From Methanoculleus sediminis (lineage in GTDB: Archaea > Halobacteriota > Methanomicrobia > Methanomicrobiales > Methanoculleaceae): DNA of 59,156 nt. The position numbers and the translations under genes are program-made. The notes beneath the pieces were generated by a model, which was given only the letters and a program-made list of their open reading frames with translations, did no database searches and was not told where the DNA came from. Location of the stretch: contig NZ_JXOJ01000008.1 of assembly GCF_001017125.1 (NCBI RefSeq), positions 43,820 to 102,975 of the forward strand. Direction: 5' to 3'. This document shows positions 1 to 59,156 of this stretch, piece after piece (within the stretch, counting starts at the first letter, position 1; the number at the start of each line of letters is the position of its first letter).

Positions 1-115
1 AGCGCAGCGAGCATGAGAAACTCGAAGAGTTTCGAGGTGCGAGCGCAGCGAGCATGAGAAACTCGAAGAGTTTCGAGGTGTGAGCGCAGCGAACACGAGA
101 AGAACGAAGTTCTTC
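1..115. repeat. 41-bp tandem repeat with stem-loop
   Basis: Two identical-length units (1-41 and 42-82) and a diverged third (83 to about 115) make up the left part of copy A. Each unit carries a hairpin: GAAACTC-GAA-GAGTTTC in units one and two, and GAAGAAC-GAA-GTTCTTC in unit three. Both arms changed together while the GAA loop stayed, so the fold itself seems to be kept. Confidence 0.75.
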
Positions 116-376
116 GGAGGGGGGATGCCCCCCCTCCCCATCTGACGGTGGTCGAGCTCCGTTCCTGCGGAACGTCGCACCTCGCACCTCCGGTGCTCAA
201 GCTCGCTTCGCTCGCACTCCGCACCCTCCGGGTGCTCGATCTCCGGGCGTTCGCACCTAACGGTGCTCACGCTCCTGCCCTCCGGCCAGTCGCGTTCCGC
301 CCATCGCACTCCCCGTCAGCCCCTCCCCAAGGGCGATATTCCCACGGCCCAGTGTATCGGGCAATGTCCACGTCTT
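1..376. repeat. Dispersed hairpin cassette, copy A
   Basis: This is non-coding DNA built from many short stem-loops with 3-4 nt loops. It shares long identical blocks with a second copy near 18.2-18.5 kb: positions 142-166 match 18396-18420, and 304-323 match 18430-18449. Between those blocks copy A carries about 124 extra bases of hairpin modules, bounded by a duplicated TCGCAC (175-180 and 304-309). Stems include GCACC-TCC-GGTGC, GCACCC-TCC-GGGTGC and CGTTCC-TGC-GGAACG. The element probably starts left of the window. Reading frames across it are compositional by-products. Its role is unknown; an extragenic palindromic repeat or non-autonomous mobile element is the simplest reading. Confidence 0.7.
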
Positions 377-563
377 CAACGCACCGTCTATCGCGACTCA
401 CGCTTTCGATGCTTTAACACTGAAAATGAATTCAATCCCACCACCCAGAACCAGACATCCCCGATAGATCTACTGCATGGCCTACAAGCGCCCCCCACCT
501 TGGGAACACCTGTCAACGCAACAACTCTCCAAAAAAAAGCAAAACCGCAAGAGCGGAGGAGAA

Positions 564-1304
564 TTACTCCTCGGACTCTTTCGTCTCTTCGGTCTCGGCG
601 GGCTCTTCGGCCTCAACGACCTCAGGCGCCGTTTCCGGCTTCTCCGGGCGGGAGATCGTCTCCTTCATGACGACATCGTTGACATCGGAGTAATTCTCGA
701 ATATCTCGCGGACGAGGGTGCCCCGCCAGACCATCCAGCGCCGGTCGTACGTGATCGCGGGAGGGAGCTCCAGTTCGGCCGTGCCGTCGGCGATGGTGAC
801 ACCTATGTCGGTTCTGCCCGAGAAGAGCTTGATGAGACCCTTGATCTGCTCCACCGGGTCCTCGACCTTCTCGAGGATCGCGTAGGAGTAGTTCAGGGTC
901 TTCCCGGCAAGCGGGTGATTGAAGTCGACGACCGCGCGCCTTCCGATGACGTCGATGACGACGCCCTCGCGGCCCTCGACCTCGATCCGCATCCCCCTCT
1001 GCGGCTTCTCGCGGAACTGCGTGACCGGGACGGACTTTACAGCCCCATCCTCGTGCGCCCCGAACCCCTTCTCGGGCGGGACATCTACCTCGCCCTCGGC
1101 GCCGACCTCTTTACCGATCAGCTCGTCCTCGAGGCCGATGATGACGTGGTGGCTCCCCAGGCGGACGGTGACAGGACCGTACTCCGCCCGCGGGTTGTAG
1201 ATCCCCTCTTCCTTTGCGTTCTCCTCATCCGTGGTATCGAAGATACTCTCACCGACGCGGCCGGTGTATCTGAGCCTGATAAAATCTCCTTCCTGAAGTG
1301 CCAT
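564..1304 (-). CDS. FKBP-type peptidyl-prolyl cis-trans isomerase (SlyD-like)
   Basis: This is a predicted prolyl isomerase and folding helper, probably cytosolic. The first 90 residues carry the FKBP fold with an inserted flap (GDFIRLRYTG, then LGSHHVIIGLEDELIG and the VPPEKGFG segment). The middle (GMRIEVEGREGVVIDV, then VDFNHPLAGKTL) is the typical archaeal long-FKBP signature. A further domain of about 80 residues and an acidic Glu-rich tail follow, making it longer than bacterial SlyD. I start at the second ATG because a GGTGA motif lies about 7 nt upstream of it; an ATG three codons earlier is possible. It is divergent from the ATPase gene at 1446. Confidence 0.88.
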   Translation of the reverse strand: MALQEGDFIRLRYTGRVGESIFDTTDEENAKEEGIYNPRAEYGPVTVRLGSHHVIIGLEDELIGKEVGAEGEVDVPPEKGFGAHEDGAVKSVPVTQFREKPQRGMRIEVEGREGVVIDVIGRRAVVDFNHPLAGKTLNYSYAILEKVEDPVEQIKGLIKLFSGRTDIGVTIADGTAELELPPAITYDRRWMVWRGTLVREIFENYSDVNDVVMKETISRPEKPETAPEVVEAEEPAETEETKESEE

Positions 1305-1407
1305 TCCATTCACCTTGGATAGCGGATGCGTTGCGGTCGCGGTACGCCTCCCGCACCTGCCCGCCGCATGCCTGCGTCTTGTTGTTCCATTTTATTTGGA
1401 TGGAATG

Positions 1408-1417
1408 GTATTTATAC
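1408..1417 (+). promoter_or_regulatory. Probable TATA box of the ATPase gene
   Basis: The AT-rich GTATTTATAC lies in GC-rich surroundings about 33 nt before the ATG at 1446. That predicts a transcript with only a few leader bases. Confidence 0.45.
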
Positions 1418-1445
1418 TGTCTACCGGAACACCCCCGGCAGGATC

Positions 1446-2951
1446 ATGGACGAGATACAGCAGCAGGCCGGCGGGGTCTCGTACGCCCCCTCTCCCCCCG
1501 GGGAGTTCTGCGGCAGACAGGAAGAACTCGAGCAGATTTCCGCCGTTCTCTCGCGGGCGGGAGAACACGGGCAGGCGGTGATGATCTCCGGCCCGCCGGG
1601 CACCGGGAAGAGTTCGCTCCTGAACAGGCTCGCATACGAGGTGCAGGAACCCCCCGGCGGGCGGCAGTCCCCTGTCCTCCGAGCGGAAATCTTCGACCTC
1701 CCGGGGATGATCTTCTCTGCGTTCCGGGAGTTGTTGAACGACCTTCGGCGATCCGCAGCATCCGCAAGATTCGGGGGCATCCTCGATGCCGAGAGCATGA
1801 AAGAGGCTGTCCGGTATGCCGACGACGTCTTCGAGAAGTACGCCGCTCCGGTGGAGCCGGTCGGCCTGCTCCCCAAGACCGGCGAGGAGATCGTCGGCGT
1901 CTTCGCCCGGTCGCCCGAGGTCGGCTACGACCGTGTATACCAGGCGTTCGAGGAACTGCTCGGGGAACTCGGGAGACAGATGAGCATGACCGGCCATGTT
2001 GCGGCGGTTCTCTTAGACGACGTCCACCTCGCCTCGAGCCACGACCGGCGCCTCCTCCGGGACATCGTGAACGGCCTCCCGCCCGGCATCCTCCTCGTCT
2101 TCACCTGCCGGACGGAAGACAACGCCGGTTCCGGATACGCCACGATGCGGGAGGAGATCCGGGATCTCGGTATCCACGAAGTACAGCTGTCCGGGATGCA
2201 GCGGCACGAGATCCGGGAACTCGGGGAGAGGCGGTTTCACTTCTCCATCGACGATGCCGCCGCCGGCCTCCTCGAAGAGAGTGCGGGCGACCCGTTCCGT
2301 CTAATAGCCTGCTTCAACACCCTGCGCGACCGCGGGCTCGCACCCTCCCGGGAAAATGTCGCGGACGTCATCGCCGGGGCAACAGATCCCGCGGGGCTTG
2401 TCTTTGCCGCGCTCCCGAAACCCACGAAGGCATGGACGGAGGAACTCTGCACCTTAAACCCCCCGTTCCCCGTGCCGGTCATGGCCTGCATGCTCGATCT
2501 CCAGGGAGCAGGCATAACGCCGACGACCGACCGGCTGCTGGAGAGCGGCATGTTCAGAAGGCTTCCGGACGGAGAGTACGCCTTCGCGCACCCCCTCCTG
2601 CAGGAGCACTGCAGGCGGGAACTCTCTGAAGACGCACGAGTTGCGCTCAACGCCCGTGCGGCGGATTGCTTCGAGCGTTCCATGCACCGCCTCCCCGGCA
2701 GGCTGCACGCCCTCCTCTCGCTTGCCGGCCACCTCTTCCACGCGCGCGAGTACGGGAAAGCCGCCGACCTGAACCTGGAGATCGGGCTCCGGTTCCACCA
2801 TCGCGAGGACCACGATACCGCCCTGATGCTCACGGAGCGGGCGGTCGTCTCCGCGGAGCGCCTCGGAGACGATGTGCTCCTCGCCGCCGCAGAGCGGCAG
2901 AGAGACGTCATCCGGCAGAAGGTCTCCGGCTCGCCCGGGGCCGGACGGTGA
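1446..2951 (+). CDS. AAA-family P-loop ATPase (AAA_16-like)
   Basis: This is a 501-residue STAND/AAA_16-type ATPase of unknown target. Near residue 25 there is a CGRQEEL entry motif typical of such ATPases, followed by Walker A GPPGTGKSS (about residues 45-53) and Walker B VLLDDVHL near residue 188. The C-terminal half has a winged-helix-like part (residues 330-390) followed by helices resembling TPRs. The open frame extends 120 nt further upstream, but homology only begins at the ATG used here, which also sits just below a TATA box. The CYTH gene follows 38 nt later on the same strand. Such proteins often act as regulators or in replication and repair; nothing here fixes the role. Confidence 0.75.
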   Translation: MDEIQQQAGGVSYAPSPPGEFCGRQEELEQISAVLSRAGEHGQAVMISGPPGTGKSSLLNRLAYEVQEPPGGRQSPVLRAEIFDLPGMIFSAFRELLNDLRRSAASARFGGILDAESMKEAVRYADDVFEKYAAPVEPVGLLPKTGEEIVGVFARSPEVGYDRVYQAFEELLGELGRQMSMTGHVAAVLLDDVHLASSHDRRLLRDIVNGLPPGILLVFTCRTEDNAGSGYATMREEIRDLGIHEVQLSGMQRHEIRELGERRFHFSIDDAAAGLLEESAGDPFRLIACFNTLRDRGLAPSRENVADVIAGATDPAGLVFAALPKPTKAWTEELCTLNPPFPVPVMACMLDLQGAGITPTTDRLLESGMFRRLPDGEYAFAHPLLQEHCRRELSEDARVALNARAADCFERSMHRLPGRLHALLSLAGHLFHAREYGKAADLNLEIGLRFHHREDHDTALMLTERAVVSAERLGDDVLLAAAERQRDVIRQKVSGSPGAGR

Positions 2952-2989
2952 GGGTTTATCGTCGTTCCCGAGAGACGATCTGACGCAGA

Positions 2990-3526
2990 ATGGGCATGCT
3001 CGAAGTAGAAGCAAAATATACGGTCGGAGACCTGGAAGACGTCAGGGCCGGGCTCGACCGGAAGGGAGTGCGGATGGGGAGAAGGCAGCAGGAACGCGAC
3101 GTCTATTACAACGCCCCTCACCGCGATTTTGGAGAGACGGACGAGGCGTTAAGGGTCAGGTACGACGATACCGGGGTCACCGTGACCTACAAAGGCCCGA
3201 AGATCCGGGTCGGGAGCGCGAAGGCCCGCGAGGAGTTCAACCTCGCGGTAGCCGACGGAGAGTTGCTCGAGACGATTCTCTCCCGTCTCGGTTTCCGGCG
3301 TGCCGCCACGGTCTCGAAGGTGCGGGAGTTTTACGAGATGGGGGACGTGACGGTTACGCTCGACGACGTCGAGGGGCTCGGGACGTTCGCCGAGATCGAG
3401 ATCCTGACAGAAAAGGACGAAGAGGATGCCGCCGGCCGGATCGGAGCGGTTGCAAAAGAATTGGGTGTAGACGGTCCACCGATCTACACCTCGTATCTGG
3501 AGATGCTGCTATTTAAACAGCGATAA
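2990..3526 (+). CDS. cyaB: CYTH-domain protein, class IV adenylate cyclase / triphosphatase (CyaB-like)
   Basis: The CYTH fold is a triphosphate tunnel enzyme: it can hydrolyse thiamine or inorganic triphosphate or, in CyaB, cyclise ATP. The signature ExExK appears at the start as EVEAK, and basic and acidic strand residues recur (RVRYDD, VTYKGPK, EFNLAV, GLGTFAEIEI). At 178 residues it matches the archaeal CyaB/ThTPase group. Two ATGs lie two codons apart; either could be used. It follows the ATPase by 38 nt, and its last 14 bases overlap the convergent phosphoesterase gene. Which triphosphate it acts on cannot be told from sequence. Confidence 0.85.
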   Translation: MGMLEVEAKYTVGDLEDVRAGLDRKGVRMGRRQQERDVYYNAPHRDFGETDEALRVRYDDTGVTVTYKGPKIRVGSAKAREEFNLAVADGELLETILSRLGFRRAATVSKVREFYEMGDVTVTLDDVEGLGTFAEIEILTEKDEEDAAGRIGAVAKELGVDGPPIYTSYLEMLLFKQR

Positions 3527-4154
3527 GTTCTATATGGATATCTTTGGGCTCCTTCCCGAAACGGATGATAGCGCCGTAGCCTTCTGAAGCGGGTCCGGGG
3601 TTGACGACCTTGACGCCGTCGACCTCGGTGACGCCCCGTGCCTCGTGGATGTGGGCACAGCAGACCAGATCGAACCGGGCCATGTGCTTTCGGATGCTCT
3701 GGCTGCCGACATGGTCGTCGCCGACGGCATCCAGCGCCTCGTACGGCGGGGCATGGCAGAGCAGGACGTTGTGGATATTCTTGTCCATGTGATTGGTTAT
3801 CCGGGTAAGGTCTTTATCGATCTCTTCCTCCGTCAGCTCGAACGGCGTGTCGAACGGAGTCTTGTTCGAACCGCCAAGACCCGCAAGCGTGATCTTGCCG
3901 AGCGCGATCCACGAGTTGTGCAGGCAGACCGCATCCGAGCGTTCAAGCACGTCGACGATCTCGCGGGGGTCGCAGTTTCCGGGGATTGCGAAACACGGCA
4001 CCTCGAAGTTGGAGAGTACCGAATCTACAGGCTCAAGTGGACCGAAATTGGTGATGTCGCCTGCAATGATGACTGCATCGTAGTCGTAGCTGAGAAAAGC
4101 GTCAAGCTTTCCGTAGTTACCGTGCAGATCTGCTAAGAGTAGCACATCCGTCAT
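3513..4154 (-). CDS. Metallophosphoesterase (YfcE/MJ0936-like)
   Basis: This is a calcineurin-like phosphodiesterase with an intact two-metal site: LADLHGN (DxH), IIAGDITNFG (GD), PGNCDP (GNxD), CHAPP (GH-type histidine) and CCAHIHEA (GHxH position). At 213 residues it is a single-domain enzyme; substrates of this family include small phosphodiesters and 2',3'-cyclic nucleotides. It starts only 3 nt after the stop of the radical SAM gene on the same strand, so the two are almost certainly co-transcribed. Its 3' end overlaps cyaB by 14 nt tail to tail. Confidence 0.87.
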   Translation of the reverse strand: MTDVLLLADLHGNYGKLDAFLSYDYDAVIIAGDITNFGPLEPVDSVLSNFEVPCFAIPGNCDPREIVDVLERSDAVCLHNSWIALGKITLAGLGGSNKTPFDTPFELTEEEIDKDLTRITNHMDKNIHNVLLCHAPPYEALDAVGDDHVGSQSIRKHMARFDLVCCAHIHEARGVTEVDGVKVVNPGPASEGYGAIIRFGKEPKDIHIELIAV

Positions 4155-4157
4155 GCT

Positions 4158-5267
4158 CTATAGATGAGAAGTGCGTCTAAAAAACCTTATCTCATGATCC
4201 ATCCACGAGCCGGTTATTCTGCCGTCGAGCGCCAGTTTCCCGAGAACCTTTTTTGTCTCGGGGAGGAGCGGGCGGGGGCGTGCATTCTGGAGAGGAGTCC
4301 CCGGCAGCGGCATGAAGTAGTGGATGTGCGCCTTCCCGCCCCGGGTGACCATCTTCACAAGGTCGAGCGTCGCGCGCTGATCGTCGTCGCTCTCGAACGG
4401 CAGTCCGAGGATGAAGTCGACGACCGGGACGAGGCCGTGTTCCCGGCAGAGGTCGAAGGCACGGACGACGTCCTCGACGGTATGCCCGCGGTGCAGGTGG
4501 CGCAGCACACGATCGCTTCCCGACTGCGCCCCGAAGTGCAGGCGGGTGTTGGCGCAGGTGTCGAGGACGAGTTCGACCGACCGGCGCGAGATGCACTCCG
4601 GGCGCACCTCGCCGGGGAAGGTGCCGAAGTAGATCCTCCCGTCGAGGCTCCGGAGGAGCCGTTCGACCCTGTCGAGACGGAGATGAACGCCATCGGAGCC
4701 GTAGGCAAACGCGTTCGGGGTGACGAACCGGATATCCCGGTAGCGCGAGGCGTAACGGACGATCTCGTCGATGGAGCGGTGGCGCATGCACCGCCCGAAG
4801 AGGCGCGGCGTCTGGCAGTAGCCGCAGGAGAACGGGCATCCCCGGGTGATCTCGACGAAGCCCTTGATCCGTGAGAAGGGCGGGTAGCCGTCGAGGAGGA
4901 CGGTGTGGCGGGCGGGCGTATACCCGGCGGCGGTGGCGATCCCGGGAGGCGGATCTCTCCCTTCCTCGATGGCGGAGAGAAGCGCCGGGAGGGTGTACTC
5001 CCCCTCCCCGACGACGACGTAGTCGGCGTACTCCGCCACCTCGCGGTAGCAGGCGGAGGCGTGGGGGCCGCCGACGATCGTTATGCAGTCGGCCTCTGCG
5101 ATCTCGTCGCGGTACAGGCGCTCGTTGATGGAGTTCAGGCTGTAGACGGTGACGTCGGGACGCGGCCCGTCCGTCGCCTCGAGGTCGTATCCGTGCACCT
5201 CGCACGCTGCGGCAAGCGCGGCGAAGGAGTTGTTCGCCTGGGGGATGTGTCGCCAGTAGACCTTCAT
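4158..5267 (-). CDS. Radical SAM protein with B12-binding-like N-terminal domain
   Basis: About 369 residues. The N-terminal 110 residues fold like a cobalamin-binding domain (TIVGGPHASA, VVVGEGEYTL) but show no DxHxxG cobalt-ligand motif. The radical SAM core has the cluster motif CPFSCGYCQ (CxxxCxxC) and the downstream FGAQSGSDRVL and FILGLPFE strands. It resembles the archaeal MJ1487/TIGR04013-type family from memory; its reaction is unknown to me. The open frame runs further upstream, but that part is low-complexity, so I use the ATG before KVYWRH. It is the first gene of a two-gene operon with the phosphoesterase at 4154. Confidence 0.82.
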   Translation of the reverse strand: MKVYWRHIPQANNSFAALAAACEVHGYDLEATDGPRPDVTVYSLNSINERLYRDEIAEADCITIVGGPHASACYREVAEYADYVVVGEGEYTLPALLSAIEEGRDPPPGIATAAGYTPARHTVLLDGYPPFSRIKGFVEITRGCPFSCGYCQTPRLFGRCMRHRSIDEIVRYASRYRDIRFVTPNAFAYGSDGVHLRLDRVERLLRSLDGRIYFGTFPGEVRPECISRRSVELVLDTCANTRLHFGAQSGSDRVLRHLHRGHTVEDVVRAFDLCREHGLVPVVDFILGLPFESDDDQRATLDLVKMVTRGGKAHIHYFMPLPGTPLQNARPRPLLPETKKVLGKLALDGRITGSWMDHEIRFFRRTSHL

Positions 5268-5441
5268 GTCTGCGGTATTCCGGCCGTGCGGCGTGCGTTC
5301 ACCGGGTTTTCCCGGCGGTTTCGCCTGCATGGCATGTATCCTAACAGTCTCTCCGGGCACGGGATTAAGGTGACGACCCACCGGGCCGATACGTTTATCG
5401 TGAGGATGGGGGAGACGGCGCAGATCGGCTGGTGAGGTGCG

Positions 5442-5780
5442 ATGCCGAAGTACGGACGGAACGAAGACCTGCCGCTGCCGGTGAGAGAGGCGCTTCCCGG
5501 GCACGGCCGGGGTATCTACCGCAAAGCGTTCAACAGCGCATGGGAGCAGTATGCCGATCCCCCGGAGCGGCGAAACCCACAAGAGTCGCGCGAGGAGGTT
5601 GCCCACAAGGTCGCCTGGGCGGCGGTGGAGCGCGTCTACGAGAAGGGGCCAGGCGGTGAATGGAGACGGAAGGAGGAGGCGAAGCATCAGGTCGCGCTCC
5701 GGGCAATCCTTTCAACGACCGCCTGCCCTGGAGAACGCTCCTGTGGCGCCACATATCTAACCACAAATATAATTCAATAA
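5442..5780 (+). CDS. chaB: ChaB family protein
   Basis: The first 76 residues align from memory with E. coli ChaB, once named a cation transport regulator: DLPLPVREALPGHG, then YRKAFNSAWEQY, then SREEVAHKVAWAAV, ending in a YEKG segment. A tail of about 36 residues is not seen in the bacterial protein. A GAGGTG ribosome-binding motif lies just upstream. The family is small, soluble and helical, and its biochemical role is not settled. In an archaeon this looks like a gene shared with bacteria. It has its own promoter region and precedes the PRC-barrel gene. Confidence 0.8.
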   Translation: MPKYGRNEDLPLPVREALPGHGRGIYRKAFNSAWEQYADPPERRNPQESREEVAHKVAWAAVERVYEKGPGGEWRRKEEAKHQVALRAILSTTACPGERSCGATYLTTNIIQ

Positions 5781-5836
5781 GAATTAAATATCCCCGGCCT
5801 GTATTCACCCTCTTGCCGTGGAACAGGACGTTCCAC
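5781..5836 (+). promoter_or_regulatory. Promoter region of the PRC-barrel gene with inverted repeat
   Basis: An AT-rich ATTAAATAT box (about 5782-5791) is followed by a perfect inverted repeat, GTGGAAC-AGGAC-GTTCCAC at 5818-5836. The repeat falls close to the predicted transcription start, so it could be a repressor site or a leader hairpin. Confidence 0.45.
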
Positions 5837-5857
5837 AATTATGGAGACGTGATACAC

Positions 5858-6247
5858 ATGAGAGGAACTGCTACAGAGATGCAGGCACGGAGCATTATAC
5901 GGGGAAAGGATATTGAGGATTATTCGGTCAGGAACCCGCAGGGCGAAGATCTCGGGACGATCAAGGACGTCGTGATCGATACAGGCGAAGGCTGCATTGC
6001 CTATGCCGCCCTCTCGTTCGGGGGGTTCATGGGGCTCGGCGACAAACTCTTCGCCGTCCCCTGGGAGGCCCTGCAGTACAACGCGACCGACGACACCTTC
6101 GTCCTCGACGTGCCTAAAGAGCGGCTGGAAAACGCGCCGGGCTTCGACAAGGACAACTGGCCGACGACCGCCGAACGCACCTGGCTCACCGGGATGTACA
6201 GCCACTATGGCTACACGCCCTACTGGGAACGCCGCATGGAGCGGTGA
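5858..6247 (+). CDS. PRC-barrel domain protein
   Basis: This is a 129-residue protein with one PRC-barrel domain: ARSIIRGKDIEDYSV, then the DLGTIKDVVIDT strand pair, then KLFAVPWEAL. PRC barrels occur in RimM, in photosynthetic reaction-centre H subunits and as stand-alone archaeal proteins that bind partners. The C-terminal 40 residues are aromatic-rich (WERRMER end). The ATG used matches the conserved N-terminus and has GGAG about 14 nt upstream. A GC-rich hairpin 30 nt past the stop probably ends the transcript. Confidence 0.8.
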   Translation: MRGTATEMQARSIIRGKDIEDYSVRNPQGEDLGTIKDVVIDTGEGCIAYAALSFGGFMGLGDKLFAVPWEALQYNATDDTFVLDVPKERLENAPGFDKDNWPTTAERTWLTGMYSHYGYTPYWERRMER

Positions 6248-6278
6248 ACCTGATAAAAAAACGGGGATTCGACCACCC

Positions 6279-6307
6279 GCCGGCCCCTGCCGAGAACCGG
6301 GGCCGGC
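6279..6307 (+). terminator. GC-rich hairpin, probable transcription end
   Basis: Arms GCCGGCCCC (6279-6287) and GGGGCCGGC (6299-6307) enclose an 11-nt loop, followed by ACACTTTTC. It lies just past the PRC-barrel gene and upstream of the kinase operon promoter. Confidence 0.45.
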
Positions 6308-6382
6308 GACACTTTTCAGGGCGGAGAGATCGAGACCGTTGCCTTTGCCGCACGGGCCCGCGTCCGGGATGCCGCTGCGAAC

Positions 6383-6528
6383 ACTATATATGCCAGGGCA
6401 CGCATGCACTGCGAACCGTAATCCAGCGGAGAACGAAAGACCGGAGGGAGCCGGACAGGGAGGCGCGGCCGCCCGCACACGCGACATGGAAACCCTCACG
6501 TTCTCCGCTGCTCCGGGGGTATGCCGGT
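6383..6528 (+). promoter_or_regulatory. Promoter and long leader of the pgk-pfkA operon
   Basis: A clear TATA box ACTATATATG sits near 6383-6392. Using the usual 25-nt spacing, transcription would begin near 6414, giving an untranslated leader of about 115 nt before the ATG at 6529. That is long for this window, where many genes appear leaderless. A GGGGG run about 10 nt before the ATG may serve as ribosome-binding site. Nothing in the leader resembles a riboswitch I know. Confidence 0.5.
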
Positions 6529-7740
6529 ATGCAGAACGTGATACCAAGACGGAAGAAGACAGTCAGGGAGATCGACGTGAGGGGCAGACGGGTGCTCGTT
6601 CGTGCCGACTTCAACGTGCCGCTCGATGAGGAAGGAGCAATCGCCGACGATACCCGTATTCGGGCCAGCCTGCCGACGATAAACTACCTCTGCGAGCGGG
6701 GGGCACGGGTCATCCTCTGCTCCCACCTGGGCCGGCCGAAAGGTGAAATCGTTGAGCGGCTGCGCCTTACCCTCGTGGCAAACAGGCTCTCCGCGCTGCT
6801 CGGCCGGCCGGTCGTCGCGCTTCGTGACTGCATCGGGCCGGAGGTGGAGAGCGCGGTCGCGACGATGAGCGACGGGGATATTGTTCTCCTCGAGAACCTC
6901 CGGTTCCACCCGGAAGAGAAGAAAGGCGACCCGGCGTTTGCAGAAGAACTCGCCGGCCTCGCCGAAGCCTACGTCAACGACGCCTTCGGAGCCTCGCATA
7001 GAACCGATGCGTCGATTGTGGGCGTCCCGGACTACCTGCCGGCGGTAGCCGGGCTCCTGCTGGAGAAAGAGATCGGCGTGTTCACGCGGATCCTGGAGAA
7101 ACCCGAACGGCCGTTTGCCGCCGTGATCGGGGGAGCAAAGGTGAGCGACAAACTGGAGGTCCTCGATAACATCATCTTCCGGGTGGACAGGCTTCTCATC
7201 GGAGGAGGCATGGCGGCGACGTTCCTTGCGAGCCGGGGCTACCGGACCGGCGCGTCGCACATCGAGACCGATCGCCTGGACGCCGTCAGAAGGGTCGAGG
7301 AGAATGCAGAAAGACGCGGTGTCCGCCTCATCCTGCCCCGGGATGTCATCGTCACGGAGAAGCTGGAAGCAGGCGCCCCGGCCCGGACCGTGGCCTCCAC
7401 GGAGATCCCGGACGGCCGGGTCATCGCGGATATCGGGCCCGCGGCCGTCGACGAGTTCTCCCGGGAACTTGGCAGTGTGCGAACCGTCGTCTGGAACGGG
7501 CCGATGGGGGTCTTCGAGCTCCCGGAGTTCGCGGAAGGGACGCGCAGGATTGCCGCGACCCTCGCCACCCTCGACGGAACCACGGTCATCGGCGGGGGTT
7601 CGACCGCGGATGCCGTGGAGCGGTTCGGGCTCACCGACCAGATGACGCACGTCTCGACGGGCGGCGGGGCCGCGCTGACGGTGCTTGCGGGAAAGCCGCT
7701 TCCGGGCGTTGAGGCGCTCGACGATGCAGGGACGCCATGA
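6529..7740 (+). CDS. pgk: Phosphoglycerate kinase
   Basis: It transfers a phosphate between 1,3-bisphosphoglycerate and ADP in glycolysis or gluconeogenesis. About 403 residues with all family landmarks in order: RADFNVP, HLGRPKG, LENLRFHPEEKKGD, NDAFGASHR, IGGAKVSDKLEVL, WNGPMGVFE, the nucleotide loop GGGSTADAVE and STGGGAALTVL. The closing LAGKPLPGVEAL segment is what bacterial enzymes carry. The open frame extends 285 nt upstream but homology begins at this ATG. Its TGA overlaps the pfkA ATG in an ATGA quartet, so the two are translationally coupled. Confidence 0.93.
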   Translation: MQNVIPRRKKTVREIDVRGRRVLVRADFNVPLDEEGAIADDTRIRASLPTINYLCERGARVILCSHLGRPKGEIVERLRLTLVANRLSALLGRPVVALRDCIGPEVESAVATMSDGDIVLLENLRFHPEEKKGDPAFAEELAGLAEAYVNDAFGASHRTDASIVGVPDYLPAVAGLLLEKEIGVFTRILEKPERPFAAVIGGAKVSDKLEVLDNIIFRVDRLLIGGGMAATFLASRGYRTGASHIETDRLDAVRRVEENAERRGVRLILPRDVIVTEKLEAGAPARTVASTEIPDGRVIADIGPAAVDEFSRELGSVRTVVWNGPMGVFELPEFAEGTRRIAATLATLDGTTVIGGGSTADAVERFGLTDQMTHVSTGGGAALTVLAGKPLPGVEALDDAGTP

Positions 7741-8708
7741 AGCGCATCGGTATCCTGACGAGCGGGGGCGACGCTCCCGGAATGAACGCCTGCATCCGGG
7801 CGGTGGTACGGACCGCGCTCGCGAACGACCTTGCCGTCGTCGGGATACGCCGGGGGTATACCGGGCTCATCGCCGGCGACGCGATGCCGCTCGACCGCTC
7901 GGCGATCCGTAACACCATCCACCTTGGCGGCACCATCCTCGAGACCTCCCGGAACCCGGAGTTTTACACCAGGGAAGGGCGGCTCAAAGCGGCGGCCGCC
8001 GTCGACCGGATGGGGCTTGACGGCATCGTCCTGATCGGCGGCGAGGGAACATTTCACGGCGCAAGCCTGCTTGCTGCGGACGCGGATACGGCGGCGCTCG
8101 TGGGGGTGCCGGCGAGCATCGACAACGACGTTTACGGGACCGACTACTGCATCGGGTTCGATACCGCGGCGAACTGTGCGGTCGAGGCGATTGACCGCAT
8201 CCGCGACACCGCCCGCTCGCACGAGCGCCTCTTCTTTATCGAGGTGATGGGGCGGACGGCCGGGTTCCTGGCGCTCGAAAGCGGGATCGCCGGCGGCGCC
8301 GAGGAACTGATCATCCCGGAAGAAGAGGTCACGGTGGCCCGGATCAGCGACCGCATCGAGAGAGGGTTCATCATCGGCAAAAAGAGCGCGATCGTGGTGG
8401 TGGCGGAGGGGAAGACCCCCGGCATCTCCTTTGAGATCGCACGGGAAGTCAGCGAGCGCCTCAACTTCGATTCCCGCGTCGTCGTCCTCGGCCACCTCCA
8501 GCGAGGCGGGCCGCCGACGCTGCGCGACCGGGTGCTCGGGAGCCTCCTCGGTTTTGCCGCCGTCGAGGCGCTGATGGAGGAGCGGAGCGGGTGCATGGTG
8601 GGAGAGGTCGGCGGGAACCTCACGCACACCCCGCTCGAGGAGACCTGGCAGAAGAAGAAGCCGCTCGACAGGGATCTGCTACGGATATTCCCGTACCTCT
8701 CGGAGTAG
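7737..8708 (+). CDS. pfkA: 6-phosphofructokinase, PfkA family (predicted ATP-dependent)
   Basis: It phosphorylates fructose 6-phosphate to the 1,6-bisphosphate. 323 residues: GGDAPGMN (11-17 region), GGEGTFHGA (101-109), ASIDNDVYGTD (126-136), MGRTAGFLAL (171-180), and LGHLQRGG (251-258). Gly104 and the absence of Lys before the TIDND-type loop are what distinguish ATP-using from pyrophosphate-using enzymes, so ATP is predicted. Glu103 replaces the usual Asp. Archaea more often use ADP-dependent or PfkB-type enzymes, so a bacterial-type PfkA coupled to pgk by a 4-nt overlap is unusual. Confidence 0.9.
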   Translation: MKRIGILTSGGDAPGMNACIRAVVRTALANDLAVVGIRRGYTGLIAGDAMPLDRSAIRNTIHLGGTILETSRNPEFYTREGRLKAAAAVDRMGLDGIVLIGGEGTFHGASLLAADADTAALVGVPASIDNDVYGTDYCIGFDTAANCAVEAIDRIRDTARSHERLFFIEVMGRTAGFLALESGIAGGAEELIIPEEEVTVARISDRIERGFIIGKKSAIVVVAEGKTPGISFEIAREVSERLNFDSRVVVLGHLQRGGPPTLRDRVLGSLLGFAAVEALMEERSGCMVGEVGGNLTHTPLEETWQKKKPLDRDLLRIFPYLSE

Positions 8709-8753
8709 GCGGACGACCGCCCCGGGGGGAGAATGGGGCGGCAGACGGGTTGC

Positions 8754-8996
8754 CTAGTAGGCAGTCCAGCCGGCATCGGCGACAACCGTCGCCCCGTCCA
8801 TGAATCCGACCTCATCCGAGGCCAGGAAGAGAGCTACTGATGCAATCTCCTCGGCCTCCCCCATTCGCGGGTTGATGCCCATACCCGCCATATATACGGC
8901 CGCACCTCCCTCGTTTGCTTCCTGGCCTGCGCCGATCTCGATCCTGACGCCGCCGGGGGCGATGATGTTCGACCGGATGCCTTTTTTCGCATACAT
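8754..8996 (-). pseudogene. C-terminal remnant of a short-chain dehydrogenase/reductase
   Basis: These 80 residues match only the end of the classical SDR fold: KGIRSNIIAPGG, then PRMGEAEEIASVALFLASDE and DGATVVADAGW. The dinucleotide-binding GxxxGxG half and the catalytic YxxxK are missing, so about 170 residues are lost. The remnant begins 9 nt after the stop codon of the flavin-binding gene at 9006 and runs in the same direction, with no convincing ribosome-binding site. A deletion or replacement of the 5' part of the SDR gene explains this best. Confidence 0.75.
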
Positions 8997-9005
8997 ACAG
9001 GAGGG

Positions 9006-9425
9006 TCAGATAGACTGCTCCCAGCCCTGGCCCATATCGATGAGGGGCCGCACTTCAGCGACCTCGAACGTCACCGTGGCGTGGATCATCGCCGCCGCAT
9101 CCTCGTTCACGACCTCGGCAATCTGTCTTTTATAGTTCTCCAGCGTCTCCCCGGAGGTCGCGTACTCCTTCATCTTCAGGTAAACCCGGAGCCCTTTCCA
9201 GTCCATGATCGTCTCTCCCTGTTCCACGATCGTGTAGACGGCGTTCGGATTCTCCTGCAGGTATTCAAACGTGCGGTTCTTTCCGAGCCCCATGACGACG
9301 GTCTTCTCGTCGACCATCATCGGCGAGCCGAAGATTGCTGCATCGACCTTTCCCTCTTTGTTTGCGGTGCTGAGAAGGCCGATCCTCGGCTGTTTGTTGA
9401 AGTAATCCACCAATCTGGACGGCAT
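9006..9425 (-). CDS. Pyridoxamine 5'-phosphate oxidase family protein (FMN-binding split barrel)
   Basis: A 139-residue split-barrel protein: LVDYFNKQPRIGLLST at the start, then KVDAAIFGSPMMVDE and VMGLGKNRTFEYLQENP. The family binds FMN, F420 or haem and includes many uncharacterised reductases; PLP synthesis itself is unlikely. The start ATG has a strong GGAGGAGAG ribosome-binding site 5 nt upstream. The SDR remnant follows directly. A second, clearly different member of the family is at 44296. Confidence 0.85.
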   Translation of the reverse strand: MPSRLVDYFNKQPRIGLLSTANKEGKVDAAIFGSPMMVDEKTVVMGLGKNRTFEYLQENPNAVYTIVEQGETIMDWKGLRVYLKMKEYATSGETLENYKRQIAEVVNEDAAAMIHATVTFEVAEVRPLIDMGQGWEQSI

Positions 9426-9501
9426 GGTTCTCTCCTCCAGTTGATCCCGGGATTATCGCTTCTGCTTAAAAGGGTATGGGTGACGGGATTCTTCCATGCC
9501 C

Positions 9502-10734
9502 TCATACCGCCAGGAACTCTCCGGGAGCCAGGCTGGTCGCGAGCATCACCATGTTGATCTCCGCGTTCTGCGTCCAGGTGACGGCTTTCCGGTTGGTATC
9601 GTCCATCCAGAATTGTTCGATCGTCTTCGCGAGCGGCACGTACCTCATGAGAGCGTCCGCCCGCCGGGAGAGAGCCGGGTTCTCCCGCATCCGTTCCGCG
9701 AGGGGGCCGATCCCCCGAAGCCCGATCGAGAGCCCGATCGAGAGCCCGAGCTCCCGGAAGGCAAGTCGGTAGTCCGGAGGGGAGCGGAGCGTCCCGCTCC
9801 CGGCAAAGCGGGCGAGGCCGGAGAGGGCCGCATCGAGGACGGAAGCCAGCAGACTTTCGTGTGCGAACCCTCTCCTGCCGGAGAACTGCGCAATCCTTCC
9901 GGAACCATCCAGGATCTGCACAATCCTCCCGGAACCCTCCAGGATCTGCACGATCCTTCCGGAACCATCCAGGATCTGCACGATCCTTCCGGCGTCGAAG
10001 AGGAGGGCGCCGATGCCGAGCGGGTCATCGGTGGCGAGGGGCTCACCGCGGCAGATGCGGGCGATCTCGGCGATCTCGGCTGATAGGTCGGTTCCCCCTG
10101 CCGCCGCCCGGAGCTCGCTGTAGGTGACGAACCCGTCGAGCGGGTCGTGCCGGCCCATGGAGGGGACGAGCGGCCGGGAGAGGTCGATGCTCATCTTCCA
10201 GTACATCCTCTTGCCGCCGGAGGAGGGGACGCAGGTGAACGCGGCATGGGCGGTCTCTGCAAGTTCCACCGCCCACCGCACGTAGGCCGGGTCACCGGTC
10301 GTCCGGCCCACCCGGTTGAGCGCGTGCATCCACTTCGTGAGGTAGTGGTAGTACTGCCCGTCACGGTCCCACTCCAGCCGCTCATCGAACAGATCATTTG
10401 GTCTCCGCTCGGGAAGCGGTTTTCCGATCCGGAGACCGCCCCGTGTCGGGTGCGCCTCCCCCTCCTCGTCGGGTAAGCCGCTGATCCAGCCGGTCCGCGG
10501 GTCGTCGTCGCGATGCCGGCCGAGGGTGTGGTGTACCTGGTCGACAAGGCGGAGGGCGAGATCGCGGTAGACCCCGTCGCCCGTCCGGCGGAAGAGTTCG
10601 AGATAGTTGCAGACCGCATAAGCGTCCGTCCAGAGGTAGCGCCGCAGAGGGGTGCGGGGCGGGTCAAGCCCGGTCAGGCCGGCGAACTCCGCCATGAGAT
10701 CCCGGACAATTGCGGTGTTCGTATCCCCTGTCAT
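9502..10734 (-). CDS. Conserved hypothetical protein, helical, with internal decapeptide repeat
   Basis: 410 residues that I do not recognise. The N-terminal half is rich in Trp, Tyr and His with helix pairs (YLWTDAYAVCNYLELF, YYHYLTKWMHAL), reminiscent of an alpha/alpha-barrel fold seen in some glycoside hydrolases, but no catalytic signature is evident. Residues about 249-278 hold three copies of a ten-residue unit of the form GRIVQILDGS, caused by a 30-bp tandem repeat, and a shorter SIGL duplication lies near 330. Repeats therefore lengthen this copy relative to what the fold would need. The ATG has no clear ribosome-binding site. Confidence 0.6.
   Translation of the reverse strand: MTGDTNTAIVRDLMAEFAGLTGLDPPRTPLRRYLWTDAYAVCNYLELFRRTGDGVYRDLALRLVDQVHHTLGRHRDDDPRTGWISGLPDEEGEAHPTRGGLRIGKPLPERRPNDLFDERLEWDRDGQYYHYLTKWMHALNRVGRTTGDPAYVRWAVELAETAHAAFTCVPSSGGKRMYWKMSIDLSRPLVPSMGRHDPLDGFVTYSELRAAAGGTDLSAEIAEIARICRGEPLATDDPLGIGALLFDAGRIVQILDGSGRIVQILEGSGRIVQILDGSGRIAQFSGRRGFAHESLLASVLDAALSGLARFAGSGTLRSPPDYRLAFRELGLSIGLSIGLRGIGPLAERMRENPALSRRADALMRYVPLAKTIEQFWMDDTNRKAVTWTQNAEINMVMLATSLAPGEFLAV
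9901..9990. repeat. 30-bp tandem repeat inside a coding region
   Basis: Three units at 9901-9930, 9931-9960 and 9961-9990 differ at only a few bases, with a partial unit before them. Because 30 is a multiple of three, unit gain or loss keeps the frame. The coding strand gives ten-residue repeats in the 410-residue protein. Confidence 0.9.
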
Positions 10735-10814
10735 CCCGCGGAACGGGATGCTGCATCGGGTTCTTAAATGTTATCCGGGCAGTTACTTACGGCGGGAGGA
10801 GACACCGGATAGGT

Positions 10815-10964
10815 ATGGCGGATTTCGCAGGCGGGTATGCCGGAGTCGGAGCGGCGCTCGGGATGATCGCGGGACTGGTGCTCGCCGGGTTGCCCGGCGT
10901 GGTTGCAGGTACTGCAGTCGGTGCTGTTATCGGGTGGTGCCTCGGGAAGCGGGCACGCGGGTAG
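10815..10964 (+). CDS. Small glycine-zipper membrane protein
   Basis: 49 residues, almost all small and hydrophobic: two short membrane spans rich in Gly and Ala (GVGAALGMIAGLVLAG, then VVAGTAVGAVIGW) ending in the basic GKRARG. Such glycine-zipper peptides pack in membranes. GGGAGGAG lies 15-20 nt upstream of the ATG. A longer in-frame start 105 nt upstream would add a non-hydrophobic, unlike segment and is less likely. The gene stands alone between two oppositely oriented genes. Confidence 0.6.
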   Translation: MADFAGGYAGVGAALGMIAGLVLAGLPGVVAGTAVGAVIGWCLGKRARG

Positions 10965-11023
10965 CATTACCGGACCCGGGGCGTGGCAGCGGCCGTAAAA
11001 AAAATGATTCTCCGGCCTCCGGC

Positions 11024-12040
11024 TCACCGTGCGGGGCCGGGAATCATCCTGCCCCCGGCCTCAGGCCGCGGGGGTTTGATCCCGAACTCGGGCAGGATGA
11101 CGTCGTGCGCGAGGTTGATGAACTCCTTCTGCTCCGGGCCCACCTGGTGGATCAGGACGCTGTCGTAGCCCATATCGACGAATTTACCCACCTTCTCGAT
11201 GATCTTCTGCGGGTCGGGCCCGCAGAGGACGTTCTTTGCAACGTCGTCCGGCGTCACCATCTGCTGCAACTGCTCAAAATGCGTCGGGGTGGGAACGATC
11301 CAGTTTAACTCGCCCTTGTTCGCGGCCATGGGGAACCACTCGTACGCCGTGCGCTTCGCCTCCTCCTCGCTCCTGCCGTAGCAGACCACGGTCTCGATCA
11401 TGCACGATTTTCCTTCGCCGCCCGATGAACGGAACGTCTCGATGACCTCCTCCGGCTTCTGCTCGAAGTGGATGAGCGCGTCTCCGATCTCGCCGGCAAC
11501 CTCCGCCGACATCGGCCCTTCCGCCGAGATGCGGATCTGCGGGAGCTCCCGCGGCAGTTCGTAGATCTGCGCGTTGTCGAGGGTGTAGTAGACGCCGGAG
11601 TAGTCCTGCATCCCTCCCCTCCAGAGGGTCCTGATGATGTTCACCGCTTCCCGGAGCATATCGAGCCGCACCGGCTCGGATGTCGGAAAGACGCCACTGA
11701 CGACGTGTTCGTTCAGGCTCTCGCCCGTCCCGAGCCCGAGCTCGAATCTTCCCGGCATCATCGTGGCGGCGGTTGCGGCGGCCTGCGCGACGATCGCCGG
11801 GTGGTAACGGATCAGCGGGCAGGTCACGCCGGTGGTGACCCTGACCCGCGAGGTGGCCTGCGATACCCCGCCGATGGTGCACCAGGCAAACCCGGCGCGC
11901 CCGTGGTTCGAGATCCACGGGAGGTAGTGATCGGTGATGCTCAAAAACGAGAACCCGGCATCCTCGGCCAGTCTTGCGTTCTTCACCAGTTCGGGCGCGC
12001 TGTGCGACTCGGTGAAAAGTTTGTAGCCAATCTCGACCAT
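11024..12040 (-). CDS. F420-dependent oxidoreductase, luciferase-like (G6PDH-type subgroup)
   Basis: A 338-residue TIM-barrel enzyme of the bacterial-luciferase superfamily that would use coenzyme F420 to oxidise or reduce a small substrate in the cytosol. Typical segments are IGYKLFTESH, FSFLSITDHYLPW, TTGVTCPLIRYHPA and the F420-site GRFELGLGTGESLNEH, with LREAVNIIRTLW following. It resembles the TIGR03557 group named after F420-dependent glucose-6-phosphate dehydrogenase; the actual substrate in methanogens is not known. A GAGAGGAGAG ribosome-binding motif precedes the ATG. It appears monocistronic. Confidence 0.88.
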   Translation of the reverse strand: MVEIGYKLFTESHSAPELVKNARLAEDAGFSFLSITDHYLPWISNHGRAGFAWCTIGGVSQATSRVRVTTGVTCPLIRYHPAIVAQAAATAATMMPGRFELGLGTGESLNEHVVSGVFPTSEPVRLDMLREAVNIIRTLWRGGMQDYSGVYYTLDNAQIYELPRELPQIRISAEGPMSAEVAGEIGDALIHFEQKPEEVIETFRSSGGEGKSCMIETVVCYGRSEEEAKRTAYEWFPMAANKGELNWIVPTPTHFEQLQQMVTPDDVAKNVLCGPDPQKIIEKVGKFVDMGYDSVLIHQVGPEQKEFINLAHDVILPEFGIKPPRPEAGGRMIPGPAR

Positions 12041-12159
12041 GTTTACTCTCTCCTCTCGGATTCCCCCCGCACGAAGGTGCCGGAGTATAGGCGGCGGGAG
12101 AGATCGTCACCGGCCTTAAGCGTTGTGCCGGTTTGAAAAATGAGGTTTCGAGGAGCCTT

Positions 12160-12978
12160 TCAGTAGCCCGTCGCGTAATAGTAGCCGTCCTCCTCCCGGA
12201 CGCGGACCGGGACGCGGAAGAGGTCGCCGACGGCTCCGTCGGTCAGGACTTTCGCCTTCTTGCCGTCCATCCGGACGGCGCCGTCCCGCATCAGGACGAC
12301 CCGGGAGATCTCGGGAATGATGTCGTGGAGGTTGTGGGTCACGAGGATGATCCCGGTCCCCGCCCGTGCGATCTTTCGAAGGGTCTTACGGAAGGTATGG
12401 AGCGCGTGCAGGTCGAGGCTGTTCGTGGGTTCGTCGAGGACGAGAGTGCCGGGGTCGTGGACGAGCGCCCGCCCGATCAGGAGCCTGCGGCCCTCGCCCG
12501 AGGAGATTGCGGTCATCTGGCGGTCGGCAAGGTGGGCGACCTCGAGGAACTCGAGGATCTCGTCCGCCTTCCGTTCCATCGCGTCCGTCACCTCGTGGGA
12601 GAGGAAGAGCCCTATGCTCGAGAAGAAACCCGAGAGCACGACCTCGCGGCCCGATATGCCGCGGGTGAAGGTGTGCTGGAGGTCGCCGGAGACAAGCCCG
12701 ATGTGCGACCGGAGATCGAAGGCGTCCCAGGTCTCCCGCCCCCGGAACCGGAACGTGACGTCCGGGCCCGGCGAGGAGGGGTAGTACTCGCGGGTGATCG
12801 CGCGGATGAGCGACGACTTCCCGGCACCGTTCGGGCCGAGGATGGCGATATGCTCCCCCTCCCGGATCGTGAGCGATACCGCATCAAGGAGTCTGTGGCC
12901 GTCCCGGACGACGCTGACGTTTCGGAACTCGACGAGCGGCGGGGAAGAGGGGTGAGCGCCGGCGGAACTATCGGTCAT
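12160..12978 (-). CDS. ABC transporter ATP-binding protein
   Basis: 272 residues, a single nucleotide-binding domain: Walker A GPNGAGKSS near residue 48, signature SSGEGRR (a variant of LSGGQ), Walker B TLVLDEPTNSLD, and H-loop LVTHNL. The first 18 residues are a low-complexity extension. It resembles the molybdate-type ModF/YlmA ATPases. No permease or binding protein lies nearby, so the partner is unknown. The five-membrane-protein operon ends 102 nt upstream on the same strand; read-through is possible but not evident. Confidence 0.88.
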   Translation of the reverse strand: MTDSSAGAHPSSPPLVEFRNVSVVRDGHRLLDAVSLTIREGEHIAILGPNGAGKSSLIRAITREYYPSSPGPDVTFRFRGRETWDAFDLRSHIGLVSGDLQHTFTRGISGREVVLSGFFSSIGLFLSHEVTDAMERKADEILEFLEVAHLADRQMTAISSGEGRRLLIGRALVHDPGTLVLDEPTNSLDLHALHTFRKTLRKIARAGTGIILVTHNLHDIIPEISRVVLMRDGAVRMDGKKAKVLTDGAVGDLFRVPVRVREEDGYYYATGY

Positions 12979-13080
12979 GCCGGCTGCTCCGTCGGGGGTT
13001 GCAGGAGGGTGTTCGGTACAGAGGACTTCATTGGATGTCGCTCTGTATGTTGGACGGTTCTCGTCAAAAGGTATGCACCA

Positions 13081-13827
13081 TCATTGCGGGGAACCGAGCA
13101 GCGCGGCAACCCTCTCCGGGTCGTCCGCGTAGATGTTGAGGAACCCGGCGGGCTCCAGCCTCACCCAGACGCGGCCGGGATACCGCAGGCTGACCAGGCC
13201 ACGATAGAGCAACTCCAGCATGAATGCCATCCAGCCGACCGCCAGGAGAATCTGAAAGCCGAAATCGGGGTTGAAGGCCTGGTCGCCGAAATAGCACATC
13301 AACCAGTTCCCTACGCCGGCAAAGAATATCGCTGCAGTCATGAGTACCAGGAGCAGTGCGGACAACCAGCGGGGTATGGAGAGGTAGGGGCGCTTAACCT
13401 CGACCGACCTTACCGTATCCTTTCCAAAGACGAGGGGCCGGGTATGCGATCTCCGGACGATGACGGAATTCCCGGAGAATTCTATCATGGTTCGGTAGGG
13501 ATCGAGGTAGATGCGCCATGCAGTCCATGCCAGAAGGGAAACAGCCATGAAGGTAAAGATGAGCCCCGGCCACAGGGAGGGGATCAGGACGGATATCACG
13601 AAGAGGAGGAGGAAAACGAGGACGGCAAACGGCATCAGCACAAAGAAGCGAGGACTGGTATACTCCACGAACACGTCCTCCACCACCTCCCGGCTGCCGT
13701 CTGCCGCCGTCCCGAGCCCGATCTCATCGTCCGGCGCGGCATACCGCCGCCGGCAGGCTCCGGCAGCGGCGGCGTTCGGGCACCACCCCATCCACCGGCG
13801 TATCGCTTCAGCGAGTTTCAGCGTCAT
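13081..13827 (-). CDS. GWCP-tagged membrane protein, fifth of the operon (DUF1673-like)
   Basis: 248 residues. It begins with the operon's shared tag, EAIRRWMGWCPNAAAA, then a basic RRRYAAP stretch, two adjacent membrane spans, a beta-rich soluble stretch (MIEFSGNSVIVRRS, then VEVKRPYLSIP), two further spans and a cytosolic end ADDPERVAALLG. Its architecture matches the paralogue at 14303, which ends TDDPERMARMLE. From memory this is like Pfam DUF1673, known mainly from Methanosarcina. Function is unknown; the layout suggests a PH-like domain between membrane hairpins. It overlaps the upstream gene by 4 nt. Confidence 0.75.
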   Translation of the reverse strand: MTLKLAEAIRRWMGWCPNAAAAGACRRRYAAPDDEIGLGTAADGSREVVEDVFVEYTSPRFFVLMPFAVLVFLLLFVISVLIPSLWPGLIFTFMAVSLLAWTAWRIYLDPYRTMIEFSGNSVIVRRSHTRPLVFGKDTVRSVEVKRPYLSIPRWLSALLLVLMTAAIFFAGVGNWLMCYFGDQAFNPDFGFQILLAVGWMAFMLELLYRGLVSLRYPGRVWVRLEPAGFLNIYADDPERVAALLGSPQ

Positions 13828-14303
13828 GCGGATGCCTCCCCGCCGACGTTTGCGCGGTAGATCTCTTTGCGGTGGAAGAGGTAGATCGCCATGATGATGA
13901 TCCCCCCGACAAGCGTCGCGGCTCCCCAGGTCAGCGGCTGCCAGGTGACGATATCGCCAAACAGCGTCTCCTTCTCGAATCGGTCTCCGGCACGGATGCT
14001 CTGCGCGTCGTAATATACGGCGACGGCGGAGAGGAGGATGAGGATCGGGAGGAACTCACGGTCGTACACGACCGGGAGGAGCCAGGCCAGGGCAATGAGG
14101 ATCAGCAGCATGTTGTCCTGGTAGCCGTTCCGATCGCCGCCTGCGGTGCCGGCCGGCTCCGGGCCGGGGTCTGGCTCCGGACTCCTTCCCTTCCACGCAT
14201 CCCCGTAGCCCGCTTCCGCGCTCGTGCGCCGGACGGGTTCGATAGTACCGGCGTTCGGGCACCAGCCGAGCTTCTTCCTGATATACTCCATGAAGACCGC
14301 CAT
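13824..14303 (-). CDS. GWCP-tagged membrane protein, fourth of the operon
   Basis: 159 residues: the tag EYIRKKLGWCPNAG, a Pro/Gly-rich linker of about 40 residues, then spans MLLILIALAWLLPVV, FLPILILLSAVAVYY and ATLVGGIIIMAIYLF. It lacks the soluble domain of its neighbours, so it is the shortest family member. Its ATG shares one base with the upstream stop (TGATG), and its stop overlaps the next gene's start by 4 nt. Function unknown. Confidence 0.72.
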   Translation of the reverse strand: MAVFMEYIRKKLGWCPNAGTIEPVRRTSAEAGYGDAWKGRSPEPDPGPEPAGTAGGDRNGYQDNMLLILIALAWLLPVVYDREFLPILILLSAVAVYYDAQSIRAGDRFEKETLFGDIVTWQPLTWGAATLVGGIIIMAIYLFHRKEIYRANVGGEASA

Positions 14304-14992
14304 CAGGAAACCTCCAGCATTCGGGCCATCCGTTCGGGGTCATCGGTGTAGATTGCGGCGATCTTCTTCTCCGTCGTTATCGTCAGGGCTCGCGGGTAAC
14401 GTGTCCGCACGTAGGTGCGGTAGAAGATCACGGGGAAGAAGATCGCGGCGCCAAGCCCGGAGATAAACCGCATGGAGGTCGGATTTGAGAGTCCATAGTA
14501 TATACCGCCGGCCGCCGATAGGAAGATCATCGCCAGTGCCCCCACAAGGAGCCAGTAAGGGATGGGGAGTTTGTTCTCCTTCACTTCCACTTTCACGACG
14601 GCGTCCTTCGGGATGACGATGGGCCGAAAGAGCGGTCGCGTGATGGTAATCGTGTCCGGGGTGACCTCAATACGGGCTCTTCGCATGACTCCATAGATCT
14701 CCATACCGGAGTAAGCCAGTATGATGACCAGCACAAAAAGGCCCACAGCAGGTGCCATAACGAAGAGGCATCCAATGAGGAGAGCGGCGGCAACAGGCAG
14801 AATGAAGAGCCTTCCCGGGGTGCCGATCGGGCCGTAGTCCACCAGTGCACCCTCCACCACATCCCGGTTGCCTTCTCTCGCCATACCGACCTCGCCCTCC
14901 GGCGCGGCGTACCGGCGCCGGACGGTGCCGGCAGCTGCCGCGTTCGGGCACCAGCCCATCCATCTCCGTATCGTCTCGGAGAACTTCATCAT
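14303..14992 (-). CDS. GWCP-tagged membrane protein, third of the operon (DUF1673-like)
   Basis: 229 residues: tag SETIRRWMGWCPNAAAA and basic RRRYAAPE, spans LFILPVAAALLIGCLFV and VGLFVLVIILAYSGM, a beta-rich soluble segment (IEVTPDTITITRP, VVKVEVKENKLPIP), two more spans, and end IYTDDPERMARMLE. It is a close paralogue of the gene at 13081. The long upstream open frame is discarded: the ATG at 14992 gives a 4-nt ATGA overlap with the preceding gene, as elsewhere in this operon. Function unknown. Confidence 0.75.
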   Translation of the reverse strand: MMKFSETIRRWMGWCPNAAAAGTVRRRYAAPEGEVGMAREGNRDVVEGALVDYGPIGTPGRLFILPVAAALLIGCLFVMAPAVGLFVLVIILAYSGMEIYGVMRRARIEVTPDTITITRPLFRPIVIPKDAVVKVEVKENKLPIPYWLLVGALAMIFLSAAGGIYYGLSNPTSMRFISGLGAAIFFPVIFYRTYVRTRYPRALTITTEKKIAAIYTDDPERMARMLEVS

Positions 14993-15591
14993 ACGCGCCC
15001 ACTCTCCGTTGCCGTATCCACGGTATACACCGACCCCCACTCCGCGATCATGATCGCCTTGTGCCGGCGCTCCCAGAGGATCGTGAGGCCGTACCAGATC
15101 CAGCAGATGAGACACATGCCCAGCATGAGCCCGAGAATCCGGTCGAACATCCCGCCCAGAACAAGATACGCCATACAGGCGGCGATGAGAACGGAGGCCA
15201 CCGGCACCCTCAGATACTGAACAATGCGCTGTCTCCGGGTCATGTTGTCCCTGTGGAACTCGCCTGCGGCAACCCGCGCATACCTGGAGCGGTAACTGAG
15301 CAGAGAGCCGAGGAGCGCCCCTACCCCGACGGCAAGACCCGTCCACATGGCAAGGTGCCCGGAAGCGTCCTCGAACAGGATAAAGAGCGCCGCTGCCGCC
15401 GCCGAGCAGGCTATTGCCGCGACGAGCAGCTGGTTGTGGTGGAGTCGCCACCATCCGGGCCCGGTCCGGGGGACGCAGTCACGCCCGCCCGCCGCTGCGG
15501 CCGTCGACGGATGCACTGCTGGACTCACCCGCATCGGCCCCGTCATGGGGCACCATCCGAGATACGCCCGGATCGTCTCCATGAGAGTCAT
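14989..15591 (-). CDS. GWCP-tagged membrane protein, second of the operon
   Basis: 200 residues: tag METIRAYLGWCPMTG, a linker, then two pairs of membrane spans (LLVAAIACSAAAAALFILF, LAVGVGALLGSLLSY, VASVLIAACMAYLVL, ILGLMLGMCLICWIWYGL). GGGAGATGAT just upstream acts as ribosome-binding site. Its first 39 coding bases around the tag are identical to those of the gene at 16486, pointing to recent duplication or gene conversion of the tag. A 127-nt gap separates it from that gene; all later junctions overlap. Confidence 0.72.
   Translation of the reverse strand: MTLMETIRAYLGWCPMTGPMRVSPAVHPSTAAAAGGRDCVPRTGPGWWRLHHNQLLVAAIACSAAAAALFILFEDASGHLAMWTGLAVGVGALLGSLLSYRSRYARVAAGEFHRDNMTRRQRIVQYLRVPVASVLIAACMAYLVLGGMFDRILGLMLGMCLICWIWYGLTILWERRHKAIMIAEWGSVYTVDTATESGRV
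15547..15585. repeat. 39-bp direct repeat, copy 1 (tag-coding)
   Basis: It is identical over 39 bases to 16439-16477. On the coding strand it encodes the METIRAYLGWCP tag. The sequence on either side diverges at once. Confidence 0.9.
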
Positions 15592-15718
15592 AACATCATC
15601 TCCCGAATTCTTTGTCTGTCCGCTTCCATTCCCATCAAAATGAGTCCGTTGTGGATTCCCACCCCGAATATGTCCCGGACGGGTGCACAGAGCAGGTCCA
15701 TCGCTCCAAGAGTTATCA

Positions 15719-16486
15719 TCAATCTGTTCCCTCCGGTGCGCGTCGCCGTTCCCAGATGTAGAGGATGGGAAAAGAAACGATACCAATAAGCGCGATTGCC
15801 TGGAGAAGTGGAGCAACAGGATATCCTAACACCACGTAGCGTAGGAGGAGAATCCCGGCTACTATGAGATAGAAGACAAATGATCGCGCAACGGTGACGC
15901 GTTGAACACCACCGTCGGTGAAGACGATCCGCGCCAGGAGTATGCCGACGATGATAAGAACGGGGAACCAGAAGACCTGGCTGATAGCATAGGTAAGGGA
16001 CGCAGAGAGGTAGATCAGGAGGATCGCGACGATGAGAACCGCATCTACCGCCTTCTCGACGAGAGCCCTTCTCTGCTCCGTTCTCTCCCCTCTCTGTCTC
16101 CTCGACCCGAAGGCGTGGCGGAGGATGCTTGCGGGGTTGGGATCGACCAGATTTTCCTTGCGCCGGTACCAGACCATGAAAAGAAAGTGCGTCACAGTCG
16201 GTATCAATGCCAGGGGGAATGCATAGGAGATCGGGATCGGGAGGTAGTCGTTCATGATGAGAAGACCGATGGCGATAAACGCTATCCAGTAGACTGCCCC
16301 AATTGAGCGCCAGAGTTCTTCTTTGACGATGAAATCGATCTTCATACTTATACCGCCGACGCGCCGTCGGCCGTCATGCGGAGCATCCCCGCGCATGCCG
16401 GGCCCCGGCTGCATCTGCCGATGGATCTGCCCCTCCGCGGGGCACCATCCGAGATACGCCCGGATCGTCTCCATGAGCGGCATCAT
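15719..16486 (-). CDS. GWCP-tagged membrane protein, first of the operon
   Basis: 255 residues: tag METIRAYLGWCPAEG, a linker of about 35 residues, two membrane spans (YWIAFIAIGLLIM, YAFPLALIPTVTHFLFMVWY), a charged cytosolic loop rich in Arg and Glu, and four further spans ending in WERRRAPEGTD. The start overlaps the stop of the HTH regulator by 4 nt, so the regulator and this membrane protein are coupled. Function unknown. Confidence 0.72.
   Translation of the reverse strand: MMPLMETIRAYLGWCPAEGQIHRQMQPGPGMRGDAPHDGRRRVGGISMKIDFIVKEELWRSIGAVYWIAFIAIGLLIMNDYLPIPISYAFPLALIPTVTHFLFMVWYRRKENLVDPNPASILRHAFGSRRQRGERTEQRRALVEKAVDAVLIVAILLIYLSASLTYAISQVFWFPVLIIVGILLARIVFTDGGVQRVTVARSFVFYLIVAGILLLRYVVLGYPVAPLLQAIALIGIVSFPILYIWERRRAPEGTD
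16439..16477. repeat. 39-bp direct repeat, copy 2 (tag-coding)
   Basis: Identical to 15547-15585, at the same position within the first GWCP-tagged gene. Confidence 0.9.
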
Positions 16487-16929
16487 ACCATCTCCCGGAG
16501 TTTTGCAAAGAGTTCGTCGGCCAAACGGGTCGGGTCGTCGGTTTTTTCAAGCGCGATCCCCAGTTCGTCTGCGTAGCCCCAGAGGAGCTCGATGCACCGG
16601 GCGTACCGGGGGCACGCGCCGCAGTCGCCCTCGTGCTCGTACCAGACCTGCACCCCGTGTTCTGCCGAGACGAAGACGATCGCAGCCGCATCGAAGGGGA
16701 CGGAACGCCCGAAGAGGACACCAATCTCTGCGTTCATGCGCTCGACCTCGATCTGGTTCGCCTGCGCCATCTCCAGAAGCGTCTCCTCGACCTTCCGGTC
16801 CATGACAAGCAGCGCCTTCGAGACCGCCTGGCGGGATATGCGGAAGCGGTCCGCGATCTGGATGTTTACAAGACCGCCGCGGCGGAGCCTCCAGAACGCA
16901 AACTGCCTCTCGTTCAGGGGGAGTGGCAT
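16483..16929 (-). CDS. HTH transcriptional regulator with C-terminal Cys cluster, heads the GWCP operon
   Basis: 148 residues. Residues 5-50 form a helix-turn-helix of the sigma-70 region 4 / LuxR-like type (NERQFAFWRLRRGG, then IADRFRISRQAVSKAL). A helical linker and a small alpha/beta domain follow (AAAIVFVSAEHGVQVWYEH), with CGACPRYARC (Cx2Cx5C) near residue 108, a plausible metal or redox site. It is the first gene of the operon, with a TATA box about 27 nt before the ATG (a leaderless transcript) and an inverted repeat between, so self-regulation is likely. What it senses is unknown. Confidence 0.78.
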   Translation of the reverse strand: MPLPLNERQFAFWRLRRGGLVNIQIADRFRISRQAVSKALLVMDRKVEETLLEMAQANQIEVERMNAEIGVLFGRSVPFDAAAIVFVSAEHGVQVWYEHEGDCGACPRYARCIELLWGYADELGIALEKTDDPTRLADELFAKLREMV

Positions 16930-16931
16930 GC

Positions 16932-16962
16932 GTCAACAGTCGGAGGTTGACAATATATACAT
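16932..16962 (-). promoter_or_regulatory. Promoter and candidate operator of the GWCP operon
   Basis: On the minus strand an AATGTATATATTG box centred near 16956 lies 27 nt before the ATG at 16929. The inverted repeat GTCAAC (16932-16937) / GTTGAC (16946-16951) with an 8-nt spacer fills the space between TATA box and start, a position where a bound repressor would block transcription. Confidence 0.6.
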
Positions 16963-17128
16963 TTCGATCTTTCCCGCCGATCCGGCTTGTGTGCGGTGCC
17001 CCGCAGCCGGATAGTGTCCCGACCGCACCCCGCTCCCCTGACAGGACGGTGACAGGCCGCCGGCTGTATGCGCCTCGACCGGGAGATAGATCAGAATATT
17101 AATCCTCGCCGCGTCAAAAGAGGGCCAT

Positions 17129-17899
17129 ATGGATACAGCACTGCGCGACGCCTACATCGATCTTCACGAACACTACTTCCCGGGGACGGACCTCCCGATC
17201 GCCTTCGAGGTCGGGGGCGCGACCGAGGGGGTGGAGAAGGCCCCCGCCCCGAAGGGCTGGAGGTGCTTCATCTGCGACCTTACGAAGGTGCGGAACGGCA
17301 AAAGCCTCGCTTTTTCCGAAGAGGCGATCGGGTGCCGCGGAGGGAGGTTCTATCTCGGCTACGACGCCGAGCGGTTCCCCGACTTCCGCTACTTCCTCTC
17401 CTCCGGGAAACCCGGCGAGATGGAGGGGGAGCGCTACAAGCAGACGCCGGAGATCGTGGACGAACTCGACCGGGGGACCACCCGGATACCGACGAAGGGT
17501 AAGGAGATCGTCTTCAAGCGCTGGGACAATCTCGCGGACGCGGACAACCCGGACGCCGTCGTCTTCTTTGCGCGGCCGGAGGTGCTCTCCGGTCTCTTCA
17601 CGCTTGCAAACTTCGACCGGGCCGACCCGAACGGCGTCATCGCTCCGTTCGGCGCCGGGTGCAGTTCGGTCTTTTACTTCCCGTGGCTCGAACAGCAGAA
17701 CGAGAATCCAAGAGCGGTGCTCGGGATGTTCGACCCCTCGGCACGGCCCTGCGTCCCACTGGACACCCTGACGATGGCCTTCCCCATGAAGAAGTTTACC
17801 CGGGCGGTCGGCTTCATGGAGGAGAGTTTCCTCATCACGGAGTCGTGGGAGAAGGTGGTGAAGAAGATCGAGCGGAGCGACAGACTGCATTCACCATAG
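17129..17899 (+). CDS. DUF169 family protein
   Basis: 256 residues of the archaeal and anaerobe DUF169/COG2043 family, whose function is not established. Recognisable parts are the DLPIAFEV strand, the RCFICDLTKVRNGKSLAFSE region with Cys, the YLGYDAERFPDFRYFLS segment, VVFFARPEVLSGL, GAGCSSVFYFPW, and the DPSARPCVP and LTMAFPMKKF motifs. Conserved Cys residues suggest a metal or cofactor. A TATA-like AGAATATTAATCC near 17092-17104 gives a nearly leaderless transcript. It stands alone, downstream of and divergent from the GWCP operon. Confidence 0.85.
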   Translation: MDTALRDAYIDLHEHYFPGTDLPIAFEVGGATEGVEKAPAPKGWRCFICDLTKVRNGKSLAFSEEAIGCRGGRFYLGYDAERFPDFRYFLSSGKPGEMEGERYKQTPEIVDELDRGTTRIPTKGKEIVFKRWDNLADADNPDAVVFFARPEVLSGLFTLANFDRADPNGVIAPFGAGCSSVFYFPWLEQQNENPRAVLGMFDPSARPCVPLDTLTMAFPMKKFTRAVGFMEESFLITESWEKVVKKIERSDRLHSP

Positions 17900-18186
17900 T
17901 CAGGAAATAACGGGCTAACTCTTCAGGAGGGGATTCTAAACGCCCTGGAAAGGCGGGCTCGGATATGGGGCGGCAGCCAACAAAAACGCAACACATATTG
18001 CCTAAATTAAATGGGCAAGAGGAGTCGCTCTTGGATTTAATGCTATTGAAATTGGGCTTTGTTGAAACCCCACCTGTTTGTTCCAGGTGGCCACAATCAG
18101 GGGGACTCATGGGTATGGCTTTTCACCAGGTTGCACATCTGCGGTGCTTGTGCTCCGGGCGTTCCGTCCATCGCATATCGCCATGA
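17900..18186. other. Gene-free stretch, AT-richer, with hairpin
   Basis: No convincing gene. The part 17970-18065 is AT-richer than its surroundings, and ends GGGCTTTGTTGAAACCCC, which vaguely resembles an insertion-sequence end; no matching inverted repeat or transposase is seen. A hairpin CCACCTG (18070-18076) / CAGGTGG (18084-18090) follows. A 73-codon open frame here lacks a ribosome-binding site and any family resemblance. Confidence 0.5.
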
Positions 18187-18500
18187 CTGCCCCCGCCCCC
18201 CGGGGCGGGGAACGACTGCCGGGAGCGTAGCGGACGGCAGGAGTCTGAGCACCGAAGAACGATGTTCCATCAGGAACGGAGTTCGAGCACCGCAGGTGCG
18301 AAGGTGCGGGGGAGGAGGCCGGAGGCCGGGTGGGGTGGGAGTTACAGGAATCCCTTCGTATGTGGAGACAGGGGAGGGGGAGACCCCCTCCCCACCTGAC
18401 GGTGGTCGAGCTCCGTTCCTATCGGAACGTCGCACTCCCCGTCAGCCCCACCCCCAATGGCGATAGCCGCCACGGTCACTGTATGAGGACATGCCCCAGA
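18187..18500. repeat. Dispersed hairpin cassette, copy B
   Basis: This is the second copy of the element at 1-376. It begins with a GC-rich palindrome (CCCCGCC-CCCC-GGCGGGG type, about 18189-18210), then stem-loops such as GTTCC-ATCA-GGAAC and GCACC-GCA-GGTGC, then the blocks identical to copy A (18396-18420 and 18430-18449). The end, near CACTGTATGAGGACATGCC, resembles copy A near 350-372. Compared with copy A it lacks the 124-bp hairpin insert and the 41-bp tandem units. No open frame is conserved between the copies. Confidence 0.7.
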
Positions 18501-18619
18501 GAAGAAAGGTCGCCCTAGGGACAAGCCTAGTCTGGCACCGCCCTCATCAGGGTAAGGGTGAAGATCAGAATATGGTTTCAACAGAGCCAAAAAATAAGAA
18601 ATGCTCAATAAGATAGCAC

Positions 18620-19381
18620 TCACCCGAGCGTCCGGTTGAAAAAAATTGCCATCTCCTCATACGCGCTCTCTGCGACAGGACTCTCCACGAGCTGCCCGTC
18701 CTCGCCGATCATGAACCCGTGCGGCTCACCCTGGTAGACCTTGAGCTCGAAGTACTTCCCGGCCGCATCGAGCTCGGTCGCGTAACGGTAGATATCGGCC
18801 ACCGGGCTCGGTTCGTCCGCGGTGCCGTGGATGATCAGCATCGGGTCGGTGATGTTCTCGATGAACTCTGCCGGGGGACTCCCGTTCGCCTGCCCGCCGG
18901 AGTAGGGGAAGCCGTACCAGGCGACACCCGCACTGAACTCCTCGATCCGGGGCAGGAAGAGCATCGTGTAGCGCCCGCCCGCGCAGAACCCCGTCAGGCC
19001 GATGCTGCTTGAGTTGACTTCGGGACGGGTCCCGAGATATGCGACCGTATCCCGGACCAGGGCCTCCGTCACGTTGTCCTCCGGCGCCTCCTCGAAGGTC
19101 TGCCACTCAGGGGCGATGACGACGAACCCCTCCGTCGCCAGGCGGTCGGCCATGACCCGGTAGCCGGGCTCGAGCCCGTTGAAGGAGTGGATCAGCACCA
19201 CAGCCGGATACGGCCCGCCTTCCTCGGGCGTCGTGATGTAGGCCGGATAACCCTGGCCGGCGCTCTGGATAGTCACCGTCGTTCCGTTCCGCATCCCGGC
19301 AGTCCCGACGTCGGCGGCGCTCACACCGCCGACGAGGAGGAGCAGGGATACGACCGCTGCAAGCAGAATGACGTTTCTCAT
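18620..19381 (-). CDS. Secreted dienelactone hydrolase family protein
   Basis: 253 residues with a signal peptide (ILLAAVVSLLLLVGGVSAA), so it acts outside the cytoplasm. The alpha/beta-hydrolase core shows AVVLIHSFNGLEPGY, the Cys nucleophile in GFCAGG, the acid in HGTADEP and the catalytic His in PHGF, which is the Cys-Asp-His triad of dienelactone hydrolases. Substrates are probably lactones or esters; the true one is unknown. The ATG follows GGAGGG by 6 nt, and the longer open frame upstream is rejected. It is 79 nt downstream of the C69 peptidase on the same strand, so the two exported hydrolases may be co-transcribed. Confidence 0.87.
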   Translation of the reverse strand: MRNVILLAAVVSLLLLVGGVSAADVGTAGMRNGTTVTIQSAGQGYPAYITTPEEGGPYPAVVLIHSFNGLEPGYRVMADRLATEGFVVIAPEWQTFEEAPEDNVTEALVRDTVAYLGTRPEVNSSSIGLTGFCAGGRYTMLFLPRIEEFSAGVAWYGFPYSGGQANGSPPAEFIENITDPMLIIHGTADEPSPVADIYRYATELDAAGKYFELKVYQGEPHGFMIGEDGQLVESPVAESAYEEMAIFFNRTLG

Positions 19382-19460
19382 AGGTTTCCCTCCATCTGGG
19401 GGTGCACCCCCATCCTGCTCACGGCATATAACGGTGACGCCCGATCGGCAAAAAAAGTGG

Positions 19461-21278
19461 TCAGATGAGGTCCCGGATATCCGCAAACGACGCATTCTTC
19501 GGAACCCACACGCTGCTGCCGGTGTAGTTCAGCCCGCCGGCAGCGTGGAGGTCGTCGAGTTCGTAGACCCGCGGCCCGTACTGGTAGCCGGTCTCGTTCA
19601 GCCACCATGCCGGGTACCCGGGCTCTTCGACCGCCTCCGTCGCCGGGTCGGTGATGAGGCCGTTCGAGTACGTGACGATCAGTGTGCCCGTGAGACTGTG
19701 CCACTCGTCGATGATCTCGTCACCCCGCGTGACCGTGACGTCCGTGAGGAGACGTGCCGCCCCTTCACTGTCGCCGGCGGCGATGAGCTCGGCCGCCCGT
19801 CCGTCGGTCTCCTGCACGAGGACGATCGATTCGGCCTCGAGTTCGCCCTGCTTCGCGGTGATGGCATCGATCATCGCGTCGTAGCGAAGCATGGCCCAGT
19901 TCGTCAGGAAGTCGAACGTCCAGTACGCGGTATCGTAGTCGTACTTCGACCGGTCGCCGGTCGCGTACGCGGCTGATACGTTCGTCGAGCCCGCGTAGAT
20001 CGGTGCGTAGACCGTCTCGTACGCGACCGCCGGACCGAACCAGAGCACGCCCCCCACCGGGTCGGGAAGGGACGACCGTGCCTGGGCGACGTAACTGTAA
20101 CTGCAGAAGACCGCCGAGACCGGCCGCGGGTTCGCCCCGGGACGGACTTCCATGTACGATTCGTTCTGGAAATTCGTGTGGGCGTCGTCGGGCCCTAAGT
20201 AGCGGTACGGGTTCCCGAACGGCCCTGCGGCCGTGCCTGCAGAGAGGTCGAAATCGGTTCCCTCGTAGTGGTCCCGGAAGAGCGAGAACGCCCCGGTGAG
20301 GTTGACCTTCTCGTCGGGCGTAACGGTGAACGGATACGCCTTCGTATACGAGTTCTCGACGTACGGGCTCAGGTTGAGCGACGGGGCGAGCCGGTCCTGG
20401 ATGCGCCAGACCCGCATCAGCGAGTAGTAGGGATGCGCATATTCGCCGTAGCTGACGGTCTCGAGCCAGTCGAGGGTGCCGTCCGCAGGGGACCATACCC
20501 CCGCCTTTTCGAGCCTGTTAAAGAGATCCTTTGAATAGATCAGGTCCGGATTTTCGGGTACGATCTCACGAATCCTGAACTCGTTTGCCGCGACAAAGAC
20601 CTCTCCGTCGGGGATCTTCTGCGCGACCCAGAGCCCTCCGCCGTCCTCCGGGTCGAGGCTCGAGCAGATCTCGATGACCCACGCCTCCTCCGGGTCGGCG
20701 AAGACGAGCGTCTCGCCGGTTCCGTAGTAGCCGTAGGTGTCGATCAGGCCGCCGACCAGTTCGATCGCTTCCCGTGCTTTCGTGCACCGCTCAAGCGCCA
20801 CGTTCGAGAGCTCCGAGGAGTAGAAGATCCGCTTTCCTTCGGCTGCATCGAGCTCGACTCTCGCGTATTCGGTACACTCGGCGGAGAGGAGCTGGCGTTC
20901 GTTCATCATGCCGTACGACCCGGTGTAGTAGGCGTAGGTGTGCGGCACCTGGTCGATATATCCGAGAATCAAGTGCGAGTCGCTGCTGTCCTCGCCTCCC
21001 GCCGCATCCGAACCGCTGTCGGGATCGAAGAAGACCGGCCTCTTCTCTCCTGGCGCATGGTCGGCCGCGGGAACGTAAAGTATGCTGATGTCGTCGATGT
21101 TTCTCCAGTCTTTCCCGACGCCGTCGTTCGTATGCCCGACGTACATCGAACCGTCTTCGGATGCGCCGGGCGTTATCGCAAAGACGGTGCATGCCGTTGC
21201 ATTCGATACCAGCAGAAGCACGGCGAACAGGCAGAGGCAACTTTGTAGAAAACAAGTCATACCGATATGCTTTCGCAT
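19461..21278 (-). CDS. Exported C69-family peptidase (dipeptidase-like)
   Basis: About 605 residues. A hydrophobic signal (FLQSCLCLFAVLLLVSNATA) ends at a Cys followed by TVFAITPGAS. In the C69 family this Cys becomes the N-terminal nucleophile after cleavage. The typical downstream GHTNDG, YGMMNERQL, GYYGTGETLVFADPEEAWVIE and PYYSLMRVW segments are all present. It probably cleaves dipeptides or small peptides at the cell surface. The ATG at 21278 is chosen over a TTG five codons upstream. A TATA-like GATAAATTC about 40 nt upstream is the likely promoter. Confidence 0.85.
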   Translation of the reverse strand: MRKHIGMTCFLQSCLCLFAVLLLVSNATACTVFAITPGASEDGSMYVGHTNDGVGKDWRNIDDISILYVPAADHAPGEKRPVFFDPDSGSDAAGGEDSSDSHLILGYIDQVPHTYAYYTGSYGMMNERQLLSAECTEYARVELDAAEGKRIFYSSELSNVALERCTKAREAIELVGGLIDTYGYYGTGETLVFADPEEAWVIEICSSLDPEDGGGLWVAQKIPDGEVFVAANEFRIREIVPENPDLIYSKDLFNRLEKAGVWSPADGTLDWLETVSYGEYAHPYYSLMRVWRIQDRLAPSLNLSPYVENSYTKAYPFTVTPDEKVNLTGAFSLFRDHYEGTDFDLSAGTAAGPFGNPYRYLGPDDAHTNFQNESYMEVRPGANPRPVSAVFCSYSYVAQARSSLPDPVGGVLWFGPAVAYETVYAPIYAGSTNVSAAYATGDRSKYDYDTAYWTFDFLTNWAMLRYDAMIDAITAKQGELEAESIVLVQETDGRAAELIAAGDSEGAARLLTDVTVTRGDEIIDEWHSLTGTLIVTYSNGLITDPATEAVEEPGYPAWWLNETGYQYGPRVYELDDLHAAGGLNYTGSSVWVPKNASFADIRDLI

Positions 21279-21728
21279 GAAGGAAAAAGGCAATCCGGGT
21301 TAAAAAACATAGCGAATTTATCGTCGTATTCGATGCCGCTTTCGGGAAAAATACGCTCACCTCAATTCAATGTTATTCATGTACAACCCTCCCGGCGCCT
21401 GTTCTCGGCCGGACAATTCCGACCGGCGGTTTGCGAGGAGGAGATAACAAACTAAGGGCGTTAAGGAGCCAAAATGAGTCTGATGCTTCCTTCGTGCGCC
21501 TTTGCGGGCACTCAATGCCAAACGTTAATTGCAAACATATCCCAAAAACTGTCTACGAACAGAGATCCAATTCCATTCAAACGTTCTACTCAGAACGTTG
21601 CCGGAGCAGCCTGTCATAAGGGCCGGCACCGGGAGCGATAGAGAGGGAAAACTGCTCCGGGCCGCAGATGCAAGCCCCCCGCAGTACCGATTCGCTCGAC
21701 GACACGTCTTCCGCCGGAGGAACGAATT
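21279..21728. other. Gene-free stretch between C69 peptidase and PAS kinase, with a possible 55-codon ORF
   Basis: This 450-nt stretch is AT-richer than the genes around it. It holds the promoter of the C69 gene at its left end. A 55-codon open frame at 21474-21641 (+) starts with ATG and has AAGGAG 6 nt upstream; its product has three Cys and no recognisable family. The last 15 nt before 21729 contain the GGAGG of the kinase gene. No RNA gene or repeat is seen. Confidence 0.4.
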
Positions 21729-24227
21729 TTGACACGCGATTACGAATCACTCGAGAAGGTGGCCGAAACTACCCAGTACCTGGAGAACCTGATCACATAC
21801 GCCAACGCTCCCATCATCGTCTGGGATGCGAGTCTCAGGATCACCAGGTTCAACAACGCCTTCGAACGGTTGACGGGGCGGGCAGCGGACGAGGTCATCG
21901 GCCGGTCGCCGGAGATCCTCTTCCCCGAGAACCGGCGGGAAGAACTGATGGGTCTCATACGGGAGACGACGGCCGGGGAGCGATGGGAGACCGTCGAGAT
22001 CCCTGTACTCACCGTCGACGGCAGGATCAGGACGGTCCTCTGGAACTCCGCCGCCGTATACGAAGACGGCCGGAAGACGGTCTCCTCGGTCATCGCGCAG
22101 GGCCAGGACATCACCGGGCGCAAACGGGCCGAAGAGGCGCTGCAGAGAGCGCACGACGAACTGGAGACGCGCGTTCTGGAGCGCACCCTCAAGCTCCGGG
22201 AGGCGAACGAAGCCCTGCAGGCAGAGATTGCCGAACGCATCCGGGCCGAGGAGGCGGTGAAGGCCGAGCGAAAACGGCTCTACGACGTCCTCGAGATGCT
22301 GCCGGTATACGTGATACTCCTCTCGCCGGACTACCACGTGCCTTTCGCAAACCGGTTCTTCCGGGAGCGGTTCGGCGAATGTGGCGGCCGGCGCTGCTAC
22401 GAGTACCTCTTCTCGCGCACGGAGCCCTGCGAGAACTGCGAGTCCTACAACGTCGTGAAGACGGGAGCCCCCCACCACTGGGAGTGGACCGGCCCTGACG
22501 GCCACGATTACGACATCTTCGACTTCCCCTTCACCGAGGCGGACGGCTCCCTCCACATCCTGGAGGTCGGTATCGACATCACCAAGCGCAAGCGTGCCGA
22601 GGAGGCGCTGCAACGGCTGAACGAGACGCTTGAGGAGCGCGTGATCGAGCGTACGGACGAACTCGCGAAGGCCAACGCCATCCTCAACGCCATCTGCGAG
22701 AATACACCGGCACCCATCTACGTCACCGATCGCCGGAGCCGTCTCGTGATGTGCAACCCCGCTGTGCTTCGGACAATCGGCAGATCGCACCCCGAAGTGC
22801 TCGGGAAGTCGAAGGCCGAACTCCTCGGCCCGGAGGTCGGCGGACCCGTCGTAGCCAATGAGCAGCGCGTTATGGAGACCGGGATCACCGAGACCTTCGA
22901 GGAAGAGATCGGGCACCGGATCTACTACTCGACCAAGACCCCCCTCCGGAATCTGCAGGGCGACGTCACCGGAGTCATCGCCGTCGGAACGGAGATAACA
23001 GAACTGAAGCGGGTTGAAGCACAGAGGCAGAAACTCCTGGAACAGCTGCAGCAGTCGGCCGAAGAGATGGAGGTCCAGAACGAAGAACTGCAGTGCACCA
23101 CCGAGCAGTTGCAGGAGAAGACCGAGGAACTGGCGCTTCTCAACCGGGCCCTGCAGGAGAGCGAGGAGCACTTCCGTTCTCTCATCGAGAACGCATCCGA
23201 TATCATCCTCCTCCTCGATATGCAGGGGCGCATCACCTACGCGAGTCCTTCGGTGAGGCAGATCGGGGGCTATGAGCCCGACAACCTCATCGGCACGGAC
23301 GTGCTCGACCTCATACACCCCGAAGACGCACCAAAGGCCCTGGAAGCCGTGAGAACCGGAGTACCCCGGCAATCGGCGAGACTCACGTTCGAGGTCAGGG
23401 TCAGGGATGCTGCCGGCCGGTGGATCATCCTCGACGTTACGGGTGCGAACCTGATCCGGGAAGGGAGCGAGCGGCGATTCATCGTGAACGCACGCGACGT
23501 CACCGATCGAAAACATGCCGAGGAGGAGCGCAATAGGCTGATCACCGGTCTCGAGGAGGCGCACCGGGAGGCGAACCTCTACCTCGACATCATCACCCAC
23601 GACATCAGGAACGCAAACAACGTCTCAAGCATCTACGCCGACCTCATGCTCGAACTGCTTGAAGGCGCCGAGAGAATCTACGCTCAGAAACTCCGCGACA
23701 GCATCTCGCGGAGCACCGAGATCCTCATGAACGTCTCGACGATCAGGCGTATTCACACCTGTTCGACGGGATTCTCGCCGGTCGACCTCAACGCGGTCGT
23801 CAGCGAGGAAGCCGGAAACTTCCGCGGGGCATCGATACGCCGGGAGATTCCGCCGCTCGAGGTCCTGGCGGACAACCTCCTCTCCACGGTCTTTATGAAC
23901 CTCATCGGCAACAGCATCAAGTTCGGCGGACCTGACGTGGAGATCGTCGTCCGGGCGGAGGAACGGGACGGCGAGGTGCTGGTGACGGTCGAGGACAACG
24001 GGCCCGGCGTGCCCGACGACGTGAAGGAGAGACTCTTCCACCGGTTCGAGCGGGGGAAGGCCCGGGGGAGGGGCGACGGGCTCGGGCTCTTCATCTGCAG
24101 GACGCTCACCGAGCGCTACGGGGGAAGGATCTGGATCGAGGATCGCGTGCCCGGCCGTCCGGAAGAAGGAGCGGCATTCAGGTTCACGCTCAAACCGGCA
24201 GAGGGGGATCGAGAACCCGGCTCGTAA
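21729..24227 (+). CDS. Multi-PAS sensor histidine kinase (four PAS domains)
   Basis: 832 residues, no membrane span, so a cytosolic sensor. PAS domains lie at about 15-130, 185-290, 300-420 and 485-600, separated by coiled-coil linkers (130-180 and 425-480). The second carries a CYE..PCENC motif (C-x10-C-x2-C) also found in the kinase at 55897. The phospho-acceptor is His624 in THDIRN. The ATPase domain has NLIGNSIKFGG, EDNGPGVPD and DGLGLFICR. The start is TTG, supported by GGAGG exactly 8 nt upstream. No response regulator is adjacent, as is common for methanogen kinases. Confidence 0.88.
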   Translation: MTRDYESLEKVAETTQYLENLITYANAPIIVWDASLRITRFNNAFERLTGRAADEVIGRSPEILFPENRREELMGLIRETTAGERWETVEIPVLTVDGRIRTVLWNSAAVYEDGRKTVSSVIAQGQDITGRKRAEEALQRAHDELETRVLERTLKLREANEALQAEIAERIRAEEAVKAERKRLYDVLEMLPVYVILLSPDYHVPFANRFFRERFGECGGRRCYEYLFSRTEPCENCESYNVVKTGAPHHWEWTGPDGHDYDIFDFPFTEADGSLHILEVGIDITKRKRAEEALQRLNETLEERVIERTDELAKANAILNAICENTPAPIYVTDRRSRLVMCNPAVLRTIGRSHPEVLGKSKAELLGPEVGGPVVANEQRVMETGITETFEEEIGHRIYYSTKTPLRNLQGDVTGVIAVGTEITELKRVEAQRQKLLEQLQQSAEEMEVQNEELQCTTEQLQEKTEELALLNRALQESEEHFRSLIENASDIILLLDMQGRITYASPSVRQIGGYEPDNLIGTDVLDLIHPEDAPKALEAVRTGVPRQSARLTFEVRVRDAAGRWIILDVTGANLIREGSERRFIVNARDVTDRKHAEEERNRLITGLEEAHREANLYLDIITHDIRNANNVSSIYADLMLELLEGAERIYAQKLRDSISRSTEILMNVSTIRRIHTCSTGFSPVDLNAVVSEEAGNFRGASIRREIPPLEVLADNLLSTVFMNLIGNSIKFGGPDVEIVVRAEERDGEVLVTVEDNGPGVPDDVKERLFHRFERGKARGRGDGLGLFICRTLTERYGGRIWIEDRVPGRPEEGAAFRFTLKPAEGDREPGS

Positions 24228-24286
24228 GCAGAGGGGGTCGTCGCCCGTGAGGATACCTTAATCGCCCGCGACTACGACACCTGTGC

Positions 24287-24721
24287 ATGAACACCGTTGC
24301 CGTCGGCGTCTTTTCCCTCACGCTGCTTACAGGGGCGGTCATAGCGGGAGCAGCCGCAATAGGCCTCGCCGCCCCGCTCTACGCCCTGGTGTATCTCGCC
24401 GTCGCCGCCCTCCTCGTCGGGACGGTCATCGCAGTCTTCTGCACGAAATGCCCGCTCAGGGGGGAGAAATGCCTCCACATCCTTCCCGGCAGGCTCGCCG
24501 CCCTCCTTCCGGCCCGGCAGGGAACGTATACGGCCGTCGAGATCGCCGCAGTCTCGGCTGCACTCCTCCTCATCGCCGCACTTCCCCAGTACTGGTTGCT
24601 CTCGCAGGTTCCGCTCTTTGCACTCTTCTGGGCGTTTGCCGGCACAGGCGTCTTCCTGATCCTTCGCCGCGTCTGCCCGGTGTGCGGCAACAGGTGCTGC
24701 CCGTTGCGGCCGAAGGAGTGA
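24287..24721 (+). CDS. Membrane protein with two cysteine clusters
   Basis: 144 residues, four predicted membrane spans in two pairs (LLTGAVIAGAAAIGLAAPL, YLAVAALLVGTVIAVF, EIAAVSAALLLIAAL, PLFALFWAFAGTGVFLIL). After the second span comes CTKCPLRGEKC and after the fourth CPVCGNRCC. The clusters end up on the same side of the membrane and could bind a metal or Fe-S cluster or form disulfides. I do not recognise the family. A TACCTTAATC box about 30 nt before the ATG suggests a leaderless transcript. It follows the kinase by 59 nt. Confidence 0.65.
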   Translation: MNTVAVGVFSLTLLTGAVIAGAAAIGLAAPLYALVYLAVAALLVGTVIAVFCTKCPLRGEKCLHILPGRLAALLPARQGTYTAVEIAAVSAALLLIAALPQYWLLSQVPLFALFWAFAGTGVFLILRRVCPVCGNRCCPLRPKE

Positions 24722-24856
24722 GACGTAGAGACCGCCGGATTTTCAGCCCCCTGCGGCCGTGAACTCCCGGTGTGCACAAGCATCTCGGCTCCATTCGGAA
24801 ATCGGGGGAGAGATCCGTTCCAAAATATCTTAATCCAAACAGCAAGCACATTCAGT

Positions 24857-26350
24857 ATGCATCAGACGGGCGGCAACGCCTCGCGGCAACGGTATACCCT
24901 GCTCATGGTCTCGATCGCCCTTGCGATGTTCATGACGTCGCTTGACGGGACGATCGTGAACATCGCTCTTCCGACGATCTCGACGATCTTCGACCTCCCC
25001 TCGACAACGGTCAGCTGGGTTGCAACGGCATACCTGCTGGTGCTGACTGGCTCTATCCTCGTCTTCGGCAAGGTAGCCGACAGGATCGGCTTCAAGACGG
25101 TGTTCCTCACCGGATTCTGCGTCTTCACGGCAGGTTCGTTCTTCTGCGGCTTCTTCCCGGAGGTCTTTAACTCGTTCGAGATGCTGATCGCGTCAAGGGT
25201 GCTTCAGGCGATCGGCGGGGCGATGATCGCCGCCATCGCCCCGGCCCTGGTCGCGGCGTTCCTCCCGATGAAGTTGAAAGGGAAGGCGATGGGGGTCGTG
25301 ACCACGTTCGCGGCCTTCGGGACCGCGGCCGGCCCGGTCCTCGGGGGGCTCCTGACGCAGTACCTCTCCTGGAACTGGATCTTTTACATCAACGTCCCGG
25401 TGGGCGCCGCAGCCATCCTGCTCGGCTCCTATGCCATACCGGCAGGCGTCACGGCGTCCGGCACGCCCTCGCCGTTCGACCGGCTCGGCGCGGTTCTGAT
25501 CTTCGCCGGGCTTGGATCGCTCATATATGCCGTCAGCCAGGGTTCCGCGCTCGGATGGACCGACCCGACGATCCTTGCGGCACTCGCGGCCGCCGCTATC
25601 GCGCTCGGGTACCTCGTCCTCCACGAACGGAGGGCGGCCGACCCGCTCCTCGACTTCCGGCTCTTTAACAACCGCAACTTCCTCTACGTCAACCTCATGC
25701 TCGCCCTCGCCTACTTCCTCATGGGCGGCGTCAACTACCTCCTCCCGTTCTTCCTCGAACTGGTGAAGGGCTTCGACCCGTCGACGTCCGGGCTCGTCCT
25801 CACCGCGCTCTCGTTCGCCATGATGGCGAGCGGCTTCCTTTCCGGCATGCTCATAAACCGCATCGGGAACCGGAGACTCTGCATTGCCGGCGCGCTCGTC
25901 ATCTCCGCCGGCTACCTGATGTTCCGGTCCTTCTCGGCGGAGAGCACGATATACTCCATCAGCGGCGCGCTTGCCGTCGTGGGGTTCGGGCTCGGCCTCA
26001 TGCTCTCCCCCGGCACGAACATGGTGATGAACATGGCCCCCCGCGACCGGCAGGGCATGGTCTCGAGCCTCATCTCCGTGGAGCGGACCGGCCCGATCAC
26101 CCTCGGCATCTCCTTCATCAGCATGATCTTCGTCCAGGCGATGCTCACGGTCGCGTCGCACCGCCACGTCACGATGTCGTCCCCGGCGGAGATCAGGATA
26201 GACGTGCTCGCCACGGGGTTCGACCTCGTCTTCGCCGCGGTCTTTGTGCTCTCGCTCGCCGTCGTCGCCCTTGCTCTCTTAAGCCGGGACGAGGTTCACG
26301 CCGACAACCTCGAAGAGGAGACATCCGGGGTTGCGGTTGTCGGGGTGTGA
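24857..26350 (+). CDS. MFS transporter, DHA2 (EmrB/QacA) drug-exporter family
   Basis: 497 residues with about 14 membrane spans, the mark of the 14-TMS DHA2 exporters driven by proton antiport. Family motifs: FMTSLDGTIVNIALPTI in span 1 (motif D1), the WVATAYLL segment, GKVADRIGFK (motif A), SRVLQAIGGAM, and GPVLGGLLTQYLSWNWIFYINVPVG (motif C). It probably exports a toxic organic compound. The ATG at 24857 is chosen because a TATA-like CAAAATATCTTAATCC lies 26-30 nt upstream and the family's N-terminus starts here; the open frame runs 87 nt further up. Confidence 0.9.
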   Translation: MHQTGGNASRQRYTLLMVSIALAMFMTSLDGTIVNIALPTISTIFDLPSTTVSWVATAYLLVLTGSILVFGKVADRIGFKTVFLTGFCVFTAGSFFCGFFPEVFNSFEMLIASRVLQAIGGAMIAAIAPALVAAFLPMKLKGKAMGVVTTFAAFGTAAGPVLGGLLTQYLSWNWIFYINVPVGAAAILLGSYAIPAGVTASGTPSPFDRLGAVLIFAGLGSLIYAVSQGSALGWTDPTILAALAAAAIALGYLVLHERRAADPLLDFRLFNNRNFLYVNLMLALAYFLMGGVNYLLPFFLELVKGFDPSTSGLVLTALSFAMMASGFLSGMLINRIGNRRLCIAGALVISAGYLMFRSFSAESTIYSISGALAVVGFGLGLMLSPGTNMVMNMAPRDRQGMVSSLISVERTGPITLGISFISMIFVQAMLTVASHRHVTMSSPAEIRIDVLATGFDLVFAAVFVLSLAVVALALLSRDEVHADNLEEETSGVAVVGV

Positions 26351-26413
26351 TCCCGCGTATCACTTGAAGAGATGGGCGGGGTCATTTCCCCCCGCCGCCA
26401 TTTTGCAGACGTA

Positions 26414-27976
26414 TCAGAAGACCACAAAAGCCTGGGTCGTCGTCTGGCAGGTGTTCCCGTCGTCGAGCGTCACGGTCAGCGTGACCGTATAGGTTCCTTC
26501 CGCCATGTAGTCGTGGGTGACGTCCTGGCCGCTGCCGGTCGCTCCGTCACCGAAGTCCCATGACCAGTCGGTCACGGAGCATTCACCCTGGATATCGGCC
26601 TCGCCGTGGAACGAGTTCCCGCTTGTCGTGATGCTTGCCGAACAGGAGCAGGGCTCCGGAGGAGCGGTCACCGTCACGTCCGTCGTTGCCTGGCAGGTGG
26701 TGCCGTCGTCGAGCGTTGCGACCAGCGTGACCGTGTAGGGTCCCGCCGCGGCGTAGGCGTGGCTCGCGGTCTCGCCTTCACCGGTCGCTCCGTCGCCGAA
26801 GTCCCACGCCCAGCCGGTCACGGAACAGTCCCCGTCGATCGCAGCCGAGCCCGTAAAGGCAACCGGCTGCTCCGGTTCGGCCTGATCGCGGTCTTTCGCG
26901 ATGCTTGCCGTGCAGGAGCAGTTCTCCTCCGGCGGCGGCACGATGATGACGTCCCTTGAGGTGTTGCACGCCGTGCCGTCGTCGAGGGTCACGTTCAGCC
27001 TGACCGTGTAGGTTCCCGCCGTATCATAGATGTGGCTCGCGGCTCCGCCTTCGCCGGTCGCTCCGTCGCCGAAGTTCCAGACCCATGTCTGGATGGCGCA
27101 GTCACCCAAGACCGTGGTTTGGTCGGTGAAGTCGACCGTCCCGTTGACGACAGGGCTCTGCGGGCTCCAGGTGAAGTCCGCCGTGCAGGAGCAGTTGTCG
27201 GTGGGAAGCGGTGAAACCGTGATGTTTTCGGACGCATTGCACACCCCACCGTCGTCAAGAGTCACGTTCAGCCTGACCGTGTAGGTGCCTTCCGACGTGT
27301 AGTTGTGGGTGACGTCCTGGCCGCTGGCGGTTGCCCCGTCGCCGAAACTCCAGGCCCATGTCTGAACGTTGCAGTCTCCGTCGACCGTGGCATTCCCGGT
27401 GAAGTTAACCGTAATGTTCACGGTGGGACTCTCGGGGCTCCAGGTGAAGTTCGCCGTGCAGGAACAGTTGTCGGGCCCGGGTGTCGTCGTGGTGGTCGTC
27501 GTGGTGGTCGTCGTGGTGGCCGGGATACAGACCACTCCCGCGGGACAGCCCGGCCGCCCTTCGTCGGGGGCGGTGCAGACCTGGTAGGCTGCATCGTCTC
27601 CGTGGAGTTTGAGGAGAACGAGGTCCCACGCCCCGGTGGAGTTGTCGTACCAGGCAACGAGATCACAGGATATCGTGGGGTTCATCTGGTCGTAGGAGTC
27701 GTTCGTGAGCTGGTACTCCCTGCCCGATGTGTGGTTGAACAGGAAGATGTCCCAGTTACCGTTTCTATAATCGCTATAGACAATCCGACTGCCGGATATA
27801 TCCGCGTGTGAGAGATTATTCGGGTAGATCTCAAGCGGCTCGGAGAGGCCGGGCATGCCCGGCTCGCCGCTCGCAAAGGTTCCGGACTGAGGAGCTGCAG
27901 TGGCGATCACGGCAATCGAGATGACCGCCACAATGAAAACTATCAGATAGGTTCCAGGTACTCGGGGTTTTCTCAT
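26414..27976 (-). CDS. Surface protein with signal peptide, Thr linker and four PKD domains
   Basis: 520 residues. After a signal peptide (YLIVFIVAVISIAVIATAA) comes a TolB/propeller-like part (SGSRIVYSDYRNGNWDIFLF), a 12-threonine linker, then four PKD domains at about 172-255, 260-340, 345-430 and 435-520. Each has the typical W.WDFGDG core and begins with a CSC pair (NCSC in the first three, PCSC in the fourth) and two further Cys, so each domain probably closes disulfides; the NCS triplets are also N-glycosylation sites. It is exported and may mediate adhesion or the cell-surface layer. No membrane anchor is seen at the C-terminus. Confidence 0.85.
   Translation of the reverse strand: MRKPRVPGTYLIVFIVAVISIAVIATAAPQSGTFASGEPGMPGLSEPLEIYPNNLSHADISGSRIVYSDYRNGNWDIFLFNHTSGREYQLTNDSYDQMNPTISCDLVAWYDNSTGAWDLVLLKLHGDDAAYQVCTAPDEGRPGCPAGVVCIPATTTTTTTTTTTTPGPDNCSCTANFTWSPESPTVNITVNFTGNATVDGDCNVQTWAWSFGDGATASGQDVTHNYTSEGTYTVRLNVTLDDGGVCNASENITVSPLPTDNCSCTADFTWSPQSPVVNGTVDFTDQTTVLGDCAIQTWVWNFGDGATGEGGAASHIYDTAGTYTVRLNVTLDDGTACNTSRDVIIVPPPEENCSCTASIAKDRDQAEPEQPVAFTGSAAIDGDCSVTGWAWDFGDGATGEGETASHAYAAAGPYTVTLVATLDDGTTCQATTDVTVTAPPEPCSCSASITTSGNSFHGEADIQGECSVTDWSWDFGDGATGSGQDVTHDYMAEGTYTVTLTVTLDDGNTCQTTTQAFVVF
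27483..27518. repeat. 12-bp microsatellite coding for the Thr linker
   Basis: Three perfect copies of GTCGTCGTGGTG on the plus strand encode twelve consecutive Thr in the surface protein. Copy-number change would alter linker length without frame loss. Confidence 0.9.
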
Positions 27977-28248
27977 ACAATCCCCGGGGGATTAAACGTT
28001 ACATTGTATTTAAATATTTTTATAAAAAGAGTACATGCCAGGCCGCACCGGGGTGGATCTCGGCAGAGATCCCGGGAAGCCCGGAGCCCGGACCGGCCGG
28101 CGGTGAGCCGGATCTCTCCGGGGGTACCTGCGCGGAGTTACAGTGATGGGGCCCCCCGGCAGTGCCCTCCGGGTGATCCCGCAGCGGAAAGGGTGCGCTG
28201 CAGGAGAAGGGGTTTCCTGCCGAACGCCGGGCGGATTTCACCTGCACA
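27977..28248 (-). promoter_or_regulatory. Promoter region of the PKD surface protein, then gene-free DNA
   Basis: A strongly AT-rich block (28000-28030) contains ATATTTAAATAC on the minus strand, centred about 34 nt before the ATG at 27976, a good TATA box. The rest (28031-28248) is GC-rich without a gene; it has a small inverted repeat GGATCTC-GGCA-GAGATCC near 28051-28068 and lies past the stop of the antiporter gene. Confidence 0.5.
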
Positions 28249-29742
28249 TCACGTATCGGTGGCAGAGACGTTCGGCGGCTCCTCTCTGCAGAGGAGTCTG
28301 GTGCGGACGACATCCGCCAGGTCGCCGGTCGTCAGGAAGAGAAGCGTATCTCCGATCTCGATGATGGTACTCCCGCCCGGGACAAACCGTTCGTCCCCTT
28401 TCTGCATCAGGATGATGAGGGCGCCCTTCGGCAACCCGAGATCGACGACCTGCTTCCCCGCCGCCGGGGCGTCCGGAGGGATGACCAGTTCGAGCAGCTG
28501 GCTCGGCGTATCGGGGTCCACGTCGAACTCCCGGGAGAGTTTGCGCGTCTCCTCGAGCGGGGCGGCAAGGCCGAGCCACCGGGCGACGGAGGGGATCGAT
28601 GTCCCGTGAACCAGCGCCGAGACGAGGACGATGAAGAAGACGATGTTAAAGATCAACTCTGCATTCGGCACGCCCGCAACAAGCGGATAGGTCGCGAGGA
28701 TGATCGGGACGGCTCCCCGCAGCCCCACCCAGGAGACCAGGACCTTCTCGTTCACCGGCATCTTCCAGGGGAGCAGCGTGATCAGGACGGCAACAGGCCG
28801 TGCAATCAGGATCAGGAAGAGGGCGGCAAGGAGGCCAGGAACGACCGCGGATACCAGCTGCGAGGGGAAGACGAGCAGGCCGAGCGCAAGGAACATCACG
28901 ATCTGCATCAGCCACGCGATCCCGTCGTGGAATCGGATCAGGCTCTTTTTATGAACGACAATGCTGTTGCCCATGACCAGTCCGGCTACGTAGACCGCGA
29001 GGAACCCGTTCCCTCCGAGGGTGGCGGTCAGGCCGTAGGTCAGCAGCACCATGGTGAGGCTGAGTACCGGATACAGTCCCTCGAACTCCAGCTTGAGACG
29101 GTTGATGAGGAAGATGACGGCCTGCCCCATCCCGTAGCCGAGCAGGCCTCCGACCGCCATCTGCTGCACGAACATCGGGACGACGGCGAGCAGCGACGTG
29201 CCCGGGGCAAGGATCACGCCGATGATGCCGATGGTGAGAAGGACGGCCACGGGATCGTTGCTCCCCGACTCCAGCTCGAGCAGCGGCCGCAGGTTTCCCT
29301 GCAGGCGCGCCCTTGCCGTCCGCAGAACCGAAAAGACCGCTGCAGCATCGGTGGACGCGACGACCGCACCGAGGAGAAGGCCCGTCAGCGGAGAAAAACC
29401 GAGAACCAGAACGGCAAACCCGCCGAGCATGGTTGCGGTCAGAACAACGCCGACCGTCGAAAGAGCGATCCCCGGCCAGAGAATAGGCTGGATCTGCTCC
29501 CACCGGGTGTCGAGACCGCCGGAGAAGAGGATATACGCGAGCGCGATGATCCCGATGATCTGCGCAATCGCAGGATCGTCGAACGGAATGCCGCCCGGAC
29601 CCTCGGAACCCGCGAGCATCCCGACGACGAGGAAGATGAGGAGCGCAGGGACACCGAGCCGCTCTGAAAACTTGTTTGCAACGATGCTGATCAGGAAGAG
29701 CAACGCTATGCCGACAAGCATGAGTTCGAGAGTGAGTATCAT
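28249..29742 (-). CDS. Cation/proton antiporter, CPA1 type with TrkA-C domain (NhaP2/CvrA-like)
   Basis: About 497 residues. Twelve or so membrane spans form the antiporter, with ELESGSNDPVAVLLT holding the Asn-Asp pair used in ion exchange, followed by a cytosolic RCK/TrkA-C domain at about residues 405-480 (ELVIPPDAPAAGKQV, then GSTIIEIGDTLLFL) that usually binds nucleotides or ions and gates transport. It would exchange K+ or Na+ for H+ and guard pH and volume. I start at the ATG before ILTLELM; the 46 codons further upstream are basic and unlike the family. Confidence 0.87.
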   Translation of the reverse strand: MILTLELMLVGIALLFLISIVANKFSERLGVPALLIFLVVGMLAGSEGPGGIPFDDPAIAQIIGIIALAYILFSGGLDTRWEQIQPILWPGIALSTVGVVLTATMLGGFAVLVLGFSPLTGLLLGAVVASTDAAAVFSVLRTARARLQGNLRPLLELESGSNDPVAVLLTIGIIGVILAPGTSLLAVVPMFVQQMAVGGLLGYGMGQAVIFLINRLKLEFEGLYPVLSLTMVLLTYGLTATLGGNGFLAVYVAGLVMGNSIVVHKKSLIRFHDGIAWLMQIVMFLALGLLVFPSQLVSAVVPGLLAALFLILIARPVAVLITLLPWKMPVNEKVLVSWVGLRGAVPIILATYPLVAGVPNAELIFNIVFFIVLVSALVHGTSIPSVARWLGLAAPLEETRKLSREFDVDPDTPSQLLELVIPPDAPAAGKQVVDLGLPKGALIILMQKGDERFVPGGSTIIEIGDTLLFLTTGDLADVVRTRLLCREEPPNVSATDT

Positions 29743-29930
29743 CAGTGCATACGAATCATGCTTGCGGTGCCTTAATATTGACTCTTCGATCGTTCGGGCG
29801 GATATCCGTGTGCGTCCTATCTTCCGGGCCCGCCCGGAGACAGCACCGCCTTCAGTACGCCGAAGGATGGGGAACTGCACGCCACGAAAGGACTTCCACG
29901 GATCTTATCGGCTCCGCCGCGTTTCGCGGG

Positions 29931-29942
29931 GTTAATATACTT
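29931..29942 (+). promoter_or_regulatory. TATA box of the AI-2E permease gene
   Basis: GTTAATATACTT lies about 28-30 nt before the ATG at 29966. Confidence 0.55.
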
Positions 29943-29965
29943 TCCGTTAAAACACGTCAATCAGG

Positions 29966-31054
29966 ATGGCAGACACTCCAGTTTTTCCCCGGTCCGCGAG
30001 CACCCTGCTCCTGCTGACGGCGGCAGTATTTCTCGTCATAGGAATCGAGGCGATCTCGTATATCATCACCATCGTCGTCGTATCGCTGATCTTCGCCATG
30101 ATCGTGTATCCCGCGACGAAAGCGCTCCGTTCGAGGGGTTTTCCGGAGACCGCCGCCGTCGGTATGGTGACCGTCATCGCCTGCCTTGCGGTCCTGCTGA
30201 TCTGCTACCTCGTCTTCTTCTCGTTTGAGACGTTGATCTCGGACCTCCCTCTCTACCAGCGGGAGTTGACCGCCAGACTATCGGAGATCCTCGCCCTCCT
30301 GGACAGGCACGGGATCGAGACAGGTTCGTTCTCACCGTCTTCGGTGAACCTGCAGGGATTCGCGGGATTCCTCTCTTCATCAGCGATCAGTATCGCGGAT
30401 CTCCTGCTCTACCTCTTCTTCATAGCAGTAACGACGATATTCATGCTCCTTGAGGCGCCGCGGATGCCGGGGCGCATACGGAAGGTGACAGGGAACAGGC
30501 CCGAGACCGTCGAGGCGTTCTCCCGCATGAGCAGATTCCTGATCGACTTCGTCATCGTCAGGACCGAGGCAAACCTCGTCCACGGTTTCCTCTTCGGCGC
30601 GTTCCTCTGGATCATGGGGGTGCACGCGGCCGTACTCTGGGGGATACTGACGTTTCTCCTCTCGTATATTCCTTACATCGGCCTGATCGTCGCTGCACTC
30701 CCGGCGATCTTCTTTGCCTGGCTGCAGTTCGGGATCTGGGGCGCGATCGCGGTGATTGCGGCCGTCGCGGTCCTGAACGCGCTCGTGGAGAACCCGATCT
30801 TCGCGCACTTCGCATCAAGGCGTTTCGACATCCCCGCCCTCGTGGTCATTCTCTCGGTCATCTTCTGGGGATGGGCGCTCGGCGTTGCCGGAATGATCTT
30901 TGCCGTTCCGCTCACCCTCATCGTCCTGATGATCTTCCAGTTCAGCGACGACTGGGCCTGGGTGAACACGCTTCTCGGGGTCGACCACCTCTTTACGGGA
31001 GAACGAGCGCCTCCTGCGGAAACCCGGGAAGCTGAAGCACCATCGGTGAGATAG
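29966..31054 (+). CDS. AI-2E family transporter (PerM/UPF0118)
   Basis: 362 residues with eight predicted membrane spans in the family's arrangement: a pair at the start (LLLLTAAVFLVIGIEAISYI), a soluble helical segment at about 90-150, and later spans with LWGILTFLLSYIPYIGLIVAALPAIFFAW, the family's signature region, and NPIFAHFASRRFDIPALVVILSVIFWGWALG. Members export a variety of small solutes or ions; the autoinducer-2 name reflects one E. coli member and should not be assumed here. It is divergent from the antiporter gene, and both are membrane transporters. Confidence 0.85.
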   Translation: MADTPVFPRSASTLLLLTAAVFLVIGIEAISYIITIVVVSLIFAMIVYPATKALRSRGFPETAAVGMVTVIACLAVLLICYLVFFSFETLISDLPLYQRELTARLSEILALLDRHGIETGSFSPSSVNLQGFAGFLSSSAISIADLLLYLFFIAVTTIFMLLEAPRMPGRIRKVTGNRPETVEAFSRMSRFLIDFVIVRTEANLVHGFLFGAFLWIMGVHAAVLWGILTFLLSYIPYIGLIVAALPAIFFAWLQFGIWGAIAVIAAVAVLNALVENPIFAHFASRRFDIPALVVILSVIFWGWALGVAGMIFAVPLTLIVLMIFQFSDDWAWVNTLLGVDHLFTGERAPPAETREAEAPSVR

Positions 31055-31141
31055 GGGAAGAACACCCGCTCATATTTTGCCCCGTTGCCGTGCCGGAAAG
31101 TTGATAGCCTCTTTTGCACCATCATTGTCCGGGGACAGGAA

Positions 31142-31408
31142 ATGCTGCATACACGTGAGATCGTCCAGAAACTATGGGATGCACAGGGCTACGGGAACCT
31201 CGCCGTCTGGGAGGATGGAGCGACCGCCGTCATCGCCCCGGGCGAGAGCCCGGAGAGAAGCGGAAAGTCGCCGCTTGCGATCTTCAAGCCCATTCCTCTC
31301 GTGGCGGGTTTTCCCCTGCTGGACTTCGCCACCCACGACAATGCCCTCCTCGAGCATATCGAGACGACGATCCGGGAAGCGGGCGGCGAGATCGAGCGTG
31401 AGGACTGA
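31142..31408 (+). CDS. Small conserved hypothetical protein
   Basis: 88 residues, no membrane span. It contains REIVQKLWDAQGYGNLAVWEDG, then IAPGESPER and a C-terminal helix HIETTIREAGGEIERED. I do not recognise it. The ATG has GGGGACAGGAA directly upstream, which supports it over the in-frame ATG 57 nt earlier. It lies 87 nt past the AI-2E gene on the same strand, so possibly on the same transcript. Confidence 0.55.
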   Translation: MLHTREIVQKLWDAQGYGNLAVWEDGATAVIAPGESPERSGKSPLAIFKPIPLVAGFPLLDFATHDNALLEHIETTIREAGGEIERED

Positions 31409-31474
31409 AGGCGCCCCGGCCTTAAACCGTAACTGCAAAAAAAGAGAGCCTGTTTTAGAGCAATTTTAGAAGAA

Positions 31475-31876
31475 TCACTCCGTCGTCTTCCCGTCGAAGT
31501 GCTCTTCGTCCGCCATGGCCTCATCGCGGGTCCTGTGCACGACCTTGTCCCGGTGCTCCGGCGGGGAGTAGATCGTGTAGAGTTTGAGGTCGGCGGTCTT
31601 TGAGGTGTTTATCACGTTGTGATTCGCACCGTTCGGCACGATCACGGCGCTGCCGTCCTTGACGGTGTGCTTCGTGTCGTCGATCACGACAACCCCCTCC
31701 CCTTCCTCGAACCGGAAGAACTGGTCGACGTCGTCATGCACTTCCGCGCCGATCTCCTCACCGGGCTTCAGGCACATCAGCACGAGCTGGCTGAAATTGC
31801 TCGTATAGAGAACCCTGCGGAATTCGGTGTTCTTTACGGTCTCCGCCTCGATATCGATTGAAAATCCTTTCTTCAT
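31475..31876 (-). CDS. Cupin-domain protein
   Basis: 133 residues, one cupin barrel. Metal-site motifs: GEEIGAEVHDDVDQFFRFEEG (the usual G(X)5HXH(X)3,4E motif, with one His replaced by Asp) and then PNGANHNVIN (the second His). The metal site is therefore slightly altered. The role of such stand-alone cupins (isomerase, dioxygenase or sugar binding) is not predictable. The ATG has AGGAGGT 9 nt upstream, which decides it against a start 20 codons earlier. A palindromic site lies upstream. Confidence 0.85.
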   Translation of the reverse strand: MKKGFSIDIEAETVKNTEFRRVLYTSNFSQLVLMCLKPGEEIGAEVHDDVDQFFRFEEGEGVVVIDDTKHTVKDGSAVIVPNGANHNVINTSKTADLKLYTIYSPPEHRDKVVHRTRDEAMADEEHFDGKTTE

Positions 31877-31926
31877 ATCCAAAACCTCCTGATGAGGGAT
31901 GCTATAGGGTAGTAACAGTAGTTCTT

Positions 31927-31950
31927 GTGGCGCCACCGGTATTTAATCGT
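31927..31950 (-). promoter_or_regulatory. Promoter of the cupin gene with palindrome
   Basis: A minus-strand ACGATTAAATACC box (about 31938-31950) is followed by the perfect 10-bp palindrome GTGGCGCCAC (31927-31936), between TATA box and predicted start. Confidence 0.45.
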
Positions 31951-32129
31951 TAGGTCGTTTCACGGAGGTCGATCGGGGAAAAGGCCTGCGAGGAAACACC
32001 CCCGGATCTACGGGGAATCTCCCGTGAGTCAACCGGGGCACTCACATGCCGCTGAAGTCCATCCGCCTGCCACGACCCGGAACCTTGATGGGCAGGCGGG
32101 AGAGACCATGCAGGGAGAAGAGAACCTCC

Positions 32130-32711
32130 ATGGCCCTTCCTGCTGCATTCTACGAACGCGACACCGTAACCGTCGCAAAAAACCTGCTGGGATGCCTGCT
32201 CGTCCACTGCGAAGAGACGGGAACAACGGCAGGCCGGATCGTCGAGGTCGAGGCCTACCTTAGGGGAGACCCGGCGGCCCACTCCTACCGGGGAGAGACG
32301 AAGCGGAACAGCGCCATGTTCGGCCCGGCCGGCCACGCTTACGTCTACCGGATCTACGGCCTGCACACCTGCGTCAACGTCGTGACGGAGACGGAGGGCG
32401 CGGGGGAGGCAGTCCTCGTCCGGGCTCTCGAGCCGGTTGTCGGGCTCGACCTCATGCAGGCGCGGCGGGGAACGGACGACCCCCTCTCGCTCGCGAGCGG
32501 GCCGGGCAAACTGGCGCAGGCCCTCGGCATCACCATGGACCTGAACGGAACCTCCCTTCGCGACGGCCCGCTCCAGGTCAGGTCGCCTGCGAACCCGCCG
32601 GAACTCCGGCCGGAGGACATCGTGCAGACGACCCGGGTCGGGATCACGAAGGCGGCGGACCTCCCCCTCCGGTTTTACCTGAAGGGGAACCGGTACGTCT
32701 CGCGGCGGTAA
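32130..32711 (+). CDS. 3-methyladenine DNA glycosylase (AAG/MPG family)
   Basis: It removes alkylated purines from DNA to begin base-excision repair. 193 residues of the alkyladenine glycosylase fold: VAKNLLGCLLVH, the catalytic Glu in IVEVEAYL, HSYRGETKRN, GHAYVYRIYGLHTCVNVV (DNA-intercalating Tyr), VLVRALEP and SGPGKLAQALGI. A ribosome-binding GGGAGAAGAG lies before the ATG used, and the 28 codons before it are atypical. Its 3' end overlaps the convergent ferredoxin-domain gene by 68 nt. The window also has an AlkD-like repair gene at 43114. Confidence 0.9.
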   Translation: MALPAAFYERDTVTVAKNLLGCLLVHCEETGTTAGRIVEVEAYLRGDPAAHSYRGETKRNSAMFGPAGHAYVYRIYGLHTCVNVVTETEGAGEAVLVRALEPVVGLDLMQARRGTDDPLSLASGPGKLAQALGITMDLNGTSLRDGPLQVRSPANPPELRPEDIVQTTRVGITKAADLPLRFYLKGNRYVSRR

Positions 32712-33588
32712 GGCCGGGCCCGTGGCCCCGGCCCATTCCGGAACCCCGTCGCGAAATCGTCCTCTCACCCTCCTCTGCGACCCGCCCGCTGATCAGGATG
32801 GTGTGCTCTTTTACCGGGATCTTCTTTCCCGAGCGTTCCAGCGCCTGATCCACGACGTACCGTACCCCGCTGCAGCAGGGAACCTCCATGTGCAGGACGG
32901 CGATCGAGCGGATCGCATGCCGCGAGAATATCTCCGCGAGTTTCGTGACGTAGCCCTCGACGTCCGAATCCAGTTTCGGGCAGAAGAGGATCACGATCTT
33001 GTCGCGCAGGAAGTCGCGGTGAAAATCCGCGTATGCAAAGGGAACGCAGTCCCCGGAGACGAGGAGATCCGCATCGTCGAAGTACGAGGCTGCGGGGTTC
33101 AGGAGTTGCAACTGGATCGGCCATTGCCGCAGTTCCGACTCTACCCGTCCGGCACGCTCTCTCTCCTCGGTCTCCCTTCGCGGAAGGCTTCTTGCGGCGG
33201 AGCCCGGGCACGCCGCACCGCCCCCGGCGGTCTCGTGCCGGGGAACCGGGATCCCCTTCTCGTTCAGGTACTCGACGGCCTCGCGGTACAGCCCTTCCTC
33301 CCCGTGGCCGAGGAGGTGCTCGAGGTGCGCCCTGATGACTCCTTCTCCCTGGGGCACGATCTTCTCCATCACCGCCCGCTCGTCATACGGCCCCGCCTCC
33401 CGTTCGACGACGCAGATCGCCCCCTCCGGGCACGTCCCGATGCAGGCGCCGAGCCCGTCGCAGAAGAGGTCGCTCACGAGCCTTGCCTTCCCGTCGATGA
33501 TCTGAAGCGCTCCTTCCGGGCAATCGGGTATGCAGAGCCCGCACCCGGTGCATTTCTCCTCGTCGATATCGATGATCTTTCTCTTCAT
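32644..33588 (-). CDS. 4Fe-4S ferredoxin-domain protein
   Basis: About 314 residues. The first 60 residues hold a dicluster ferredoxin: CTGCGLCIPDCP (four-Cys motif) and CDGLGACIGTCP (altered spacing, common in anaerobe proteins). A helical region follows, then from residue 165 an alpha/beta domain with VSGDCVPFAYADF, LFCPKLD and HMEVPCCSG, carrying more Cys that may hold another cluster. The C-terminal 40 residues are low-complexity and encoded inside the overlap with the glycosylase gene, so that end may be an extension. Likely an electron-transfer or redox protein. GGGAGG lies before the ATG. Confidence 0.8.
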   Translation of the reverse strand: MKRKIIDIDEEKCTGCGLCIPDCPEGALQIIDGKARLVSDLFCDGLGACIGTCPEGAICVVEREAGPYDERAVMEKIVPQGEGVIRAHLEHLLGHGEEGLYREAVEYLNEKGIPVPRHETAGGGAACPGSAARSLPRRETEERERAGRVESELRQWPIQLQLLNPAASYFDDADLLVSGDCVPFAYADFHRDFLRDKIVILFCPKLDSDVEGYVTKLAEIFSRHAIRSIAVLHMEVPCCSGVRYVVDQALERSGKKIPVKEHTILISGRVAEEGERTISRRGSGMGRGHGPGLTAARRTGSPSGKTGGGGPPPS

Positions 33589-33664
33589 CCGGGGCCTCCC
33601 GCGTCCATCTCCTGGCCGCTTATCAACCAAAAACATTTGCAGTCGGGGATGGGGGCGGGCCGCG

Positions 33665-35920
33665 TTATGTTTCGGCCGCAGTCCCGCTCCGGTGCCCGGA
33701 AGGCTCCGGAGCCCTGCGCAGCACCAGGGCGACGACCGCGGGCATGACGATGATGCCGCCGACGAGCGAGAAGAAGATCGTGATCACGGTCGTCTGCCCG
33801 AAGCCCGCAACGAGGGAGAACGAGGACGCGAGCATGGACGAGAACCCGAATATCGTCGTCAGCCCGGATATGGTGATGGGGATCCCGATCCTCGTCACAC
33901 CTTCGCGTATGGCCTCGTAGAGTTCCAGGCCTCTCTCCATCTCCTCCCTGCACCGCTCGAGGATCAGGACCGTATACTCCATCGCAAGGCCGATGGTCAT
34001 CGAACCGAGGCACGCCGTGAGCGGGGTGTACGCGATATCGAGGGCGTACATGATGAGGTCGTTCCACCCGATGACCATGACGACGGGGAGGAGCGGCGCG
34101 AGAGAGTCGAACCGGCGGTAAACAACGATCATGAACGCGGCGATCAGGAGAAGGCCGAGGACGGTCATCCGGTTCTTTGAGTGGATGATCCCGTCGTAGA
34201 GATCGCCGTATACCGTCGATCTGCCCGTGGGCTGAACATCCAGTCCTGCCGGCGGTTCGAGCCAGACGATGTCGCTCCTGAGCCGGTCGATGAGGGCGCT
34301 CACCGCGTCCATCTCCATATCGACCGTCGCGAACTCGATCACCGCCCCGGTATTGCCCGAGAGGTATGCATCGCGGACTTCGGCGGGGATACGCGCGACG
34401 ACCGTTTTTATTTCTGTTGCTGATGCAGGCATCGACCCGCCGTTATACTCCCGGATAAGGGTGGCGATGCTGGCATGAGCGGTGATCTCGCCCCGGTGCT
34501 CCGCTTCGTAGGTCCCGAACGCATCGATCCACTCGAGAACCTCCGGATCGAGGATATCGCCCCCCCTGATCATCACCGGCACGGTGGACGTCCCGCCGAT
34601 CGTCCGTTCCACCTTCTCGAAGCTGACCCGTGCAGGCATGGTCTCGGGGACGAAGGACTGCTGGTCGACGTTGATCCCGATGGCACCGTCGTACTGGATG
34701 CCGGCGACGGCGACGAGCCCAAAGAGGAGGATAACCGGAACGGGATGTCTTGCCACCCGGACCGCCAGATCGCCGAGGAACCGGCTGTAGCCCGCGAGTG
34801 CTCCCGTCTCCGGAGCCTCCTCCGGATCCGGCCCTCCCTCCGCCCGCTTACCGTAGCCGAAGATGACGAAGAAGGCAGGAACAATGATGACCGCGAGCAG
34901 AAAGCACGAGACGACCCCGATAAGGCAGGCGGTCCCGAAGTCCCTGATCATGGGTATGGGAGCGGAGAGGAGGGCCAGAAAGCCGAGAGCGGTCGTGCAC
35001 ATGGCGATCAGGATCGGGCCGGCGTGGGAGAGCGTGGCGACGATCGCGTCGTGCAGGCTCCTGTCCCGGATCTCTTCATGGAACCTTGAATGGAGCTGCA
35101 CCCCGTAATCGATCCCGAGTCCGATGATGACGGGAAACGCTCCGATGACCGGCGAGGTCACCCGGAGATTGAAGAACCCGAGAGTGCCGAACGTCAGGAA
35201 CACTCCGCAGAGGATGATCCCCACGGGAAGGAAGCGGTGGCGGACATGGTTGAAGAGCAGCCCGATTGCCGCGACCATCAGGGCGAGGGCTATCCCTATC
35301 AGCATGCCCATCTCTTTGCGCATGGCCTCCTGCATCTCTTTATCGAATACCGGATCGCCGGAGATTGAAACGCTCACCCCGGGAGGCGGCGACGAGATCG
35401 AGACGATGGTCCCGAGGGTATCGAGGACCCGGTCTTTTGCGTCGTCGGAGAGGTCGGGCTCGAGGGTGACGAAGAGGAGCGTCATCGTCCCCGAAGGCAC
35501 GTAACGTGCCCGGGCTTCCTGCGGGAGGCGGGAGATCGTTTCGACGACTTCAGCCTCCGTCCCGGGGATGCGGCCGTTGTTCACCGACCGTATCGCTGCC
35601 GGAAACGACCTTATCCCGGCCACGTAGCGCTCGTCGGCGATATCCGCACCGAGGCTGTCGACGTACCGTAGAAGAGCGGGGTCCCGCACGTTCTCCGACT
35701 CGACGACCAGGAAGACCAGATCCGTCCCGAACTCCCGTGTGTAACCGTCAAGCAGTATCCCTTCGGAAGAGTCCGTATCGATGAACGTCTCGATACCCGT
35801 CTCCATCCGGATCGACGAAGCGCCGTATGCCGAGAAGATCAGAAGCGAGATGAGCAGGCCGGCGACGAGATACGGGCGAGCGGCGATGAATCTGTCGAGA
35901 TACGAGGACGCTGCCTTCAT
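33665..35920 (-). CDS. RND exporter, MMPL/HAE3 family
   Basis: 751 residues, twelve membrane spans in two homologous halves, each with a large extracellular loop after its first span: DRFIAARPYLVAGLLISLLIFSAYG, the first loop, then the span group with FPVIIGLGIDYGVQLHSRF, where the Asp relays protons; the second half repeats this (GSMTIGLAMEYTVLILERC, with Glu). This is the archaeal HAE3 type, which works without outer-membrane partners and may move lipids, terpenoids or drugs. The start follows AGGGGGAG and overlaps the 95-residue gene upstream by 4 nt (ATGA). Its expression is probably under the TetR at 36259. Confidence 0.88.
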   Translation of the reverse strand: MKAASSYLDRFIAARPYLVAGLLISLLIFSAYGASSIRMETGIETFIDTDSSEGILLDGYTREFGTDLVFLVVESENVRDPALLRYVDSLGADIADERYVAGIRSFPAAIRSVNNGRIPGTEAEVVETISRLPQEARARYVPSGTMTLLFVTLEPDLSDDAKDRVLDTLGTIVSISSPPPGVSVSISGDPVFDKEMQEAMRKEMGMLIGIALALMVAAIGLLFNHVRHRFLPVGIILCGVFLTFGTLGFFNLRVTSPVIGAFPVIIGLGIDYGVQLHSRFHEEIRDRSLHDAIVATLSHAGPILIAMCTTALGFLALLSAPIPMIRDFGTACLIGVVSCFLLAVIIVPAFFVIFGYGKRAEGGPDPEEAPETGALAGYSRFLGDLAVRVARHPVPVILLFGLVAVAGIQYDGAIGINVDQQSFVPETMPARVSFEKVERTIGGTSTVPVMIRGGDILDPEVLEWIDAFGTYEAEHRGEITAHASIATLIREYNGGSMPASATEIKTVVARIPAEVRDAYLSGNTGAVIEFATVDMEMDAVSALIDRLRSDIVWLEPPAGLDVQPTGRSTVYGDLYDGIIHSKNRMTVLGLLLIAAFMIVVYRRFDSLAPLLPVVMVIGWNDLIMYALDIAYTPLTACLGSMTIGLAMEYTVLILERCREEMERGLELYEAIREGVTRIGIPITISGLTTIFGFSSMLASSFSLVAGFGQTTVITIFFSLVGGIIVMPAVVALVLRRAPEPSGHRSGTAAET

Positions 35921-36204
35921 CGCTCCCCCTCCCGCTCGACCGCCCGGTGCAGCAGTTCGACGACGGTGCGCAGGAGCGCGGGCGGGCGGCCGCCGCTCTC
36001 CTCCCATACGGCCGAGGTCAGGTAACCGCTCTCCGGAGAGCCGAGGCACTCGAAGAACCCTATTCCGCAATATTCCCGGACCAGAGCCTCGAAGAGCACG
36101 AGATCGTCGTTCTCGCTCGAAGACTCCTTGCGGCAGGCATCCGGGTCCTGCCGCGGGCCCCCGTATTCTGACACTAGAGTAATTATTTTTGACACTTGTG
36201 TCAC
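35917..36204 (-). CDS. Hypothetical protein, coupled to the RND exporter
   Basis: 95 residues, soluble, acidic, with FEALVREYCGIGFFECLG and a helical end RTVVELLHRAVERE. I do not recognise it. Its stop overlaps the RND start by 4 nt, so it is translated with the exporter and may be an accessory protein. The start is GTG at 36204, within the first operator and 25 nt from the centre of a symmetrical TATATA box, which fits a leaderless transcript. A shorter GTG start at 36174 is also possible. Confidence 0.6.
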   Translation of the reverse strand: MTQVSKIITLVSEYGGPRQDPDACRKESSSENDDLVLFEALVREYCGIGFFECLGSPESGYLTSAVWEESGGRPPALLRTVVELLHRAVEREGER

Positions 36205-36253
36205 TATTCAGGGTACGGATCGATCGTATATAAGATTACTGACACATGTGTTA
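36169..36253. promoter_or_regulatory. Divergent promoter with three TetR operator palindromes
   Basis: Three 14-bp sites match TGACAC-N2-GTGTCA: 36190-36203 (perfect), 36240-36253 (one mismatch) and 36169-36182 (two mismatches). Between the last two at 36226-36234 lies GTATATAAG, which reads as a TATA box on both strands: 30 nt before the tetR ATG and 25 nt before the GTG at 36204. A TetR dimer on the outer sites would cover both starts, so it should shut off both transcripts, including its own. Confidence 0.8.
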
Positions 36254-36258
36254 GTATC

Positions 36259-36840
36259 ATGCCGAAGGTCGTGCCCGAGTATAAAGACGAAGCGAGGCGC
36301 AGGATCATCGAGGCCGCGATAGCCGAGGCGGACGAGAAGGGTTTTTCCAACCTGAAGATGGAGGACGTCGCCGGCAGGCTCGGCATCTCCCGCGCGACGC
36401 TCTACCTCTACGTCAGAAGCAAAGAGGATCTCGTCTCTTCCGCTCTCGTCTATATCCGGTCCCGGCTCTCGGAGAGTCTGCGGGACGCCTGCTCCAGGAA
36501 TACTCTCGATGGCACGTTCTCCGCGATCTTCGATAACGTCATCTACCCCAAAGGCGGAACGGGGATGAAGGCGGTCGTCGAACTCTTCGCCGGTGCCGTG
36601 CGGGACGACTCCCTCCGTGCAGCCGTCGGGAAGAATTACCGCGCCATCCACGATCTGATCGCCTCGGTTCTTGAAGATGAAAAAGCCGCGGGGCACCTCC
36701 CAGAAGACCTCGATGCGGAACTCTCTGCAAGCATCCTCATCTCCGTCATCCTCGGGATCAGGATGGGAGCGGCGGCAGGGCTCGAACGGGACGAGGCGCA
36801 CCGGATCTGGGAGGGCGCCGTCCGGCGGATACTGGAATGA
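36259..36840 (+). CDS. TetR/AcrR family transcriptional regulator
   Basis: 193 residues. Residues 10-56 form the TetR HTH: RRRIIEAAIAEADEKGFSNLKMEDVAGRLGISRATLYLYVRSKEDL, in pieces IIEAAIAEA, MEDVAGRLGIS, ATLYLYV. The helical ligand-binding C-terminal domain has no clear known ligand type. The ATG is 6 nt past an operator-like palindrome and 30 nt past a TATA box, so it appears leaderless. Divergent from the 95-residue protein / RND operon, it probably represses that exporter and itself, released by the compound exported. Confidence 0.9.
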   Translation: MPKVVPEYKDEARRRIIEAAIAEADEKGFSNLKMEDVAGRLGISRATLYLYVRSKEDLVSSALVYIRSRLSESLRDACSRNTLDGTFSAIFDNVIYPKGGTGMKAVVELFAGAVRDDSLRAAVGKNYRAIHDLIASVLEDEKAAGHLPEDLDAELSASILISVILGIRMGAAAGLERDEAHRIWEGAVRRILE

Positions 36841-36862
36841 ACGGTCCCTCCTGCACGAAGGT

Positions 36863-38212
36863 ATGCCGAACAAGGAGTTATCCCGTAACCGGGAGATGTT
36901 AGAGAGAATGTCTTCCCCGCCTATCCGCCATCCCGCACCTGCCTTCGACGTCTTCAACGTCTACTTCGAGCGTATCTACGATCCGACGATGCACGTCGTC
37001 TTCGCACTCGACGGTGAAGTCGACGCGGGGGCCATGAGGGCGGCGACGATGAGGCTCGTTGCGTCCGATCCCTACCTCCGGTCGAGGTTCGCGGAGGTTG
37101 ACGGACAGCCGGTCTGGGAAGAGATCCCGGAGGAACGGTGGGACGGGGCATTCGTCCTCGTCCCGGCCGGCGGGGACGAGCCCCTCCACGCGCCCCCGCC
37201 GCCGCTCGACGTCCGCTCCGGGCCGCAGGTGCAGGTCAACCTCTACCGGAGGGAAGAGGGGGATACCGTGGCCGTCACCTGCCACCACGGCTTCTGCGAC
37301 GCCACCGGCGCCCTCACCCTTGCCCGGGACCTCTTTGCGGCCTACCGGCGGATCGTGGACGAGCCCGGGTTCCGGCCGGCCCCCCGCGCCCCTTACGAGC
37401 GGAGCACGGAGAGGGTTCTTGCGCTCTACTCCGAAGAGGAGCGGCAGCAGGCGCTCGCGCAGGAGGAGCCGTTCGTCGACCGGTGGCGCTTCCCCGTCGA
37501 GCGAACCGGGAGGGGGACGCCCCGGGTGGCCTCCCGGACGCTCTCCCCCGAAAGGCTCGGGCACATAAAGGCGTTCGGGAGAGGGCACGGGGCTACGGTG
37601 AACGACGTCCTCATCGCTGCGTTCTTCCTTGCGTTCCAGAAGATCCGGAACGACCCCTCCGACCGGGGAGCACCCCGGTCGCTCCTGACCTCGGCCGATC
37701 TGCGGAGGAGGTATACCGGCCTCTACGAGGACTCTCCGCTCACGAACCTCTCCATCGCCTACGAGGTCACCCTCTCCGCCGGGGAGGGGGCCCGGCTCGA
37801 GGAGGTCATCGGCCGGGTGACGGCGATAACGGCTCGCAAAAAGGCAGGGAGCCTCGGTCTCGCGCCTATCCTCTTCTACGAGGAGATCATCGCGGGCGGG
37901 ATGCCGGCGGTGCGGACGTTCTTCGACGGGATGATCGAGCGGTATGAGACGTCCGGACAGAAGAACCCGGTCTTCTCGAACCTCGGGGTCTTCGACCCCG
38001 GCGATTACCTCCCCATCCCCGGGAAGGACGTTGCGGCGCTTGATATCCGGGAGATCCGGTACCTCCCCTGCGCCTGCTGGCCGTACGGGTTTTTGATGAT
38101 CGCCTCCACCTTCCGCGACCGCCTGACCCTCGCCACGGCCTACGAGGAAGGGCCCTACTCGACGGCCGTCGTGGAGCGGTACCTCGAATACGTGGACGGG
38201 TATCTCCCGTGA
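36863..38212 (+). CDS. Condensation-domain / acyltransferase-like protein
   Basis: 449 residues of the CoA-dependent acyltransferase fold seen in NRPS condensation domains and alcohol acetyltransferases. The catalytic HHxxxD motif is present as CHHGFCDATGALTL at about residues 138-151, and the second conserved region is TVNDVLIAAFFLAFQKI, then the late NPVFSNLGVFDP. It is a stand-alone enzyme without NRPS partners, so an acyl or acetyl transfer is the more probable role; the acceptor is unknown. It begins 22 nt after tetR on the same strand, perhaps co-transcribed. Later ATGs at 36896 and 36908 cannot be excluded. Confidence 0.72.
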   Translation: MPNKELSRNREMLERMSSPPIRHPAPAFDVFNVYFERIYDPTMHVVFALDGEVDAGAMRAATMRLVASDPYLRSRFAEVDGQPVWEEIPEERWDGAFVLVPAGGDEPLHAPPPPLDVRSGPQVQVNLYRREEGDTVAVTCHHGFCDATGALTLARDLFAAYRRIVDEPGFRPAPRAPYERSTERVLALYSEEERQQALAQEEPFVDRWRFPVERTGRGTPRVASRTLSPERLGHIKAFGRGHGATVNDVLIAAFFLAFQKIRNDPSDRGAPRSLLTSADLRRRYTGLYEDSPLTNLSIAYEVTLSAGEGARLEEVIGRVTAITARKKAGSLGLAPILFYEEIIAGGMPAVRTFFDGMIERYETSGQKNPVFSNLGVFDPGDYLPIPGKDVAALDIREIRYLPCACWPYGFLMIASTFRDRLTLATAYEEGPYSTAVVERYLEYVDGYLP

Positions 38213-38311
38213 GGGGGGCCCGTACGATTCGCGCGACAGAGCCGCATATCACTCGAAATCGATGCGCAGCCTTCCGAAATAGAATAAAAATCCTTTTCTC
38301 GCGGCCGGTGA

Positions 38312-39637
38312 ATGAATTACTGTGGTTTAATGGATTGTAAGGCGACGCGAGAGGGAAAAGTCCTGGTGGTATCCGCAGTCGGAAGGCTGGACGGATTCGG
38401 TGCGGAGAAAGTCAACGATCTGCTGCGCTCTTACATGCATGAAACCGACAGTGCGGTCGTCGTCGACATGGGCGGCGTGGACTTCATGAGCTCGGCGGGG
38501 CTGCGGTTCTTCCAGTCGCTCTATACGACCATGAGGGAGCGCAACGGCCGGGTTGCCGTTGCCGGCCTCACCGAGTACCCCCGCAAAATATTCTCGATGG
38601 GCGGGTTTTTGAGAGTCATCGAGGAATTCCCCGATACAGGTGCGGCGCTCGCGGCTCTCCGGTTGGCCCTTGGCGAGGCAGACGAGAAAACCGTTTCCTT
38701 TACCCGGCGGGGAGGAGAAAGTGCGGCTCTCCGGTATGCAGGCAGCCTTCGGGCAGCGTATCTCGGGCCGTTCGCGAAAGAGGATATCACCGCGGTTCCC
38801 GCACCCGTCGGCGAATATATGGTCGGTATCGGGGCAGCCGCTCCGGGTCTCGAAGCGGCCGCCCCGCTCGTCGGCGAGATGCTCGGTATCCGCGGCACCG
38901 TCTATACCCTGACGGCGGACGGAAACCAGACACCGGACTACCTCCTCCCCGATCACCTCGAGGGCGGCGGCATCACGGTCGCGAGCGCTTTTCGCGTCGC
39001 CCTTGACGGCGGGTTCTCCACACAACTCACTATCGCGGCAGACGGCACGGAAGGAATCACGGTCCAGGATATCGTCGAGAAGGCTGCCGGTTACCTGAGC
39101 GGGAACCACCCCGAGTATACCGGCGTCTTCTCGTTCCTCCTGCGGGGCACCGTCCGCGGGATCTGCAGTGCGGACATCAAATCCTCGCTTCTTGCGGCGC
39201 ACCGTGCCGCCGCCGATGCAGAGAACCGGCAGTCGTCCGGCGGGATGCATTCGATGTACTTCGGGAGGAGGCCCGGCGCCCTCGTAGCCGACGATGTCAC
39301 CGCGACAGAGATCGAGCCGAGGTATGACGGGGAGACGCTCATCGCGTTCGGCTACGCCATCGACCTCGAACGGGCAGGATCGGCGGTCGATCCCGCACTC
39401 CTCGAACCGCTCTACTACACGCGGCCCGGCGCTCCGGCGGCTCCTTTCTTCATCTACGCGACGGGAGCGGTGTATACCGGCGTTCCTTACGTGGGGCCGG
39501 GCGTCCTCGAAGAAGGGATCGCGACCACCCTCGATGCGGGGAAGTTCGTTGCGCTCCACCACCTTCTCCCCATCTCGAAACTCCGGAACGCCACGGTAGG
39601 GATTGCACCGGTCACCCGGCTTGACCGGACCGCCTGA
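38312..39637 (+). CDS. STAS-domain protein with large C-terminal domain
   Basis: 441 residues. Residues 8-115 are a STAS (anti-anti-sigma factor) domain: VLVVSAVGRLDGFGAEKVNDLL, then AVVVDMGGVDFMSSAGLRFF, which keeps the Ser that is phosphorylated in SpoIIAA-type proteins (DFMSS). The remaining 320 residues form a domain I do not recognise (AAYLGPFAKEDITAVPAPVGEYMVG and following), perhaps a sensor or enzyme. A TATA-like AATAAAAAT lies 26 nt before the ATG. The next gene, 34 nt downstream, is a PP2C phosphatase of the kind that dephosphorylates STAS proteins. Confidence 0.8.
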   Translation: MNYCGLMDCKATREGKVLVVSAVGRLDGFGAEKVNDLLRSYMHETDSAVVVDMGGVDFMSSAGLRFFQSLYTTMRERNGRVAVAGLTEYPRKIFSMGGFLRVIEEFPDTGAALAALRLALGEADEKTVSFTRRGGESAALRYAGSLRAAYLGPFAKEDITAVPAPVGEYMVGIGAAAPGLEAAAPLVGEMLGIRGTVYTLTADGNQTPDYLLPDHLEGGGITVASAFRVALDGGFSTQLTIAADGTEGITVQDIVEKAAGYLSGNHPEYTGVFSFLLRGTVRGICSADIKSSLLAAHRAAADAENRQSSGGMHSMYFGRRPGALVADDVTATEIEPRYDGETLIAFGYAIDLERAGSAVDPALLEPLYYTRPGAPAAPFFIYATGAVYTGVPYVGPGVLEEGIATTLDAGKFVALHHLLPISKLRNATVGIAPVTRLDRTA

Positions 39638-39671
39638 CCGGGCAGGACGATCACGCACCGGACGAGGGGCG

Positions 39672-41588
39672 ATGAAACCAGCAGACGACCTGAACGGGGG
39701 CGCCGAAAACCCCGGCCGCTCGATCCAGGCCATCCTTGCGGCCTCCACCGCCCTCATCATCGTCGTCGTCATCGCTCTCGCGCTGACGGTCTCGTACCTG
39801 CAGGCAAGCGAGGATGCCGCCCGGGAGTATGACGCCCTCCGGTGGTACACCGAAGAGAACGGCGTCGCATCCGTCCGGCTCGTCGATAAGGGGCTCGGTC
39901 TCGTCGACGACGATCTCACGCCCGCCATGAAGGAGGGGCTCCTGGAGTTTTCCCGCGTATACGGCGCGGCGGGCAACGACCCCTCCGCCGTCGATCTGGA
40001 TGCCCTCAAAGACGAACTCGCACCCGGGTTTCCGGGCGAGCTGGACCTCTACATCATCGATGCCGACGGCATCATCCGTTATTCTACCGCCCCTGACGTT
40101 CTGGGGGTCGATTTCCGCCAGTATCCGGCGTTCTATACCCGGCTGACCGAGGTTCGCGAAGGGGACGCATTCACCGCCGACCGTGTCGTCCGCTCAATCG
40201 AGGACCATAGCGACCTGAACGTATCGGGGAGGCTCCGGAAGTTCGCCTACCTCCCGTCGCCCGACCATCGGTTCGTCCTCGAACTCGGGATCGATACGCC
40301 CGAGTTCTCCGACGTCCGTTCGCAGTTCTCCTACACCGACGTTGTCCGCATCCTGATGCAGAACAACCCGGATCTCGCCGGCGTCAGGATTGTCGATATC
40401 TACGGCAACATCGTCGCCGGAAACGAGACGGGAGGGATCGCAGACGCCGGGATCATGAGCGTCCTTGAGAACCGTGCCTCGGCGACGTTCGAGAATCCGG
40501 GAGTCCGTACGACGAGCCGGCTGGTCTTCATCGATCTCCGTGACCCGGCGACGGTGACCGACGGCAGTATGGTGCTGGAACTGATCTTCGACCGCTCCCG
40601 GCTCGATGCCGTCAGGGATCACCTGCTGGTCACCTACCTCCTCATCGGGCTTGCCGCCGCCCTGGTCGGGATCGCCCTCGCTTTCGGCCTCTCCCGCTAC
40701 GTCGGCACCGCCGTCGGAGCCGTCATCGACGATGCCGACCGTATCGCCGGAGGAGACCTCGATCACGCCATACGGGGTATGAACACGACGGAGTTCGTCC
40801 GGCTGGAGCGGAGCATTAACCGGATGGTGCAGCGGATCCGGCACTACAGCGAGGAGATCGAGCGGAAGGAGTCCGAACTCCGGATCGCCGCCGAGATCCA
40901 GACATCGTTTCTGCCCCGCAGGACCCCGGAGATCCCGGGGTGCGAGATCGCCGCGTTCACCTGCCCGGCGAAAGAGGTCGGAGGGGACTTTTACGATTTC
41001 GTCGACCTGGGAACTGGGCGATACGCCCTCGTCATCGCCGACGTTGCCGGGAAGGGCGTGCCGGCCGCGCTCTACATGGCGCTCGCCCGGACAACCGTGC
41101 GCACCGTCGCCCGGGGGTGCGGGGCCGTCTCGGAGACCGTCCGCCGTTCGAACGACACCATCATCGAGGATACGGGATCCGTCAGTTTCGTCACCCTCCT
41201 GTATGCGGTCTTCGACGAGGCACGCACCCTCACCTACGTCAACGCCGGCCACAACCCGCCCGTCCTCCGGCGGCGGGACGGATCGATGGAGACCCTGGAG
41301 CCGACCGGCCCGGTGATCGGGTTCCTCGAGGATGTGGAGTTCGAGGAGAGCACGATCACGCTTCGGCCCGGCGACCTCCTCGTCTTCTACACCGACGGCG
41401 TGACCGAGGCGGAGAACGGGGAGGGGATGATGTTCGGCGAGGAACGCCTTTACGCCGTCATCGAGGCCGCGGCCGGCCGCTGTGCCGACGAGGTCGCGGA
41501 AGCGATCCGGGGTGCCGTCGCCGCGTTTGCCGGCGAAGCCCCGCAGTTCGACGATATCACGGTCGTCGTGCTGCGGATCGGCGATTGA
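39672..41588 (+). CDS. Membrane sensor PP2C phosphatase (RsbU/SpoIIE-like)
   Basis: 638 residues: span at about 19-43, an extracellular Cache-like sensor domain at 45-315, second span near 316-340, HAMP at 340-395, then a SpoIIE-type PP2C domain from 415 on. Metal-binding motifs are EVGGDFYDFV, IADVAGKGVPAALYMAL and FYTDGVTEAENGEGMMFGEERL, with FDDITVVVL at the end. It would dephosphorylate Ser/Thr on a partner upon an external signal. The STAS-domain protein just upstream is the obvious partner. A matching anti-sigma-type kinase is not in the window. The ATG follows GAGGGGCG. Confidence 0.88.
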   Translation: MKPADDLNGGAENPGRSIQAILAASTALIIVVVIALALTVSYLQASEDAAREYDALRWYTEENGVASVRLVDKGLGLVDDDLTPAMKEGLLEFSRVYGAAGNDPSAVDLDALKDELAPGFPGELDLYIIDADGIIRYSTAPDVLGVDFRQYPAFYTRLTEVREGDAFTADRVVRSIEDHSDLNVSGRLRKFAYLPSPDHRFVLELGIDTPEFSDVRSQFSYTDVVRILMQNNPDLAGVRIVDIYGNIVAGNETGGIADAGIMSVLENRASATFENPGVRTTSRLVFIDLRDPATVTDGSMVLELIFDRSRLDAVRDHLLVTYLLIGLAAALVGIALAFGLSRYVGTAVGAVIDDADRIAGGDLDHAIRGMNTTEFVRLERSINRMVQRIRHYSEEIERKESELRIAAEIQTSFLPRRTPEIPGCEIAAFTCPAKEVGGDFYDFVDLGTGRYALVIADVAGKGVPAALYMALARTTVRTVARGCGAVSETVRRSNDTIIEDTGSVSFVTLLYAVFDEARTLTYVNAGHNPPVLRRRDGSMETLEPTGPVIGFLEDVEFEESTITLRPGDLLVFYTDGVTEAENGEGMMFGEERLYAVIEAAAGRCADEVAEAIRGAVAAFAGEAPQFDDITVVVLRIGD

Positions 41589-41636
41589 AGAATACCGTAG
41601 TTCGGGCCGGAGCAGAGCACTTCCCCGGGAGGCAGA

Positions 41637-42161
41637 ATGAAAGAGAACGTATCATTTGAACCGGCGCGCGAGAGCGACGTCGAACGGCTGAACCGGATCG
41701 TCAACGAGCCCGACGTTGCGCGGTACCTCGACCTCATCCTTCCGGTCCCGCTCGAGAAGACGCAGGCGTTCTTCTCGTCGATGCAGGCGATCCGGGCATC
41801 CCTCTGGTGCATCGTCGCGGATAAAGAGACGATCGGCTGCGTGGGGCTGATACCGGAGGAGGAAGGGACAAAACTTGCGCACAGCGCGACGATCTTCGTC
41901 TACCTCGAACGGCCGTACTGGGGACGGGGGATCGGCGGCCGCGCGGTCTCCTTCGCGCTGTCCGAGGCGGAGGGGAGGTTTGAGCGGGTCGAGGCGCTCA
42001 TCGTCGAGGAGAACACGAGGTCTCTACGGCTCTTCGAGAAGCACGGGTTTGTACGGGAGGGCGTCAAGCGAAAGGCGTTCCGGTGCGGAGGGATGTACTC
42101 GAACCTCGTCATGACGGCGAAGATACTGGACTGCCGGAGCACCGGATCGCACGACGGGTAA
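41637..42161 (+). CDS. GNAT family N-acetyltransferase (RimJ/RimL-like)
   Basis: 174 residues of the GNAT fold that would move an acetyl group from acetyl-CoA to an amine: FEPARESDVERLN at the start, the WCIVADKETIGCVGLIPEE strand pair, IFVYLERPYWGRGIGGRAVSFAL with the R/Q-x-x-G-x-G/A acetyl-CoA loop (GRGIGG), and NTRSLRLFEKHGFVREGVKR near the end. It may modify a protein N-terminus or a small molecule. Ribosome-binding GGGAGG precedes the ATG. It is 48 nt past the phosphatase gene. Confidence 0.88.
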   Translation: MKENVSFEPARESDVERLNRIVNEPDVARYLDLILPVPLEKTQAFFSSMQAIRASLWCIVADKETIGCVGLIPEEEGTKLAHSATIFVYLERPYWGRGIGGRAVSFALSEAEGRFERVEALIVEENTRSLRLFEKHGFVREGVKRKAFRCGGMYSNLVMTAKILDCRSTGSHDG

Positions 42162-42200
42162 CCGCGAGACCTTATCACCCCCGGCGCCCAACCCCGCCCC

Positions 42201-43076
42201 ATGCCCGCGACGAGGGTACTCGCGTTCAGCGATCTCGCGTGGGGGACGAGGGAGCGCGGTGCGCCCGGCGGCCGGGTCGAGATCGGCTCGTTCCTCCGCC
42301 TTGTCGAAGAGATTGACCCGGGCATAGTCGTCTTCGCCGGCGACGCCGCCTACGACCGGTGCTCGCGCTCAACGCTCGACGAGACGGAGCTCTTCCTCGG
42401 CCTCCTCCGCGCAATCGCGGCGGCGGGCCGGCACTGCATCGTCATCGAGGGGAACAACGACGACACGATGGGCACCTACGGCCGCGTCCGGGAGGCGGCG
42501 GGGGCAAGCCCCTATCTCCACGAGATCTCGGGGGAGGTACAGGACGTCCTCGGCATCCGCTTCCTCGGCGTCCCCACCGGGAGGGAGAGGCGGATGGCCC
42601 GCTCGGCCGAAGGGCCGGTCGATATCGTCGTCGCCCACGCACCTCTCGCGAACCGGGTCTGGCTCTTCGACCTCCCGGCGGCGTGCATCATCACCGGCCA
42701 CTACGGGATGATGGTTGCTGGGATTACCGGGAAGGCGTATGTCGCCCTCGACTGCTCCCCGGCCTCCTACGCGGTGATCGACCGGGAGGAAGGGTGGCGG
42801 ATCGAATATGTCGCCGGGCCGTGCCGGATCGATCTGCGTCCGGGGGAGAGGTTCGCCGCGACCGGCTGCGACCCGGCTCTCCTCCGGGATCTTACGGAGG
42901 GGCGCGGATCGCTTCCGTATCCTGATGAAGTCGAGGCGCTACGGAGGGCGAAGCAGGAGATCGCGATCGAAGGGCGGGAAGAGGTCTTCGGACGCCTGCT
43001 CGGGATGGGAATCAAAAAAACGCATATCGAGCGGTATCTCGGGCGGCGGGGGGTGCCGGGCCGCCGGACACGGTAG
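42201..43076 (+). CDS. Calcineurin-fold protein with degenerate metal site
   Basis: 291 residues. The calcineurin fold is evident: VLAFSDLAWG in place of DxH (the His is lost), VFAGDAAYD (GD), EGNNDDTMG (GNHD becomes GNND), VVAHAPLANRVW and ITGHYGMMVAG (GHxH becomes GHYG). At least two metal ligands are therefore changed, so the enzyme may be inactive, bind a single metal or act as a binding protein. The last 70 residues are a helical extension (RAKQEIAIEGREEVF). The start ATG is near the 5' end of the frame. It lies 39 nt past the acetyltransferase gene. Confidence 0.7.
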   Translation: MPATRVLAFSDLAWGTRERGAPGGRVEIGSFLRLVEEIDPGIVVFAGDAAYDRCSRSTLDETELFLGLLRAIAAAGRHCIVIEGNNDDTMGTYGRVREAAGASPYLHEISGEVQDVLGIRFLGVPTGRERRMARSAEGPVDIVVAHAPLANRVWLFDLPAACIITGHYGMMVAGITGKAYVALDCSPASYAVIDREEGWRIEYVAGPCRIDLRPGERFAATGCDPALLRDLTEGRGSLPYPDEVEALRRAKQEIAIEGREEVFGRLLGMGIKKTHIERYLGRRGVPGRRTR

Positions 43077-43113
43077 CGCATCGCTTATCTCCCGCCCATC
43101 CGTATGATCATAC

Positions 43114-43827
43114 ATGGACACGGTCGTCGAAGCGATACGGCAGGAGTTCGCGGCGCACGCAGACCCAGAGATCCGGGAGAAAGGCCAGCGGTTCTTCAAG
43201 GAGGAGGTCCGGTGCTACGGGATGAAGACGGCAACCGGAATCGCGATCGCGAAAAAATACTGGAAGGAGGTCAAAGCCCGCGAGAAGAAGGAGATCTTCG
43301 CCCTCTGCGAGGAACTCTATTCGTCGGGGATGATGGAGGAGGCGTTCGTCGTCTCCGAATGGGCACCGCGGCTCGCCGACCGCTACGAGCCCGGTGATAT
43401 CGCCGTCTTCCGGCACTGGATTGAGACCTACATCACCAACTGGGCCACCTGCGACGGCCTCTGCAACCACGCCGTCGGGGACTTCATCGTCCGGTACCCC
43501 GAACATATCGAGGAGCTGAAACGCTGGACGCAGTCGAAGAACCGCTGGATGCGGCGGGCGGCGGCTGTCTCGCTGATCGTGCCGGCAAAGCACGGGGAGT
43601 TCCTCGACGAAGCCCTTGCAATCGCCGATCTCCTCCTGACCGACACGGACGACCTGGTCCGGAAAGGCTACGGGTGGCTCCTCAAGGAGGCGAGCCGGAA
43701 GCATACGGACGAGGTCTTCTCTTACGTCATGGCAAATAAGCGAGAAATGCCCCGGACGGCGCTCCGCTACGCGATCGAGCTGATGCCGAAGGACCTGAAG
43801 GCAGAGGCGATGAAGAAGGACTGGTAG
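43114..43827 (+). CDS. DNA alkylation repair protein, AlkD-like HEAT-repeat glycosylase
   Basis: 237 residues, all helical, of the AlkD family that excises bulky alkylated bases without flipping them. Markers are KGQRFFKEEVRCYGMKTA near residue 20, ELYSSGMMEEAFVVSEWA, the WATCDGLCNHAVGDFI segment (W and D conserved), NRWMRRAAAVSLIVPAK, and DLVRKGYGWLLKEASRK near the end. It would start base-excision repair of methylation damage. It lies in the same-strand run, 37 nt past the calcineurin-like gene and 15 nt before the DUF3795 gene. Confidence 0.9.
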   Translation: MDTVVEAIRQEFAAHADPEIREKGQRFFKEEVRCYGMKTATGIAIAKKYWKEVKAREKKEIFALCEELYSSGMMEEAFVVSEWAPRLADRYEPGDIAVFRHWIETYITNWATCDGLCNHAVGDFIVRYPEHIEELKRWTQSKNRWMRRAAAVSLIVPAKHGEFLDEALAIADLLLTDTDDLVRKGYGWLLKEASRKHTDEVFSYVMANKREMPRTALRYAIELMPKDLKAEAMKKDW

Positions 43828-43842
43828 ATCGTCCGGGGTATC

Positions 43843-44244
43843 ATGGCACGGACTACCTATCCAGATTTTGTCGGGATGTGCGGCGTGAACTGCGCTCTCG
43901 CCCCTTGCTTTCTCTCCGGGAGATGCCGTGGCTGCCGTTCCGAAGACCCTCGCCAGAAACGCACCTCAAAATGGAAATGCCGGATCCGGAGATGCGTCCT
44001 GGAGCGGCAACTCAACCACTGCGGCGAATGTCCGGAGTTCCCCTGCCCGACCCGGGGGTCTCTCGATAAACGTTATCGGGGCCGATACCGGATCGACCTT
44101 GCGGAGAATATCAGGAGACTCACCGCTCTCGGGCCCGAAGAGTGGGGACGGCAGGTGCAGGCCGATTACACGTGCCCGTCGTGCGGAGGGTGCATCGACC
44201 CCTACCGGCGGACGTGTTCCGCCTGCGGGAGGCCGATGGACTGA
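43843..44244 (+). CDS. DUF3795 domain protein (Cys-rich)
   Basis: 133 residues with twelve or more Cys. The first part is typical DUF3795: FVGMCGVNCALAPCF, RCRGCRSED, then CGECPEFPCPTRG, suggesting metal or Fe-S binding. The last 35 residues carry a zinc-ribbon-like CPSCGGCIDPYRRTCSACG. Its function is unknown. It starts 15 nt after the AlkD-like gene and probably shares its transcript. Confidence 0.85.
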   Translation: MARTTYPDFVGMCGVNCALAPCFLSGRCRGCRSEDPRQKRTSKWKCRIRRCVLERQLNHCGECPEFPCPTRGSLDKRYRGRYRIDLAENIRRLTALGPEEWGRQVQADYTCPSCGGCIDPYRRTCSACGRPMD

Positions 44245-44295
44245 TCTCCGCGCTCCCGGTAGCCCGTAAAGAGTGCTCTTCCCGCTCCAGGGCGC

Positions 44296-44724
44296 CTAGA
44301 ACCTGACGCGGGGCGCCTCGGCTTCCCGCATGTTCTGTTCCAGTGTCCAGAAGTACGCCTCGCCGTGGGCCACGCGGAAGACGGCGAGCTTCGGGTCGTC
44401 CGCGCCCGAGACCCCGATCTGGAGGAGCCACGACCGCTCTTTGACGAGCCGCTCCTTCAGGGCCGCGTCATCGAGAAACTCGACCGCTCCCTTGATGCGC
44501 ATCATCGTTCCTCTACCCTCGGGATTGTAGAAACAGAGCTCGACCTTAGGGTTCTTCGTGAGCTGCTTCCAGACGCTCTTCGGGGTTCCGGTATGGTAGT
44601 AAAACCCGGTCTCATCGGCAAACCACATGGCAAACGCCCGGACCCGGGGCTGGTCGCCGTCCATTGTCGCGATGTAGGTCACGGGGTTTTCGTTTGCGAA
44701 TTTCACGCAATCGGAGAAGTCCAT
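44296..44724 (-). CDS. Pyridoxamine 5'-phosphate oxidase family protein
   Basis: 142-residue FMN-binding split barrel: FANENPVTYIATMDGDQPRVRAF at the start, WFADETGFYYHTGTPKSVWKQLTKNP, then LCFYNPEGRGTMMRIKG. It belongs to a different subgroup from the member at 9006 and more likely binds FMN or F420 as a small reductase than makes PLP. It is convergent with the DUF3795 gene and divergent from the radical SAM gene. Confidence 0.87.
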   Translation of the reverse strand: MDFSDCVKFANENPVTYIATMDGDQPRVRAFAMWFADETGFYYHTGTPKSVWKQLTKNPKVELCFYNPEGRGTMMRIKGAVEFLDDAALKERLVKERSWLLQIGVSGADDPKLAVFRVAHGEAYFWTLEQNMREAEAPRVRF

Positions 44725-45080
44725 TTTCCTTCCTCACCCATCAATACGGAGAGGAAGCACAAAATGTTTCCGGGAACCCTCGGGCGGAATGGGACGGGAA
44801 TGCCTCCCGGGCCGGTCTCCGGGCCTCGTCGAGCCGGCCCCTGCACTCACCACCGATGTTCGTGACCGCAACCCCGGACATCCGGCGGCGAACGACCGGA
44901 ACCCTGCAGAACGTGCAGATGCAGTCCCTCCAGAGCCGTTCGACGGGATCGCCGGAGGCCTCGAACTCCCTCCGCCGCAGGCCGACCCGATAAACGGCAG
45001 AGGGCGATAGTTCCGCCCGGATCTGCGGTCCCGGCGCCCGTATAAATAGGTATTAAAGTCTTCAAAGAGAACTCGGTACG
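44725..45080 (+). other. Gene-free stretch with candidate peptide ORF and the radical SAM promoter
   Basis: A 33-codon frame at 44764-44865 (+) starts with ATG about 8 nt after GGAGAGGA and codes for a Gly/Pro/Arg-rich peptide ending PCTHHRCS. It could be the substrate of the radical SAM maturase downstream, but there is no family match. TATAAATA at 45041-45048, about 36 nt before the maturase ATG, is a clear TATA box. The rest is GC-rich without further signals. Confidence 0.4.
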
Positions 45081-46238
45081 ATGAAGAGTCCGTTCCACGT
45101 CATGATCATCCCCACGCTCGGTTGCCCCTCGAAATGCCATTACTGCTGGAGTTCCGATGAACGGTCTCCCGTGATGAGTATCGAGACCGTCCGGGAGATC
45201 GCGGAATGGCTCAAAGACTACCGCTCCGACCAGGTCACCATCACCTTCCACGGCGGCGAGCCCCTCCTTGCAGGCGCGGAGTTCTACCGGCAGGCACTCC
45301 CGATCCTCTCCGAAGGCCTCGCCCATCTCGAACCGACGTTCGCCCTGCAGAGCAACCTCTGGAAACTCACCCCGGAGATGGCCGGGATATTCGCAGAATA
45401 CAATATTCCCATCGGCTCCAGCATCGACGGCCCCGAGGATATCAACGACACGCAGAGAGGGAAGGGCTACTATCAAAAGACCATGCGGGGCTACGAGATA
45501 GCACGGGCAAACGGACTCGAGGTCAGGTTCATCTGCACGTTCACCTGCCGGTCGGTCGAGCACAGGGAGGAGATCTTCAATTTCTTCTTGAACAACGGTT
45601 TTCCCCTCAAACTGCACCCGGCGCTGCCGTCTCTCCGGAGCGAGAACCCGAAAGAGTGGGCGCTCGAGCCGGAGGTCTACGGGGACCTGCTGGTCTACCT
45701 CCTCGATAAATACCTGGAAAACCTGGGCAAAATCGAGATCATGAACATCAACGACCTCTGCAAGTGCGTCTTTACCCGGCACGGCACCGTCTGCACGTTC
45801 GTGGACTGCATGGGAAGCACCCTTGCCTTCGGGCCGGACGGGAGCATATACCCCTGCTACCGCTTCGTCGGGATGCCGGAATACGTGATGGGGAACGTCT
45901 ACGACCATCCCACGGCCGAAGACCTCGCCGGGTCGGACGCCTGGAAACTCATGCACGCGTTCAAGGACTACGTCGACCGCGAGTGCGCCGGGTGCTCCCA
46001 CATCAGATACTGCCGGGGCGGGTGCCCCTACAACGCGATAACGCCGACAGACGGCGAGATCCGGGGTGTCGATCCTCACTGTATCGCATATAAGCGGATA
46101 TTCGACGAGATCACCGACCGGCTGAACGAAGAACTCTACGGGTCCGCGGATATGGATATGGAAGAGTTCTGTTCACCGTTTGCGGGGGGGACGAAACCGG
46201 GGATCATGGCGATCCTGCGCGTGATGGCGACGAAATAG
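45081..46238 (+). CDS. Peptide-modifying radical SAM/SPASM enzyme
   Basis: 385 residues. The radical SAM cluster motif CPSKCHYCW (CxxxCxxC, Cys 15, 19, 22) is followed by ITFHGGEPLLAG and SSIDGPEDIND. The C-terminal SPASM domain has the auxiliary-cluster Cys in CTFVDCMG, GSIYPCYRF and CAGCSHIRYCRGGCPYNA. From memory it matches the methanogen family named after Mhun_1560 (TIGR04083), which is thought to modify a ribosomal peptide. A TATA box lies at 45041. No confirmed precursor gene is adjacent; the 33-codon frame upstream is a candidate. Confidence 0.88.
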   Translation: MKSPFHVMIIPTLGCPSKCHYCWSSDERSPVMSIETVREIAEWLKDYRSDQVTITFHGGEPLLAGAEFYRQALPILSEGLAHLEPTFALQSNLWKLTPEMAGIFAEYNIPIGSSIDGPEDINDTQRGKGYYQKTMRGYEIARANGLEVRFICTFTCRSVEHREEIFNFFLNNGFPLKLHPALPSLRSENPKEWALEPEVYGDLLVYLLDKYLENLGKIEIMNINDLCKCVFTRHGTVCTFVDCMGSTLAFGPDGSIYPCYRFVGMPEYVMGNVYDHPTAEDLAGSDAWKLMHAFKDYVDRECAGCSHIRYCRGGCPYNAITPTDGEIRGVDPHCIAYKRIFDEITDRLNEELYGSADMDMEEFCSPFAGGTKPGIMAILRVMATK

Positions 46239-46329
46239 GCTGCCCGGTGCACCTCCCGGGTCTCGTTAACACCGTTAACGGAAATCAGGGCACGCTGCGA
46301 AGGCCGGCGCCGCCGGGCCTGCGCGGGAA

Positions 46330-46337
46330 TTATAAAG
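46330..46337 (+). promoter_or_regulatory. TATA box of the DUF998 gene
   Basis: TTATAAAG lies 22-29 nt before the ATG at 46359, which implies a leaderless transcript. A GTTAAC-ACC-GTTAAC repeat at about 46265-46279 is a palindrome upstream of it. Confidence 0.6.
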
Positions 46338-46358
46338 GTGGAATCACTATCCGCTGGC

Positions 46359-46955
46359 ATGCGCCGAACCAACACCAGTCAGACGATTGCAGGGGTGCTG
46401 CTCTTTCTGCTCCCGGTCCAGTTCATGATCGCCCTCATGGCCGGCGCGGCCATGGCGCCGGGTTACAGCATCAACCTGAATGCAATCAGCGATCTCGGCG
46501 TGACCGGCGCGACGGCATGGCTCTTCAACTCTTCCCTCTTCTTTGCAGGCCTCCTGAACGTCATCGGCGGCTACTTCCTCTACCGCTCTTATGCCAGAGG
46601 CTGGATCCTCCCCGTCTTCGTCCTCGCGGGTGCCGGGGCGATGGGCACCGCGGTCTTCACGCTGGATATTCCCGGCATCCACGGCCTCTTTGCACTCGCG
46701 GCCTTCGTCTTCTTCAACGTCGAGTCGATCGCCTGCGCTTCTCTGGTCCGGGGACCCCTGAAGGCGATCTCGATTATCGCCGGCGTTGTCGGCCTCGTCT
46801 TCCTCGTGACGCATGCCGCGAGCGACTTCGGCATCATAAGCCTCTACGGCCCTATCGGCCATGGGGGGTCGGAGAGGATGATCGTCTACCCCGCGCTCCT
46901 CTGGCTCGCGGGATTCGGGGGATACCTCATGGCGCCGTTTGGTGCGAAGCGGTAA
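46359..46955 (+). CDS. DUF998 family membrane protein
   Basis: 198 residues with six predicted membrane spans (IAGVLLFLLPVQFMIALMAGAA, LFNSSLFFAGLLNVIGGYFLY, VFVLAGAGAMGTAVFTLDI, the LFALAAFVFFN span, IIAGVVGLVFLVTHAAS, YPALLWLAGFGGYLM). The NLNAISDLG segment after span 1 is typical of DUF998. The role is unknown. A GTG start 21 nt upstream is in frame, but the TATA box position favours this ATG. Confidence 0.82.
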   Translation: MRRTNTSQTIAGVLLFLLPVQFMIALMAGAAMAPGYSINLNAISDLGVTGATAWLFNSSLFFAGLLNVIGGYFLYRSYARGWILPVFVLAGAGAMGTAVFTLDIPGIHGLFALAAFVFFNVESIACASLVRGPLKAISIIAGVVGLVFLVTHAASDFGIISLYGPIGHGGSERMIVYPALLWLAGFGGYLMAPFGAKR

Positions 46956-46964
46956 GTATCCCGG

Positions 46965-47768
46965 TCACTTCCTTCCCGTTGCCTTGAAGAACGTATAACA
47001 GAAGACCCCGTCCGGTTCGGAGGTGCGGTAGAGGTCGCGTATCCCCTGCTCCCAGTCCTCCCGGCTCATCATCCCCCGGCCCACCGCATCTTCCCCGACG
47101 CCCTCGACCATGGCGGTGAAGGTCAGTCTCGTGAACCCGCGGGCGAGTTCCGGCCGGGACCCGTCCACGTAGACCATCCGCGGGGAGACATGGACGTCGC
47201 GGTAGCCGGCACCGGCGACGAGCGGGTAGAGTTCCCTCCCGATAAGGGCGTTGCCGCCCATCTCCCGCTGGAGGTCGACGAGGCACCCGATCGCCCGGCG
47301 GGCATGGGCGCTGTCGGGGTGGAAGTGCGCCGAGCCGTGGTCCCCCTCGATCACCGTGATCGTGCCGCCCCCCCGGAGCAGCGGGCGGAGGCGCTCGAGC
47401 GCGCGGCGGGGATCCGCCAGGTGCTCGAGGACGAAGCAGAGGAAGATGTGGTCGAAACTCCCCGGCTCGTAGCGGAGGTCGAAGATGTCTCCCGCCTCGA
47501 ACGTGACGTTGGTGATGCCTTCGGCCTGTACACGCTTCTTTGCCGCATCGAGCGAGACTTCGGAGATATCGACCGACGTGATCCGCGCCTCCGGGCTGTT
47601 CCGCGCCAGGATCACCGTCTGGGCGCCGGTGCCGCAGCCCGTCTCGAGCACCCTTGATTCCGCCGGATAGCGGGTGTCGTCGTGGAGGAGCCTGGTAAGG
47701 GTCTCTGCCTGGTCGCTCAACCGCTCCGCTTCCCGCTCCGTATACCCGTGGACATACTTGCCGTTCAT
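46965..47768 (-). CDS. Class I SAM-dependent methyltransferase
   Basis: 267 residues. The SAM-binding motif I is VLETGCGTGAQT (about residues 40-51), followed by acidic SVDIS (motif II), GDIFDL, FLCFVLEHLADP and the strand GGTITVIEGDHG. The C-terminal part (DLQREMGGNALIGRELY) is specific to a group of archaeal and bacterial small-molecule methyltransferases. The substrate is unknown. It is convergent with the DUF998 gene (9 nt apart) and divergent from rsgA. Confidence 0.85.
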   Translation of the reverse strand: MNGKYVHGYTEREAERLSDQAETLTRLLHDDTRYPAESRVLETGCGTGAQTVILARNSPEARITSVDISEVSLDAAKKRVQAEGITNVTFEAGDIFDLRYEPGSFDHIFLCFVLEHLADPRRALERLRPLLRGGGTITVIEGDHGSAHFHPDSAHARRAIGCLVDLQREMGGNALIGRELYPLVAGAGYRDVHVSPRMVYVDGSRPELARGFTRLTFTAMVEGVGEDAVGRGMMSREDWEQGIRDLYRTSEPDGVFCYTFFKATGRK

Positions 47769-47928
47769 CCGGTTCCTCTATTGCGTGTCTGCAGAATATA
47801 GAGTCAACCGCCCGGTTTAAAGCATCATGTTCAGGACAACGGGGCCCGGGCCGTCGGCGCCGTTAACCGCGACCACAAAGCACTTGTCATCCTGCATGCC
47901 ACCCAATTTACAAAGGTTTGGCCACGTT

Positions 47929-49023
47929 ATGAACCAATTCACTTCACGATGCGGAGAAGAGCATCCTTACACGCTCGAAGACCTCGGATGGACGGACGAG
48001 CACGATGCGGCATTCTCGAAGTACGCCGGCCCGTACCTCCCCGGCCGCGTGGCCTGCCGGCAGAAGACGGTGTGGGACGTGCTCGTCGACGGCGGTTCCG
48101 TCACGGCCGGAATATCCGGAGCCCTGCGGAAACTCGGCCGGTTTCCGGCGGTGGGAGACTTTGTCGTATTACTCCATCAACCGGAGGCCGGCACCACGGT
48201 AATCGTCGACATCCTCCCGCAGAAAACCTGCTTTGCGCGGGGAACTCCCGGACGCGACGGCGCCGATCAGGTCATCGCGGCGAATATCGATACGGTCTTC
48301 ATCGTGACCGCCGCCGGCCACGATCTTAACGCCCGCCGGATCGAACGTTACCTCGCGATCGCCCACGCCTCCGGTGCCCGTCCGGTCATCGTCATCAACA
48401 AGTCCGATCTCGCGGACGACCCTGCAACCCTTGCCGACGAGATCGCCTCCGTCTCTCCCGACATACCGATCATCCCGATCAGCGCCGCGAGCGGGGAGGG
48501 CGTCGACCGGCTCGCCCCGTATCTCGCGCCGCGAACGACGGTTGCCCTCATCGGCTCGTCGGGCGTCGGCAAGTCCACCCTGATCAACCGGCTCATGGGC
48601 AGTCCGGTCCAGGAGACATCGCATACCCGGGACTACGACGATAAAGGGCGTCACACCACGACCGTCCGCCACCTCTTCATCCTCGCCGGCGGGGCGCTCA
48701 TGATCGACAACCCCGGCATCCGGGAGGTCGGCATCGGTACGGCATCCGCCGGCATCGCCGATACGTTCCCCGAGATCCTCGAACTCGCGGAGGGCTGCAG
48801 GTTCTCGGACTGCCGGCACGAGGAGGAGCCGGGCTGTGCGGTCCGGGCGGCCGTCGCGGCCGGAATCCTCCCTGCGGCACGGCTGGAGAGTTTCCGGAGG
48901 CTCATGCGCGAACTCGCGTTCGAAGAGGAGAAAGCGGAGATCGGGCTTGTAAGGCTCGAGAAGAAACGCTGGAAAGCGATCGGCAAGATCCAGAGGGATA
49001 TCGGAAAGACAAAGGAGAGGTAA
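47929..49023 (+). CDS. rsgA: Ribosome small-subunit GTPase RsgA
   Basis: 364 residues. An OB-like N-terminal part is followed by a circularly permuted GTPase: G4 NKSDL comes before G1 GSSGVGKST and G3 DNPGIRE. The C-terminal zinc finger CRFSDCRHEEEPGC (C-x4-C-x-H-x5-C) is exactly that of RsgA. In bacteria RsgA helps mature the 30S subunit; the enzyme is rare in archaea. The start after AAAGG is chosen, as the earlier in-frame ATGs add unrelated residues. It stands alone, divergent from a methyltransferase gene. Confidence 0.9.
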   Translation: MNQFTSRCGEEHPYTLEDLGWTDEHDAAFSKYAGPYLPGRVACRQKTVWDVLVDGGSVTAGISGALRKLGRFPAVGDFVVLLHQPEAGTTVIVDILPQKTCFARGTPGRDGADQVIAANIDTVFIVTAAGHDLNARRIERYLAIAHASGARPVIVINKSDLADDPATLADEIASVSPDIPIIPISAASGEGVDRLAPYLAPRTTVALIGSSGVGKSTLINRLMGSPVQETSHTRDYDDKGRHTTTVRHLFILAGGALMIDNPGIREVGIGTASAGIADTFPEILELAEGCRFSDCRHEEEPGCAVRAAVAAGILPAARLESFRRLMRELAFEEEKAEIGLVRLEKKRWKAIGKIQRDIGKTKER

Positions 49024-49053
49024 CGGCCGCTGGCGGTTAATCTCCTGCCCGGA

Positions 49054-49803
49054 TCACCCCTTCTTTTGCAGAATGAAGAACTCGTAGCCGTACTCGCTGC
49101 CGTGCTCCCGGTAGACGGCGGTTTCTCGCTCGGCGAACTCAATCTGCGCCTCTGCCTCGGGATTTCCGGCGACTTTCGCCCGCAGGTCTTCTACCCGCTT
49201 GAGGATCGGCATATAGTAATTCTCCCACCACGCGGACTTCGGGAGCGGGAAAGTCGCGACGACCTCGTAGCCGGCGTCTTCGGCGATCGCGCGGTTTGCC
49301 GCGACTGTCGTTATCGCCGGGTAGCACTCGTTCCAGAACACCGCCGCCTCCGGCGAGGGATCTTCGACGAACCAGGCGGCCTCGGTGAGGCAGAGGTAGC
49401 CGCCGGGCCGGAGGAGCCGCTTCCACGAGACGAGCCCTTCCCGGAACCCTACGATGAAGATCGAGCCCTCCGCCCAGAGGACGTCGAACGATGCGTCGTC
49501 AAAAGGCAGGCCGTCCATCGAGGCCCGGATGGTGGTGATCCGCTCGCCCACCCCGGCCGATGCCGCGCTCCGGGCGAGGTCGTCCAGGAACGGTTGGTGG
49601 ACGTCGACGGCGGTGATACGGCAGCCCGGGCAGGTCCGGGCAAGTTCGACCGTCTGCATCCCGGCCCCGCACCCGATATCCAGGATCTCCGGCCGGGGAG
49701 GAAGGTCGGCGAGCATCGAGAAAGCTTTCCTCGTGCAGGCGTTGCTCCCCGGCCCCTGGCGGGGCAGGCCCTCGTGCATGGTAAAAATGAAAGGAGTTCC
49801 CAT
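49054..49803 (-). CDS. Class I SAM-dependent methyltransferase
   Basis: 249 residues with motif I ILDIGCGAGMQT, acidic AVDVHQ, the strand SFDVLWAEGSIFIVGF and LLRPGGYLCLTEAAWFV. The beginning, TMHEGLPRQGPGS, marks a subgroup with unknown substrate. I take the ATG at 49803 because an ATTATAGAG box lies about 27 nt upstream (a leaderless transcript); an ATG 33 nt further up would lie before that box. It is divergent from the M24 peptidase gene, with both promoters in 100 nt. Confidence 0.82.
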   Translation of the reverse strand: MGTPFIFTMHEGLPRQGPGSNACTRKAFSMLADLPPRPEILDIGCGAGMQTVELARTCPGCRITAVDVHQPFLDDLARSAASAGVGERITTIRASMDGLPFDDASFDVLWAEGSIFIVGFREGLVSWKRLLRPGGYLCLTEAAWFVEDPSPEAAVFWNECYPAITTVAANRAIAEDAGYEVVATFPLPKSAWWENYYMPILKRVEDLRAKVAGNPEAEAQIEFAERETAVYREHGSEYGYEFFILQKKG

Positions 49804-49903
49804 GAAGGTAATGCGCCGTGCGGCTCTATAATCCATGTGGTCGGAATTGCTGCCGACGGTCGCGAGAAATCCCGCCAGAGCTAAATACCAGCGGCACCCA
49901 TTC

Positions 49904-51103
49904 ATGGATATGGAGCATAAGACCCCCGCCTCAGAACTCCGGGACCGTATGGAGCGGTTCCGGCTCCGCATGGAGCGGGAGAACCCCTCGTGGGAGTTCG
50001 CCGCGATCTTCGGGCGGACAAACCAGTTCTACTTCACCGGGACGATGCAGGACGGGGTCCTCCTCATCCCCCGCGACGAAGAGGGCGTGCTCTGGGTGCG
50101 CCGGAGTCTCGAACGAGCGGAAGACGAGTCGCACTTCCCCGAGATCCGGCCGATGAAGAGTTTCCGCGATGCAGCGGCCGGGATGGGGGCATGCCCGAAG
50201 ACGGTTCACGTGGAGACGGAGACGGTGCCCCTCGCGCTGCTTGAGAGGTTCCGGAAGTACTTCCCCTTCACGGCAACGGCGTCGCTCGATGCCCAGGCGG
50301 CGAAGGTCAGGTCGGTCAAAAGCGCTTACGAGCTCGCGATCCTGGAGAGAGCCGGGAGGATTCACCGCCACGTGCTCGAAGACTGTGTTCCTGCGATGCT
50401 TCGCGAGGGGATGAGCGAGGCCGAACTCGGGGGCGAGGTCTTCTCGCGCCTGGTTGCAGAAGGGCATCACGGGATTGCCCGGTTCGGGATGTTCGGGACG
50501 GAGATGATCCTCGGACAGCTCGGCTTTGGAGAGAGTTCCATCTACCCGACCGGTTTCGACGGGCCGGGGGGGTGCCTCGGAGCGGCTCCCGGCGCCCCGG
50601 TGCTCGGCAGCCATGACCGGAAGCTCGGAACCGGAGATTTAGTCTTCGTCGACTGCGCGTGCGGGGTGCAGGGCTACCACACCGACAAGACGGTGACGTA
50701 TATGTTCGGGCGACCGCTCCTCGAAGAGGCGATCGAGGCGCATCGCCGGTGCGTGGAGGTCCAGGACAGGACGGCGTCCATGCTGCGGCCGGGGATTTCT
50801 CCGGCAGAGATCTACGATACGATCCTCGGCGATCTGGATCCCGTATTCCTCGAGAACTTCATGGGCTACGGGAAACGGCGGGTGCAGTTCCTGGGCCACG
50901 GCGTCGGCCTGCAGGTGGACGAGATGCCGGTGATCGCCCGGGGTTTCGACGAGCCGCTCGAAGAGGGGATGGTGATCGCCCTCGAACCCAAGAAGGGAGT
51001 CCAGGGCGTCGGGATGGTCGGGATCGAGAACACGTTCGTGGTCGCCCGCGGAGGCGGCCGGTGCATCACCGGGGCGAATCCCGGCCTCGTCCCGGTGTAC
51101 TGA
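49904..51103 (+). CDS. M24 family Xaa-Pro aminopeptidase
   Basis: About 399 residues. A creatinase-like N-terminal domain (FRLRMERENPSWEFAAIFGRTNQFYFTG) is followed by the pita-bread metallopeptidase domain. The metal ligands are DCACGVQGYHTDKTVTY (Asp, Asp), the GHGVGLQVDEMP His, IALEPKKG and GIENTFVV (Glu). It would remove N-terminal residues before proline in the cytosol. TAAATACC near 49882-49889 is 20-27 nt upstream, so the transcript is probably leaderless, starting at this ATG or the one 6 nt later. Confidence 0.88.
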   Translation: MDMEHKTPASELRDRMERFRLRMERENPSWEFAAIFGRTNQFYFTGTMQDGVLLIPRDEEGVLWVRRSLERAEDESHFPEIRPMKSFRDAAAGMGACPKTVHVETETVPLALLERFRKYFPFTATASLDAQAAKVRSVKSAYELAILERAGRIHRHVLEDCVPAMLREGMSEAELGGEVFSRLVAEGHHGIARFGMFGTEMILGQLGFGESSIYPTGFDGPGGCLGAAPGAPVLGSHDRKLGTGDLVFVDCACGVQGYHTDKTVTYMFGRPLLEEAIEAHRRCVEVQDRTASMLRPGISPAEIYDTILGDLDPVFLENFMGYGKRRVQFLGHGVGLQVDEMPVIARGFDEPLEEGMVIALEPKKGVQGVGMVGIENTFVVARGGGRCITGANPGLVPVY

Positions 51104-51118
51104 GGGGAGCCCCCGCTC

Positions 51119-51991
51119 CTACGTGGGGTTTGCGGCAAACGGCTGCGCCGCCTGAACCTGCTGCCCGAGGAACTCCAGCAGTTCGCGGTTGACCCGCTCC
51201 GCGTGCGTCCAGGTGATCCCGTGCGGCCCGCCCTCCACCACCGCGAGACGGCTCTCGTTGACCAACCCCGGGGTGCGCTTTCCCGAGGCGGGGAAGGGGA
51301 CGATCCGGTCGGCGTCGCCGTGGATCACGAGAACCGGCACGTCTACGCTCGCGAGATCGTCCCGGAAGTCGGTCAGCCACGCCGGGACGCAGTCGAGCGT
51401 GCCCGCAGGGGACGCGGCGGCCGCGATGTTCCAGCTGAGGCGGACGACTTCGTCGCTGATGCGGTCGCCCCCGAGGAGATCGACGTTATAGAAGTCCGAG
51501 AGAAAACCGGAGAGGAACGCCGGACGGTCGGCGGCGATGCTCTCCATGATCCCGTCGAAGACGCTGCCGTCCACTCCTTCGGGGTTATCGGCCGTCTTTA
51601 AGAGGAACGGCGGGATCGCGGATATGAAGACGGCCTTCTCCACGCGATCGCTCCCGTAGGTGCCGAGGTAACGGGCGACCTCGCCGCCGCCCATCGAGAA
51701 CCCGACGAGCGTGGCGTCGGCGAGGTCGAGTTCCGTCATGAGTTTGTGCAGGTCTTCGGCCAGCGTGTCGTAATCGTAGCCGGAGGTCGGTTTGCTGGAG
51801 TTGCCGAACCCCCTGCGGTCGTAGGCGACGACACGGTAGCCCGCATCGAGCAGCACCGGCACCTGCTTCTCCCAGGACTTGCTCGAGAGCGGCCAGCCAT
51901 GGATCAGGACGACCGGTCTCCCGGCACCGTGGTCCTCGTAGTAGAGGTCGATGGTGCCCGAGTTTTCCTTACCGACGGTGAGATACGACAT
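51119..51991 (-). CDS. Alpha/beta hydrolase, non-haem chloroperoxidase type
   Basis: 290 residues: oxyanion VVLIHGWPLSSKSWEKQ, YDRRGFGNSSKP, the Ser nucleophile in GFSMGGGE, acid in HGDADRIVP and His in GGPHGITWTHAE, so the triad is complete. This subgroup is called cofactor-free haloperoxidase but mostly acts as an esterase or lactonase. No signal peptide. AGGAGGT precedes the ATG. A perfect palindrome and a TATA box lie upstream. Confidence 0.9.
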   Translation of the reverse strand: MSYLTVGKENSGTIDLYYEDHGAGRPVVLIHGWPLSSKSWEKQVPVLLDAGYRVVAYDRRGFGNSSKPTSGYDYDTLAEDLHKLMTELDLADATLVGFSMGGGEVARYLGTYGSDRVEKAVFISAIPPFLLKTADNPEGVDGSVFDGIMESIAADRPAFLSGFLSDFYNVDLLGGDRISDEVVRLSWNIAAAASPAGTLDCVPAWLTDFRDDLASVDVPVLVIHGDADRIVPFPASGKRTPGLVNESRLAVVEGGPHGITWTHAERVNRELLEFLGQQVQAAQPFAANPT

Positions 51992-52007
51992 GGGATACCT
52001 CCTTGCG

Positions 52008-52037
52008 GGTTCCCGGGAACCACCGTACTATAAAAGA
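52008..52037 (-). promoter_or_regulatory. Promoter and palindrome of the alpha/beta hydrolase gene
   Basis: The minus-strand TATA box CTTTTATAG (52029-52037) is followed by the perfect 14-bp palindrome GGTTCCCGGGAACC (52008-52021), which lies between TATA box and start, where a repressor would act. Confidence 0.55.
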
Positions 52038-52150
52038 TTGTGGCCCGGACCGTTCGTCCGGACCGGGGAGAAGTCCGGCGGCCGGGACGGAGAGACGGGC
52101 GCCTGAAAACAGATGAATATAATACCACCAACTCCCTGACGATCTGATCG

Positions 52151-52984
52151 ATGGGGAACCACACAAAGACGCTCAGAAACCTGCTCATCGCGGCAGGCAT
52201 CCTCGTGGCAGTTCTGTTCGTAATTGTCGCGCTGATCGCGGCAAATCTCGGCCAGTCCGCGTCCGAGAGTTTCAGGTCGCAGTATCACTACGAGTTGAAG
52301 GTCTCGACGACGGGGCCGATCGAGGACGCGGTTCTCCTGATCCCCCTTCCTTCCCGTTACGACCCGGAGACCGGAACGAACGTCACCCCAATCAATCCCT
52401 CCCAGGCAAGTCTCCGCAACTTCGATGGGAGCGGGATATCGATGGGGATCGAGAACGTTCGGGGAGTCCCCATGCTCAACATCTCGGCCGACCGGATCGA
52501 TCCCATCTACAAAAACCGCATCACGCCGATGCCCATCCTGCCGGGGCAGAACGAGTCGGAACTCCCGAAGCCAACCCACGTCTACTCCGACCGATATTCA
52601 GACGAGACGCCGGTGCTCGTCGATATGGAACTGTACAATATGATTGATGCCGATCCGGACTGCGAGATCGAGACCAGAACGCCGATCGGGACAGAACCCC
52701 TGCTTGCGCCCTACCGGATCGTCGGCAATCTCACCGGTTCCGACGCTCATCTGAGCCCGGGATCGTCCGGCTACATCGTCGAGGTGCCGTTCATCCTCTC
52801 GTTCGAGGCCGATGACGAGAACGTTCTCACCATCGCGGCCGACCTTCAGGGGAGAAACGAGTGGTGGGTCATGGGCTGGCAGTTTAACTCGTACCAAGAG
52901 CAGGTGCGCCACGAGTTCACGGGCCCGTGCAACGGCACCTATCTGGTGCGGGGCACCCTCGTGACGGGCGAGGGGGTGTACTGA
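52151..52984 (+). CDS. Membrane-anchored hypothetical protein
   Basis: 277 residues. One N-terminal membrane helix (LLIAAGILVAVLFVIVALIAA, residues 11-31) anchors an extracellular beta-rich domain (YHYELKVSTTGPIEDAVLLIPLP, then a middle part with MELYNMIDAD) with several N-x-S/T sites. I do not recognise the family. Similar proteins are common in Methanomicrobiales as surface proteins. A TATA-like GAATATAATACC about 30 nt before the ATG suggests a near-leaderless transcript. A 234-nt gap follows before the convergent lipoprotein gene. Confidence 0.68.
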   Translation: MGNHTKTLRNLLIAAGILVAVLFVIVALIAANLGQSASESFRSQYHYELKVSTTGPIEDAVLLIPLPSRYDPETGTNVTPINPSQASLRNFDGSGISMGIENVRGVPMLNISADRIDPIYKNRITPMPILPGQNESELPKPTHVYSDRYSDETPVLVDMELYNMIDADPDCEIETRTPIGTEPLLAPYRIVGNLTGSDAHLSPGSSGYIVEVPFILSFEADDENVLTIAADLQGRNEWWVMGWQFNSYQEQVRHEFTGPCNGTYLVRGTLVTGEGVY

Positions 52985-53218
52985 CCCTCCGGAGTCTTCT
53001 TTTCCCATAGAAGTGCTTTTTCTTCCCGGGATCCAGGCATCAGGCCATCGGGTCGGGCTCTTCCCGCGCTTGTTCTCTCTGCGAACGCCCGTCCCGGTCC
53101 TGGAGATCGAGAAGAACGCTGTTCGGATACGGCAGGGGAATCCTCCCCGCACGGGGGCAGAGGTGGTCACGGGGTCGACCGATCGTTTCCGCCAGAGCAG
53201 TTCTGCCGGTGAAGCGCC

Positions 53219-53608
53219 TCAACTGCGCAGCATCGGGGAGTCGAACCAGAGCCCGGAGAGCTGGTGCGATTCGTCGCCCTTCCGGAAGATAAACCGGAGA
53301 CTCACCCCATCCTCCCGCTCGAAGTTCGCCCTGTAGGTTACGGTGATATACTCGCCCCTCTCCGTAACGACGGGGTTATCTCTGGAGACATAGAGCCCTA
53401 ACCTGGATGTGACGAATTCGCGGTACACCGTATATTTGCCTTCATCGAAGCCCAAAAGGACATCGTCGGCGATCGGGTCCGCATACTCAAGCACCCGCGC
53501 CTTCTCCTCATCGGATACCAAGGTCTCCTGGCTCATGCAGCCGCATGCAGAGACCCCGGCAAGGATGACCAGAACGGCAAGCGCCAGTACCCGAGAGAGG
53601 TTCATCAT
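53219..53608 (-). CDS. Predicted lipoprotein, DUF3887-like
   Basis: 129 residues. A signal peptide ends in LAGVSAC, a lipobox-like site, so the Cys may be lipidated. The rest is one small domain (DEEKARVLEYADPIADDVLLGF, EYITVTYRANFER, SGLWFDS) that resembles DUF3887, which folds like a cystatin/NTF2-type domain. The upstream extension of the frame is rejected because it is unlike a signal peptide. The function is unknown. It is divergent from the dCMP deaminase gene. Confidence 0.68.
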   Translation of the reverse strand: MMNLSRVLALAVLVILAGVSACGCMSQETLVSDEEKARVLEYADPIADDVLLGFDEGKYTVYREFVTSRLGLYVSRDNPVVTERGEYITVTYRANFEREDGVSLRFIFRKGDESHQLSGLWFDSPMLRS

Positions 53609-53845
53609 ACAGAGTCGAACCGGAGGGTGATTAATTTGCGGGTCGGAACGCCGAGAGGTCGTATTCGGAGCGGACGGCGCCACACTGATGACAGGAGATT
53701 CCCCGGCCCCCTTCAAAGCGCGTTGAAAACCCTTAACGGACAACCATCCCTTCGACATAAAACGCCTCTTTTTAATCCCGCACCGTGGAAGATCTATCAT
53801 GAGCAAAAACCTGATCGGGCGCAACCCACTGCCGGAGGGGCGGCC

Positions 53846-54367
53846 ATGACGGACTGGCATACCGACGCACCGCCCGTACCGCCCCGGGCCTCACGGACCG
53901 AATGGTACATGAACATCGCGGTCGAGACCGCCCGGCGGTCGACCTGTATCCGGCGGTGCTACGGGGCGGTCGTGGTCAATTCGGCTGGAGAGATCGTCTC
54001 CACCGGGCACAACGGGGCGCCGCGTGGGGAGGCGCACTGCGATGAGTTGAACACCTGCATAAGGAAGCAATACAACATCCCCTCCGGTGAACGCTACGAG
54101 TTCTGCCGATCGGTACACGCGGAGATGAACGCGCTCCTCCAGGCGGGACGGGCCGCGGCCGGCTGTACGATGTACCTCGCCGGGTTCGAGCGTCTGACGG
54201 GAGCGCCTTCCTACGACCCGCCCTGCCTGATGTGCTCGAAGATGCTGGTGAACGCCGGCATCGGCAGGGTGATGGTCAGGACGCCGGAAGGGCTCGGGGA
54301 ACTCGACCCGCAGGAACTCTACCGGAAGCACCTTGATAGCGTGATCGCGAAGGTCTCGGGTAACTAG
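53846..54367 (+). CDS. dCMP deaminase (ComEB-like cytidine/deoxycytidylate deaminase)
   Basis: 173 residues. It would deaminate dCMP to dUMP for thymidylate synthesis, using zinc. The zinc site is HAEMNALLQAG (HAE) with PPCLMCSKML (PCxxC), and the deaminase core TSYGAVVVNSAGEIVSTGHNGAPRG lies before it as RRCYGAVVV and GHNGAPRG. Two other Cys (CDELNTCIR) fit the dCMP deaminase subgroup. GGAGGGG lies before the ATG. Confidence 0.9.
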   Translation: MTDWHTDAPPVPPRASRTEWYMNIAVETARRSTCIRRCYGAVVVNSAGEIVSTGHNGAPRGEAHCDELNTCIRKQYNIPSGERYEFCRSVHAEMNALLQAGRAAAGCTMYLAGFERLTGAPSYDPPCLMCSKMLVNAGIGRVMVRTPEGLGELDPQELYRKHLDSVIAKVSGN

Positions 54368-54422
54368 CGTATGCACGGCGGAACGAAACCGCCTTACCGG
54401 ACAAAAAAAGATACCCGGGTTC

Positions 54423-55496
54423 CTACTGTTCCACGATGACGACCGGTTTTATCAGGTCTCTCGGCTTCTCCTTCATCAGGAGAAGGGCCTCCTCCAGTTT
54501 ATCGAAACCCTTGAAGACGTGCGTCGCCATGAGCGACGGGTCCATGCGCCCGTGCATCACCACTTCGGCCAGCCTCTCCATCCTCACCCGTCCGCCGGGG
54601 CAGAGCCCGGTCATGATATTCTTATCCGCCATCCCGAACCCCCAGGCGACCCGGGGAAGGGGTATGGTATCTTCGTCGCCCATGCCCTGGCCGAAGTAGT
54701 TGATGTTCGAGATCACCGATCCGGGTCTGGCCGCGCGTATCGCATCCATCAGAATGTCCGGGCCCCCACCGGCAATGATCACGGCGTCGACGCCTGCTCC
54801 ACCGGTTTTATTACGAATCTGTTCTGCGGTATCTCCTTCCTTGTAGTTGATGATATCCGTCGCGCCGTATTCCTTCGCCACGTTGACGGCGGCGGGCCTC
54901 GTGCCGACGGCAAATATCCTTCCGGCGCCCCGGAGCTTTGCACCGGCGATGGCGGACAGTCCGACCGGCCCGATCCCCAGGACCGCCACGGAGGCCCCGA
55001 ACTCGATCTTAGCATTTTCGGCACCCATGAAACCGGTACTGAGCATATCGGGGAGCATGACCCCCGCCTCGAGGGACATGCCCTCCGGCAGATGCGCGAG
55101 GTTGTAGTCCGCCAGGTTCACGTGGAAGAACTCGCCGAAGACGCCGTCCTTGAAGTTCGAGAACTTCCAGCCCCCGAGAGGTCCGCCGGTCTGCGAGGGA
55201 TACCCGCGCTGTGCGGCTTCCGTCTCCCAGTCGGGGGTGATGGCCGGTACGATGACCCGATCGCCGGGCTTGAAGTCGCGGACTTCGCTGCCCACCTCGT
55301 CCACCACACCGAGGGCCTCGTGCCCAAGGATGAGGTCGTGCCTCTCGCCGATCGCTCCCTCCCAGACGGTGTGAACATCGGACGTGCACGGGGCGAGCGC
55401 CAGCGGTTTGACGATTGCATCCCTCGGACCATAGGTCGGCCTCTCCTTTTCTATCCATCCGATCTCTCCAATCTCAAGCATTGCCAGACCTTTCAT
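54423..55496 (-). CDS. NADP-dependent secondary alcohol dehydrogenase (zinc, TBADH/CBADH type)
   Basis: 357 residues that follow the Clostridium beijerinckii / Thermoanaerobacter secondary alcohol dehydrogenase along its whole length from memory (GWIEKERP, CTSDVHTVWEGA, GWKFSNFKDGVFGE, LRGAGRIFAVGTRP, EALLLMKEKPRDLIK). Catalytic zinc ligands are Cys37 (APCTSD), His59 (GHEAL) and Asp150 (LPDMLSTG). The G-T-R stretch with a following Tyr binds NADP. It could oxidise 2-propanol or similar alcohols, giving electrons for methanogenesis. GGAGGGG lies before the ATG, with a TATA box and inverted repeat upstream. Confidence 0.92.
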   Translation of the reverse strand: MKGLAMLEIGEIGWIEKERPTYGPRDAIVKPLALAPCTSDVHTVWEGAIGERHDLILGHEALGVVDEVGSEVRDFKPGDRVIVPAITPDWETEAAQRGYPSQTGGPLGGWKFSNFKDGVFGEFFHVNLADYNLAHLPEGMSLEAGVMLPDMLSTGFMGAENAKIEFGASVAVLGIGPVGLSAIAGAKLRGAGRIFAVGTRPAAVNVAKEYGATDIINYKEGDTAEQIRNKTGGAGVDAVIIAGGGPDILMDAIRAARPGSVISNINYFGQGMGDEDTIPLPRVAWGFGMADKNIMTGLCPGGRVRMERLAEVVMHGRMDPSLMATHVFKGFDKLEEALLLMKEKPRDLIKPVVIVEQ

Positions 55497-55499
55497 GTT

Positions 55500-55546
55500 C
55501 TACCCCTCCTTCGGACCGGGGTGTGAGGGGTAGATCTCTATAAAAG
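55500..55546 (-). promoter_or_regulatory. Promoter of the alcohol dehydrogenase gene with inverted repeat
   Basis: The minus-strand TATA box CTTTTATAG (55538-55546) is identical to the one at 52029. Perfect 9-bp arms CTACCCCTC (55500-55508) and GAGGGGTAG (55525-55533) with a 16-nt spacer lie downstream; the arm near the gene overlaps the Shine-Dalgarno GGAGGGG. With the start expected near 55516, the repeat is more likely a DNA operator than a leader hairpin, since the outer arm would not be transcribed. Confidence 0.55.
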
Positions 55547-55896
55547 TACCGGGGGTCGTCCCCGACACACTGACGATCGCGCGGGACCGGGAAGGGACGG
55601 GAGCACCGGGGGACGGCTACGCCGGTGACGGTACGGGCTGTTCGGGGGAGAGAGGGTGAGGACCTTTTCCGGCAGTGGGCAGGCAGCTGTCACGACTGGA
55701 AGCGAGAGAACGCCGGCCGTTCACCGGGCCGCTCCGTCATCCCGCATGGGATTTACAGGGTTAAAGGGATCTCGCAACCTCCGTACCCCTGTTAACAGAT
55801 ACTCCAGGAAAACCTGCGTAGCCCGGTAGCGCTATCGTTAATACAGCTCATGTGAAACTCATCATATCTGCTTTTTAATAGGAGTCCCCACATCTG
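55547..55896. other. Gene-free stretch before the second PAS kinase
   Basis: The 350 nt hold no reading frame with any support, no RNA gene and no repeat that I can see. The right end turns AT-rich (TCATATCTGCTTTTTAATAGGAG, in pieces), giving a weak TATA box TTTTAATA near 55872-55879 and an AGGAG at 55880-55884 ahead of the kinase ATG at 55897. Confidence 0.55.
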
Positions 55897-58320
55897 ATGC
55901 CAGCGCCCCCTGAAACTCCACGGAGGAAGTCTGATCCCGCCGGACGGGACGAGGTTTCACAGGAGATCCCTGCAAAGACCGAACGGCTCGTCGATGAGCA
56001 GATCCGGGAACTCCAGGCAGAGATTGATGCCCTCCGCCGGGAGAATGCAGATCTCAGGCTGGCCGATGCCGAACGCAGGAGAGACGAGGAGGCGCTGCGC
56101 AAAGAGAAGGATAGAGTAGGTGCCATCCTCTCCGCGCTCGACACGGGGCAGTCCCTTGTCGACCCGGATATGACGATCGTGTGGGTCAACCAGGAGGCCC
56201 GTGACATACTTCCCGAACAGGAACCCATCGGCCAGAAGTGTTACCGCTATTTCGAAAGCCTGAACGAACCGTGCGAAGTGTGTGCAGCACGGCGTGTCTT
56301 TGCAACGGGCGAGGTTACAAGAGTAGAGAAGTGCGTCTCGCGCCGTGGGCGCTGGATGAATATCGTTGCCCAGCCGGTGAAAGATGCATCCGGCCGGGTA
56401 ACACATGTTCTCGAGAGTTTCACCGACATCACCGAGCAGAAGCAGGCGGAAGAAGCCCTGCGGGAGAGCGAGGCCAAGTACCGAACCCTGGTGGAGACCG
56501 CTCTCGACATAGTCCTCATTCACGACAGTGAGAAGATCCTCTACATCAATCCAACCGGGGTGAACCTTCTCGGCGCATCCAGTCCGGACGAGATCCTCGG
56601 CAGGAACTTCCTCGAGATCGTTCATCCCGACTTCCGCGACCGCATCCAGGAGAACGCTGCAATGGATCTTATGGGCGAACCTTCGCCAACCACCCAGCTC
56701 CAGCTCCTCCGGCTGGATGGAACCCCCTTCTGGGTGGAGGGGAAAGGAGTCATGACCTACATTGCCGGCACCCCCGTCGTCCAGGTGATCATGCGGGACA
56801 TCACCGGGAGAAAGCAGATGGAGGATGCCCTGCGGGAGAGCGAGGAGCGGTACCGTTCCCTCGTCGAGCTCATGCCGGATGCCGTGGTCGTACACCGGGA
56901 CGGCATCATCGTCTACGTGAATCCTGCCTGTGTCCGGATTGCGGGCGGGAGGAGTCCCGAAGACATCGTGGGCAAACCGCTGGATCTCTTCGTCTCCCCC
57001 GAATACCGCGAGCGTATCGCCGGGCATATCCGCCGGATGGAACAGGAAGGCACGTCTACCCCATTAGCCGAACTGGGACTCAGAACCCTCGACGGCCGGA
57101 CGATTCAGGTCGACATCACGGCCACCCCCATACTCTATCGGGGCAGGCCTTCTATCATGGTTGTTTTCCGGGATATCGCCGAGCGCAAGCAGGCCGAGGC
57201 GAAACTTCGCGCCGTCATGGAAAGAGCGCATTTGAGAGCCACCGAACTGGATGCGACTCTTGCCTCGATCGCATCGGGCGTCATCATCTACGATACCACC
57301 GGGGCTATTGTTCGGGTGAACGAGGCGGTGCGTAAGATGATCGACAGAACGTCGATGTCCCTTGATCCGATTTGTTTCGAGGAGCGCCAGGCGATTTTCG
57401 GAGTCCTGCGGGAGGATGGGACGCCGCTCTCCCTCGAGGCGACCCCATACTACCGGGCGTTGCACGGAGAGACCGTGCAGGGAGAAGAGGTGATGGTTAC
57501 CCGCCTGAACCGGGAACCGCTCTGGGTGGACACGTCGGCAGCCCCTATCCGCGATGCCGGCGGTACTATCGTCGGAGCCATTGCCATCCTCACGGATATC
57601 ACCGGGCGCAAACGTGCGGAAGAAGCGCTCATACGCCATACTGAAGAACTCACCCGGCTTCATCGCGAACTGGAGGCCGCGAATCGGGAGGCGAACCTCT
57701 ACCTGGACATCCTCACCCACGATATCGGCAACACCGAGAACGTCTCGAACCTCTACGCCGAACTGCTCATCGAGTCCCTGGAGGGAGAGGCAGCTGGATA
57801 CGTTAAGAAACTGCAGAGCAGCGTCCAGAAGAGCATCGAGATTCTGGGCACCGTCTCAACCATCCGCCGGATTTATCAGGCTTCACCGGATCTCAAACAG
57901 ACCGATCTCAACAGGGCAATCCAGGGAGCGATCGAGGGGTTCCCCACCAGCGCCATCTACCATAACGGGGCCTGCCATCTGGTCCTGGCAGACGACCTGC
58001 TTCCCGTGGTCTTCAACAACCTCATCGGCAATGCCGTCAAGCACGGCGGTCCTGACGTCGAAGTCGTGGTCCGGGTTGAAGAGCAGGGCGACGAAGTGCT
58101 GGTGACGGTCGAGGATACCGGTCGGGGCGTGCCGGATGAGGACAAGGAGGCAATCTTCCACCGCTACGAGCAGCGAAAGCGCGGCGTCGGCGAAGGTCTC
58201 GGTCTCTACCTGGTGCAGATCCTGGTGGAGCGCTACGGGGGGCGGGTCTGGGCCGAGGACCGGGTGCCGGGCCACCCCGAGGAAGGCGCAGCGTTCCGGT
58301 TCACCCTGAAGAAGGCATGA
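55897..58320 (+). CDS. Multi-PAS sensor histidine kinase (four PAS domains), paralogue of the kinase at 21729
   Basis: 807 residues, cytosolic. A coiled coil (30-75) leads into PAS domains at about 75-185, 195-310, 315-430 and 445-570. The first PAS carries the CYRY..PCEVC motif (C-x10-C-x2-C) also present in the other kinase. The phospho-acceptor is His608 in THDIGN. The ATPase domain has NLIGNAVKHGG, EDTGRGVPD and EGLGLYLVQ. The transmitter halves of both kinases are nearly the same, so they are paralogues with different sensor stacks. AGGAG lies 12 nt before the ATG. No response regulator is adjacent. Confidence 0.88.
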   Translation: MPAPPETPRRKSDPAGRDEVSQEIPAKTERLVDEQIRELQAEIDALRRENADLRLADAERRRDEEALRKEKDRVGAILSALDTGQSLVDPDMTIVWVNQEARDILPEQEPIGQKCYRYFESLNEPCEVCAARRVFATGEVTRVEKCVSRRGRWMNIVAQPVKDASGRVTHVLESFTDITEQKQAEEALRESEAKYRTLVETALDIVLIHDSEKILYINPTGVNLLGASSPDEILGRNFLEIVHPDFRDRIQENAAMDLMGEPSPTTQLQLLRLDGTPFWVEGKGVMTYIAGTPVVQVIMRDITGRKQMEDALRESEERYRSLVELMPDAVVVHRDGIIVYVNPACVRIAGGRSPEDIVGKPLDLFVSPEYRERIAGHIRRMEQEGTSTPLAELGLRTLDGRTIQVDITATPILYRGRPSIMVVFRDIAERKQAEAKLRAVMERAHLRATELDATLASIASGVIIYDTTGAIVRVNEAVRKMIDRTSMSLDPICFEERQAIFGVLREDGTPLSLEATPYYRALHGETVQGEEVMVTRLNREPLWVDTSAAPIRDAGGTIVGAIAILTDITGRKRAEEALIRHTEELTRLHRELEAANREANLYLDILTHDIGNTENVSNLYAELLIESLEGEAAGYVKKLQSSVQKSIEILGTVSTIRRIYQASPDLKQTDLNRAIQGAIEGFPTSAIYHNGACHLVLADDLLPVVFNNLIGNAVKHGGPDVEVVVRVEEQGDEVLVTVEDTGRGVPDEDKEAIFHRYEQRKRGVGEGLGLYLVQILVERYGGRVWAEDRVPGHPEEGAAFRFTLKKA

Positions 58321-58413
58321 GAGCAGGATGAATTGGAGCCACTGCTCCTTCCCGGGGGCCCGGCACCATATCCAATCGAAGGCACCGGAACGAAGCGGGG
58401 GCCGGTGATTACT

Positions 58414-58989
58414 CTACCGATCTTTCCGTGCAGCGATGACGGAGAACCCGGCCCTCGAGTCGATCGCCATGACGGAAAACCCGGTGCGTCCGAGGAGTTC
58501 CCGGACTTCGCCCGATGAATAAAACCGGGCGCGGGAGAGGAACCGGTGCTTTCCCTTCTCGTGCAGATATTTTCGGGCGACCTCTCCTTCCCGTTCGATA
58601 AACCCGAGGACGAGCGTTCCCCCCGGGACGAGGATCCGGTGGATCTCCTCGAATGCCGGGACAGGATCGTCCAGGAAACAGATGACCGTCACCATCAGGA
58701 CGGACGAGCATGACCCGTCCCTGATCGGGATCGATTCCGCTCGCCCGCGGATCACCTCGATTCCCCGGCGCCGCGCCATCCGGCCGAGGGCGCGCGAGGG
58801 CTCAAGCCCGAGCGGGACGCCGAGGGGAGCGGCAAACCGCCCGGACCCGACCCCTACTTCGAGGGCACGCGAGTCCGGGCGAGGGAAGAGACGCCGGATC
58901 CGGGCGAGTTCCGCGCGGTACTCGGCGCGGTGCTCCTCGAACCAGCAATCGTAATCCCCGGAAAACTGCTCGAATATGTCCTCGGACAT
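58414..58989 (-). CDS. Class I SAM-dependent methyltransferase
   Basis: 191 residues: ALEVGVGSGRFAAPLG (motif I, with Val for the usual Cys), SFD-like SIPIRDGSCSSVLMVTVICFLDDP, and ILVPGGTLVLGFIEREGE. The substrate is unknown. The ATG at 58989 is chosen; the longer open frame upstream only starts with TTG. Its upstream neighbour ends 12 nt before, on the same strand. Confidence 0.85.
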   Translation of the reverse strand: MSEDIFEQFSGDYDCWFEEHRAEYRAELARIRRLFPRPDSRALEVGVGSGRFAAPLGVPLGLEPSRALGRMARRRGIEVIRGRAESIPIRDGSCSSVLMVTVICFLDDPVPAFEEIHRILVPGGTLVLGFIEREGEVARKYLHEKGKHRFLSRARFYSSGEVRELLGRTGFSVMAIDSRAGFSVIAARKDR

Positions 58990-59000
58990 TGTGTCTTCCG

Positions 59001-59156
59001 TCAACCGCGCCCATGCAGGTGTTCTTTCACCCGTCCCCCGACCCCCTGCTCCCTCTGTTTCAGCACCGTGAGATCTACCGGCCCTTTCCGGTAGGAGGAG
59101 AAGAGGAGATAGAGGAAATCCACCGTCAGGTGCATGACCTCCTTTTTGAACCTGAC
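59001..59156 (-). CDS. C-terminal end of an unidentified gene (cut by the window edge)
   Basis: An uninterrupted minus-strand frame runs from the right edge to a TGA at 59001, giving the last 51 residues of a protein: VRFKKEVMHLTVDFLYLLF, then GPVDLTVLKQREQGVGGRV. It reads like a normal coding end, basic and helical, with no recognisable domain. It lies 12 nt before the methyltransferase start on the same strand, so the two are probably in one operon. Confidence 0.6.
   Translation of the reverse strand, partial: VRFKKEVMHLTVDFLYLLFSSYRKGPVDLTVLKQREQGVGGRVKEHLHGRG

Follow-up and report, generated by a model that had tools for sequence, protein, structure and literature searches.

What can a bacterial-type partner switch control in an archaeon? 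A 59,156-nucleotide stretch of the genome of Methanoculleus sediminis (hereafter, the window) encodes a STAS protein with a large additional C-terminal domain (X) and, immediately downstream, a membrane-bound SpoIIE-type PP2C phosphatase. According to Anderson et al. (2009; PMC2686161), archaea lack bona fide sigma factors, and genes for anti-sigma, anti-anti-sigma, and phosphatase proteins occur in Methanomicrobiales with their targets left open. An earlier note, made from the window alone, suggested that the two neighbouring genes might form a partner-switching pair and that X might be its output. We refer to the STAS protein as STASX. The features of the locus, in window coordinates, are as follows.

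38275..38311, + strand: TATA-like element GAATAAAAATCCTTTT and a short leader, 5′ of the STASX gene
38312..39637, + strand: STASX gene, an open reading frame with orthologues elsewhere; 441 aa, a fusion of a STAS domain with a domain of predicted ALDC fold
38345..38641, + strand: STAS domain, residues 12–110, from a PF01740 match and a SpoIIAA fold match
38492..38494, + strand: codon of Ser61, the predicted phosphorylation site, aligned with Ser58 of SpoIIAA
38690..39634, + strand: X domain, residues 127–441, predicted ALDC/PTD012-type fold (VIA Z), with Tyr382-x-Thr384 in place of HxH
39672..41588, + strand: membrane sensor phosphatase, 638 aa, with two hydrophobic segments, a HAMP-like stretch, and a SpoIIE-type PP2C domain
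41011..41579, + strand: PP2C catalytic domain, residues 448–636 of the sensor phosphatase, from a PF07228 match

Both open reading frames proved to be as the earlier note had described them. The phosphatase gene starts 34 bp beyond the end of the STASX gene on the same strand, with an ATG at position 39672 (a longer form starting from a TTG at 39603 is possible). Close orthologues of STASX, with 70–90% identity, were present in seven further genomes, and the phosphatase gene lay 3′ of STASX on the same strand in 8/8 genomes from two genera, a count that comprises M. sediminis and the seven others and includes one genome (G010) whose contig holds just the C-terminal end. The check on neighbours in related genomes that had been set for the pair thus came out in its favour. 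Among the orthologues, dN/dS ranged from 0.24 to 0.47 for the STAS domain and from 0.18 to 0.29 for the X domain, which is under purifying selection. Because adjacency is kept in every genome with a close orthologue and dN/dS is low, the arrangement is not a product of chance, and we conclude that the two genes are a real, conserved partner-switching pair. The TATA-like element upstream of STASX was retained in all seven aligned orthologous loci, where the flanking DNA has diverged, and judging from this pattern in the sequence is the probable promoter of the pair itself.

The individual parts of the switch were recognizable by several tests. First, the STAS domain scored 59 bits against PF01740 (cut-off 22.6) and 57.6 against TIGR00377 (cut-off 53.45), which places it in the STAS/anti-sigma-factor antagonist superfamily, and the model of STASX matched the fold of SpoIIAA with a Z score of 19.9; against the equivalog model for SpoIIAA proper (TIGR02886), STASX scored 42.7, below the cut-off of 114.75. 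In the alignment, Ser61 falls on Ser58 of SpoIIAA, the residue that is phosphorylated in that protein. The phosphoserine region had been called intact, and Ser60 and Ser61 are indeed both present; Ser60 is invariant, and serine occupies position 61 in 75 of the 76 family members, so the conservation on which the earlier reading was made to depend is well established. Second, the sensor phosphatase scored 181.5 bits against PF07228 (cut-off 25) and has intact acidic motifs (GGDFYDF, ADVAGKG, TDGVTEA, and FDDITVVV). Its hydrophobic segments span residues 15–47 and 316–343, with a faint dCache match between them, and its HAMP match of 24.0 bits falls slightly below the cut-off of 25. The best NCBIfam match of this phosphatase was SiaA (NF038263), at 80.7 bits against an equivalog cut-off of 700. 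The SiaA-SiaB-SiaC-SiaD system of Pseudomonas aeruginosa resembles the present one in being a sigma-independent partner switch, but the window phosphatase is far below the SiaA cut-off, its partner has a classical STAS domain, and no diguanylate cyclase output was seen.

Third, we searched the genome for an RsbW-type kinase. The observation that no kinase lies nearby holds for the window, but the genome does encode one: a single free-standing RsbW-type protein (HATPase_c_2, 102 bits), on a different contig (C8, 757394–757801), in a STAS-SpoIIE-RsbW operon. The kinase of a partner switch is therefore present in the same genome as the window pair, although not beside it. All other HATPase_c_2 matches in the genome were weak and fell within longer frames. 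As this protein is the only RsbW, it presumably serves the window pair as well, and three STAS proteins and two PP2C phosphatases probably share it. The SpoIIE protein of the C8 operon (~749–758 kb, locus L071) is of the 5TM-LYT type. The third STAS gene lies 6–7 kb from that operon on the opposite strand, with the same spacing in other Methanoculleus genomes, and between them stands a gene whose product combines four PAS domains with an HTH.

We favour, with a probability of about 0.6, a reading in which the window pair provides the sigma-free partner-switching network of the cell, with its single RsbW, with a second branch for input. In the switch that we infer, with its phosphorylation, binding, and output steps, an extracytoplasmic signal would act on the membrane phosphatase (39672–41588), which would strip phosphate from Ser61 of STASX (38312–39637), and the single RsbW, encoded elsewhere, would rephosphorylate this residue. 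Unphosphorylated STASX would be able to bind RsbW and would therefore compete for this kinase with the remaining STAS proteins, and the phosphorylation state of Ser61 would gate the C-terminal ALDC-fold domain.

What kind of domain is X? It comprises about 318 residues C-terminal to the STAS domain and had been described as of unknown kind. As a description from sequence this was fair, since Pfam and PDB sequence searches with X gave no match; a dedicated search of 25 X domains with PF03306, up to an E-value of 10, also matched none. The fold, however, can be identified from structural models. An AlphaFold model of the window STASX had a pLDDT of 76, and its C-terminal part matched ALDC with VIA Z scores of 15–16.3 over ~200 residues. 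The X domain of a Methanofollis homologue (L117), modelled with 64 sequences, reached a pLDDT of 91.3; in a Foldseek search of the PDB its top hits were fourteen ALDC chains (E 7e-10 to 3e-7), followed by PTD012. VIA Z scores for this model were 19.2 for ALDC (205 residues, rmsd 2.7), 15.1 for PTD012, 8.5–10.6 for the PPC/AF0104 group, and below 4 for all else. According to these models, X has the ALDC/PTD012 fold. Profile-profile comparison of X with ALDC by hhalign aligned just GEM..DG with GEL..DG as a short anchor (P 0.0009–0.0045), and in a column-shuffle control 1 of 60 shuffles scored 27.3 versus 27.4 for the real profile. Sequence-level support for homology of X to ALDC is thus weak, and the fold therefore carries the claim. 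Our first guess from motifs, a degenerate PP2C fold, was dropped once the structure matched ALDC.

The metal site of ALDC, which consists of a glutamate and three zinc-binding histidines, has a putative counterpart in much of the family. Among 76 members, the glutamate of the GEM motif is present in 72, the first histidine of HxH in 65 and the second in 63, and a later histidine in 74; going by motif order, these residues would correspond to the ALDC glutamate and its three zinc ligands, and in most relatives they are expected to bind metal. In the window STASX, Tyr382-x-Thr384 replaces HxH, with Glu189 and His417 retained, and the full set of glutamate, HxH, and histidine is thus absent. The window clade groups, with a support of 0.92 but on long branches that make the placement uncertain, with fusions in which X is followed by a TCAD9 domain and which likewise lack HxH. 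Other STAS-X-TCAD9 fusions, from the same phylum but outside the order, keep most of the motif. TCAD9 domains, which resemble kinases, are known from conflict systems. As part of the metal site is missing from the window clade, X is there most likely a regulatory domain that binds a ligand or a protein, rather than an enzyme, and the fusion to TCAD9 in relatives together with the loss of HxH favours the same non-enzymatic role. Linkage to RsbW and the fusions to STAS and TCAD9 speak for a regulatory role of X, which may be either output or input.

The linkage to RsbW recurs in the wider family. Proteins that combine STAS and X occur across Methanomicrobiales and also in Verrucomicrobia, Opitutales, and one Dehalococcoidia bin, and in every complete case examined X was fused to STAS. 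Across 150 Methanomicrobiales genomes, 60 have both X and RsbW, one has X alone, 21 have RsbW alone, and 68 have neither (Fisher p = 1.4e-22, without correction for descent); X and RsbW were also associated when counted by genus (p = 0.0015) and within Methanoculleus (p = 0.0005). Genes for X and RsbW lie ≤400 bp apart in 22 genomes of the order. The order STAS-SpoIIE-RsbW-STASX is found in G002, G030, and Methanofollis (L117), STASX is convergent with RsbW-SpoIIE in Methanoregula, and Verrucomicrobia show SpoIIE-RsbW-STASX. As 21 genomes carry RsbW without X, STASX is an optional client of the switch and not its universal or sole target. Proteins of ~790–850 aa with the architecture STAS-X-TCAD9 are encoded at L169–L173 in other Methanomicrobiales and at L178–L179 outside the order, and the gene at L179 is near SpoIIE and RsbW genes. 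Taking the family as a whole, we tentatively suggest, at somewhat less than even odds, that the kinase and phosphatase of a partner switch act directly, in archaea and in certain bacteria, on a domain of ALDC fold that is fused to STAS and serves as the effector. This sigma-free output would be extended by TCAD9 in some lineages, and the window clade would be a branch in which the metal site disappeared and a membrane phosphatase dedicated to the protein was added.

The alternative that survives best, which we nevertheless consider unlikely, makes X an input. STASX would then act like the stressosome protein RsbR with its domain order reversed: X would bind a small metabolite and bias STAS toward or away from RsbW, the PP2C phosphatase would reset the system, and the output of the network would lie elsewhere. 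A pocket-forming fold that stays under purifying selection even with part of its metal site gone in the window clade would fit such a role, as would the 21 genomes with RsbW and no X, in which the network must have another output, and the relatives that place X between STAS and a kinase-like TCAD9 domain. On the other side, no ligand is known, and the membrane phosphatase is already a dedicated sensor, which leaves a second sensor in its target unneeded. RsbR itself resembles STASX in that STAS is fused to a second, possibly signal-sensing domain, but it has an N-terminal sensor and a C-terminal STAS domain, whereas in the window protein STAS is N-terminal and its partner is ALDC-like.

It is less probable still that X has metal-dependent enzymatic activity, as a decarboxylase or ester hydrolase under the control of STAS phosphorylation, with the window clade as an inactive branch. 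The predicted ALDC and PTD012 fold and the retention of the glutamate, HxH, and histidine in most main-clade members are what such an enzyme would require, but X has no PF03306 match, no conserved residue of X answers to the invariant arginine of ALDC, and HxH is missing in the window clade. Moreover, the genome encodes a genuine, separate ALDC, which was the only PF03306 match in a whole-genome search. Comparably improbable is an autonomous pair, served by a different, unseen kinase and without ties to the C8 RsbW. The location of RsbW on another contig and the compactness of the conserved unit, with its conserved upstream element, are consistent with this idea; all eight genomes with a pair of the window type also carry RsbW, however, and both the weakness of the remaining HATPase_c_2 matches, set in longer frames, and the adjacency of the wider STASX family to RsbW in 22 genomes argue for RsbW as the partner. 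Finally, we give very little credence to local control of the acyltransferase encoded next door, a condensation-domain protein, and of what it makes. Control of this kind was proposed for nonribosomal peptide synthetase (NRPS) clusters of Methanobrevibacter ruminantium, whose genome paper places serine phosphatase, STAS, and RsbW genes beside such clusters (PMC2812497). The condensation gene does adjoin STASX here and in four relatives from Methanoculleus, but in the second genus (G036 and G037) the pair stands without it; in addition, the pair is preceded by a conserved element of its own, and STASX paralogues in other genomes have different neighbours.

Of known systems, the SpoIIE-SpoIIAA-SpoIIAB and RsbU-RsbV-RsbW switches of Bacillus share with the favoured network a SpoIIE-type PP2C, a STAS protein with the serine, and an RsbW-type kinase in the genome; the present network differs in that archaea have no sigma factor, STAS is fused to an ALDC-fold domain, and the kinase is encoded at another locus. 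X resembles ALDC (AlsD/BudA) and PTD012/C11orf54 in its modelled fold and, in the main clade, in its glutamate and histidine motifs. Compared with ALDC, it lacks a PF03306 match and a conserved equivalent of the invariant arginine, is fused to STAS, and in the window copy has no HxH. A partner switch as such is not new here, because genes for one, a three-gene STAS-SpoIIE-RsbW module, were reported in this order in 2009 (PMC2686161), and a module of the same type is found on contig C8 of this genome; a STAS-ALDC-like protein and a second, dedicated sensor phosphatase are not described in the text available from that report. The class of system is thus known, also in this order; what is new is a variation on it, a STAS-ALDC-fold client that has a sensor phosphatase to itself. 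The openly licensed papers searched yielded no report of a STAS-ALDC-like protein, which is weak evidence of novelty. STASX is a candidate for the target of archaeal partner switches, a question that has stood since 2009: it is genetically linked to the switch, X almost never occurs without RsbW in the order, its gene adjoins RsbW in archaea and Verrucomicrobia, and the serine is present. It may also represent an enzyme fold recruited into serine-phosphorylation signalling in both archaea and bacteria.

Several minor observations concern the surroundings of the pair and of its relatives. The condensation-domain (PapA-like) acyltransferase gene lies directly upstream of the pair (36824–38212, + strand), and genes for a TetR protein and an MMPL exporter are found farther upstream; the acyltransferase gene was rejected as a member of the core unit because the second genus has the pair without it. 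A search of 40 genomes from the family for a free-standing TCAD9 kinase that could act in trans gave no match above the cut-off, and weak hits of ~286 aa are probably RIO-type kinases. No X domain was found in the viral contigs searched. The order's one X-bearing genome without RsbW (G038, contig C96, L038) has a decayed STASX gene with in-frame stops, and contig C1 of G129 carries a decayed copy of the same kind. In a Verrucomicrobia locus (L128, 2335–8825, + strand), genes for a dCache hybrid histidine kinase, a response regulator, a receiver-SpoIIE phosphatase, RsbW, and STASX are consecutive, an array that reads as a two-component cascade feeding a partner switch. At L059 (1536–5828, + strand) and similar Methanoculleus loci, a gene for a ~1430-aa HEAT-repeat protein often adjoins, on the other strand, that of the second and more distant paralogue of STASX.
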